In this document: piece after piece, positions 1 through 38,707 of the stretch
Numbering within the stretch: the first letter of the stretch is position 1
How the letters are laid out: every line of letters starts with the position of its first letter
Source of the DNA: Alphaproteobacteria bacterium
GTDB taxonomy: Bacteria; Pseudomonadota; Alphaproteobacteria; TMED109
Length of the DNA: 38,707 nucleotides
NCBI GenBank assembly: GCA_022819905.1
Contig: JAJEGJ010000064.1
Location: 1 to 38,707 of the forward strand
Reading direction: 5' to 3'
Translations under genes and position numbers: made by a program
The notes under the pieces: model-generated
Databases searched by the model: none
The model's input: the letters and a program-made list of their open reading frames with translations, nothing else
What the model was told of the DNA's origin: nothing

Positions 1-1
1 C

Positions 2-904
2 GCCTATTGCCGCCGGCATGGCGTCGGGCACGACCGGATCGGCAAGCTGATCGTCGCCACCACCGAGGTGCAGCGGGACACGCTCGGCGCGATTGCCCGT
101 CAGGCTGCAGCCAATGGCGTGGAGGATCTCCGCGTGCTGGAGCGTGCCGAGATCCGGCGCATCGAACCCGCATTGCGCGCCGTGGCGGCGCTCCATTCAC
201 CGTCGACCGGCATCGTCGACAGCCATGGCCTCATGCTGGCCTTCCAGGGCGACGCGGAAGACCACGGCACCCTCATCGCGTTCCGGTCACGGGTGACCGG
301 CGGGGCCGTGCGCGCAGACGGGATCGAGCTGCGCGTGGAGGACGCCTCCGGCATCGCGACCACGTTCCAGGCCGGCATTGTCGTCAACAGCGCCGGGCTC
401 GATGCCCAGGGACTTGCCCACACCATCGGCGGGGTGCCGGACCACGCCATCCCGCCCCTGTACTACGCACGCGGGTGCTATTTCACGATGTCGGACCGGT
501 CCCCGTTTTCGCACCTGATCTATCCGGTTCCGGAAGACGGCGGTCTCGGCGTCCACGTCACGCTGGACCTTGCCGGCCAGTGCCGCTTCGGCCCGGACGT
601 CGAGTGGATCGACACCCTCGACTACACGATCGACCCGGCCCGCGCCGAACGCTTCTATCCCGTGATCCGGACCTACTGGCCCGATCTCCGGGACGGCGCC
701 CTCATGCCCGGTTACGCGGGCGTCCGGCCCAAGGTGGCGGGACCGGGAGAGCCGGCCGGCGATTTCCTTGTGGTGGGACCACGGCAGCACGGAGTTTCCG
801 GCCTGGTGCATCTCTTCGGCATCGAATCCCCTGGACTGACGTCGGCATTGAGCCTCGCCGACGAAGTCTGCGAGGAACTGGGACTTACACCGAGGGAACC
901 GTAA
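2..904 (+). CDS. L-2-hydroxyglutarate oxidase-like FAD-dependent oxidoreductase (5' truncated)
   Basis: The frame is open from base 2, so the N-terminal FAD-binding GxGxxG region lies outside the window. What remains is the substrate domain and C-terminus of a DAO-type flavoprotein. It resembles LhgO/L2HGDH: an early GKLIVAT stretch, STGIVDSHGL near the middle, VVNSAGL before the second half, and a closing HLFGIESPGLTSALSLA block typical of that family. LhgO enzymes oxidise L-2-hydroxyglutarate to 2-oxoglutarate and pass electrons to the membrane quinone pool. Other DAO-fold oxidases (glycine or sarcosine type) are less likely because of the C-terminal block. The exact substrate is inferred. 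Downstream lies the hip locus, with no operonic link. Confidence 0.8.
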   Translation, partial: AYCRRHGVGHDRIGKLIVATTEVQRDTLGAIARQAAANGVEDLRVLERAEIRRIEPALRAVAALHSPSTGIVDSHGLMLAFQGDAEDHGTLIAFRSRVTGGAVRADGIELRVEDASGIATTFQAGIVVNSAGLDAQGLAHTIGGVPDHAIPPLYYARGCYFTMSDRSPFSHLIYPVPEDGGLGVHVTLDLAGQCRFGPDVEWIDTLDYTIDPARAERFYPVIRTYWPDLRDGALMPGYAGVRPKVAGPGEPAGDFLVVGPRQHGVSGLVHLFGIESPGLTSALSLADEVCEELGLTPREP

Positions 905-1040
905 CCGCGGCCAGCGCCCCCACCCTTCCATTGTCTGCTACCACGTCCACACGTGCCGGGAGGGCAAGCGCGAGCAATTCTTGATGGCGGAAAGGCGCGC
1001 GTGCCTCGGCAGGCGCCGGACGAGGTCGAAATCATTCGAT

Positions 1041-1086
1041 TAATAGGCAGTAAGTAGCCTATTACGGTGAAACATCGTTGTAATAG
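1041..1086. promoter_or_regulatory. Candidate HipB operator array upstream of hipBA
   Basis: TAATAGGC (1041-1048) and GCCTATTA (1057-1064) form a perfect 8-bp inverted repeat around an 8-base spacer. A third copy, GTAATAG (1080-1086), is the inverse of CTATTAC (1059-1065). A weaker CTATT occurs at 1113-1117. The core TAGGC-N8-GCCTA has the same half-site length and spacing as the E. coli hip operator TATCC-N8-GGATA. The array lies about 100-150 bases before the HipB start, in an AT-rich patch. Binding by this HipB is inferred. Confidence 0.5.
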
Positions 1087-1189
1087 ACCTTCTAACGCCT
1101 CTTTTCACTGTTCTATTTTACTGGTAATGTACGGCCCATAATGCCCATCTATAGGGTATAAGAGGCCAAATAATGCTTCTTGAAGACAA

Positions 1190-1528
1190 ATGAAGACATC
1201 TCGACACATCGAATCCGAGATCGGCTCCCGTCTGGCGCGGTTGCGGCTGTCTCGCAACGTGACACAAGCCACGTTGGCAGAGGACGCCGGAATCAGTCTC
1301 CGAACCCTGCGGCGACTCGAGGCCGGCGATCCATCAACCTTCGACACGTTCCTGCGTGTCGCCCTGGCTCTGGATCTGGGCGAAGCCATCCTCGGCGCGG
1401 TACCCACGGGTCAGATCCGACCCATCGAGCGCGTCTCGCGGACTGGTTCTGAGCGTCGGCGCGCCCGTCCGCGACCGCCGGAACGCAAGGATCCGACCTG
1501 GACATGGGGTGACGACCCGGGTGACTAA
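1190..1528 (+). CDS. hipB: HipB-like XRE-family antitoxin / transcriptional repressor
   Basis: This 112-residue protein has a helix-turn-helix of the Cro/C1 (XRE) type at about residues 13-65. The recognition part reads TLAEDAGISLRTLRRLEAG. A basic and proline-rich tail, ending in WTWGDDPGD, follows. The last 8 bases overlap the start of the HipA-like gene, so the two are translationally coupled, as is usual for an antitoxin-toxin pair. By family knowledge, HipB neutralises HipA and represses the operon by binding palindromes in the promoter. A suitable repeat array lies upstream at 1041-1086. ATG 1190 precedes the whole HTH. No strong Shine-Dalgarno is seen, so the start is moderately sure. 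Confidence 0.85.
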   Translation: MKTSRHIESEIGSRLARLRLSRNVTQATLAEDAGISLRTLRRLEAGDPSTFDTFLRVALALDLGEAILGAVPTGQIRPIERVSRTGSERRRARPRPPERKDPTWTWGDDPGD

Positions 1529-2828
1529 CGCAAACGTCATGCTCTGGGGCCGACGCATCGGAGCGGTGTCCTGGGATGAAACGCGCGCACTTGGGGTCTT
1601 CCAGTACGACCCGGATTTCGTCGGCGCCGGCATAGAGGTGGCGCCTCTGACGATGCCCGCCAGAGAAACACCCTACGAATTCCCGGCTCTCAATAGGGAT
1701 ACTTTCAGGGGGCTGCCTGGGATGCTTGCAGATGCCCTACCGGACAGGTTCGGCAACCGACTCATTGATGCTTGGCTGGCGGAAACCGGCAAGAAACCGA
1801 AATCCTTCAATTCGGTCGACCGACTCTGCTATATCGGCCGTCGTGGCGTCGGCGCTCTCGAGTTCGAGCCCGACCTTCGGCGACGGTCTGGAGCGAAGAA
1901 ACTGGAGATCGACCGACTGGTCGATCTGGCGAATCGGGTGCTCGACGAACGCGCAAACCTCGCCGGGCGCCTGGACGGCAAGAACGACGCCGATGCCCTT
2001 GAGGACATTCTGAGCGTTGGTACGTCGGCAGGCGGCGCACGACCCAAAGCCGTTCTCGCCTGGAACCCGAAGACCGGCGAATTCCGATCCGGTCAACTTG
2101 AGGTCGACGAGGGCTTCGAGCACTGGCTCCTGAAGTTCGACGGCGTGCAGAACAGCGGGGACAGGGAACTGGCCGATCACGAAGGGTTCGGCAAGATCGA
2201 ATACGCCTACGCCAGCATGGCGCGCGCTGCCGGCATCACGATGTCGGAATGCCGGCTCCACCACGAGGGCGGCCGCAGCCATTTCATGACGAGAAGGTTT
2301 GATCGAGATCCTGTCGGCCGCAGGCTCCACATGCAGTCACTCGGCGCGATGCAGCATTTCGACTTCAACGACCCATCGGCCTATTCCTACGAGCAGGCCA
2401 TCGTGACGATCCAGGACCTGCGTCTCGGGATGCGTGCCGTCGAAGAGCAGTACCGCCGAGCGGTCTTCAATGTCATCGCGCGCAATCAGGATGACCACGT
2501 GAAGAACATCTCTTTCCTGATGGACCGGTCAGGACAATGGTCGTTGTCCCCGGCCTACGACGTCGCCTATGCCTACAATCCGCAAGGCACATGGACCCGC
2601 CAACATCTGTTGAGCCTGGCAGGCCGCCGGAACAATTTTGGGCGCGACGATTTCCTTCACTTTGCCGCCACTGTTGGCGTGAAGAAGCGCAAGGCACAGA
2701 CAATACTGGACGAAGTGAGCGCCGCTGTTCGGGATTGGGGCAAACTCGCCGAAGCAGCCGGGGTCACGCCCCGTGACGTGGTACGGATCGAGAAGACCTT
2801 CAGATCGAACCTGATGTCGGGCCGATAG
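1521..2828 (+). CDS. hipA: HipA-family serine/threonine kinase toxin
   Basis: The protein has about 435 residues if it starts at GTG 1521, overlapping hipB. ATG 1539 is an alternative start, and the open frame extends further upstream inside hipB. The N-terminal HipA subdomain is present (FQYDPDF, then GLPGMLADALPDRFGN). The kinase core carries the nucleotide-binding loop GTSAGGARPK near residue 167 and the catalytic NQDDHVKN near residue 321, followed by LSPAYD. HipA kinases phosphorylate aminoacyl-tRNA synthetases (GltX in E. coli), stop translation and promote persistence; the target here is unknown. All motifs are intact, so the toxin is probably functional. Length is close to E. coli HipA (440). 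Confidence 0.92.
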   Translation: MTNANVMLWGRRIGAVSWDETRALGVFQYDPDFVGAGIEVAPLTMPARETPYEFPALNRDTFRGLPGMLADALPDRFGNRLIDAWLAETGKKPKSFNSVDRLCYIGRRGVGALEFEPDLRRRSGAKKLEIDRLVDLANRVLDERANLAGRLDGKNDADALEDILSVGTSAGGARPKAVLAWNPKTGEFRSGQLEVDEGFEHWLLKFDGVQNSGDRELADHEGFGKIEYAYASMARAAGITMSECRLHHEGGRSHFMTRRFDRDPVGRRLHMQSLGAMQHFDFNDPSAYSYEQAIVTIQDLRLGMRAVEEQYRRAVFNVIARNQDDHVKNISFLMDRSGQWSLSPAYDVAYAYNPQGTWTRQHLLSLAGRRNNFGRDDFLHFAATVGVKKRKAQTILDEVSAAVRDWGKLAEAAGVTPRDVVRIEKTFRSNLMSGR

Positions 2829-2862
2829 AGAAGCACCGTTCGAATTCCGGATACCCCTAGAA

Positions 2863-2949
2863 AGTCGGCTTCACCGCCTTGCCTATGGGGGTTCTGGGTT
2901 TGGGCCGACTGGCGAGTTCCAGCCGGACCGCACGGGTGACGTCGGCTGG
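2863..2949. other. Inverted repeats between convergent hipA and SDR genes
   Basis: AGTCGGC (2863-2869) pairs with GCCGACT (2904-2910), and CCAGCCG (2919-2925) pairs with CGGCTGG (2943-2949). They sit between the 3' ends of two convergent genes and could form stems that end transcription on both strands. Neither has a U-tract and the first loop is long, so this is weak. Confidence 0.25.
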
Positions 2950-2950
2950 A

Positions 2951-3685
2951 TCAGCGTCCCCCTGACACGTCGAGCGACGCCCCGGTGGAATAGGAAGCCT
3001 CATCGGACAGTAGATAGAGAACGGCCGCCGCCACTTCCTCCGGGCTGCCAGCGCGTTTCAACGGCAGCGAGGGCGCGATCTCTTCCAAGCGTCCCTCTGG
3101 GTGGATGTCGGTGTCGATGATGCCGGGCCGGACGCCGTTCACTCGGATCCCGAGATCCGCGCACTCCATGGCCAGCCCCGTGGTCAGGGTGTCCACCGCG
3201 CCCTTCGACGCGCCGTAGTGGACCCAGAGGAACGGGTTCGCGAGGCGCGCCGCGACCGATGAGATGTTGACAATGGCGCCCCCCGCCCCGCCCCGGCGGG
3301 TGGACATCCGGCGAATGGCCTCCCGGGCGCACAGGAAATAGCCGGAGATGTTCACCGCGAAACAGCGTTCGAGGATATCGCCGGTGACTTCCTCGATCAG
3401 GCACTGCCCGCCCACCACGCCGGCATTGTTGACCAAGGCGGTGACGGCCCCGAGTTCGCGGTCGCACGTCTCGAACAACCGCTCAATCTCGGGTTCGGAT
3501 CCCGTGTCAGCCTGGACGGCGACCGCCCGCTGGCCCGCCTTTTCGATATCGGCAACGACCGCTCGAGCCAAGGCCTCGTTGCTGTAGTAGTTCACGCAAA
3601 CATCGTAGCCGGCTGCTCCGGCGGCTCGGGCCACGGCAGCGCCGATCCCGCGGCTCGCCCCTGTCACCATCAATATGTTCGGCAT
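2951..3685 (-). CDS. SDR-family NAD(P)-dependent oxidoreductase
   Basis: This 244-residue classical short-chain dehydrogenase/reductase has the cofactor motif TGASRGIG at residues 8-15 and NNAGV at 86-90. The catalytic set is Ser142/143 in NISSVAA and Tyr157-Lys161 in YGASK. A C-terminal TGASLDVSGGR segment is typical of FabG-like and glucose-dehydrogenase-like members. The start at 3685 is chosen because GGGAGG lies a good distance upstream; the frame is open further upstream but without support. The substrate cannot be told from sequence. It is divergent from msrA with about 200 bases between them and convergent with hipA. Confidence 0.9.
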   Translation of the reverse strand: MPNILMVTGASRGIGAAVARAAGAAGYDVCVNYYSNEALARAVVADIEKAGQRAVAVQADTGSEPEIERLFETCDRELGAVTALVNNAGVVGGQCLIEEVTGDILERCFAVNISGYFLCAREAIRRMSTRRGGAGGAIVNISSVAARLANPFLWVHYGASKGAVDTLTTGLAMECADLGIRVNGVRPGIIDTDIHPEGRLEEIAPSLPLKRAGSPEEVAAAVLYLLSDEASYSTGASLDVSGGR

Positions 3686-3802
3686 GGTTGTTGATCCTCC
3701 CACCGCATGGCGGCCCGGACCATACAGGCATCGTCGGTCCATGTGTTGACAGCCAACCAGTCATCGCTGCAAGGAGTCAGGCTGGGTCGTTCCTGCATGG
3801 GC

Positions 3803-3828
3803 CCGGTCTGTTCCAGAACAGGAACCGG
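3803..3828. promoter_or_regulatory. Dyad / hairpin upstream of msrA
   Basis: CCGGT-CTGTT (3803-3812), a CCAG loop, then AACAG-GA-ACCGG (3817-3828) form a near-perfect ten-pair stem with a two-base bulge. It sits about 65 bases before the msrA start in the divergent SDR-msrA spacer, so it could be an operator or a leader hairpin. No matching regulator is known to me. Confidence 0.35.
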
Positions 3829-3890
3829 AAGAAATGGTGCGTTATCTCAGGAGGTGGGACAACGGGTTCTGCATGTGAGAGGACAAGACA

Positions 3891-4520
3891 ATGAGCCGCT
3901 ATGCATCGTTCTTCGCCGCATCGATGCTCACCTTGGTCGAGCCGCACGCCATCTTTGCCGCAACCGACGAGGGCTTCGCAGTCGCCACGTTCGCAGGCGG
4001 GTGTTTCTGGTGCGTGGAGTCGGACTTCGACACGGTGCCGGGGGTGGTGGAAACGATATCCGGGTACACCGGCGGGACCGTTGAGAATCCGACCTACAGG
4101 CAGGTCACCAAGGGGGGCACCGGACATCGGGAGGCGGTGCAAATCCGCTACGACCCCAAGCAGGTCTCCTACGAACGGCTGCTGCACATCTTCTGGCGCA
4201 GCGTCGACCCCACCGACGACGGCGGGCAATTCTGCGACCGCGGGGAGAGCTACCAGACTGCGATCTTCGTCGGGAACGAGGAGGAGCGGCGCCTCGCCGA
4301 GACCTCGAGGGAGATGCTGCAGGATTCGATGGTGCTGGATGCGCCCGTCGTCACGCCGATCGAGCCGGCAGGCGTGTTCTACCCGGCCGAGGACTACCAC
4401 CAGGACTACTACACGAAAAACCCGATCCGCTATCGGTTCTACCGGTTTTCGTGCGGGCGCGACTCACGCGTGAAGCAAGTCTGGGGCGGTCAGGCGCACG
4501 AAGGCATCGGGCGGCGCTGA
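3891..4520 (+). CDS. msrA: Peptide-methionine (S)-S-oxide reductase MsrA, exported form
   Basis: This 209-residue protein reduces methionine-S-sulfoxide in proteins. The MsrA active site GGCFWC is at residues 36-41, with catalytic Cys38. Other family blocks follow: [22 protein letters not shown] and DYHQDYY. A further Cys near residue 189 (FSCGRDS) could act as the resolving thiol. About 24 residues precede the domain and look like a cleavable signal peptide ([10 protein letters not shown], then AIFAA), suggesting action in the periplasm. GAGAGG lies 8 bases before the ATG. No MsrB partner is next to it. Confidence 0.95.
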
Positions 4521-4576
4521 CGACAGGTTTTATGCGGGAGGTGTTGCCCTGGTGACTTCGCGCGAGGAGCAACGAG

Positions 4577-4594
4577 GTCCCGCGATAGCGGGAC
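4577..4594 (+). terminator. Perfect hairpin downstream of msrA
   Basis: GTCCCGC (4577-4583), loop GATA, GCGGGAC (4588-4594): a perfect seven-pair GC-rich stem 57 bases after the msrA stop. There is no T-run after it, so intrinsic termination is uncertain. Confidence 0.4.
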
Positions 4595-4639
4595 TGCGTG
4601 CAGCCTTCACACAGAAGCAACCGCCTACAAGGAGGCCAT

Positions 4640-4840
4640 GTGCAACACTCCTTTGCCTCAATTGCATTCGCACTGGACGAAGGGCAGCTGACGTTCGGGA
4701 GGTTGCCAAGGCACGCGCAAGTGCAGACAACCGCCCAGCACGCACATCTGGTCCGAGACACTGCGAGAGCCCCCGCTATCCGCGTCGATGATTGCATCGG
4801 GCGGAAGCTGGAGGTCTCTGAAAGGGCGTCGTCGACCTGA
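4640..4840 (+). pseudogene. Tyrosine recombinase (phage-type integrase) C-terminal remnant
   Basis: In this frame the translation contains HSFASIA, then RHAQVQTTAQHAHL, then a helical tail. This lines up with the end of tyrosine recombinases, where RHTFAS is followed by a GHxxxxTTxxYAHL box. The catalytic tyrosine position reads His (HAHL for YAHL) and the usual Gly before His reads Arg. Nothing recognisable of the catalytic domain precedes it. It is therefore a decayed fragment, probably left by a mobile element that delivered the neighbouring AbiE locus. The assignment rests on motif recognition in a short piece. Confidence 0.65.
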
Positions 4841-4983
4841 GAACGACGCCATCAACTGGCCGTCCACGAATAGCAACCAGGCTGCGTCCTGAGGAGATCA
4901 TTCTGCGCCCTTGCCCGAAACGCTCCAGGTTTCTCGGTGCAAATGTGATAAACTCTCTGCATTAATCTACATAAGCAGAGTAA
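4841..4983. other. Spacer between integrase relic and AbiE operon
   Basis: No gene is seen. The right half becomes AT-rich (GTGATAAACT, ATTAATCTACATAA) and probably contains the abiE promoter. The stretch from the msrA stop to the abiEi start totals about 460 bases and otherwise holds only the hairpin at 4577-4594 and the integrase relic. Confidence 0.5.
4955..4980. promoter_or_regulatory. Inverted repeat abutting abiEi start, candidate AbiEi operator
   Basis: CTCTGC (4955-4960) and GCAGAG (4975-4980) are inverted around a 14-base AT-rich spacer, ending 3 bases before the ATG. AbiEi antitoxins are known to repress their own operons by binding inverted repeats in the promoter. The right arm occupies the ribosome-binding region, so binding could also affect translation initiation. 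Confidence 0.45.
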
Positions 4984-5607
4984 ATGTCACTTACACCAGC
5001 CAAGCAGCGCGACACGGCCCTGCACCTCTTTGGTCAGAGGGGGCTCGTGCGCATGGCCGATCTACGCGACGCAGGCGTCGGGCCCGAGACCGTCGCCCGC
5101 CTGGTTCGCGACGGGATTGCCTCGCGGGTGGCCCGAGGCCTCTACGAACTGGCCGACACGATTCCGGCTCCCCAGCGCAGCCTTGCAGAAGCCTCAGCCC
5201 GTGTGCCAAAGGGCGTGATCTGCCTCACATCCGCGCTGCAATTTCACGAACTGACACTCCAAATGCCCTCCGCCGTCTGGATCGCCATCAATCGCACCGG
5301 ATGGAAGCCCCAGGTCGACTACCCCCCGATCCACTTCGTGCGGTTCAGCGACCACGCCCTCGCGGGCGGGGTGAAGCGGCATCTCATCGAAGGAATTGAC
5401 GTCCCGATATTCGAACCCGCCAAGTCGATCGTCGACTGCTTTCGCTATCGCAACAAGATCGGACTCGACATCGCGCTGGAAGCGCTCCGAGAGGGGCTCC
5501 GCAGTGGGCGCGTTACACCCGACCAGCTCTGGGAATTCGCCCGCAGGGCGCGTGTCTGGTCCGTGATGCGGCCCTATGTCGAAGCGATGGTCGCCGATGG
5601 CAAGTGA
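4984..5607 (+). CDS. abiEi: AbiEi-family type IV antitoxin / autorepressor
   Basis: This 207-residue protein matches the AbiEi antitoxin family. It has an N-terminal winged-helix region (FGQRGLVRMADLRDAGV, then VARGLYEL) and a C-terminal domain with LTSALQFHEL, PIFEPAKSIVDCF and a helical end. AbiEi does not bind the toxin in the known systems. It counters its effect and represses the operon. Its last 11 bases overlap the toxin gene start. The reading frame is intact while the toxin is frameshifted. An inverted repeat sits directly before the start codon. The Shine-Dalgarno is weak (GCAGAG). Confidence 0.9.
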   Translation: MSLTPAKQRDTALHLFGQRGLVRMADLRDAGVGPETVARLVRDGIASRVARGLYELADTIPAPQRSLAEASARVPKGVICLTSALQFHELTLQMPSAVWIAINRTGWKPQVDYPPIHFVRFSDHALAGGVKRHLIEGIDVPIFEPAKSIVDCFRYRNKIGLDIALEALREGLRSGRVTPDQLWEFARRARVWSVMRPYVEAMVADGK

Positions 5608-6507
5608 GCTTCGCAATACCGGAGCCTCTGTGCGCGCCCGGCTTCTCCAGCGCGCCCGTATCGAAGGGACCGATTTTCAGATCCTCCTCATGCGTTACGC
5701 GCTTGAGCGATTGCTCTACCGACTCAGCGTCTCTGACCAGCGCGAGCGGTTCATCCTGAATGGTGCAATGCTCTTCGCGGTCTGGCAGAACTATCCCTTC
5801 CGGCCGACCCGCGACATCGACTTGCTGGGTCTTGGCGACTCCGACCCTGCAATGGTTGCGGCAAGCATTCGCGCCATCACCTCTGTGGCCGTGCCTGACG
5901 ATGGAGTCGTCTTCGACGATACCGGCGTCGAAGCCGCGCCAATCCGCGGGAAGGCGAATATCCTGGCGTCCGCGTCAGAACTGGCGCCACCATCGCCGGA
6001 GCCCGACTGCCCATCCAGATCGATGTCGGTTTCGGCGACGCGATCTCGCCTGAGGCAATCGAGATCGAATACCCGACCCTTCTCGAGGCGCCTGCGCCCA
6101 TCCTACGCGCTTATCCGCCTGAAACCGTCGTTGCCGAGAAAACCGAAGCGATCGTCTCACTCGGTATCGCGAACAGCCGCATGAAGGACTTCTATGACCT
6201 CTGGATGATTGCGCAGACCTTCACGTTTGAATACGGCAACCTGACAAAAGCCCTCCAACAAACCTTCGAGCGACGCCGAACCCCCTTGCCGGAGCAAATC
6301 CCCGTCGGCCTCAGTCACAGTTTTGCTCTTGATAGGGAGTCCCAGTGGCGAGCATTCCTGGCGCGCAACCGGCATGCAGCGACGTCCGCTTCACTCGTCA
6401 AGATCATCAATGATCTACGCACCTTCCTGCAGCCCCTGCTGGCCCGCACAAAGGTTGCATCGTGGCCTTGCGGAGGCCCCTGGACTCGTGTGGACGTTGC
6501 CCCGTGA
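5597..6507 (+). pseudogene. abiEii: AbiEii nucleotidyltransferase toxin, frameshifted
   Basis: The gene starts at ATG 5597, inside the end of abiEi. The first part reads normally: RNTGASVRARLL, then NGAMLFAVWQ and RPTRDIDLLG, the acidic nucleotidyltransferase motif. Near 5945-5950 the frame fails. From about 5950 family sequence continues one frame over (GEYPGVRVRTGA, QIDVGFGDAISPE, AEKTEAIVSLGIANSRMKDFYD) to a natural end at 6507 with CGGPWTR. A single base missing in the GGG at 5948-5950 explains this. The unshifted frame runs to a stop at 6182-6184 with arginine/serine-rich nonsense. The break lies after the first acidic motif but before the third Asp and the KDFYD region, so the toxin should be inactive unless it is a sequencing error. 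Confidence 0.85.
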
Positions 6508-6842
6508 CCTCGCGGGCCCCAAGCAAACAACCGGAAACAGGGGTTGATCCCCGTGAAGTGTCTTCGTCGGAAAACCGGGCACACGCTTTCGTCCAGCAGG
6601 CGGCCGGAATCCCCTGGCCGCGGACCTGATCCTTGCAACCGTTGGGCTGGCGTGACGTGGTCGGCCGCTTGAATGTGCCCGCTCGCGAAGGTCATTCAAG
6701 AAAAGGTGGGGCCTGTCAGGCCCGACGCCTTCCGTTCAGCCGGGCTCAAACCAGCTCGGCCGATCTGCGAATAAACCTTGCCCCCTGGCCTGGTACGCGG
6801 AGCGGGTTTGACAAGTGACCGCAACAACCCAACATTGCAGGT
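6508..6842. other. Gene-free stretch between AbiE locus and erpA-like gene
   Basis: About 335 bases with no convincing gene on either strand. A weak GGGG-loop-CCCC stem follows abiEii within 40 bases. A strong hairpin lies at 6709-6723. The promoter of the erpA-xth pair is presumably in the right third, but no clear -35/-10 pair stands out. Confidence 0.5.
6709..6723 (-). terminator. Intrinsic-terminator-like hairpin, leftward orientation
   Basis: GGGCCTG (6709-6715), one base, CAGGCCC (6717-6723) is a perfect stem. On the minus strand it is followed within 4 bases by TTTT. No leftward gene ends here, so it would stop antisense transcripts or is a relic. Confidence 0.35.
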
Positions 6843-7205
6843 ATGGATACTTCCGTCGAAGCGCCGATCCGGCTCACCGAGCGGGCCCGACAGCGGCTTT
6901 CCTTCATTCTGAGTCAGCCTGAGCTAGCCGCGAAATTCGTCAGGATCGCCATTCAGGGCGGTGGCTGCTCCGGTTTCTCCTACGACTTCTCGCTTGATGA
7001 CGCGCTGGACGGCCAGGAAGATGTTGTTATCTCGCAACGGACGGACGGGACGGGTGCCGGTCTGGTGATCGACTCGATGTCGATGATCTACGTGGCAGGG
7101 AGCGAGATCGACTGGGTCGAAAGCCCCGGCGGCGCAATGTTCAACATCGAAAATCCCAACGCGACAGCGAGTTGTGGCTGCGGCACGTCCTTCGCGATCG
7201 ACTGA
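6843..7205 (+). CDS. erpA: A-type iron-sulfur carrier protein (HesB/IscA/ErpA family)
   Basis: This 120-residue protein has the three conserved cysteines of A-type Fe-S carriers: Cys42 in GGGCSGF and Cys111/Cys113 in the C-terminal CGCGTSF motif. It accepts Fe-S clusters from the assembly scaffold and delivers them to apoproteins in the cytoplasm. ErpA is favoured over IscA and SufA because there is no isc or suf operon here and because of the xth partner next door. That subfamily choice is inference. Only 9 bases separate it from xth, so the two are probably cotranscribed. The acidic-hydrophobic middle (IDSMSMIYVAGSEIDWV) is typical of the family. Confidence 0.9.
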   Translation: MDTSVEAPIRLTERARQRLSFILSQPELAAKFVRIAIQGGGCSGFSYDFSLDDALDGQEDVVISQRTDGTGAGLVIDSMSMIYVAGSEIDWVESPGGAMFNIENPNATASCGCGTSFAID

Positions 7206-7214
7206 TCGCTCCGC

Positions 7215-7997
7215 ATGAAAATCGCCAGCTGGAACGTGAATTCGATCCGGATTCGGATCGAGCACGTAGCCGACTGGCTGCGCGACGCAGAACCCGACGT
7301 ACTCGCGTTGCAGGAACTGAAGGCCACCAGCGAACAGGTGCCCATCGACGTGCTGGAGGCCTGCGGCTACACCGTGGCAGTGGCGGGCCAGAAAGGCTTC
7401 AATGGTGTTGCGCTGGTGTCCCGCTACCCCCTGGAGGACGTGGTTACCGGGCTTCCCGGCAACGATCGCGACGACGCTGCCCGGTACATTGAGGCGTGGG
7501 TTGACGCGCCCGAAGGGCGCGGCGTTCGGGTGGGATGCATCTACCTTCCGAACGGCAACCCGGTCGAAAGTCCCAAGTTCCCCTACAAGCTGGACTGGAT
7601 GGCGCACTTGCAGGTCCAGGCCCAGCGACTGTTGGAGCTCGAGGAGGCAGTCGTGCTCGCAGGCGACTTCAACGTCTGCCCGACCGACCGCGATCTGGCG
7701 GACCCGGCATCCATGCAGGATGATGCGTTGTGTCGCCCAGAATCACGTGCGCGGTTCCGGAGCCTCCTGCACCTAGGCTACACCGACGCCTACCGGGACC
7801 TGCACCCGGACTCCGAGGAGGTGTACACGTATTGGGACTATGGGCGGGCGTTCGATGACAACCGAGGTCTCAGGATCGATCACCTGCTGCTCTCGCCGCA
7901 GGCGGCCGACCGGCTCGAGACGTGCGACGTCGATATCCGCCCGCGCACACGAAAACGCCCGTCGGATCATGCGCCGATCTGGTGCGTCCTTGCGTGA
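7215..7997 (+). CDS. xth: Exodeoxyribonuclease III (AP endonuclease)
   Basis: This 260-residue enzyme of the exonuclease III / endonuclease-reverse-transcriptase-phosphatase fold repairs abasic sites and removes 3' blocking groups. Visible motifs in order are WNVNSIR with Asn7, LQELK with Glu34, IYLPNGNP, AGDFNVCP, YWDYGRAFDDNRGLRIDHLL and the closing SDHAPI, which carries the catalytic His. All metal and catalytic positions are kept. Length matches E. coli XthA (268). It follows the Fe-S carrier gene by 9 bases. A 116-base spacer separates it from argH. Confidence 0.95.
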   Translation: MKIASWNVNSIRIRIEHVADWLRDAEPDVLALQELKATSEQVPIDVLEACGYTVAVAGQKGFNGVALVSRYPLEDVVTGLPGNDRDDAARYIEAWVDAPEGRGVRVGCIYLPNGNPVESPKFPYKLDWMAHLQVQAQRLLELEEAVVLAGDFNVCPTDRDLADPASMQDDALCRPESRARFRSLLHLGYTDAYRDLHPDSEEVYTYWDYGRAFDDNRGLRIDHLLLSPQAADRLETCDVDIRPRTRKRPSDHAPIWCVLA

Positions 7998-8113
7998 GGG
8001 AATCGCCGCCGTCCAGACAAACGGCCGGGCCGGACGGTCGAAGACGGAGCTTCCGCTGTATTCTCGGGGCAGGCACACGCTGATCGGTGCCCGTTCCCAA
8101 CTCCGGTAATTCC

Positions 8114-9514
8114 ATGACCAACCAGGCTCCCTCCTCGCCCGGAACCATGTGGGGCGGCCGGTTCGATTCGGGACCGGTCGAGCTGATGCAGCGCATCAAC
8201 GCCTCACACCCGTTCGACCGCAAGCTCTGGCAGCAGGACATCCGGCAGTCGCGAGCGCATGCCGAGATGCTCAAGGGCCAGGGATTGATCAGTGCGTCCG
8301 ACCATCAGGCCATCGTCGAGGGCCTGACCCAGGTCGAGGCCGAAATCGCATCCGGAGCCTTCTCCTGGAGCGACGAACTCGAAGACATCCACATGCACGT
8401 GGAACACCGTCTGACGGAAATCGCCGGCCCGGCAGGCAAGCGGCTGCACACCGCGCGTTCGCGGAACGACCAGGTGGCGACCTCCATGCGATTGTGGGTC
8501 CGCGACACGCTCGACCAACTTGATGCTGGCCTGCGCGCCCTGCAATCGGCACTGCTCGATCACGCCGACCGGCACGCCGGCTCGATCATGCCGGGATTCA
8601 CGCATCTGCAGCCGGCCCAACCGGTCACGCTCGGCCACCACCTGCTCGCCTACGTCGAGATGCTGGATCGGGACCGGGGACGGATCCGCGATGCGCGCGA
8701 CCGGCTGAACGAATGTCCACTTGGAGCGGCAGCCTTGGCCGGCACGCCGTTTCCCGTCGACCGCGAGGAAACGGCGCAAGCGCTCGGCTTCCGACAGCCC
8801 ATGCGGAATTCGATCGACGCGGTCTCCGACCGTGACTTCGTGCTGGAAGTCCTGTCGACGGCCGTCATCGCTGCCGTGCACCTTTCGCGCCTGGCCGAGG
8901 AACTGGTGCTGTGGTCCACGCCGGCGTTCGGCTTCGTCTCGCTGCCGGACGCGTTCTCGACCGGATCGTCGATCATGCCGCAGAAGCGGAATCCGGACGC
9001 CGCGGAGCTCGTGCGCGGCAAGTCGGGACGGATTCTCGGTGCGTTCGTGGCCATCGCCACGGTCCTCAAGGCCCTGCCGCTTGCCTACGCAAAGGACCTC
9101 CAGGAGGACAAGGAACCCCTGTTCGACGCGGCCGATGCGCTGGCCGTGTCGGTGGCCGCGCTGACCGGGATGATGGAAGCCTTGTCGTTCAACACCGCCG
9201 CCATGCGAGCGATGGCCGAGGTCGGACATCCCACGGCCACCGATCTGGCAGATTGGCTGGTCAGCAAGGCCGAGATGCCGTTCCGGGACGCCCACGCAGC
9301 CGCCGGACGTGCCGTCAGGCTGGCGGAGGAGCGGAGCTGCCGGCTCGACGAGCTGTCCCTGTCCGATCTTCAGTCGGTGGTTCCCGAAGCGAACGCCGAC
9401 GTGTTCGACGTGCTCGGCATCGAAGCATCGCTGGGCCGCCGCACCAGCGCCGGAGGAGCAGCCCCAGCCCTGGTTCGCTTGGCCGCGGCGGCAGCGCGGG
9501 CGAGGCTCACGTGA
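8114..9514 (+). CDS. argH: Argininosuccinate lyase
   Basis: The last step of arginine synthesis: cleaves argininosuccinate to arginine and fumarate, in the cytoplasm as a homotetramer. The sequence opens with MWGGRFDSG, typical of ArgH. It has [17 protein letters not shown], the [13 protein letters not shown] signature at about residues 282-294 with the catalytic serine, and DLQEDKEP. The length of 466 is normal. ATG 8114 is chosen over an upstream in-frame start because the family begins just after it. The stop overlaps the start of the small lipoprotein gene (GTGA), and lysA follows. Confidence 0.97.
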
Positions 9515-9654
9515 CCCGGCTGTCCGCCGTGTTGGGCATCGCCTTGCTGTTGCTGGCCGGTTGCGGCAGAGCCGGCGACCTGGTCCGGCCGCAAGGCAGT
9601 GAGCACGATCCCGCCCCGCCGGGGCTGGAAACCGACCCGCCGTACCAGTTCTGA
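9511..9654 (+). CDS. lptM: Small LptM-type lipoprotein
   Basis: This 47-residue protein starts at GTG 9511, overlapping the argH stop. A hydrophobic stretch ([12 protein letters not shown]) ends in a lipobox with the lipid-attached Cys near residue 18. Next comes GRAGDLVRP, the hallmark of LptM/YifL proteins, which have a Gly-x-x-Gly-x-Leu block right after the Cys. LptM stabilises the LptDE LPS translocon in E. coli. The position between argH and lysA is the usual one in alphaproteobacteria. The rest is a proline-rich tail. It is easily missed because of its size and GTG start. Confidence 0.85.
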
Positions 9655-9659
9655 TTTCC

Positions 9660-10943
9660 GTGCATCACTTTCACTACGACGAAGCAGGAATCCTGTGCGC
9701 GGAAGGCGTGCCATTGCCGGATATCGCCCGCGAAGTCGGAACCCCGGTCTATGTCTACGCGGCGGCAACGCTGCGCCGTCATTACGGCGTCTTTCGGGAT
9801 GCGCTCGACGGTCTGGATTCGCTGATCGCGTACTCCCTCAAGGCGAATCCCAACCTGTCGGTATTGCGGCTGCTGGCCGATCTCGGCGCCGGCGCCGACG
9901 TGGTGTCTGGCGGCGAACTGGACCGGGCCCGGCGGGCAGGAATTCCGGGCGAGCGCATCGTGTTTTCCGGGGTGGGCAAGACGGAGAGCGAAATCGGCGA
10001 GGCGGTGGCCGCGGACATCCTCCAGTTCAATGTCGAATCCGACGCCGAACTCGCGGTCATCAATCGCGTTGCCTGCGAGGCCAACCGGCGCGCCCCGATC
10101 GCCTTCCGGGTCAACCCGGACGTGACGGCGGGCGGCCACGAGAAAATCGCCACCGGCCATCGGCACACCAAGTTCGGCGTGCCGATCACGCGGTCGCGTG
10201 AACTCTACGCCAAGGCGCGGGAGATGCCGGGCATCGTCGTGACCGGGATCGACGTGCACATCGGGTCGCAGATCCTTGACGTAGTGCCGTTCCGTTCGGC
10301 GTTTCGTGCGGTTGCCGAGCTCGCGAGTAACCTGCGGGCCGACGGGCACGACATCCGGATCATCGACGTCGGCGGTGGCATCGGCATTCCCTACGGAGAC
10401 CAGCCGGGTCTCGCGCTCGAGACGTACGCCGACACGGTACGCGACACGCTGGGAACGGACACCCGGCTCGTCTTCGAGCCCGGCCGGCTGATTGTCGGCA
10501 ACGCCGGGATGTTGTTGTCCTCCGTGCTCTATATGAAGGAGGACTCCGAGCGCCGATTCGTCATCCTCGATGCCGCCATGAACGATCTCTTGCGTCCCAC
10601 CCTGTACGGTGCCCAGCACCAGCCGGTCGCGGTGACGAAGCCCGGGGCACGGGCCAACCAGCATCCGTGTGACCTGGTAGGGCCAGTCTGCGAATCCGGG
10701 GACGTCTTCGCGGAAGGCGCGCTGATGCCGCCGCTTGCACCCGGTGACCTGGTGGCATTCAGCACCGCCGGTGCCTACGGAGCCGTCATGGCGTCCGAGT
10801 ACAATTCCCGTCCGCTCGTCCCCGAGGTCATGGTTTCCGGTAACCGTTTCGGGATCATCCGCAGGCGTCCCACCCGCGAGGAATCACTGTCGCTCGAGGT
10901 CCTGTTCAGCGCCGAGCCCGCCACAGCCGATTGCAGTCCATGA
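9660..10943 (+). CDS. lysA: Diaminopimelate decarboxylase
   Basis: A PLP-dependent enzyme converting meso-diaminopimelate to L-lysine. Fold-type III features are visible: the PLP lysine Lys61 in YSLKANPN, the HIGSQ motif, the GGGIG phosphate loop and EPGRLIVGNAG. A catalytic Cys lies in VGPVCESGD near the C-terminus, and SAGAYG-like TAGAYGAVMASEYN follows. The length of 427 is normal. The GTG start at 9660 lies 5 bases after the lptM stop. Its end overlaps the next gene by the ATGA arrangement, so argH-lptM-lysA-TIGR02302 looks like one transcription unit. Confidence 0.97.
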   Translation: MHHFHYDEAGILCAEGVPLPDIAREVGTPVYVYAAATLRRHYGVFRDALDGLDSLIAYSLKANPNLSVLRLLADLGAGADVVSGGELDRARRAGIPGERIVFSGVGKTESEIGEAVAADILQFNVESDAELAVINRVACEANRRAPIAFRVNPDVTAGGHEKIATGHRHTKFGVPITRSRELYAKAREMPGIVVTGIDVHIGSQILDVVPFRSAFRAVAELASNLRADGHDIRIIDVGGGIGIPYGDQPGLALETYADTVRDTLGTDTRLVFEPGRLIVGNAGMLLSSVLYMKEDSERRFVILDAAMNDLLRPTLYGAQHQPVAVTKPGARANQHPCDLVGPVCESGDVFAEGALMPPLAPGDLVAFSTAGAYGAVMASEYNSRPLVPEVMVSGNRFGIIRRRPTREESLSLEVLFSAEPATADCSP

Positions 10944-13381
10944 ACCAGCTCTCCACCCTGCCCGGCAGCATTGCCTTTCGCGTTGCCGTGTCGCGGGCCC
11001 TGCTCTGGATCGAACGTGCCGTACCGGCCTTCCTGCCGGCGGCGCTGGTCGTTGCCGCGTTCATCGTCCTCAGCCTGTTCGGGTTGTGGACCGCGCTTCC
11101 GGGCTGGCTCCACCTGCTGCTGCTGATCGTGTTTGCCGCCGGTCTGCTGTTGGCAGTCGGACGCGCGATCCTTGGCCTGCGCTATCCGAGCCCAGCGGAG
11201 GGCATCCGAAGGCTGGAACGCACGAACAATGCGCCGCACCGGCCCGTGACGACGCTGGTCGACCCGCCGGCCGCGTTGATCGATTCGGCCCGAAGAGCGT
11301 GGTCCCTGCACCTCGAGCGCACCCTCATCCGGGCCCGACGGCTCCGGCTCCGCCGTCCTCGGCAGTTGTTTGTGCGCGGTGACCCGCTGGCCCTGCGCTG
11401 GGCCCTCTCAATCCTTCTCGTTGCCGGATTCGCCGCCTTCGGCAACAAGACGGCGGCGCGCGTGGCCGACGCGTTCCAACCGAACTTCTCCAGCCCCAGC
11501 ACCGTGCCCGGAACGCTGACCGCCTGGGTGGCGCCACCGGGCTACACCGCCTTGCCGTCCATACCACTCGAAGCCGGGCCCAGCGGCGTCGACGGCACCG
11601 TTGTCGAAGTACCGGACGGCAGCGTGCTCCTGGTCCGCGTGCACGGCGGATCGGGAGAATCCGAAGCGGAGATAGCTGCCGGGGCCCAGCTCTCCTTTGT
11701 CCAGCTGGATGCCGCCAACGCCGCGCTCGAGGTGCCGATCGACGAAGGCGGCCCGGTAACGATCCGCCAGGGATCAGAGATCCTGGCCCACTGGGTGTTC
11801 GAGGTCAGCCCCGACGAAGCGCCGGAGGCCCGGTTCGCCCACCCGCCATCCGGAACGGCGCGCGGCTCGCTGCAGCTCGACGTCGCGGCCAGTGACGACT
11901 ACGGGGTCCGGTCGCTGGAGACGGTGATCCGCTGGCACGGAGAGGAAGCCGTCGCCGCCGAGGGACCCATCCGGCTCGAACTCCCCGTCTCCTCGCGGCG
12001 CACCCGCGAGATCGAGCATGTCACCTATCACGACCTCGCGTCGCATATCTGGGCCGGCGAACCGGTGCAGATGGAACTTGCCGCCACCGACGCGCGTGGC
12101 CAGACTGGTACCGATACCGTCGAGACCAGGCTTCCCGCGCGCCGTTTCGACCACCCGATCGCTGCCACGATCATCACGGAACGCAAGAAATTCGCGTTTG
12201 AACAGGCGCCTCCACGGCTCGTTGGTCACAATCTGAAAGCGCTGGCCACCGCCGGCGCCACCTACGGCGATGTGCCCCGGGTTCGCGACGCGCTCGTCGA
12301 GGCCGCCGCCCTGATGTCCGCGGAGCCCGCGCCGGAAACGCGCCGACGTGCCATCGACCTCCTGTGGGAGGCGGCGGTCTGGGTTGAAGAAGGAACCTTC
12401 GCCCAAGCGGATGCAGCGTTCCGGGATGCCCAGGACCAGCTCGCCGAGGCCTTGCGGCAGGACAGCCGGCCCGAGGCGCTCGAGCAGTTGCTCTCCGACC
12501 TCGGCGAGAACCTGATGGACTATCTCGAGGAAATGGAAGAGGCCTTCCCGCCACCGGACCAAGACGAGGATTCAGGGGCTTCGGTACCGGGCGGCTTCGA
12601 TGCGGACCAGAGTGCCACGCGCCGTGAACTTCAGAACAAGGTGGATGAAATCGTGGACCTCGCCACGACCGGGGCCCCGGAAGAAGCGGAAGACGCCCTC
12701 GATGACCTGCGCGACATCACCGAGAACATGGAACGCGCCGGCGAGCGGATGCTCGCCGAGTCGGACCAGCGACTCGACCAGCGGCAGGCGATGATGCAGC
12801 AGATGCAGGAGATGATGGAGCAGCAGGAACAGCTGATGGAGCAGAGCTTCTATCAGTCAGCCCGGGCCGGTGTCGCCGATCAGAAGTCGCCGGGATCAGG
12901 GAGTTTTGACCCTCCGGAAGACCGCCAGAACCGGCTCCGCCGGGAACTCGGCGAGATGATGCGGCGGCTCGGAGAAGAAGGTGAGGAGATCCCGTCCGAA
13001 CTGGGTGAAGCCGAACAGGCGATGCGGCAAGCTGCTCAGGAATTGCAGCGCAGTCGGCCGGGGCAGGCCTCCGAAGCCCAGGGGAAAGCGATCGATCTTC
13101 TCCGTCTGGGGTACGAACAGGTCCGGCCCATGCCGGGCGGACTGGGCCCCAGCCAGGTAGCCGGCGAGCGGCCGGGCGAACACAACCGACAGTCGCGCGA
13201 CCCGCTCGGACGCGTGCCGCCCGGCGACGGTGCTTCCCCCACCGGCGACGTGGGCATCCCGAAGAAGCTCGAACGGCGCCGGGCGCGCGAGATCGTCGAG
13301 GAACTCCGGTTACGCGCTGGCGACGCCACCCGGCCGGAACTCGACCGGGACTATGCGACGCGACTCCTCGACTGGTATTGA
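10940..13381 (+). CDS. TIGR02302/DUF4175-type membrane-anchored protein
   Basis: This protein has about 813 residues. Two hydrophobic helices near the N-terminus (about residues 28-48 and 52-72) anchor it. A short basic region and another hydrophobic segment near residue 150 follow. A large extracytoplasmic part then begins with beta-rich repeats (VPDGSVLLVRVHGGSGE). The last third is helical and very rich in Gln, Glu and Met (MMQQMQEMMEQQEQLMEQ), then a proline/glycine-rich tail. This layout and the place right after lysA match the alphaproteobacterial family TIGR02302, whose function is unknown. The start at ATG 10940 overlaps the lysA stop. Confidence 0.85.
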   Translation: MNQLSTLPGSIAFRVAVSRALLWIERAVPAFLPAALVVAAFIVLSLFGLWTALPGWLHLLLLIVFAAGLLLAVGRAILGLRYPSPAEGIRRLERTNNAPHRPVTTLVDPPAALIDSARRAWSLHLERTLIRARRLRLRRPRQLFVRGDPLALRWALSILLVAGFAAFGNKTAARVADAFQPNFSSPSTVPGTLTAWVAPPGYTALPSIPLEAGPSGVDGTVVEVPDGSVLLVRVHGGSGESEAEIAAGAQLSFVQLDAANAALEVPIDEGGPVTIRQGSEILAHWVFEVSPDEAPEARFAHPPSGTARGSLQLDVAASDDYGVRSLETVIRWHGEEAVAAEGPIRLELPVSSRRTREIEHVTYHDLASHIWAGEPVQMELAATDARGQTGTDTVETRLPARRFDHPIAATIITERKKFAFEQAPPRLVGHNLKALATAGATYGDVPRVRDALVEAAALMSAEPAPETRRRAIDLLWEAAVWVEEGTFAQADAAFRDAQDQLAEALRQDSRPEALEQLLSDLGENLMDYLEEMEEAFPPPDQDEDSGASVPGGFDADQSATRRELQNKVDEIVDLATTGAPEEAEDALDDLRDITENMERAGERMLAESDQRLDQRQAMMQQMQEMMEQQEQLMEQSFYQSARAGVADQKSPGSGSFDPPEDRQNRLRRELGEMMRRLGEEGEEIPSELGEAEQAMRQAAQELQRSRPGQASEAQGKAIDLLRLGYEQVRPMPGGLGPSQVAGERPGEHNRQSRDPLGRVPPGDGASPTGDVGIPKKLERRRAREIVEELRLRAGDATRPELDRDYATRLLDWY

Positions 13382-13433
13382 GTTCCAACGCAGCTAATCC
13401 GGCCACACGGACGCCACCGGCCGGACACGGCGG

Positions 13434-14573
13434 CTACGCGGAGCGATCCTCGTCGAATGCGCGGGGACTGCTGCCGTGCGGGAACAGCCGCGTGACGTGC
13501 CCCATCTTTCGACCGGGCCGGCTGATCTTCTTGCCATAGAGATGCAGGCGGACGCTGCCGTCCCCCAGATAGCGGCTCCAGGCATCCACGTCGTTTCCGA
13601 TCATGTTCTCCATTACCGCATCGTGCAGCCGGTCCACGCTCCCCAGCGGGAGTCCGCAGCACACCCGGACCTGCTGCTCGAACTGACTGGTCTCCGCCGC
13701 ATCGATCGTCCAGTGTCCGGAGTTGTGCGGACGCGGGGCGATTTCGTTGACGACAACGCCGCCGTCCGCCAGCACGAACATCTCCACGGCGAGCACGCCG
13801 ACGCAGTCCAGTTCGCGGACCACCGTACGGGCCGCCGAAACCGCGGTGTCCGCCGTGGACTGGGAAATCTTCGCCGGCACGATAGACGTCCGAAGGATGC
13901 CACCGGCATGCCGGTTCTCAGCCGGCTCGTACGCTGCTTCCTCCCCGTCCTGCGAACGGGCGATGATCACCGACACCTCACACGCGAAGTCGATCCAGCG
14001 CTCCAGGACGACTGGTACGTGCCCCAGGCGTTCCCAGGCCGCCGATAGGTCGTGCGCTGACTTGACCCGCACTTGGCCTTTTCCGTCGTAGCCTTCCCGG
14101 CGGGTCTTGAGAACCGCCGGAAATCCAACCTCCGTCGCGAGCTGAAGTTCCTCAGGGGTCTCGATTCCCCGGTACGGTGCAACCGGTAAGTCTGCCTTCG
14201 AGAGGAAGTTCTTTTCGGCGAGTCGGTCTTGCGCGATTGCGAGCACGTTGGGGCCCGGACGGACCGCGACCCGTTCGGCAACGACCTTGGCTGCGGCGAG
14301 GGGGACGTTCTCAAACTCGTACGTGACGACCTGAACGGAGTTGGCAAAGCGCTCGAGGGCGGCCTGGTCAGAAAACGAGGCGACAGTGACGGCGGCCGCA
14401 ACCTCTCCCGCCGGTGTGTGCTGCTGGTCAGTGAATACGTGCGTGCGGTACCCCATGCGGGCGGCAGCCATGGCCATCATCCGGCCGAGCTGCCCGCCGC
14501 CCAAGAGGCCGAGGGTTGAACCCGGCGGCCAGTGGAGTTCCGGAACTGAGGAGAAGCGGAGTGGCCGATTCAC
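13434..14573 (-). CDS. purK: N5-carboxyaminoimidazole ribonucleotide synthase
   Basis: This ATP-grasp enzyme of purine synthesis carboxylates AIR to N5-CAIR using bicarbonate and ATP. At 379 residues it is normal length. It has [17 protein letters not shown] near residue 20, the ATP-grasp stretch [25 protein letters not shown], and [16 protein letters not shown], all diagnostic. Its ATG overlaps the purE stop (ATGA at 14570-14573). The order is ydcH, purE, purK, all leftward. It converges with the TIGR02302-type gene across about 50 bases that hold a small CCGGCC/GGCCGG repeat. Confidence 0.97.
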
Positions 14574-15070
14574 GCCCCGTCGTCCGGCTCGTGCGCCACG
14601 TTCTCGGTCTGAGTTTTCCGCCAGGCCCGAAGCTTTTCTTCCAGTTCCGCGTCGGTGCCGCTGAGGACGGCGACCGCAAGCAGGGCGGCGTTGATGGCAC
14701 CAGCCTTGCCGACGGCCAGTGTCCCGACCGGTATTCCCGCCGGCATCTGGACGATCGAGAGCAAGCTGTCGACACCGTCGCCGAAAGCCGTCGGAATGGG
14801 AACGGCAAACACCGGGACCGTCGTCATCGCCGCTGTCATGCCGGGCAAGTGCGCCGCCCCGCCGGCGCCGGCGATCACGACTGCGAGACCGCGGTCACGC
14901 GCCGTGCGGGCGTATTCATAGAGACGTTCCGGAGTGCGATGCGCGGAAATGATCCGCCGCTCGTGCGGAACGCCAAACTTCTCCAGCAGTTCTGCAGCGT
15001 GCTGCAGTATGGGCCAGTCGGACTGGCTGCCCATGATGACCCCGACCTTGGGAGGCTGCCCGCCAGCCAT
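14570..15070 (-). CDS. purE: N5-carboxyaminoimidazole ribonucleotide mutase
   Basis: Class I PurE, 166 residues, rearranges N5-CAIR to CAIR, the step after PurK. Visible motifs are [14 protein letters not shown] at residues 9-22, the [10 protein letters not shown] loop with the catalytic His, and [11 protein letters not shown]. The presence of PurK beside it agrees with the class I mutase route. AAGGA lies just before the ATG (GGAAGGACTATG). It is coupled to purK by a 4-base overlap and lies 77 bases after the DUF465 gene. Confidence 0.97.
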
Positions 15071-15147
15071 AGTCCTTCCCTTCTAACCACCGTCATCCGG
15101 GAGCGTCACGAGCGGACCCCCCGTGAAGCAGTCAACCGTCAACAGCC

Positions 15148-15345
15148 TCAGGCGATGATGTCTGGAGGCGTACGTTCGAAGGCCGCAATCCGATCCATAA
15201 CATTGCGTTTTTCTTCCCGCAATCGCCGTATCTTGGCGAAATCGCTGATCGCGCCCCTCGATTGTTCCGTAATCAGGCGATCGAGTTCTTCGGATCGCTC
15301 GCGCAGCGCAGCCAACTCGTCTGCATGATCTGTACTGCTGCTCAT
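15148..15345 (-). CDS. DUF465 / YdcH-family small coiled-coil protein
   Basis: This protein has 65 residues, nearly all helical and charged. The core ISDFAKIRRLREEKRNVMDRIAAFE is the conserved second half of DUF465 proteins, which form short helical hairpins. GGGAG lies 9 bases before ATG 15345, which sets the start. Function is unknown in the family. Placement directly before purE-purK is a common arrangement in alphaproteobacteria, so it is probably cotranscribed with them. It is divergent from pyrD. Confidence 0.85.
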   Translation of the reverse strand: MSSSTDHADELAALRERSEELDRLITEQSRGAISDFAKIRRLREEKRNVMDRIAAFERTPPDIIA

Positions 15346-15504
15346 ACGCTTCGTCTCCCTTTGCAGGGCTCGGCAAATTGTATACCAGAGCGTCGGGCTC
15401 CGGTTTGCGATCCCGCCGTGAATCCATGCTATGCAGGGAAACGTGCCGGGCCCGGGGGCGGTTGAACAGCCGATGGCAGTAATTCGCGGCGGGACAGTGG
15501 AATC

Positions 15505-16596
15505 GTGACGTACATCGAATCGCTGGCTGCACCGTTCCTGCGAACGCTCGGACCTGAAGCCGCGCACCACTTGGCGCTTCGGGCACTGGAAGCCGGGATG
15601 GTCAGCCCTTCCGGCATGGAGCCGGACGCCGTGCTGGCCAACGAGGTTGCTGGAATTCCCTTCCCGTCACCCCTCGGACTGGCCGCCGGCTTCGACAAGG
15701 ACGCACGGGCAGTTCCGGCGCTGGGACGGATCGGGTTCGGACACGTCGAAGTCGGTACCGTCACGCCGAAGCCCCAGCCCGGCAATCCGCGCCCGAGGAT
15801 CTTTCGGTTGCGGGCACAGGAAGCGATGATTAATCGGCTCGGATTCCCTAGCGAGGGGTTGGATGCGATCGCCGCGCGCCTCGCCAGGCGCCCCGAGGAC
15901 CTGATTGTTGGGGCCAACGTCGGCTGCAACCGGGTAACCGCAGATCCGATCGCCGACATTGTCGAAGGCATCAATCGATTGGGGGGATTGATCGACTACT
16001 GCTGCGTCAACGTGTCATCGCCCAACACTCCCGGGCTGCGCGACCTCCAGACAGGATCAGCTCTGGACCAGCTGCTCCGGCGAATCCGCCAGGCCAGAGA
16101 TGATGTTGTTGGGAAGACCGGCTGCCCGCTCCCGTTGTTCCTGAAGATCGCGCCGGATCTGACCGCGCCACAGGTACGCGATCTGGCCGACCGGCTCGTC
16201 CGCCAGCCGGTCGACGCGCTGGCGGTGTCCAATACCACCGTCGCGCGGCCGGCGACGCTGACGGGTCGGCACCGGGCGGAGACTGGCGGCCTCAGCGGGC
16301 CGCCGCTGTTCGAACCCTCGACGCGACTTCTGGCGACACTGCACCAGTCGCTACCCCGATCCATCAGTCTCGTGGGCGTCGGGGGGATTGCCAGCGCCGC
16401 CGACGCCTGGCGGAAGATCGAGGCCGGGGCAAGTCTGGTCCAGCTCTATACGGCCTTCGTTTACCAGGGAACCGAACTGATCAATCGCATCCACAGAGGA
16501 TTGGCCGAGTTCGTCAGGGAGTCCGGTTCGCGATCATTGGCCGCAGCCGTCGGCACCCGCTCGGAAGAGATCAGCGAGACCCAAGCGAATGCCTGA
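15505..16596 (+). CDS. pyrD: Dihydroorotate dehydrogenase (quinone), class 2
   Basis: A membrane-associated FMN enzyme of pyrimidine synthesis that oxidises dihydroorotate and passes electrons to ubiquinone. At 363 residues it has the extra N-terminal helices of class 2 (YIESLAAPFLRTLGPEAAHHLALRA, split by the membrane-contact region). FMN and substrate motifs follow: GLAAGFDKD, INRLGFPSEG, VNVSSPNTPGLRDLQ with the catalytic Ser, LKIAPDLT, SNTT, VGVGGIASA and LYTAFVYQG. The start is GTG 15505. The last 8 bases overlap the next gene. Confidence 0.96.
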   Translation: MTYIESLAAPFLRTLGPEAAHHLALRALEAGMVSPSGMEPDAVLANEVAGIPFPSPLGLAAGFDKDARAVPALGRIGFGHVEVGTVTPKPQPGNPRPRIFRLRAQEAMINRLGFPSEGLDAIAARLARRPEDLIVGANVGCNRVTADPIADIVEGINRLGGLIDYCCVNVSSPNTPGLRDLQTGSALDQLLRRIRQARDDVVGKTGCPLPLFLKIAPDLTAPQVRDLADRLVRQPVDALAVSNTTVARPATLTGRHRAETGGLSGPPLFEPSTRLLATLHQSLPRSISLVGVGGIASAADAWRKIEAGASLVQLYTAFVYQGTELINRIHRGLAEFVRESGSRSLAAAVGTRSEEISETQANA

Positions 16597-17491
16597 CACG
16601 CCACCGCCGCCGGTCTACGACTCGCTGGCAGCCCCGGAACTCGCGACGAAGGCGTACGTGCTCGATGTATGGGGAGTACTCTGGGACGGTATCCAGGCCT
16701 ATCCCGACGCGGCAGCCTGTCTGCTCGAACTTCGGCGGCAAGACAAGCGGGTTCTCCTGCTCTCTAATGCGCCGCGCCCAAGCCACAGCGTGGTTCACGG
16801 TCTGGCCGGGATCGGCATCGCGGACCATCTCTTTGATGGCATCCTGACTTCCGGTGATCTGTGCAGGGAGGCCTGCGCCAACGGCGGCGACGAGTTCGGC
16901 ACCGCGTATCACTACCTCGGGCTCGAAAAGGATCGAGCCTTGCTCGAAGGCCTGCCGTTTCGGGAAGCCGCGGAGCTTACTGCCGCGGACTTCATCCTGA
17001 ACCTCGGTACCCGGCAGCTTGGTGAGTCGGCAGAGGCGTATCGCGCCGAGTTGTCACTGGCACGCGATCGGGATCTGCCCATGCTCTGTGCCAATCCGGA
17101 CCGGATCATCGTGCGTTCAGATGGAAGCTCCGTCGACTGTGCGGGCGCGCTGGCGGACCTGTACGCGGCGCTCGGGGGCTCGGTACGATCATTCGGGAAG
17201 CCTCTGCGTCCCACGTATGACGCGTGTCTTGAGCGCCTGCGGGGTTGGTTGCCTGATCTGGTCCCAGGCGCCGTGCTGGCGGTCGGCGATTCCCTCACGA
17301 CGGACATCCGCGGAGCCCAGGCCGCTGGGTTTCGCACCGCTCTGGTGGCCGGGGGAATCCACGGACAGGAACTCGGTTTGCGACGACATGGCGACCGTCC
17401 CGACCCGCAACGGATTGCCGCACTGACCGATCGGATCGGGGTCCGTCCGGACGCCGTCCTGTCGACATTCCAGTGGAGTGCAACACGATAG
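16589..17491 (+). CDS. TIGR01459-type HAD superfamily (subfamily IIA) hydrolase
   Basis: A 300-residue NagD-like HAD protein. Motif I reads LDVWGVLWDG (Asp26, Trp28). Motif II is LLLSNAPR, and the closing motif is AVGDSLTTDIRGA near residue 230. The usual DxD general acid is replaced by Trp. I recall DxW as typical of this alphaproteobacterial family, so activity or mechanism may differ from NagD. The substrate is unknown. It overlaps pyrD by 8 bases (ATGCCTGA), so the two are cotranscribed. A role in nucleotide or phosphate clean-up is only suggested by context. Confidence 0.85.
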   Translation: MPDTPPPPVYDSLAAPELATKAYVLDVWGVLWDGIQAYPDAAACLLELRRQDKRVLLLSNAPRPSHSVVHGLAGIGIADHLFDGILTSGDLCREACANGGDEFGTAYHYLGLEKDRALLEGLPFREAAELTAADFILNLGTRQLGESAEAYRAELSLARDRDLPMLCANPDRIIVRSDGSSVDCAGALADLYAALGGSVRSFGKPLRPTYDACLERLRGWLPDLVPGAVLAVGDSLTTDIRGAQAAGFRTALVAGGIHGQELGLRRHGDRPDPQRIAALTDRIGVRPDAVLSTFQWSATR

Positions 17492-17600
17492 CGGCGGCTG
17501 CGGTGGCTATCGTGTGCCACTGGACGCTGGAGTTGCGTCCGCGGAACACCAGCCCCTCCCCGTCGGCGTGCTTCCACGGAACACCGATGCCGCCAATCGC

Positions 17601-17627
17601 ATTGACGGTCTATCAAATCCCGTCAAT
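17601..17627. promoter_or_regulatory. Perfect palindrome with -35-like arm upstream of permease
   Basis: ATTGACGG (17601-17608) and CCGTCAAT (17620-17627) are a perfect 8-bp inverted repeat around 11 bases. The left arm holds TTGACG, a good -35 box, with AATATC 17 bases further on as a possible -10. A third TTGAC begins at 17631. This suggests a promoter whose -35 lies inside an operator. Confidence 0.5.
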
Positions 17628-17688
17628 ATCTTGACTGGCATTCGCCACCAAGCGAGCGCGTTGCTGCAAGTCACGAATTGAATTTCCG

Positions 17689-17703
17689 ATAGTCGTCGAC
17701 TAT
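17689..17703. promoter_or_regulatory. Short palindrome before the permease start
   Basis: ATAGTC (17689-17694), GTC, GACTAT (17698-17703): a 6-bp inverted repeat ending 10 bases before the ATG, over the ribosome-binding region. It could be a second operator or a translation-masking hairpin. Confidence 0.35.
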
Positions 17704-17713
17704 AGGTCCCGAT

Positions 17714-19480
17714 ATGGCGACCGATACTTGCGAACTTCAATCCCGCGTCCGCTACGAACCGGATGACCGGCCACCCGCGTTGCTGGCGGCGGGTCTGGGG
17801 CTGCAACTCACCATCCTGACCATTTCCGGGATCGTCATCACGCCGCTGATCGTGATCCAAGCTGCCGGCGGCTCCGACACGTACATGATGTGGGCGGTCT
17901 TCGGGTCGGTGGTGGTCAGTGGAATCAGCACGATTCTCCAGGCTGTCAGGGTCGGTCGCATCGGCGCCGGTTACGTGCTCTTGATGGGGACCTCCGGCGC
18001 CTTCATCGCCATCTGCATTACCGCCATCGCGGAGGGCGGGCCGGCGATGCTGGCGACGCTGGTCATCATCTCCTCACTCTTCCAGTTCGTACTGGCAAGG
18101 CGGTTGTCACTGTTCCGCCGGGTGCTGACTCCGACCGTCGCGGGCACCGTCATCATGCTGATTCCGGTGACCGTGATGCCAATCATCTTCGACCTGCTCG
18201 GGCGGGTTCCGGACGGGACGCCAGCCGAGGCGGCGCCGTTAAGTGCGCTTGTCACGCTGCTCATCATCGTCGGGATCGCCGTCAAGGCGACCGGCGTGCT
18301 CCGACTGTGGGCGCCTGTCATCGGTGTCATCGCCGGGTCGCTGGTTGGCGGGTACTTCGGGATCTACGATACGGCCAGGATTTCCGATGCACCGTGGATC
18401 GGTTTTCCGGACGCAAGCGCCTGGCCCGGCTTTGATTTGAGTTTCGGTGCGACATTTTGGACATTGCTGCCGGGTTTCGTCTTCGTGACGCTGATCGGCG
18501 CCATCGAAACCGTGGGCGATTCCGTGGCGATCCAGCGGGTTTCGTGGCGCCGCCCTCGGGCAGTCAACTTCCGTTCGGTCCAGGGGGCCGTCACGGCAGA
18601 CGGTGTGGGGAACCTCCTGTCGGGCTGCATCGGGACGGTTCCGAACACCACGTACTCCTCGAGCGTCTCGGTCACCGAATTGACGGGCGTCGGCGCGCGT
18701 ACGGTGGGCATCGCCGCGGGAACGATTTTCCTCGCGCTTGCGTGTTTCCCAAAGTTGCTGTCGCTGATCCTTGCGATCCCGAGTCCCGTCGCCGGGGCGT
18801 ACGTCAGCGTCCTGCTTGCCATTCTCTTCGTGGTGGGCATGAAGGTCCTGATTCAGGAAGGAATCGACTACCGGAACGGCATGATTGCCGGCGTGTCGTT
18901 CTGGGTCGGGGCCGGCTTCCAGAACGGCGTGATCTTTCCCGAAGTCTTCGCGGAGTTTGCGGGCGGCCTGCTGCAAAACGGCATGACGGCCGGAGGGCTG
19001 ACGGCACTGCTGCTGACCCTGTTCGTCGAACTCGCCGAACCCCGCCGCTGGCGCATCGAGGTGCCCTTCCAGGTTTCCGTTCTGCCCAAGGTCAGGGAAT
19101 TTCTTCAGGCGTTTGCAACGCGGAGCGGCTGGGGGGAGACGATGATGAACCGTCTTGACAGCGCGAGCGAGGAGACCTTGCTGACCCTGCTCCGGCAATA
19201 CGGCGACGAAGACCGCGGGGGCGACGCTGCGCGTCGCTTGCTGCTGGTCGCGCACAAGGAAAGCGACGAAGCGGTTCTGGAATTCATCGCGTCAACCGGT
19301 GAGGCGAATCTCCAGGACCAGATCGCACTGCTCAGTGAACGCGCCACCGAAGCCCCAGTCGAGCACGAAGTTTCCCTCAGGCTCTTGCGGCACGTGGCCT
19401 CATCGGTTCACCATCAGCAGTACCATGACACCGACATCGTGACCGTGCGGGTCAAGGTCCCCAGCGAGTTAGAACCCTAG
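17714..19480 (+). CDS. NCS2-family nucleobase permease with C-terminal GHKL-like domain
   Basis: This 588-residue protein has residues 1-450 as a multi-helix transporter of the uracil/xanthine (SLC23, NCS2) type. The family block runs QGAVTADGVGNLLSG, then PNTTYSSSVSVTELTGVGAR, with GAIETVGDSVAIQ before it. After the last helix, about 130 residues form a soluble domain not found in UraA or PbuX. It reads like an anti-sigma/GHKL fold: REFLQAFATRSGW, SASEETLLTLL at the N-box position, and LRLLRHVASSVHH near the end. The usual N-box Asn is absent, so ATP binding is doubtful. The substrate is unproven. Palindromes lie upstream. It is convergent with the RND gene. Confidence 0.8.
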   Translation: MATDTCELQSRVRYEPDDRPPALLAAGLGLQLTILTISGIVITPLIVIQAAGGSDTYMMWAVFGSVVVSGISTILQAVRVGRIGAGYVLLMGTSGAFIAICITAIAEGGPAMLATLVIISSLFQFVLARRLSLFRRVLTPTVAGTVIMLIPVTVMPIIFDLLGRVPDGTPAEAAPLSALVTLLIIVGIAVKATGVLRLWAPVIGVIAGSLVGGYFGIYDTARISDAPWIGFPDASAWPGFDLSFGATFWTLLPGFVFVTLIGAIETVGDSVAIQRVSWRRPRAVNFRSVQGAVTADGVGNLLSGCIGTVPNTTYSSSVSVTELTGVGARTVGIAAGTIFLALACFPKLLSLILAIPSPVAGAYVSVLLAILFVVGMKVLIQEGIDYRNGMIAGVSFWVGAGFQNGVIFPEVFAEFAGGLLQNGMTAGGLTALLLTLFVELAEPRRWRIEVPFQVSVLPKVREFLQAFATRSGWGETMMNRLDSASEETLLTLLRQYGDEDRGGDAARRLLLVAHKESDEAVLEFIASTGEANLQDQIALLSERATEAPVEHEVSLRLLRHVASSVHHQQYHDTDIVTVRVKVPSELEP

Positions 19481-19542
19481 AACCGGCCGTCCCAGCCGAT
19501 TGACCTCCGGCGACGTGTACCCGGCGTTCTCCCGGCGGCGCA

Positions 19543-22500
19543 TCAATGGGTGCGGCCATCGATCAGCATGACCAGCGTCGGGAGAACGAACAGGATGAAC
19601 AGCGCCGAGAGCACGAGCCCACCCAACATGCTCACCACGAACGGCACCAGGAAAATCAATTCGTCGCCCCGTTCGTAGAGCAGCGGCGACAGCCCGAGCA
19701 CGGTCGTCAGGCTCGTCAGGAACACGGCCCGGAATCGATGCCGGGCGGCCGCCGAAGCGGCCGCAATGGCTGGCAGCATCCGGTTCTCTCGACGCAGCAG
19801 GTTGTATCGATCCATGAGCACCAACGCGTCATTCACGACAACTCCTGACACGCCGATCATTCCGAAGATGGATATTGCCGTCAGATCCCAGCCCAGAATC
19901 CAGTGACCGAATACCGCGCCCGCAAACGAGAGAAGTATCCCGACCACAGCGACCAGGGGCTTCCAGTAGCTGCGCAGGAACGCGGCCATGAAAGCGTACA
20001 TCGCGATCAACACGATGGGAACCAGGACCCCCAGCGTCGTCAGCATCGTTCTTTCGTCTCGGGCGCCGCCTTCGGTTTCGACCTTCAAACCGGGGTATTT
20101 TGCCAGCAAGTCCGGCACGAACTCGGTGTTGACGTGTCGTCGTGCCTGAATCGGCGTGATGACTGAAGGATCGGCTTGCGCGTTCACGACTGCCGCCTGC
20201 TGACCATCGATCCGCTTTAGCGTGCCCAGTTCGCGCGTCTCGGTAAGTCGCGTGACCATCGACAGAGGCATCTCGTCGTTGGTGACCCTGTCATTCAGGC
20301 CTGCCCGCAGGCCGGGGCCAACCTGGAAGATCCGCTCACGAGCCAGCTCACCCAGGCTCGTTCGGCGCTCCGGCGGATACCTCACCATGACCTTCAGTTC
20401 TTCGTGGCCACGCTGAAGGCGCTGGACTTCGATGCCGTGAAAGTTGGCACGCAGCTGTGCCCCGACCAACGCAGCGCTCATCCCTGCTGCCTCCGCGGCC
20501 GGTGTCAGCTCGACCTCGACGTGCCGCTTGCCAACAGACAGGCTGTCGGACACGCCATAGATGCCGGGAATGGTCGCCAGGTATTCCCGCAACTCCGCGA
20601 CCACTTCCTTCAGCGTTTTCAGGTCTTCGTGCTTGAATGCGTAGGCGACACCCGGCTTGGTGCGCACCCTGGTGGTTTCGTAATCAACCGATTCCAGATA
20701 GGACGTGTCCCCGACGTTGTGGCGCCACAGCTGCGCGATCTCCCAGGGGGAAGCCATGCGAATCGGCCGATCGTTGAGATGCAGCCGTACCGACGCGACG
20801 TGACTGCGCGGACGGTCCTCCTTGCCGGCCCTGGACGAGGCCACGTTGCCGACCATCATGCTGACGGCATTGATGGAATCACTGCCCAGCTCGTCGTTGA
20901 TGCTCTCGGCCGCGCTCACGAACCGCTCAGCGACCGCCAGCGTGCTCTCAAAGGGCGCACCCATCGGAAGCTTGAGATCGGCCTGCACGCTGTTCGTCAC
21001 GTTTGCCCGGCTGTCATACATCACGACCCGAACGATTTCTGAACGGACCAGTAAGACCGCAGCGACAATGACCACCAGCCCGCCTGTCAGGGTCAACCCA
21101 ATATTCGTGACGGACCAAGACACGGCTGGAACCACCACACTCTCGCGAAGATTCTCCAGCCAGCCCCGCACAAATTCCTGCAGGTCCTTGAGCGGGGACA
21201 GACTCCAGGGCCGTTCTTGCGCGAGGTGCGCCGGCAGGATCAGGAACGCTTCCGCCAGCGAAACCAGCAAAACAAAGAGTGCGACGTACGGGAATACCTT
21301 CAGAATTTGAAAGTCGCCGGACGTGATGAATGCAAACGGCACCAGTGCCAGCAACGTGGTCACGACACCGACCAGAATCGGGCCGAAAACAGCTTTCGCG
21401 CCGCTGATGGCGGCATCCAATGCGCTCTTGCCGGTCTCCCGCTCAGCGGCAATGCTTTCTCCCACCACAACTGCATCGTCAACAACAATGCCTATGAGCA
21501 GGAAGAACGCGAAGACGGTCCCCATATTCAGCGTGAGGCCTGCCGGACCAAAGAAGATCAGTGATCCGATGAATGACAGCGGTATACCGACGGCAATCCA
21601 CGATGCCACCCGCAGGTCAAACACAAGCACCAAACAGATGAACACCAGTAGCGCGCCAATCACCCCGTTCCGGATGATCTCCGTCAGCCGGTCCAATGCA
21701 GGTTTCGCGCTGTCGCTCCATACATCGATGACGACGTCCTCCGGTGTCTGATAGCTGCCCAGCCACTCCCGGACGTCCTCTGACATCTCGACAATTGACT
21801 GCTCCTCGGCAGCATCGACGCGAACAAGCACGGCTGGCCAGCCATTGAATCGGGTAACCGTCTGGTCGTCGACGAAACCATCGCGAACTTCTGCAACGTC
21901 ACCAAGCCGCAGGATCGTGCCGTCCAGCCGGGTCAGCAGCGGAATATCCTTGAAGTCCTCGCCAACCCTCCGTTTGGCGATGGTGTGCAGGATCACCCCG
22001 CCGGCTTCGGTGCGGAGTTCGCCAAACGTCACGTTGACCGATTCCCGTTGTACAGCGTTGGCAATTCTGCGAATCGTGAGACGGTTCCGGCGCAAGGCCT
22101 CCTCGTGAACCTCGATGGAGATCTCACGGTCCCGGGTTCCTCGAAGCTCCACCTGCGACACGGTCGGCAATTGCAGCAACTCGCCACGGACGCTTTCCGC
22201 TGCAACTCTTAGCTCGTCCTCGGTCAAGCGAGATGACGAGACCGCAAGCGTCACGACTTCCAGCGCGACTTCCTGCAGCCTCACTTCCGGCTGCTCCGCG
22301 TTGGCCGGCGGGAAGCGCTCGATACTGTCCACGGCGTTCTGGATATCCAGCAGCACGGAAGCGGAACGTGCAAACGGCGCAATCTCGATGTCGACGCGCC
22401 CAAGACCGTGGGTAGCCGTCGTGATGACCCGCTCTACCCCCGACAACCCAAGGATGTTCTCTTCTATTCGCCGGTTGATGTCCTCTTCCACTTCCTGCGG

Positions 22501-22716
22501 AGAAGATCCGGGTGCCGGTACGGTTACGGTGACCATCCGCAGATCCATCTGCGGGAAACGCTGAATCGGAATCTGGGATCCCGAGATGATCCCGCCGACG
22601 ATGAACAGCACCATCAGCAGATTGGCGGCAACCGGGTTACGGGCGAAATAGGCGATCAGTCCCGCTCTCGATGTCGCGCCGGGCTGGGCCGTCGTTGGGA
22701 GATCGGTTGTACTCAT
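19543..22716 (-). CDS. RND-family efflux transporter permease subunit
   Basis: This 1057-residue inner-membrane proton antiporter follows the HAE1/AcrB plan: helix 1 (LLMVLFIVGGII), a large periplasmic loop, helices 2-7, a second loop and helices 8-12. The paired proton-relay aspartates are in GIVVDDAVVVGES on helix 4. It is the pump of a tripartite system. The adaptor gene lies just upstream with a 12-base gap. No outer-membrane TolC-like gene is in the window. Its PVAANLLMV start and MDLRMVTVTVPAPGSSP segment resemble the environmental AcrB/MdtB-like branch. The cargo cannot be told. Confidence 0.95.
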   Translation of the reverse strand: MSTTDLPTTAQPGATSRAGLIAYFARNPVAANLLMVLFIVGGIISGSQIPIQRFPQMDLRMVTVTVPAPGSSPQEVEEDINRRIEENILGLSGVERVITTATHGLGRVDIEIAPFARSASVLLDIQNAVDSIERFPPANAEQPEVRLQEVALEVVTLAVSSSRLTEDELRVAAESVRGELLQLPTVSQVELRGTRDREISIEVHEEALRRNRLTIRRIANAVQRESVNVTFGELRTEAGGVILHTIAKRRVGEDFKDIPLLTRLDGTILRLGDVAEVRDGFVDDQTVTRFNGWPAVLVRVDAAEEQSIVEMSEDVREWLGSYQTPEDVVIDVWSDSAKPALDRLTEIIRNGVIGALLVFICLVLVFDLRVASWIAVGIPLSFIGSLIFFGPAGLTLNMGTVFAFFLLIGIVVDDAVVVGESIAAERETGKSALDAAISGAKAVFGPILVGVVTTLLALVPFAFITSGDFQILKVFPYVALFVLLVSLAEAFLILPAHLAQERPWSLSPLKDLQEFVRGWLENLRESVVVPAVSWSVTNIGLTLTGGLVVIVAAVLLVRSEIVRVVMYDSRANVTNSVQADLKLPMGAPFESTLAVAERFVSAAESINDELGSDSINAVSMMVGNVASSRAGKEDRPRSHVASVRLHLNDRPIRMASPWEIAQLWRHNVGDTSYLESVDYETTRVRTKPGVAYAFKHEDLKTLKEVVAELREYLATIPGIYGVSDSLSVGKRHVEVELTPAAEAAGMSAALVGAQLRANFHGIEVQRLQRGHEELKVMVRYPPERRTSLGELARERIFQVGPGLRAGLNDRVTNDEMPLSMVTRLTETRELGTLKRIDGQQAAVVNAQADPSVITPIQARRHVNTEFVPDLLAKYPGLKVETEGGARDERTMLTTLGVLVPIVLIAMYAFMAAFLRSYWKPLVAVVGILLSFAGAVFGHWILGWDLTAISIFGMIGVSGVVVNDALVLMDRYNLLRRENRMLPAIAAASAAARHRFRAVFLTSLTTVLGLSPLLYERGDELIFLVPFVVSMLGGLVLSALFILFVLPTLVMLIDGRTH

Positions 22717-22728
22717 GTTGAGGCTCCG

Positions 22729-23850
22729 CTAATCGGACGGCACCGCTTCCGCAATCGCGACCGCCAATCCTTCTCTTGCTTCCGGCAGAATGCCGAAAAC
22801 CACGCCCTCCCCGGCGTCGAACGCCTCCACGACCAACCCGTTCTCCACGCGGCCCAATGCCGTCGGCGTAAAGGATGTCAACTCGCCGTCCCGGACGACC
22901 CACACGCGGTTCTGCTCCTGAATGGCGGCCTCCGGCAGCGTGTAGACATTCTCATAGGCGGGACCTTCGATCTCGCCCTCACCAAACGAGCCTGGCAACG
23001 GCAACGAAGCCACCGTCTGATTGGAGGCAAACCTGAAAAACACGGTTGCCAGACGGCTGCTCGGAGCGACCATCGAGGACACGCGCGTCGCCTCCAACCG
23101 ATGGGTACCCACTTCTGTGCGAACTACCGCGGAACGCCCCTTGAGCGGGCTCAAATACCCGAGGCTCGAGACTTCCATCGGTGCCTCGAACTGCAACGCG
23201 TCGACCCGATACACGGTGCCGATCCTGCCCCCGGGGCCAACGTCACGATGCGGACCGACGACCTCGCCAACCTCCAATTCGGTACTGATCACTCGACTCT
23301 CGTACGGCAGGGAAATACTCGTTCGTTCAAGTTGGAGTCTTGCCAACTCAAGCCCCGTCTCCGCGCTGGCCAGTTGCGCTTCCGCAAGCGCTACCCGCAA
23401 TGCGTTTCCCCGGGCCTCCTCGATTTGCAGCCGGACCGCCGCTTCACTGACCGCGTTCGCAGCCGCCTTGACCTGAAGCTCGTACTCGGTCGGATCAATC
23501 TGAACAAACTGCTCGTTCGCCGGAATCACTCCGCCGTTATTGAAGTTTGGTGAAATCCAGCTAACTCGTCCGGTGACTTCTGCAACAATGCCTGTCTGTT
23601 CTTCCAGTGTTACCGCCCCGGTCAGCTTTAACTTAATCGACTGGTCTACAATTTCGGGTTTGACTACCTGCACAACAGGTTTGGCTGCATCAAATGACAG
23701 ACCGGAAGATGTATCGATTTGAACATGACCAGGAGCCCTGGCGAAATACAGTGCTACGACAATCGCCGCCAGAATCAGCGCCGCCTGCACAAAGCCAGGC
23801 AACCGAAACCGCCCGGGCTGCACGGCTTGGCCATCATTAAGCTGTGCCAT
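22729..23850 (-). CDS. RND efflux periplasmic adaptor (HlyD/MFP family)
   Basis: About 373 residues from ATG 23850. A start 20 codons upstream is possible, but GGAAA before MAQLNDG supports this one. A single N-terminal helix (VQAALILAAIVVALYFA) anchors it. The barrel-sandwich half follows (VTLEEQTGIVAEVTGRVSWI). Next is a helical hairpin rich in Ala and Glu, then the second half and beta-barrel (LPYESRVISTELEVGEVV). It links the RND pump to an outer-membrane channel. It is first in a two-gene operon with the permease. The upstream spacer is long and AT-rich, so regulation may lie there. Confidence 0.92.
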   Translation of the reverse strand: MAQLNDGQAVQPGRFRLPGFVQAALILAAIVVALYFARAPGHVQIDTSSGLSFDAAKPVVQVVKPEIVDQSIKLKLTGAVTLEEQTGIVAEVTGRVSWISPNFNNGGVIPANEQFVQIDPTEYELQVKAAANAVSEAAVRLQIEEARGNALRVALAEAQLASAETGLELARLQLERTSISLPYESRVISTELEVGEVVGPHRDVGPGGRIGTVYRVDALQFEAPMEVSSLGYLSPLKGRSAVVRTEVGTHRLEATRVSSMVAPSSRLATVFFRFASNQTVASLPLPGSFGEGEIEGPAYENVYTLPEAAIQEQNRVWVVRDGELTSFTPTALGRVENGLVVEAFDAGEGVVFGILPEAREGLAVAIAEAVPSD

Positions 23851-24009
23851 CTTGATTTCCGATTGCTGATACGAGTTCCCCGGTGCGCGGGGCGGAAACC
23901 TAGAGGCCACGAATCAAGGAACCACGCCGTACTGCATTTGCTCCAGGAGTTGCCGAGCCTCTATTCATCCTCCCAATGGTGCCGGTAATCCGCAAAATAC
24001 ACCTCGTAA

Positions 24010-24115
24010 CCGAGCATGTCCATACGACTCAATATCAATTATCCGCAACTTATAACGTTTCTGCTCTTTATGTTGACTTGACGTTCGACAAGCTTGCTAG
24101 CAACCACATGCTCGG
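24010..24115. repeat. 10-bp inverted repeat enclosing a palindrome
   Basis: CCGAGCATGT (24010-24019) and ACATGCTCGG (24106-24115) are perfect inverse copies with 86 bases between. Just inside the right arm lies the perfect 10-bp palindrome TTGCTAGCAA (24094-24103). The transcript could fold into one long-range stem, as in a structured RNA or a small element's ends. No transposase frame lies between. Confidence 0.4.
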
Positions 24116-24651
24116 GTGGCAGACTGCTTCCACCGCAAAACCATACCTTTGCGCACCAGCCAAACCAGTACTGCAAGTCACTTATCGACCAAGTCCCGAC
24201 CTATCGTGCCGCTGGTTCGTGATACTCACCTGTCAACACTTCACCTACCAACCGCTGCAGGAGGAAGTATGGCGCAGACCAGCTGCCTCCCCAGCAATGC
24301 ACTCTGATGATTTGTTCTAACGACAACAGTCACGAACTGCATGGCAAAGAATATCTCCGATAGCGACAAGCGTTCAATTGGAGGCAACATGACGTCGCAA
24401 TAAAGATTGCCCGTGCTGTATTTGTACCTTCTACGTCAATTAACTTGAAGCGTCCTGCCAAGTATACGTCACTCGCAGACGGGCTGCCGTTCGGCAGGAA
24501 GGTCCCGGAGCGTTCGCTTGTAGCGTGCCCGCGTCAGCCAGTGCGGATCGCGTTCGCTGCGACATTGCCAGCCCCCGCTCCCGGCGACCAGCGAGTCTAC
24601 CATCGCAGCGTCAACTCCCGCCATGAAAGACTGTTGCTGAGCACTTGTCCC

Positions 24652-24661
24652 GGGGGGGGGG
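24652..24661 (+). repeat. Homopolymeric G10 tract
   Basis: Ten G residues in a row, about 100-160 bases before the DUF2157 gene. Runs of this length are prone to slippage during replication. In a promoter region they can change spacing and so expression. It is the longest homopolymer I saw in the window. Confidence 0.9.
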
Positions 24662-24822
24662 CCACAATCCGGAGACGCCCCAAAACGGCACCGACATGAC
24701 GACCCATTCGCAGCGCCGGGGACACGCGCTAAACTCCGATACAGATAAGCGTTTCTTCGACCTTGTTCACCTTGGAGCGTGCCCCGTTGCGTCTGATTCG
24801 CCTGCTGAAGAAGGACTTGGCG

Positions 24823-26112
24823 ATGGAAGCATCGACCTGGGTCGACAGCCGGTTGATCACGCTCGAGCAAGCAAGTGCCATCTGCCGACTTTACGGCATT
24901 GACTACGACACCATCCGGCACCACTCCGGCGCCTACCGCGTGCTGGTCGTTCTCGGATTCCTCTTCATCTGGTTATCGCTGATTACCCTGATCGGCGCGA
25001 ACTGGGACACGATTCCCCGGGCAGCGCGAATGGTGGGGTTGCTGGTCCTGACAGCAGGCACCCACGGTGTGGCCACGCACCTGCATCTGTCCGGCAAGGC
25101 TCGGCCAGCAGTGGCGCTCTTTTTGCTTGGGAACCTGTTTTACGGCGCATCCATCGTCCTGATCGCCCAGATCTACCACCTCGGCGAGCACATCCCGGAC
25201 GGTGTGTTCGTGTGGGCATTGGGGAGCCTCCCATTTGCGGTAGTCCTGTGCAACGCGTGGCTAGCACTGCTCAGTGGTCTGCTTGCCCTCACCTGGTTCG
25301 TCCTGGAATTCAGGACGGAGTTCCTGTCGGCCACATTCTTCGTCTCGGCGTTTCCGCTGTTTCTCGTGGCCGAATCCTACGTAATGGCAAAGGGCCGGGC
25401 GAGCCCGCTGCTTTTCCTGGTGTTCGTTGCGAGCCTCGTTCTTTGGTTTGAGACGGCGCTGGCCCTGCTGTGGGCGGATGGCGGCGGTGGGCTCGAATAC
25501 ACCTCGGAACATGCCTTTGTCGCTGCTGCGCTGTTCATCCTGGCGTATGCCGTCGGCCGTTGGCTCGACATGCAGGAAAGTGCGAAGGTCCGCGACCACG
25601 GCACGGTGTTGTCGCTGTGGACCCTGCGGGTTGCCCTGCTCTCGCTGATCGTGCTGAGCTTCGATGCGCCCTGGGAATGGGTGCTCTCCGCCGACTGGGA
25701 CCATCAGACTTCGATGTGGATCATCATTGCCGCCGTCGTCGCAGCCGCACTCCGGATCGGCTGGAAGTCCGCGAACCGCTGGCTCCTTTTCGGGATGACC
25801 GTCGGGAGCGGCGCGACCATGATCGCAGTGGTCGCAACCAGTACGGGCGATGCAGCGGTGTACTTTCAGGTGCTCGCAAACGTCATGCTCGTGGTTACCG
25901 GAATCGGGTTGATCTTCCGCGGTACGGTGAGCGGGATTTCGCACCTCTACTTCCTCGGTGTCGCCACCGTCCTGCTGACCGCATTCGTGCGCTACATCGA
26001 CCTGCTGGGCGACTACGTGGACAGCGCGATCCTGTTCATCGCGCTGGCGGGCGTGTTGCTGGGATCGGCGTGGTACTGGAAACGTCGCCGCGGAAACGAG
26101 GCTGGACGATGA
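24823..26112 (+). CDS. DUF2157-domain integral membrane protein
   Basis: About 429 residues from ATG 24823, preceded by AAGGA. The frame stays open upstream with TTG codons at 24763 and 24787 (the latter with GGAG). Those would add a helix (RLIRLLKKDLA) that also fits the family, so the start is uncertain by up to 20 codons. The N-terminal helical piece TWVDSRLITLEQASAICRLYG is typical of DUF2157. About a dozen membrane helices follow, the first being LVVLGFLFIWLSLITLIGANW. Function is unknown. It overlaps the next gene by ATGA, and that partner also belongs to the usual DUF2157 neighbourhood. Confidence 0.85.
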   Translation: MEASTWVDSRLITLEQASAICRLYGIDYDTIRHHSGAYRVLVVLGFLFIWLSLITLIGANWDTIPRAARMVGLLVLTAGTHGVATHLHLSGKARPAVALFLLGNLFYGASIVLIAQIYHLGEHIPDGVFVWALGSLPFAVVLCNAWLALLSGLLALTWFVLEFRTEFLSATFFVSAFPLFLVAESYVMAKGRASPLLFLVFVASLVLWFETALALLWADGGGGLEYTSEHAFVAAALFILAYAVGRWLDMQESAKVRDHGTVLSLWTLRVALLSLIVLSFDAPWEWVLSADWDHQTSMWIIIAAVVAAALRIGWKSANRWLLFGMTVGSGATMIAVVATSTGDAAVYFQVLANVMLVVTGIGLIFRGTVSGISHLYFLGVATVLLTAFVRYIDLLGDYVDSAILFIALAGVLLGSAWYWKRRRGNEAGR

Positions 26113-26639
26113 CCAGGGCGCAAACGTCTGCTCTCCTTTGCGCCGCCATCGTGTTTCAGATTCTCGTGCTGGTGGGCATGGTGGCTAGAGCCGCATTGCC
26201 GCTGTGGACCGGCACCGAGATCCGAGTCGCGACAGTGCCGGTGGACCCCCGTTCGATGTTCCGGGGCGACTACGTGCGGCTTCGCTATGAGGTAGGAACC
26301 CTGCCGAGCGACGCGTTCAGCGAAGCGCAGCCCCCGCGCGTGGGCCAGATCGTGTACGTCAGCCTGGCGAAGGGAGCAGACGGCCATTACGGGTTCGCGG
26401 GAGCGTCGCTGGAGAGACCGGCGGGCGGCAAGTTTCTCCGCGGCCGAATTGCCAGGAACCACGCCCCCATACGGGTCAGGTATGGGATCGAGGCCTTCTT
26501 TGCATCGAAGGAAGAGGCCGCGCGGTTGGAGCGGGGTCTCCTCGAAGGCGGTGTCGCGGTGCTGATGGTATCCCCCGACGGACGGGCCGCACTGAAGGCC
26601 GTTGTGCCCTCGTTGTCACGGCCGGCCGGTGGGGAATAG
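26109..26639 (+). CDS. GDYXXLXY-family protein
   Basis: This 176-residue protein has an N-terminal membrane helix (ALLCAAIVFQILVLVGMVA) and an outside domain. The family signature is plain: PVDPRSMFRGDYVRLRYE at about residues 47-64. A second half carries VRYGIEAFFASKEEA, also typical. Such proteins are encoded next to DUF2157 proteins in many bacteria. Their function is unknown, but the conserved pairing suggests a membrane complex. The start ATG 26109 overlaps the DUF2157 stop. The DUF4401 gene often found in such clusters is missing here. Confidence 0.88.
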   Translation: MTRAQTSALLCAAIVFQILVLVGMVARAALPLWTGTEIRVATVPVDPRSMFRGDYVRLRYEVGTLPSDAFSEAQPPRVGQIVYVSLAKGADGHYGFAGASLERPAGGKFLRGRIARNHAPIRVRYGIEAFFASKEEAARLERGLLEGGVAVLMVSPDGRAALKAVVPSLSRPAGGE

Positions 26640-26851
26640 AGCCGATCGCCAGGGAGGTGGCCGATGCAACGCCAGACCCGACATGTGGGATGCGGTGGGC
26701 GGGCGACCGATCCACCGGCGGGGGCTCGACCGGCAGCTTCGCTTCAGGAACCGATTCGAATTGGCTGAGGCACAATGGCATCGAACGTAAGCAGGCGAAG
26801 GCCCCGCGCCCCTTGCCCGAGCCAACCATGATGTTGAACGGACAACCGGTC

Positions 26852-28390
26852 CTAGCGGAGCGGGAACTCCTGCGCCAGCTCGCGCAACGTCCCGAAGAGC
26901 TCCGAATCGTTGATCACGCGAGGAACCTTGTTTTGCCCGCCGAGCTTCCCGCGACGCTTCATCCACGCGACGAACCCCCCGGGCGGCAGCACCGCGATCC
27001 GCGGCGGGTCGAGGCCCCAGCCGTCGGCGCGATGGGCCGCATAGTCCTCGTTCAGGCGCATCAGCACCGAGTCCACGCCCGCCGCGAACGTTCGAATTCG
27101 GGCAGAATCCACGTTGGGGTCGGAAAACTCGACGACGAAGAGATGTCCTCCGCGTTCGCCGCTCCGTTCCGAGAACAGGCTGCCAACGGCAAAATCGTCG
27201 ACGGTCGCCCCGATCGCCTTCGCGGATTCCGACACGGCGCGCTCGAGTTCTGCTCCGATCACGTGCTCGCCAAACGCCGAGAGCGTGTAGCTGGTCCGAC
27301 CGGTGACCAGAACACGTGGCGGATCGCGACTGACCAATGTGACGGTGTCTCCGACCAAGTACCGCCAGAGGCCGGCGCCGGTCGAGATGACGAGAGCGTA
27401 GTTCACGCCCATCTCCGCGTCGCCGATCCAGCGGCAATGCGGTTCCCGGGCTCCGAGCTCGCTCACCGGAAGGAATTCGTAGAAGATCTCGTTGTCCAGG
27501 AGAAGGCGCAGGCCAGCGCTGTCGGCGCCGTCTGCGACACCGAAGAAGCCCTCACTCGCCGGGTAGACCTCCCGGGTTTCGGCCGCGGTGCCCTCAAGGA
27601 GGGTCTCGAAGCGGTCCCGATAGGGCGTCCAGGCGACTCCGCCATGGATGAGCAGTTCCAGATCGGGATACACGGAGGCGATCCGCCCGTCGCCGGCTCC
27701 GGCGATCTCCAGCAGTCGATCGAAGTAGATAAGGAGCCAGCTCGGCGTGCCGCCGACTGCGCGGATGTCCTCGTGCAAGGACCTCCGGGCGAAACGTTCG
27801 ATCTTTGTCTCCCAGTCGGCGATTCCCTCCAGGTGACGCGGAGGAAAGTAACGCGGTCCTGTCCAGGCCGGCCTGACCGCCGCCGCAATCCCGCTGAGAT
27901 CCCCGCTGTAAACGCCGCGCGCCTGGCGCGTGAGCCCCGTCGACCCACCCAGCATGAAGGAGCGCCCGGCCAGCACCCGACTGTCCGGCCGGTTCTCCAC
28001 GTGGTGGACGAGTAGGTCCCCCACGGCACGGGCGTTGGCGCGGTTGATCTCCCGGCTGATCGGAATGAATTTGGTTGCCCCGCGGGTGGTTCCCGACGAC
28101 AGGGCGAAGTACGGGATGGTTCCGCGCCAGGTGCAATCGACCAGCCGGGGAAACGAATCCCGCCAGTAGTTGTCCCAGAATTCCTCATAGGTCCGGATGG
28201 GGACGCGCTCCCGGTAGTCTCCCAGGGTTCGGATCGCTCCGAATTCGTGCTGCCGCGCGAAGCGCGTGCCGCGCGCGCGATGGACGAGGGATCGCAGGAC
28301 ACCCTGCTGAACCTCTTCCGGCTTCATTCGCTTGAGCCTGCGCAGACGCCGCTTCGCGTAGGCCCGGAGCATCCAGGTCGCGTCGTACAC
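26852..28390 (-). CDS. GH3-family acyl-acid amido synthetase-like protein
   Basis: This 512-residue protein is of the adenylate-forming GH3 family, known from plants for joining amino acids to jasmonate or auxin and also present in bacteria. All three ATP motifs are visible: FALSSGTTRGATKFIP with Ser98-Thr102, YPASEGFFG, and WRYLVGDTV. The C-terminal lid has GEHVIGAELERAVSE and ends with GGQNKVPRV. Bacterial substrates are mostly unknown, and acyl adenylation followed by amide formation is inferred. It stands alone on the minus strand with a 430-base spacer before the acylase gene. Confidence 0.9.
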   Translation of the reverse strand: MYDATWMLRAYAKRRLRRLKRMKPEEVQQGVLRSLVHRARGTRFARQHEFGAIRTLGDYRERVPIRTYEEFWDNYWRDSFPRLVDCTWRGTIPYFALSSGTTRGATKFIPISREINRANARAVGDLLVHHVENRPDSRVLAGRSFMLGGSTGLTRQARGVYSGDLSGIAAAVRPAWTGPRYFPPRHLEGIADWETKIERFARRSLHEDIRAVGGTPSWLLIYFDRLLEIAGAGDGRIASVYPDLELLIHGGVAWTPYRDRFETLLEGTAAETREVYPASEGFFGVADGADSAGLRLLLDNEIFYEFLPVSELGAREPHCRWIGDAEMGVNYALVISTGAGLWRYLVGDTVTLVSRDPPRVLVTGRTSYTLSAFGEHVIGAELERAVSESAKAIGATVDDFAVGSLFSERSGERGGHLFVVEFSDPNVDSARIRTFAAGVDSVLMRLNEDYAAHRADGWGLDPPRIAVLPPGGFVAWMKRRGKLGGQNKVPRVINDSELFGTLRELAQEFPLR

Positions 28391-28819
28391 CGGTTAAGTC
28401 ACCCGGAACGGTCGGTCGTCCCATGGCTTCGAGAGACCGGAAATGGTTGACGTCGCCGGGTTTCCTTGCACCGCGCGAGAAGTTCCTCGCGGGATATCGC
28501 ACCCGTCCTGCCGCGCTCCGGGCCTCCATCGGGACCCTCGGGCACGCGCCTTCCACGCGTCGCAGCAAGCCCCCGGCGTCCTGTCGGCACGCCCCATCAG
28601 GCCGGGGCGTGCGGAGCGTGCTGCCGGCGTGCTTCCCATGTTTACGGGGCTCGCTGGATCCAATTGCCCTGCTTTCACGCAAGCAATCTGAACGTCACGT
28701 CAACACCGTAACCGCAGGCTGAACCCGGTGCCAATCAATGGCCCCGCAAACGAGCGCCTGATCCGCCGACTTGTGCAATCCGCTCGAACTAAGGCCTATC
28801 CGGCCGGGCCAGCGGACTC
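28391..28819. other. Gene-free spacer between acylase and GH3 genes
   Basis: About 430 bases with no believable gene on either strand. It must hold the 3' end of the acylase transcript and the GH3 promoter, both leftward. Two stems are seen: CGCGAG-AAGTTC-CTCGCG (28473-28490) and the stronger one at 28587-28612. Confidence 0.5.
28587..28612 (-). terminator. Strong GC hairpin after the acylase gene
   Basis: GCACGCCCC (28587-28595) and GGGGCGTGC (28604-28612) are a perfect 9-bp stem with an 8-base loop. It lies 208 bases beyond the acylase stop on the minus strand and before the GH3 gene. No T-run follows, so it may slow or end transcription only with Rho, or protect RNA ends. Confidence 0.4.
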
Positions 28820-31114
28820 TCAGTTGTGGAGCACCAGCTTGTGCGGAAAGCGTTCGCGAACCGCGTCGAGCGACAACGGCACCTGGACATAGCCGCCGTC
28901 TCTCCAAAGGGGCCACTGGTCCAGCATGGTCGAGCTGTTCAACCATCCGTCCTGGCCCCCGAGCAGCACAAAGTAGTTAGCGTCGGGATCGGTCAGGTCG
29001 GAAACATGGCGGGCGTTGGCGCCATAGCGCACCCTGTGGCGCTCGGACGTGGCGTCGTGGGCGGTCTTCATGAGCGTGTCTGAACTTCCGCCGACCCCGT
29101 GCTCGGCGAACCGGTAGCGCTCGCCGATTACCGGGGCGAAGGCCAGCGGATGCGCCAGCTCCAAGCGGTGCATGTCGGCCCAGCGGTCATAAGTCGGAAG
29201 ACCCGAAGCAGCATTCGCCAGCGCCGACGCAAGCGCGGCATGCACGACCTCCGGGCTGGCGGCCGCCATATCGGCGGGGAGCAACGTGGCCATCCTGCCG
29301 ACGGCGGCGAGGGCCTGACCCTCTTCTTCGCCGAACGCCAACGGATAGAACGCCTTGACGAAGCCGTCCCGGAACTGCTCGAAGCTGACGGCGCCAACCG
29401 AGTCCGGCCGGTAATGACCGTCCCAGTCACGTAACCGCCCGACCACCTGGGCCGCCTCCCCGGTCGCTGCCTGCGACAGGCCGGCAGCGTCGAGCTGGGC
29501 CACGAACAGGTCCCGGAGCGCAACCGCGGACGCCATCTGCACATCCCGTTGCAACGCCATCACGGTATCCAGATCGACCGGCGTCTCGGATTTGATCACC
29601 TGGGCCATGCGTTGCACGCGATCATCCGAAGAAAAGAAGAAACCGACCGGCATGCCGGCCGTCGACGGGCGATTGTTGGCGGACGCCAGATACCCGGAGT
29701 CCGGATTGAAGCTGAACGGCAGGTCGCCGACGGACTGCATGGCATCCCAGTCGGCGCCGGCCCGTCCCTGGTCAAGGATGACGTCGTCGGGAGCAGCCGT
29801 GCGAAGCGGCAGCTGCACCGCCATGACCTGGCCGATGTTGCCAGCGTTATCCGCGTACAGCATGTTCTGGCCAGGGACCGCGAAGCCCTCGAACGCTGCC
29901 CGGAACTCGGTGAACCCGCGGGCTCGGCTCACCGCGAGCATCGAGCCGATTTCGTCACTCACGCGATGACCCGTCCACCGGAGCGCAACGGGTGGAAGTT
30001 CGTACTCCGACAGGAAGGGAACGTCCGACAGGATCGGCCCGAAGGATGTTTCCCGGACGGTCACCTCCTCGTCCAGCCACCAGCGCACGGCGATCCGCTC
30101 GCGACGCTCGGTGATCTCCGATGGCGGCAAGCTGCTGACGTCGTAGAGGTCGCTCGAGGCGGCGCGCATGTTGGTGCCGCCCCAGGCGATCTTCGGATTG
30201 CGTCCAATGGCGAAGATCGGGAGCCCGGGGCCCATCAGCCCGACCGCGTGATACGTCGGCGACTTCACGCCAGCAATCAGCCACACGTTGGGGACGAAGA
30301 TGCCGAGGTGCGGATCGTTCGCGATGATGCTTCCGCCTGTGGCTGTCCGACCTGGCGCCAGCGCGAGGCTGTTGCTGCCTGACCGTCCCAGGCCGCCCAG
30401 CACTTCGTGCAGACCGGCGGTCTTCGGGTCCCCGTCGAAGCTGGGGAGCGATGCACTGCCATGGCTTACCAGACGTGCCCACAGCTCCGGCCAGTCCGGA
30501 CGCGTGCGCAGCGGCAGTAGGCTCGCCCACACCAGCCAGTTGACGTCCGTTCCGGCCAGCCGACCGATCGTCAGCACATCGGTGATGGTCCAGGGCTCCC
30601 TCGAAAGCCCCAGCACCCGGAACTCGTGCGGCAGTTCCTCGGTGGTAGCGAGGTAATGATTGATTCCGTCGACGAACCGCTGGGCCCAGCGCCGGGACCG
30701 ATCGTCCATGTTGCGTTCGATCTCTGCCGCGGCCCGCGCGAAGGAGAGCGTCCTGAGCCCGCGGTCGACATCGACCGCGATGGGGCCGACCATTTCGGAC
30801 AGGCGGCCGTGGGCCAGCATCCGAACCAACCCCATCTGACCAAGTCGAAGATGCGCGTGAACGAGACCGAGGGCGAAAGCGGCGTCATCGTCGCTGCTCG
30901 CTTCGACAAACGGAATTTGATGTTCATCCCAATAGATGTTGACCTGGTGCTCCAGGGGGAGGGAGCGCGTCGGGAACACCGCCAGGCGATCCGCCAGGCT
31001 GGTCGACTTCGGCATGGGCGCCAGCACCGTGCAGCCCGCCATGAAGCTTCCGGCCACGGCGAGACCGACCCAACGGGCAGCGCGGTCGACAGATCCGGCG
31101 GATTGAGCCTTCAA
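28820..31114 (-). CDS. Penicillin acylase-family (Ntn hydrolase) lipoprotein
   Basis: This 764-residue protein is of the family cleaving amide bonds in penicillins, N-acyl homoserine lactones and similar amides. A hydrophobic signal ends in a lipobox FMAGC with Cys28, so it is probably exported and lipid-anchored. The autocatalytic Ntn site is at GRSGSNSLAL, with the likely nucleophile Ser247 becoming the first residue of the beta chain. It is followed by IIANDPHLGI, strongly conserved in the family. The alpha-chain part (GLVHAHLRLGQMGLVRMLAHGRLSE) is also typical. The true substrate is unknown; acyl-amino-acid or lactone cleavage is possible. Confidence 0.92.
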   Translation of the reverse strand: MKAQSAGSVDRAARWVGLAVAGSFMAGCTVLAPMPKSTSLADRLAVFPTRSLPLEHQVNIYWDEHQIPFVEASSDDDAAFALGLVHAHLRLGQMGLVRMLAHGRLSEMVGPIAVDVDRGLRTLSFARAAAEIERNMDDRSRRWAQRFVDGINHYLATTEELPHEFRVLGLSREPWTITDVLTIGRLAGTDVNWLVWASLLPLRTRPDWPELWARLVSHGSASLPSFDGDPKTAGLHEVLGGLGRSGSNSLALAPGRTATGGSIIANDPHLGIFVPNVWLIAGVKSPTYHAVGLMGPGLPIFAIGRNPKIAWGGTNMRAASSDLYDVSSLPPSEITERRERIAVRWWLDEEVTVRETSFGPILSDVPFLSEYELPPVALRWTGHRVSDEIGSMLAVSRARGFTEFRAAFEGFAVPGQNMLYADNAGNIGQVMAVQLPLRTAAPDDVILDQGRAGADWDAMQSVGDLPFSFNPDSGYLASANNRPSTAGMPVGFFFSSDDRVQRMAQVIKSETPVDLDTVMALQRDVQMASAVALRDLFVAQLDAAGLSQAATGEAAQVVGRLRDWDGHYRPDSVGAVSFEQFRDGFVKAFYPLAFGEEEGQALAAVGRMATLLPADMAAASPEVVHAALASALANAASGLPTYDRWADMHRLELAHPLAFAPVIGERYRFAEHGVGGSSDTLMKTAHDATSERHRVRYGANARHVSDLTDPDANYFVLLGGQDGWLNSSTMLDQWPLWRDGGYVQVPLSLDAVRERFPHKLVLHN

Positions 31115-31255
31115 AGACCTAATTCCATTTCGGTTTGTCCTTCGCGGTCAGCAGAAGCGCGAGGCACGACTTGGCCTCGGGAAGGCACCTGTGTACATCA
31201 TGGTCGGTGGCGGGGAACCCGTACGCCAGCGTTGAAGTGCTTCTAGCCAGGACCC

Positions 31256-32161
31256 ATGCACGATTGTATCGCACAGGGAGAGATAGTTCCCTCATCGATG
31301 ATGGGCAAACTCGTTGATTCGAGTGCGTTGTTTCCCAATTCCCGCGCCCTGCGCCAGCGGCTGGACGATGACGGCTACCTGTTTCTTCGTGGTCTGCATG
31401 ACGTCGAGGCCGTGCTGGCGGCGCGGCAGGAGGTGTTCGCGCGTCTGGAAGCTGTCGGTGAGGTCGAGAGTCCAGCGAGAGAAGGCATTTTCACGGGCAT
31501 CAGCCATCGTCGCGAGCGCGAACCTGATCTGGGTGCGTTCTGGAAGTCCGTGTCCGAGGGGCCGTGCCTCCGCGCTGTCACCCACGGCCCCAGGATCCGC
31601 GAGATCATCCGTGCGGTATTCGGCGAACCGGCCGTGCCGCATGACTACGCGTACATTCGGCCGGCTCCCGTGGGGCGCTCGACCGGACCGCACTGCGACT
31701 ATCCGTTCTTCGCCCAGACCACCGAACGCGTTGTCACGGTGTGGACCGCGCTGGGGCCGGTGCCGCTTCGCGAAGGCCCCGTCACGGTCATCGAGGGGTC
31801 CCACCGGTTCGACGATCTGGCCGACGCTACGCGGGGGTTCGACGTCGCATCCGATACCGATCGCCAGGCCACGCGGCCGGAAAACCACGTGGCCTTTGCC
31901 CGGTCGCGGAACACGCGCCTCCTGAGCGCCGATTTTGGCCCGGGTGACATGCTCATCTTCGGCATGTTCACGTGGCACGGCTCGCTCGACAACCATTCGC
32001 CGATCGGGCGCATGCGGCTCTCGAGCGATATCCGGTTTCAGCCTGCTGGTGAGCCCAAGGATCCACGCTACTTCGGCCCCAACCCCGGCGGGACCACCGG
32101 TGCGGGCTACGGAGAACTCAACGGAGCAAAGCCGCTGACGGAATCGTGGCACATCCGCTGA
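31256..32161 (+). CDS. Phytanoyl-CoA dioxygenase-family protein
   Basis: This Fe(II)/2-oxoglutarate oxygenase has about 301 residues from ATG 31256; ATG 31298 is an alternative start. The double-stranded beta-helix ligands are visible: His146 and Asp148 in GPHCDYPF, distal His241 in FTWHGSLDNH, and Arg254 in RMRLSSDIRF for 2-oxoglutarate. Between them lies LREGPVTVIEGSH, a standard family stretch. PhyH-like bacterial proteins hydroxylate varied small molecules. Nothing here names the substrate. It is divergent from the acylase gene with about 140 bases between, and convergent with the rhomboid gene. Confidence 0.9.
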   Translation: MHDCIAQGEIVPSSMMGKLVDSSALFPNSRALRQRLDDDGYLFLRGLHDVEAVLAARQEVFARLEAVGEVESPAREGIFTGISHRREREPDLGAFWKSVSEGPCLRAVTHGPRIREIIRAVFGEPAVPHDYAYIRPAPVGRSTGPHCDYPFFAQTTERVVTVWTALGPVPLREGPVTVIEGSHRFDDLADATRGFDVASDTDRQATRPENHVAFARSRNTRLLSADFGPGDMLIFGMFTWHGSLDNHSPIGRMRLSSDIRFQPAGEPKDPRYFGPNPGGTTGAGYGELNGAKPLTESWHIR

Positions 32162-32316
32162 CCCGCCCGCCACGGAACCAACGCCCCAGGTGACCGCGCC
32201 CGACCGGTTCGTCGCGCCGGCGATGTCCAGGACGACCCAATACTTATCACCGGGAAATGCCGAGCCGCAGTGGGCTGTCCGCGGATTGAGAAAGCGACCG
32301 GTCCGCCCGGGTGGCG

Positions 32317-33093
32317 TCAGCCCCAAGGACCGGGCCGCCACGGAGAATCGGAGCCTTTCCGGGAACGACGAAACCGGATATCGATGGGGCGCTTCCGCGC
32401 CTCCTCGCTCCTCGGGCCCCCGTCGGCGAACCACGGGACGCCGCGGCGCTTGAAGGCGCCGATCAGCACCATGCCGGCGACGAATCCGCCGACGTGGGCG
32501 ACGAACGCGACGCCCGGGGAGCCGGGAGGTGTCAGCGCGGCCTGCAGGGCCTGCCCGCCGAACCAGACACCGAGCAGCACCCAGGCGCGCAGGCGGATGA
32601 TCGTGACGAAGATGCCCAGGAACACCAGGGTGGACACGCGCGCGCGCGGGAACAGCAGGAGGTACGCGCCCAGCACCCCCGACACTGCGCCGCTCGCCCC
32701 GATCATGGGAATTTCCGACATCGGCGCACTCGCGACCTGGGCGAGCGCCGCCCCGACACCGCACAGGAGGTAGAACACGAGGAACTTCAGGTGGCCGGAA
32801 GAATCCTCGATGTTGTTCCCGAAGATCCAGAGAAACAGCATGTTGCCGCCAAGATGCATCCAGCCGCCGTGCAGGAACATAGAGGTGAACACGGTAACCA
32901 GCGGATTGGCGGCCCCGGGGATGAACGGACCGGTTCCCAGGAGCTGTGCCGGGATCAGGCCGAAATACCAGACGATTTCCTCGTAATGGGGCTGGGCGTT
33001 CTGCCAGAGAAAAGCAAGGACGCAGACGCCGATGAGCCCAACCGTGACGTAGGGCCGGTGGCGGGTGGGGTTGTCATCCCGAAGTGGGAACAT
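32317..33093 (-). CDS. Rhomboid-family intramembrane serine protease
   Basis: This 258-residue six-helix protease cuts helices within the membrane. The catalytic dyad is visible as Ser134 in IGASGAVSGVLGAY and His200 in AHVGGFVAG. The loop-1 and helix-2 region FLHGGWMHLGGNMLFLWIFGNNIED is standard. A basic, disordered tail of about 40 residues follows the last helix. The first 20 bases overlap the end of the acyl-CoA ligase gene, so they are probably cotranscribed, though a functional link is not evident. Confidence 0.94.
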   Translation of the reverse strand: MFPLRDDNPTRHRPYVTVGLIGVCVLAFLWQNAQPHYEEIVWYFGLIPAQLLGTGPFIPGAANPLVTVFTSMFLHGGWMHLGGNMLFLWIFGNNIEDSSGHLKFLVFYLLCGVGAALAQVASAPMSEIPMIGASGAVSGVLGAYLLLFPRARVSTLVFLGIFVTIIRLRAWVLLGVWFGGQALQAALTPPGSPGVAFVAHVGGFVAGMVLIGAFKRRGVPWFADGGPRSEEARKRPIDIRFRRSRKGSDSPWRPGPWG

Positions 33094-35218
33094 CGGGATT
33101 CAGGATGGCGAGAACGTCGCCGGCCACCACACCGTCGCCCTCCGCTGCCACGAACAGCGGATTGACCTCGATTTCGGCGATCTGCGGGAACGCATCCACC
33201 AACGCCGACAGGGCGGACAGGGCCGCCGCCGCCGCTTGCACGTCGCTCGGGGTGCTGGACCGGGCACCGTTGAGGAGCGGAAAGGCCCGCAGTGAGCGGA
33301 TCATGTCCTCGGCCTGCTTGTCGGTGACCGGCGCAGGCATGAGGGCCACGTCATCCAACACCTCGGCGGCCGTCCCACCGGCCCCGACCAGCGCCACCGG
33401 GCCAAACGCGGGATCGTGCCGGACCCCGAGCAGCAATTCCCTCGATTCGGGCACCATGCGATGCACTGCCACCCCGTCGATCGCGGCATCAGGCCGGTGC
33501 ATCCGCGCCGACTTCAGAATGCGATCGTGCGCCTCACGGACCCGGTCCGACCCCTCCAGCCCGAGCGCGACTGCCCCCGCTTCCGTCTTGTGCGGCAGGT
33601 CCCGGCTTTCCACCTTGAGCACCGCCGGTCCCCCGGCCTCCGCCGCAATGCGCGCTGCCGCGTCCGAATCCTCGGCCAGCGCAATCCGCCCGACCGGGAT
33701 GTCGAGGGCCTCGATCAGCTGCATGCCCTCACCTTCCGACAACGTTGTCCGGCCGGCGTGGGAGGCGACGAGACCGCCCAGTCGTTCCCTCACCGCCGGC
33801 GACAACTCCGGGGCGACACCCCCTGCAGGCGGCCGGCGGAACAGCGAGCGGAGCGCGCGGATGGCCCGCTCCGGGGTCCCGAACACCGGCACGCCGCCAT
33901 CGGCCAGACAGCTCGTGAACTCGGCGCTGGTATGCGGGCAGGCGAAGACAAACGGCTTCGAGGATTTGGCCTTGGCATCCAGAATGGCTTGCGCGAACTC
34001 GAGCGTCTTGGGTCGGTACAGGCCGAATATGGCGAGGATGCACTCGACACCGGGGTCCGCCAGCAGCGCGTCGAGGTACCGCGGCAGCACGTGCGGCGCC
34101 TCGAGGTGCTGGAGTGCAAGATCCACCGGATTCACAGGGTGAATGAACGGAGGCAGGTGCTCGCGGAGCGCCCCCTGCGTGGCCTCGCTGAATTCGGCGA
34201 GCGCAAGGCCCGATTGCCTGACCTTGTCTGCGACCAGCACGCCAAGGCCGCCCGAGTTGCCGAACACGGCGATCCGTGGCGGCCCGTCGCTCGCCGGCGC
34301 GACCGCCGGCATGTGGACGGCCGCCTCGATCAAGTCGAAGAACTCCTCAAGTCCCTCCGCCTCGATCACGCCGTTCGCCGCAAATATCGAACGGTAGACC
34401 CGGTAATCGCCGGCGAGCGAGCCGGTGTGGGATTGAGCCGCGCGGGCCGACTCCTCCGACCGCCCGACCTTCAGGATGACGACCCGCTTGCCCGCGGCAC
34501 GGGCCATGGCCAGCGCGTGGTTCAGCTTTCGCCCGTCGCGGGCTCCTTCAAGGTAGGAAGCGATCACCTGGATGGCGGGATCCCTGGCGTAGTGCGCAAT
34601 GACGTCCGCGATCTCGATCCCTGCTTCGTTCCCCACGCTGACCAGCGTGCCCACGCCCAGGCGGCGTTCGACTTGCTCGACGATGGCGATGCTGACGAAC
34701 ATGCCGGACTGACTCACGAAACCCACCGGCCCCGGCGGGAGTTCGCCGATCTGGAGCGACGAGGCGAAACTTGCCATTAGCCCCGTGTGACGGTTGACCA
34801 CGCCGATGCAGTTGGGCCCGCACAGGACGATCCCGTGGGTCTCCGCGATCTCGATGAGTTCCTGCTCGAGGATGGCCCCCGCTTCCCCCGCCTCGCGAAA
34901 CCCGGCGGTGAACATCACCACCGCGGGAACCTTTTGCCGGGCACAGTCGCGGAGCGCCTCCGCGGCCAGCGAATCGCGCACGGTGATGACGGCAAGATCC
35001 GGCGTTTCCGGAAGATCGGCGAGCGATGCGTGACAGGGTCTGCCGTCGATCTCGGTGCGGCGCGGATTCACAGCGTACAGCGCTCCCTGGAAGCCGCCGG
35101 CAATCGAGAACGGGATCGGGCGCCCGCCTGCCCGGTGCAATTCCGGAACCGCCCCGATCACGGCCACGGACCGCGGTCTGAGCATCGGGGACAAGTCCGG
35201 GAATTCGTACGTGCTCAT
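33074..35218 (-). CDS. ADP-forming acyl-CoA (acetate-CoA) ligase, fused alpha-beta
   Basis: This 714-residue protein starts at ATG 35218; the frame is open further upstream but has no support. The order is a CoA-binding Rossmann domain (RPRSVAVIGA), succinyl-CoA-ligase-like flavodoxin domains with the phospho-His loop SHTGSLAGD (His264), then NSGGLGVLVADK, and a C-terminal ATP-grasp domain (VLKVESRDLPHKTEAGAVALGL). It makes or breaks an acyl-CoA bond with ADP/ATP and phosphate. Acetate, pimeloyl or other acids are possible substrates. It lies 61 bases after recD2 and overlaps the rhomboid gene. Confidence 0.92.
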   Translation of the reverse strand: MSTYEFPDLSPMLRPRSVAVIGAVPELHRAGGRPIPFSIAGGFQGALYAVNPRRTEIDGRPCHASLADLPETPDLAVITVRDSLAAEALRDCARQKVPAVVMFTAGFREAGEAGAILEQELIEIAETHGIVLCGPNCIGVVNRHTGLMASFASSLQIGELPPGPVGFVSQSGMFVSIAIVEQVERRLGVGTLVSVGNEAGIEIADVIAHYARDPAIQVIASYLEGARDGRKLNHALAMARAAGKRVVILKVGRSEESARAAQSHTGSLAGDYRVYRSIFAANGVIEAEGLEEFFDLIEAAVHMPAVAPASDGPPRIAVFGNSGGLGVLVADKVRQSGLALAEFSEATQGALREHLPPFIHPVNPVDLALQHLEAPHVLPRYLDALLADPGVECILAIFGLYRPKTLEFAQAILDAKAKSSKPFVFACPHTSAEFTSCLADGGVPVFGTPERAIRALRSLFRRPPAGGVAPELSPAVRERLGGLVASHAGRTTLSEGEGMQLIEALDIPVGRIALAEDSDAAARIAAEAGGPAVLKVESRDLPHKTEAGAVALGLEGSDRVREAHDRILKSARMHRPDAAIDGVAVHRMVPESRELLLGVRHDPAFGPVALVGAGGTAAEVLDDVALMPAPVTDKQAEDMIRSLRAFPLLNGARSSTPSDVQAAAAALSALSALVDAFPQIAEIEVNPLFVAAEGDGVVAGDVLAILNPDVPTSG

Positions 35219-35279
35219 GACAGCCCCGTCTTGATGGTTTGGCGGTCCATGGTGCAGCGTAGGCAGGCGACGCGGCTGC

Positions 35280-37517
35280 TTACGGTGCCGGTTGCAGGTC
35301 GGAAGGAGCACGACCGCGACATGCCGCGATCAACAGGCTCCGCAGGCTTGAACAGCGTTGCACGTCCTCATCGTTAGCGATCGCGCGCTCCAGCGCGCGG
35401 CGCTCCCCGACCAGCACGACCAGGCTCTTGGCGCGCGTGACGGCGGTGTACAGCAGGTTGCGGCGCAGCATGATGCGGTGCTGGAAGGTCATCGGGATCA
35501 CGACCACCGGATACTCGGACCCCTGCGACTTGTGGATGGTCACGGCGTAGGCGTGCTGCAGCTGACCAAGTTCGCCGAGCCCGTAGCTGACCCGCTGTCC
35601 GCTCATCTGGACCCAGGCCAGCCGTTCGTCCGGGTCGTACTCCAGGACCGTTCCGATATCGCCGTTATAGACCTCCTTCTCGTAATTGTTCTCCACCTGC
35701 ATCACGCGGTCACCCACCGCGTACCGAGTCTCGCCGCGACCCGGAAGCCGTTCGCCATGGCCGTTCAGCCGATTCCGCAGCGTTTCGTTCAGGGATTCCG
35801 TCCCCAGGACCGTCCTGCGCATCGGCGTGAGCACCTGGATCTCGTCAGGTCGTCGCCCGTAGCGCGCAGGAATTCGTTCCGCCACCATCCGCACGATCAG
35901 CTCCGAGGCCCGTTCGGCTTCCGCACAGTCCACGAACAGGAAATCTCCGCCGGCATTGGGAGATCCGAATTCGAGTCGGTCACCGCTGTTGACCCGGTGG
36001 GCGTTCGTCACGATCTGGCTGCCCTCGGCCTGCCGGTGCACCTGGCGCAAGGTTTCGACGGGCGCAATCTCGGCACGGATGATGTCACCCAGCACGTGAC
36101 CCGGGCCCACCGACGGCAACTGATCCACATCACCCACCAGCAGGAGTCGCGCGGTGTCCGGAATGGCCTGCAGGAGCGCAGCCATGATCGGAACATCCAC
36201 CATCGATACCTCGTCGACGACGACAACGTCGGTCTCCAGGAGGTTGTCGCGATTGCGGCGGAAACGGGCCTCGTTCGGGTCGAACTCCAGCAGCCGATGA
36301 ATGGTCTTCGCCGTCAGTCCTGAGGTCTCCGACAGCCGCCGCGCCGCCCGGCCGGTCGGCGCGCAGAGATGCGTCCGGAGGCCCCTTGCCCGAAGAATCC
36401 GAAGGACCGAATTGAGGATGGTCGTCTTGCCCACGCCCGGACCGCCGGTCACGATCGCCACTTTCTCGGCGAGCGCCGTCCCCACTGCCCGTTCCTGATC
36501 GGGCGCCAGCCGCAATCCCGTCTGCCGCTGGACCCAGGCCAGCGCCTGCGGGACATCGATCGGCTCTTCCTTCAGGGGGCGCCGCTGCAACGCCGCCAGG
36601 ACGTTCGCAATGGTGCGTTCCTGTTGGTGGATCCGTTCCGTGAACACGCAGGGGACGCCCTCGATCTCCACGCGCACCAGCATCCCCTCGGCCAGCTCCG
36701 TTTCGAGTGCAGTCCGGATGGCCAGTTCGTGCGGCCCAAGCGTCTTGACGGCTTCCTCGATGAACACCGTTTCCGGGAGTCCGCAATGGCCGTCGCGATC
36801 GCGCGCGGTCGCGAGCACGAAGTAGAGGCCGGCCTGGAGCCGCATGGGGGCGTCGTCAATGATCCCGAGGGTGCGTGCAATGTTGTCGGCGATTGCAAAG
36901 CCGATCCCCCGGATGTCGGCAATCAGTCGGTACGGATTGGCCTCGACGATGCGGGCCGCATCCTCGCCGTACTTTCGGAACACGGCGGCGGCACGGGCCG
37001 ACCCAAGACCGTGGTCTTCCAGCCAGATCATGACTTCCCGCGTTCGCTTCTCCCCGGTCCACGCGGAACGGATGCCCTCCAGGGTCTCCTCGCCGATGCC
37101 GGGAACCTCGAGCAGACGCTCGGGTTCGTGGTCAATTACGTGCAGAACGTTGTCGCCGAACCGAGCGGAGATCCGTTCGGCCAACTTCGGTCCAATTCCC
37201 TTCAGACGGGAAGCCAGGTATCGAGCAGTGCCCTTGCGAGACACTGGCAGCTGAACGGACACCCGCTGGGCGCGAAGCTGCCGCCCCCACTGCGGGTTGT
37301 TCTCCCACTGCCCTTCCGCGGTGACGTGCTCGCCGACCGCGACCCGGTCCACCACGCCCAACACGGACACGGGGTCGCGCAACCCGGCGACATCCACGCG
37401 GAAAATGGTGTAGCCGGTATCGTCGTTTCGAAACGTGATCCGGGCCACGTGCCCTTCGATGGTTTCGACGTTGGGAAGCTCGGCCTGCACCGGTCCCCGC
37501 ACTTCCTCAGGACTCAT
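35280..37517 (-). CDS. recD2: RecD2-type ATP-dependent 5'-3' DNA helicase
   Basis: This 745-residue superfamily 1B helicase has the long N-terminal region of RecD2. That region includes an OB-like start (EGHVARITFRNDDTGYTIFRV), then helix-hairpin-helix pieces (LKGIGPKLAERI, VPGIGEETLEGI, IRGIGFAIADNIA). Motor motifs follow: Walker A GGPGVGKTT at 358-366, Walker B VVVDEVSMVD, and late motifs VTIHKSQGSEYP and LYTAVTRAK. RecD2 is not part of RecBCD and works in repair and replication-fork rescue. A large segmented hairpin lies just upstream. Confidence 0.95.
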   Translation of the reverse strand: MSPEEVRGPVQAELPNVETIEGHVARITFRNDDTGYTIFRVDVAGLRDPVSVLGVVDRVAVGEHVTAEGQWENNPQWGRQLRAQRVSVQLPVSRKGTARYLASRLKGIGPKLAERISARFGDNVLHVIDHEPERLLEVPGIGEETLEGIRSAWTGEKRTREVMIWLEDHGLGSARAAAVFRKYGEDAARIVEANPYRLIADIRGIGFAIADNIARTLGIIDDAPMRLQAGLYFVLATARDRDGHCGLPETVFIEEAVKTLGPHELAIRTALETELAEGMLVRVEIEGVPCVFTERIHQQERTIANVLAALQRRPLKEEPIDVPQALAWVQRQTGLRLAPDQERAVGTALAEKVAIVTGGPGVGKTTILNSVLRILRARGLRTHLCAPTGRAARRLSETSGLTAKTIHRLLEFDPNEARFRRNRDNLLETDVVVVDEVSMVDVPIMAALLQAIPDTARLLLVGDVDQLPSVGPGHVLGDIIRAEIAPVETLRQVHRQAEGSQIVTNAHRVNSGDRLEFGSPNAGGDFLFVDCAEAERASELIVRMVAERIPARYGRRPDEIQVLTPMRRTVLGTESLNETLRNRLNGHGERLPGRGETRYAVGDRVMQVENNYEKEVYNGDIGTVLEYDPDERLAWVQMSGQRVSYGLGELGQLQHAYAVTIHKSQGSEYPVVVIPMTFQHRIMLRRNLLYTAVTRAKSLVVLVGERRALERAIANDEDVQRCSSLRSLLIAACRGRAPSDLQPAP

Positions 37518-37558
37518 GCATGCTCACCACGCGTCCGGCCCGCGCACATTCTGCGCTC

Positions 37559-37614
37559 CGGCGGTTGCAACACCTCCGAATCACGGTACCCCGATTGTGG
37601 TGTTCCAGCCGCCG
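37559..37614 (-). other. Segmented long hairpin between xseB and recD2
   Basis: Nested arms pair in order: CGGCGG 37559-37564 with CCGCCG 37609-37614, AACACC 37569-37574 with GGTGTT 37599-37604, and AATC 37579-37582 with GATT 37593-37596. Small internal loops (4/4 and 4/2 bases) separate the arms around a 10-base loop. It begins 27 bases after the xseB stop. It may be an end-protecting or terminating structure, or a repeat-family element. There is no T-run. Confidence 0.6.
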
Positions 37615-37640
37615 TTCCGTGTTCCGGACGGGTTCCCTGC

Positions 37641-37898
37641 TCAGAACGGCGGGGAATCGGAACCGTCAGCAGATGACGAAACCGCTTCGGCGCCGCCATC
37701 TTTGATGCGAATCTTGCTGATTCGTTCCTGTGCCTCATTCAATTTCTGTTCGCAGTGGTCCCGGAGTTGGACGCCCCGTTCGTAGGCCTTGATCGCCCGC
37801 TCCAGGTCCACATCATCGCGATCGATTTCCTCGACGATGGCCTCGAGCTTTTCCAGGGCTTGCTCGAATGTCAGCGACTGCAGGTCCGGGTCATCCAT
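37641..37898 (-). CDS. xseB: Exodeoxyribonuclease VII small subunit
   Basis: This 85-residue protein has the two-helix core LTFEQALEKLEAIVEEID, then LERAIKAYERGVQLRDHCEQ, which identifies XseB. It binds the large subunit XseA to form the single-strand nuclease exonuclease VII. XseA is not in the window. GGAG precedes the ATG. The gene follows bfr by 15 bases on the same strand, so they are probably cotranscribed. The C-terminal tail is short, acidic and serine-rich. Confidence 0.95.
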   Translation of the reverse strand: MDDPDLQSLTFEQALEKLEAIVEEIDRDDVDLERAIKAYERGVQLRDHCEQKLNEAQERISKIRIKDGGAEAVSSSADGSDSPPF

Positions 37899-37913
37899 GG
37901 GACCACTCCTCGA

Positions 37914-38378
37914 TCAGATTTGAGACTGCAGCCAGTTCTCGCGGCCGATCGCCTTGACGAGACCAAGCTGGGTTTCCAGCCAGTCGACGTGCTCTTCCTC
38001 GGAATCCAGGATGCTGCGAAACAGGTTTCGCGTCACGAAATCCTGTACCGACTCGGCGTGTTCGATGCTGTCCCGAAGCACGGGGATGGCATCGTGCTCA
38101 AGCGCCAAGTCGCATTCCAGGCATTCGACCGGGTCCTCGCCGATTCGGACCTTGTGGAGGTCCTGCACGTTGGGCAGGCCCTCAAGAAACAGGATCCGCT
38201 CCATCAGTTGGTCCGCGTGCTTCATTTCGTCAATGGATTCCGCATGCTCCTTGTCGGCGAGTGAACCGTAACCCCAGTCGCGGAACATGCGCGAGTGCAG
38301 GAAGTACTGATTGATCGCGGTCAATTCGTTGGTCAGCACCGCGTTGAGATTGCGGATTACTGTCTTGTCGCCCCGCAT
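37914..38378 (-). CDS. bfr: Bacterioferritin
   Basis: This 154-residue haem-containing ferritin forms 24-subunit iron-storage shells. All ferroxidase ligands are present in E. coli numbering: Glu18, Glu51, His54, Glu94, Glu127 and His130. The haem-ligating Met52 (DEMKHADQLMERIL) is present too. GGAGG lies close before ATG 38378. It leads the bfr-xseB unit and is divergent from an SDR gene; the 170-base spacer must hold both promoters. No clear Fur or Irr site was recognised by eye. A bacterioferritin-associated ferredoxin gene is not adjacent. Confidence 0.97.
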   Translation of the reverse strand: MRGDKTVIRNLNAVLTNELTAINQYFLHSRMFRDWGYGSLADKEHAESIDEMKHADQLMERILFLEGLPNVQDLHKVRIGEDPVECLECDLALEHDAIPVLRDSIEHAESVQDFVTRNLFRSILDSEEEHVDWLETQLGLVKAIGRENWLQSQI

Positions 38379-38547
38379 GATTCCTCCAGAGGATCGAGCA
38401 CCGAAAATGACGCGCCTCGCCCAAGTCGACGTATCACCCAAGCACGCATTTACGTGTCGCGAAACCGCATGGTAGCACGCCCCGGCTGGCTATAGTCTGT
38501 GCACGCCTCGGGCCACTCGGCCGGTCAGCAGCGTGGGAGCGAACACC

Positions 38548-38707
38548 TCATGGACCAGAAGATCGTACTCGTCACCGGAGCCGGATCCGGAATCGGCCGC
38601 AGCGTCGCCCACGCATTCCTGAAGCACGGACATTCGGTCGCCCTCGCCGGGCGTCGCCGCGATCGCCTGGACGAAACCGTTGAGCTTGCCGGCGCGGACG
38701 GCGCACA
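38548..38707 (+). CDS. SDR-family oxidoreductase (3' truncated by window end)
   Basis: Only the first 53 codons are in the window. They show the classical SDR opening: beta strand IVLVTGAGSGIGRSVAHAF with the cofactor-binding glycine loop at residues 9-16. Then VALAGRRRDRLDET gives an arginine after the second strand, suggesting NADP preference. The catalytic part is beyond the edge. A TATAGT sequence about 60 bases upstream could be the -10 of its promoter. The substrate cannot be inferred. Confidence 0.85.

Follow-up and report, generated by a model that had tools for sequence, protein, structure and literature searches.

In the anti-sigma switch, RsbW-type proteins are partnered by STAS proteins, which they sense through ATP-dependent phosphorylation. 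RsbW-type domains are dimers, and in the Bergerat fold the normal ligand is an adenine nucleotide. The STAS half of this switch is also found in transporters of the SLC26 family, where it lies directly after TM14 and affects TM13 and TM14, and where its removal impairs transport (PMC6497670). By contrast, the SLC4 and SLC23 families have been described as lacking carboxy-terminal domains (PMC6497670), and it is by this missing domain that SLC23/NCS2 has been distinguished from SLC26. In UapA and XanQ, the NAT signature positions that correspond to Q408 and N409 of UapA matter for substrate binding and kinetics (PMC5972032). In the open-licence papers searched, which give weak evidence of absence, no description of a permease/HATPase or NCS2/anti-sigma fusion was found; on NCS2 together with STAS there was one UraA paper.

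The subfamily described here does have a C-terminal domain. It was found in a stretch of alphaproteobacterial DNA of 38,707 nucleotides, which is called the window below. NCS2 permeases and the RsbW fold are both known kinds; what appears to be new, judging from the sequences, is an NCS2 subfamily that pairs the two, with a pseudo-RsbW tail that is ancient and conserved in a whole branch.

The permease domain and its substrate motif

The open reading frame at 17714–19480 (plus strand, as are all the features of the protein given below) encodes 588 amino acids, an NCS2-family permease with a C-terminal RsbW-like domain. Residues 28–402 match Xan_ur_permease (PF00860) in Pfam at 5.6e-49, with 167 bits against a cut-off of 27. 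In NCBIfam, TIGR03173 (pbuX) matches residues 28–438 at 2.1e-60 and an NCS2 model matches the same residues, each falling under its curated cut-off. From Pfam and the helices of an AlphaFold2 model, the membrane domain with its predicted 14-TM NCS2 fold was placed at residues 21–441 (17774–19036), and the full-length model, compared overall, has the helical layout expected for NCS2 through residue 441. The earlier note had described a frame of the nucleobase-permease family with a fused tail, and this description holds, since the family is NCS2 and the tail is genuine coding sequence. In the full-length model only a short linker separates the last membrane helix (residues 423–441) from the first strand of the tail (446–451). 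Directly after the membrane domain, between this helix and the tail, stands the sequence PRRWR, whose richness in arginine fits the cytoplasmic side. Both termini are cytoplasmic in UraA and UapA.

Alignment to UapA and column tallies showed that the TM8 glutamate is kept and the TM10 signature is changed. Glu265 in TM8 (18506–18508) is the counterpart of the UapA TM8 glutamate, and its column holds E in 79, D in 7 and R in 6 of 92 homologues. At the site of the NAT signature in TM10 lies TYSSSVSVTELTG (residues 313–325, 18650–18688), in which the canonical signature [Q/E/P]-N-x-G-x4-T-[R/K/G] was not found. Where UapA has Q-N-N-G the window protein has S316-S317-V318-S319, with Ser316 at the position of Q408 (T/S in most) and Ser317 at that of N409. 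Over the 92 homologues the signature columns read T/S, S, V/I and S/A, and the final T-G alone is kept. Because the NAT signature (Q/E-N-x-G) is missing, the substrate is uncertain, and on this sequence evidence "nucleobase permease" would be a family label only. Annotations as "xanthine/uracil permease" in genomes with tailed permeases may therefore name the wrong substrate.

The permease is preceded in the window (13437–17491) by purK on the minus strand, pyrD and a gene for a HAD hydrolase, and is followed by convergent minus-strand genes (19543–23910) for an AcrB-type RND efflux pump and an HlyD-type adaptor. In the window's genus pyrD and the permease are recurrently adjacent, which is a weak hint of a link between them. 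The pyrD of Dadabacteria is divergent (34% identity) and lies at least about 1.5 kb from the permease on the opposite strand, so that it was not co-transferred with the permease.

The fold of the C-terminal domain

Searched as a single sequence, the 143-residue tail gave no useful match in Pfam, NCBIfam or the PDB. Its best Pfam hit, WAC_Acf1_DNA_bd at E 0.02, was found in only 4 of 59 members and had no structural support, and a single Notch match that the tail profile gave in the PDB was put down to chance. No STAS match appeared at E up to 10, and the predicted fold differs from STAS. This want of a significant family match would suit another explanation: a STAS, GNAT or WAC domain, or a disordered extension, that resembles GHKL proteins by chance. 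Such an explanation is contradicted in silico by the structure and profile results given here and deserves next to no credence.

Modelled with AlphaFold2 from a 59-row alignment, the tail reached a pLDDT of 80.5 and a pTM of 0.77 with the element order b-a-a-b-b-a-a-b-b; residues 530–558 had a pLDDT below 50 in the full-length model. A Foldseek search of the PDB with the tail model placed M. tuberculosis UsfX and B. subtilis RsbW on top (E 3e-5). The VIA Z score was 13.9 against RsbW (6m37; rmsd 2.3 over 109 residues, 18% identity), 13.2 against UsfX and 11.9 against SpoIIAB, whereas sensor histidine kinases scored about 7, which places the tail specifically in the anti-sigma branch of the GHKL fold. 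A GHKL/RsbW-like fold had been proposed in the earlier note, together with structure prediction, a fold search and a comparison with HATPase_c profiles as means of checking it; the outcome was GHKL, and neither STAS nor an unrelated fold appeared.

The profile comparison gave the same answer. When the 59 tails were scanned singly, 33 matched HATPase_c_2 (PF13581), the best at 3.7e-7, and a distant tailed relative (L107) scored 32.4 bits against the curated cut-off of 27.4. The window tail itself gave no match to HATPase_c_2 in Pfam and so did not reach this cut-off. A reference alignment of intact RsbW was made from six HATPase_c_2-type proteins of the window's and other genomes, including L125, the RsbW-like kinase of the window's own genome. 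In hhalign the tail profile matched this alignment at 92.8% (E 4e-7, score 49) and a broader tail profile of 18 sequences at 97.1% (E 5e-11, score 73), while reversed profiles and 100 column shuffles each stayed at or below about 2%, with scores of at most 20. The tail is almost certainly a degenerate RsbW fold.

By the model and the structure and profile comparisons, the RsbW-like (HATPase_c_2 fold) cytoplasmic domain occupies residues 446–588 (19049–19480). It opens with strand b1 (446–451, 19049–19066), about seven residues before the start given in the earlier note, which had however described EETL (486–489, 19169–19180) and LRLLRHVASSV (555–565, 19376–19408) correctly. Helix a1 (454–470, 19073–19123) is followed by the N-box helix a2 (475–499, 19136–19210), which carries the invariant pair E486 E487 and has Thr491 at the site of the Mg-binding Asn. 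The b2-b3 hairpin (507–528, 19232–19297) has I525/A526 at the G1 Asp site and the invariant E523, and the lid helix (533–543, 19310–19342) begins right after the invariant N532. The equivalent of the G2 box is E552-V-S554-LRLLRHVASSV (19367–19408), with E and S at both glycines of GxG, and the domain is completed by b4-b5 (564–581, 19403–19456) with the conserved HQQYHDTDIVT.

Inheritance and distribution of the fusion

Among 84,980 species genomes scanned, at least 80 loci were found whose products are 59–97% identical to the window protein over nearly its entire length. The tail was present in all 92 full-length copies extracted, paralogues counted, so that the homologues keep both halves, a point which the earlier note had proposed to check. 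Moreover, a tail-profile search of 385 genomes of the window's class gave clear matches in frames of at least 573 amino acids, and those read out encode an NCS2 permease; the weaker matches were short frames, including one 91-residue fragment. In the genomes searched, the fusion to NCS2 is obligate save for this one fragment. Wider searches found the tail to be rare across the phylum at large, and their weak hits were, where read out, ordinary RsbW-type proteins.

A family survey brought up other long NCS2 proteins, whose tail is of a second, more divergent kind (FDE-hairpin type). This tail occurs in 14 of the 385 class genomes, every match lying behind an NCS2 domain, and none of the tails from the class-wide search has the full set of ATP motifs. 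Against intact RsbW the FDE-hairpin type gave 61.5% (E 8e-5, score 35, with shuffles at or below 18). Compared directly, the two kinds of tail match only weakly (E 0.02), and each matches intact RsbW better. One genome of the class encodes at least five tailed NCS2 paralogues of both branches. In the genome of the window there are three tailed paralogues, beside one NCS2 protein that leaves no space for a tail. In Latescibacterota and Gemmatimonadetes two tailed permease copies were found side by side.

In a tree built from the membrane domain only, 26 tailed and 16 tailless permeases were split by one branch (support 100/97), and the presence of the tail changed once in all bootstraps against a mean of 13 after shuffling; as the sample was one class and its MAG relatives in other phyla, a tailless protein inside the tailed clade may exist. 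Most likely, the RsbW-type domain was fused to NCS2 once and early. The tail is co-inherited with the changed substrate motif of TM10: in every tailed protein from which the motif was retrieved it reads NT(Y/F/V)S-x-S-(V/I) or nearly so, and in the tailless set SQN was retrieved in 9 of 16, the pattern having missed the rest.

The close permease family was found in MAGs labelled as about ten phyla. On the permease tree these phyla are intermingled, with Dadabacteria, about 78% identical, as the sister group of the window's proteins. One Dadabacteria copy is on a 1.59 Mb contig titled as a chromosome, and no full-length relative was found in plasmid records. Some record names, Spongia_Bin9 for one, suggest an origin in marine sponges, and most other bin names of the homologue MAGs presumably belong to sponge surveys. 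The mixing of phyla suggests horizontal transfer among co-resident symbionts, but it may also have arisen by paralogy or binning error.

Constraint on the tail, its possible roles and known systems

The alignment of 59 non-redundant tails (44–82% identical to the query) has 13 invariant columns and 22 further columns that are at least 90% conserved, the invariant residues including R480, E486, E487, E523, N532, L555, R556, H567 and Y570. For the window tail, dN/dS was 0.14 against a near relative of 88% identity and 0.12 against one of 85%, figures that rest on these two pairs because several others were not computable or near saturation; for the membrane part of the near-relative pairs it was 0.04, the tail evolving about three times faster. 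The tail is under purifying selection. Its faster evolution, together with the dimeric state of RsbW-type domains, could fit an appendage that only aids folding, dimerisation or membrane targeting and regulates nothing. Yet the invariant charged and polar residues stand on former active-site elements and exceed the needs of a dimer interface, which makes a purely structural role very doubtful.

The absence of the N-box Asn, remarked upon in the earlier note, was borne out in the wider family, as residue 491 is T in 80, S in 8 and N in none of the 92 homologues. At the G1 Asp site (residues 525–527) there is no D or E among the homologue residues listed, and the G2 glycine sites hold E552 in 84 and S554 in 90 of 92. 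When aligned with intact RsbW, all three of these elements are thus absent in all 92 homologues, whereas the RsbW of the window's own genome retains every ATP-site motif. The conserved set in their place comprises R480, E523, N532, L555-R556, H567, Y570 and the strand motif HQQYHDTDIVT. Such a pattern is that of a domain in which catalysis on nucleotides was lost and a different conserved contact acquired. The loss of the ATP motifs, the fixation of other residues and purifying selection together argue for a pseudo-kinase module and not for decay, and the tail very probably has neither ATP hydrolysis nor kinase activity. The N-box glutamate is kept as E487, four residues before Thr491, beside the invariant E486. 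A glutamate retained at the catalytic-base position would fit a modified nucleotide site, and this counts against the reading of the tail as a pseudo-kinase docking module.

A remodelled Bergerat pocket might bind a small molecule, such as a nucleobase, nucleotide or alarmone, and gate the transporter allosterically. Adenine nucleotides are the usual ligands of this fold, and the pocket-forming elements bear the new invariants (EE of the N-box helix, N532, E552/S554, R556, H560 and H567-QQYHDTD). However, no homologue retains the Asp that contacts adenine, and a protein contact would explain the conserved surface just as well. Moreover, the second branch of tails has not kept these residues, so that one common ligand is unlikely, and a sensing pocket as such is rather improbable.

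We lean slightly towards an explanation in which a pseudo-RsbW domain, fused early to NCS2, now acts as a docking module that controls transport. In an unusual NCS2 subfamily, an RsbW/SpoIIAB-type domain would have been added right behind TM14, facing the cytoplasm; selection would then have maintained this domain even as its ATP binding was lost. The tail would now be a non-catalytic module for protein-protein docking or dimerisation, in contact with its twin in the transporter dimer (assumed from the family) and/or with the moving core domain, and this contact would set transport activity, as STAS does in SLC26/SulP. In the 7+7 fold TM14 belongs to the gate domain. With the tail only about four residues from this helix, contact with the twin and/or the core domain would be most likely. 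That SLC23 dimers centre on TM5/TM12 and not on TM14 (PMC6497670) counts against a dimer or gate reading based on TM14. Whether intramolecular or dimer-level control is the main role of the tail seems to us evenly balanced.

The earlier note had suggested that such a tail might sense substrate flow or signal it. In an alternative of this kind, the tail could bind a free STAS protein (RsbV-like) or a sigma factor without phosphorylation, and substrate-driven states of the permease would release or capture this partner, so that flux is relayed to transcription as in a transceptor. The tail is of the anti-sigma and not the histidine kinase type (Z 12–14 against about 7), and the altered NAT signature might be compatible with action as a receptor. 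The window's genome also encodes STAS proteins, one beside the intact RsbW-like kinase L125 (contig C39) and one, L126, alone (C120); these loci, an ordinary partner-switch set, could supply candidate partners of the tail. Against this, the ATP-dependent phosphorylation site with which RsbW senses its partner is lost in the tail, and up to three tailed paralogues occur within one genome, that of the window. Furthermore, when the frames flanking 80 homologous loci were clustered (mechanical frames, some clusters being in the wrong frame), no neighbour family recurred widely; neighbourhoods are not conserved, and no STAS or sigma gene recurs beside the permease. Signalling of this kind is unlikely for the tail. 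Less likely again is the broader proposal that a large NCS2 subfamily, so far unrecognised, consists of transceptors, with a changed substrate site and a pseudo-RsbW tail that holds or releases STAS or sigma. If true, it would mean that a transporter swapped ATP-driven for transport-driven partner switching.

Several known systems can be set beside the tailed permease. The tail resembles RsbW, SpoIIAB and UsfX in fold, in the order of strands and helices, in length and in a collinear profile match over 121–124 columns, but it lacks the N-box Asn, the G1 Asp and the G2 glycines and has invariant residues of its own. RsbW kinases are free soluble proteins encoded beside a STAS or sigma gene, whereas the tail is fused to a transporter in every clear case and has no recurring neighbour of this kind. 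The tail offers a pseudo-kinase RsbW whose conserved surface is open to mutation testing. SiaB of Pseudomonas aeruginosa and related HATPase_c_2-fold switch proteins have a related fold (Z 10.3), but SiaB is soluble and separate, and its solved structure is that of a complex with SiaC (6kko). With the NCS2/NAT proteins UraA, UapA, XanQ and PbuX (SLC23) the window protein shares the PF00860 membrane domain, the TM8 glutamate and probably the 14-TM fold; the tailed subfamily differs in its added C-terminal domain and in having S/T-S-V-S/A instead of Q/E-N-x-G. The tail and the lost NAT signature together define a testable subfamily for studying the role of such domains in elevator transporters.

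The closest architectural parallel is with SLC26/SulP, which has the same 7+7 class of membrane fold and likewise has one member of the anti-sigma partner-switch pair as a cytoplasmic domain right behind TM14. The two differ in that STAS is the anti-anti-sigma half and the tail is of the RsbW-type anti-sigma half, and their membrane domains belong to different families; the parallel is an analogy of architecture and not homology of the tails. Since STAS and RsbW act as partners in that switch, each of its halves would have been recruited, at the same place, by one of two related transporter families.

Follow-up and report, generated by a model that had tools for sequence, protein, structure and literature searches.

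A ten-guanine tract upstream of a DUF2157/GDYXXLXY gene pair in an alphaproteobacterial genome is probably a chance homopolymer in a fast-evolving spacer

The likeliest reading of the run of ten guanines at positions 24652-24661 (forward strand, flanked by CCC and CC) is ordinary spacer DNA that is not under selection. The window, that is the whole 38.7-kb stretch analysed, is contig C15 of an uncultured alphaproteobacterial genome of 3.6 Mb (G000; 123 contigs, 96% complete), which was compared with six congeners, one genome per species (G001-G006). With a probability of about 0.6, the tract is a homopolymer that grew by chance in a fast-evolving spacer, is probably unstable in length, lies beyond the core promoter, and scarcely affects the DUF2157/GDYXXLXY gene pair downstream, if at all.

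The tract is unusual within the window, but how unusual depends on the null model. Direct reading of the sequence confirmed the exact position given in the preliminary description. It is the only homopolymer of at least 7 nt in the window, the other bases having none; G runs of lengths 1 to 6 number 6206, 2029, 451, 86, 16, and 4, there are none of 7-9, and there is one of 10. Overlapping G8 matches occur 3 times, compared to 3.45 expected from dinucleotide shuffles. The expected number of G or C runs of at least 10 per window is 0.20 under a first-order chain and 0.02-0.05 under chains of orders 2-5. Across G000 there are 11 interior G/C tracts of at least 9 nt, of which six reach at least 10 (on C15, C44, C48, C79, C96, and C117), or about 0.065 per 38.7 kb; six further tracts lie within 65 bases of contig ends (C28, C73, and C79). 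The view that the run is rare by chance hinges on the null chosen; 0.02-0.2 such runs are expected per window and the genome has six interior ones, so that composition alone does not make the tract astonishing. Its length exceeds the slip length of at least 7-8 G/C bases applied to SSR-mediated transcriptional phase variation.

The tract lies in an 852-nt spacer (23911-24762), delimited from the open reading frame list, between the DUF2157 reading frame and a divergent gene for an HlyD-type periplasmic adaptor (22729-23910, minus strand; PF13437), whose start is about 740 nt from the tract. Downstream on the plus strand are a DUF2157 membrane protein (24772-26112; PF09925, E 8.9e-32, 110.2 bits, cut-off 32.4) and a GDYXXLXY protein (26109-26639; PF14345, E 3.1e-31, 108.6 bits, cut-off 27). 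The two genes overlap by 4 nt and both Pfam models score above their curated cut-offs, bearing out the claim that the tract precedes a membrane-protein operon. The longest DUF2157 frame begins at TTG 24763, while the start conserved across three orthologues (TTG, TTG, and GTG) is TTG 24772. The latter is probably the true start, and the tract is 110 nt from it. With dN of 0.17-0.18 and dS of 0.80-0.84 against two congeners, the DUF2157 gene is under purifying selection. In one paper on LiaF, its DUF2157 region is treated as part of envelope-stress proteins (PMC11237479). An Rfam search of the window gave no match.

Comparison with relatives indicates that the spacer evolves fast, with no sign of strong constraint in the alignments, and the tract was seen in no relative. 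A search of 41 genomes, including G000, found DUF2157 in six, four of which belong to the genus, the match in G003 being a fragment. The orthologues of G001 and G006 have 75% and 73% amino acid identity, but their DNA matches the window no further up than the gene start (about 24762-24767), and what precedes it is unrelated. No G run of at least 7 was found upstream of either orthologue, so that a tract at the orthologous place, a supporting rather than strictly defining feature of the phase-variable class, is present in neither of the two congeners with comparable upstream DNA. The spacer aligns to the closer congeners over 23900-24418 at 77% (G003) and over 23900-24581 at 71% (G002), while longer alignments that take in neighbouring coding DNA have 87-90% identity. 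Deletions have removed 24582-26832 from G002 and most of the gene pair from G003, the tract position being lost in both, and in G004 and G005 neither the DUF2157 gene nor the spacer was found. Next to the HlyD gene, which is conserved, the pair is deleted in G002 (C10) and survives as remnants in G003 (C18); in other congeners DUF2157 is retained under purifying selection.

Promoter predictions place the tract upstream of the likely promoter. The plus strand from 24560 to 24765 was scanned with a weight matrix of E. coli frequencies. The best predicted sigma-70-like pair, TTCGCA-N17-TAAACT (24707-24735, plus strand, score 8.3), lies wholly downstream of the tract and begins 46 nt past it; on the window's plus strand, about 0.021 pairs per 200 nt reach a score of at least 8. 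Among -35/-10 pairs spanning the tract with 15-19 nt spacing, none scored above about 0.8. A strict consensus scan for promoters and terminators over 23800-24900 gave no plus-strand promoter and nothing near the tract, only a promoter-like site on the minus strand (24022-23994) and a terminator-like site at 23820, close to the yield from shuffled sequence. The predicted pair is missing from this stricter scan because it matches the consensus at 8 of 12 positions. If it is the promoter, the tract lies at about -81 to -90. By these predictions the tract is neither inside a promoter nor between promoter elements. The proposal that changes in its length alter the promoter spacing of the gene pair is therefore not supported: the best predicted promoter is downstream, no good pair spans the tract, and the tract is also missing from the orthologous upstream regions compared. 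In the proposed mechanism, a homopolymer would grow by chance in the fast-evolving spacer and would probably be unstable in length. Some 80-90 bp upstream of the likely transcription start, beyond the core promoter, its length would most likely have little or no effect on the two genes.

Some observations argue against a chance tract, and they bear on the chief alternative, a transcriptional contingency tract. Here slipped-strand changes in length would shift how an upstream regulator contacts the promoter of DUF2157, and the pair would be expressed in an ON/OFF or a graded manner. This reading is possible, at odds of roughly one in four by our estimate. Run lengths in the window stop at 6 except for this tract, and the other five interior tracts of at least 10 are in or just before genes for surface-type or PIN-domain proteins (in the case of C44 by eye). 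The promoter, moreover, is a prediction based on E. coli frequencies. In Neisseria, porA and opc show promoter phase variation by tract spacing. The nadA gene of Neisseria resembles the present case in that a simple repeat lies upstream of the gene and outside the coding frame, and its description indicates that, with distal elements, a tract can count even when it lies beyond the core promoter, by way of regulator spacing (PMC2791445). The tract also lies between a divergent gene pair and upstream of an operon, and it is longer than the cut-off of at least 7 G/C bases used in the Campylobacter phasome work described with PhasomeIt (PMC6321876). Against this, and in contrast to the Neisseria systems, no predicted core promoter spans the tract, and the tract is not conserved where comparison is possible. 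Most Campylobacter poly-G/C tracts are inside reading frames, whereas this one is intergenic and alone in its window, and G000 has a high GC content, making G runs commoner by composition than in the Campylobacter setting. The target is a conserved pair of inner-membrane type under purifying selection, not a surface antigen. Were the tract a switch, it would add one more ordinary case to a class that is already well known.

Other G tracts of the genome look far more like contingency loci than the one in the window, judging from their positions, and this switch-like placement is a further point for a contingency tract. A G14 on C48 (8166-8179) and a G13 on C117 (9550-9562) are 45 and 64 nt before the likely starts of TonB-dependent receptors with Plug and barrel domains, compared to 110 nt for the window's tract, a difference that counts against it. 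Each sits between TACTCAC and TGCGTCT, with exactly 24 nt separating the two motifs. With gaps of 18-36 nt, these motifs occur together only at these two places among the seven genomes, a uniqueness that is not independent because the pattern was derived from the two sites. For two of the 16 Plug-domain matches in G000, the 500 nt before the plug contain a run of at least 7; one of the 16 had only 101 nt of upstream sequence. On C79, a G10 (50974-50983) lies where frames of 1290 and 830 codons overlap and one Ig/cadherin-like domain switches frame at the tract, making it a candidate coding contingency locus in a giant cadherin/Big_9-type protein. A G11 on C44 lies inside an open frame of 632 codons with no Pfam match, the end of which looks by eye like an outer-membrane barrel, and a G10 on C96 lies inside a PIN-domain frame. 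A wider reading joins all of these in a genome-wide G-tract phasome of an uncultured proteobacterial lineage. It would comprise the G13-14 tracts in TACTCAC-N24-TGCGTCT before the TonB receptors, the coding G10-11 tracts (cadherin-like, barrel-like, and PIN), and, as a transcriptional switch of the envelope pair DUF2157/GDYXXLXY, the window's G10. This joint claim is unlikely as a whole. The more useful result is a hint at the level of the genome: in an uncultured environmental lineage of high GC content, G tracts may serve as contingency loci for giant surface proteins and outer-membrane receptors.

The two tracts before TonB receptors are candidates for transcriptional phase variation, or they belong to foreign contigs. 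The stretch upstream of the C117 receptor was found in G000 alone among the seven genomes, and nothing in the other six exceeds 32% identity to the C48 receptor, so C48 is possibly a binning contaminant. In tetranucleotide profile, C48 and C117 are closer to each other and to C3 and C33 (0.75-0.82) than to the reference contigs (averages of 0.53 and 0.62), although the similarity of C117 to C21 is also 0.75. Both contigs may be misbinned. Run counts of the contigs sampled for these profiles are biased upward because they were partly chosen for bearing tracts.

Two other explanations of the window's tract are less probable still. Short-read poly-G noise could have produced a sequencing or assembly artefact, the true length being different or the tract absent. 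With 30 of 70 tract places in the genomes inspected, many tracts of at least 10 G in the congeners and several in G000 are at contig ends, beside N gaps, or in G/C-only junk, but the window's tract is 14 kb inside its contig, between sequences that are normal and unique, and an artefact is rather improbable. Where contig ends consist of G/C-only junk or carry long runs of G (C79, 1-65, and congeners), poly-G read artefacts are the likely cause. A short antisense gene, with the tract shifting the frame of a 151-codon reading frame that spans it (24469-24924, minus strand), was rejected as very improbable, since that frame matches no Pfam family at E values up to 1 and runs into the conserved start of DUF2157, and since congeners yielded no match to most of the region.

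It is plausible that G9-G14 tracts slip in this genome, given the frame break on C79, the G13 and G14 before TonB receptors, and a G9/G10 length difference between C53 and its counterpart in G002. By analogy it is plausible that the window's tract may change in length, while a regulatory effect of its length at this site is unsupported. The C53 case (at 71695) is a segment of about 770 nt that is 99% identical, with four substitutions, to one on C8 of G002 (5820), and the only indel is at the G tract (G9T and G10TT). This tract directly follows the stop codon of a 180-codon membrane-type gene, and tracts of such length thus arise where a switch is not obvious. Such near-identity, in two species with 87% identity at the window locus, and its abrupt end within a short frame downstream suggest recent transfer of the segment; that frame, with no family call, reads like an excisionase-type helix-turn-helix.
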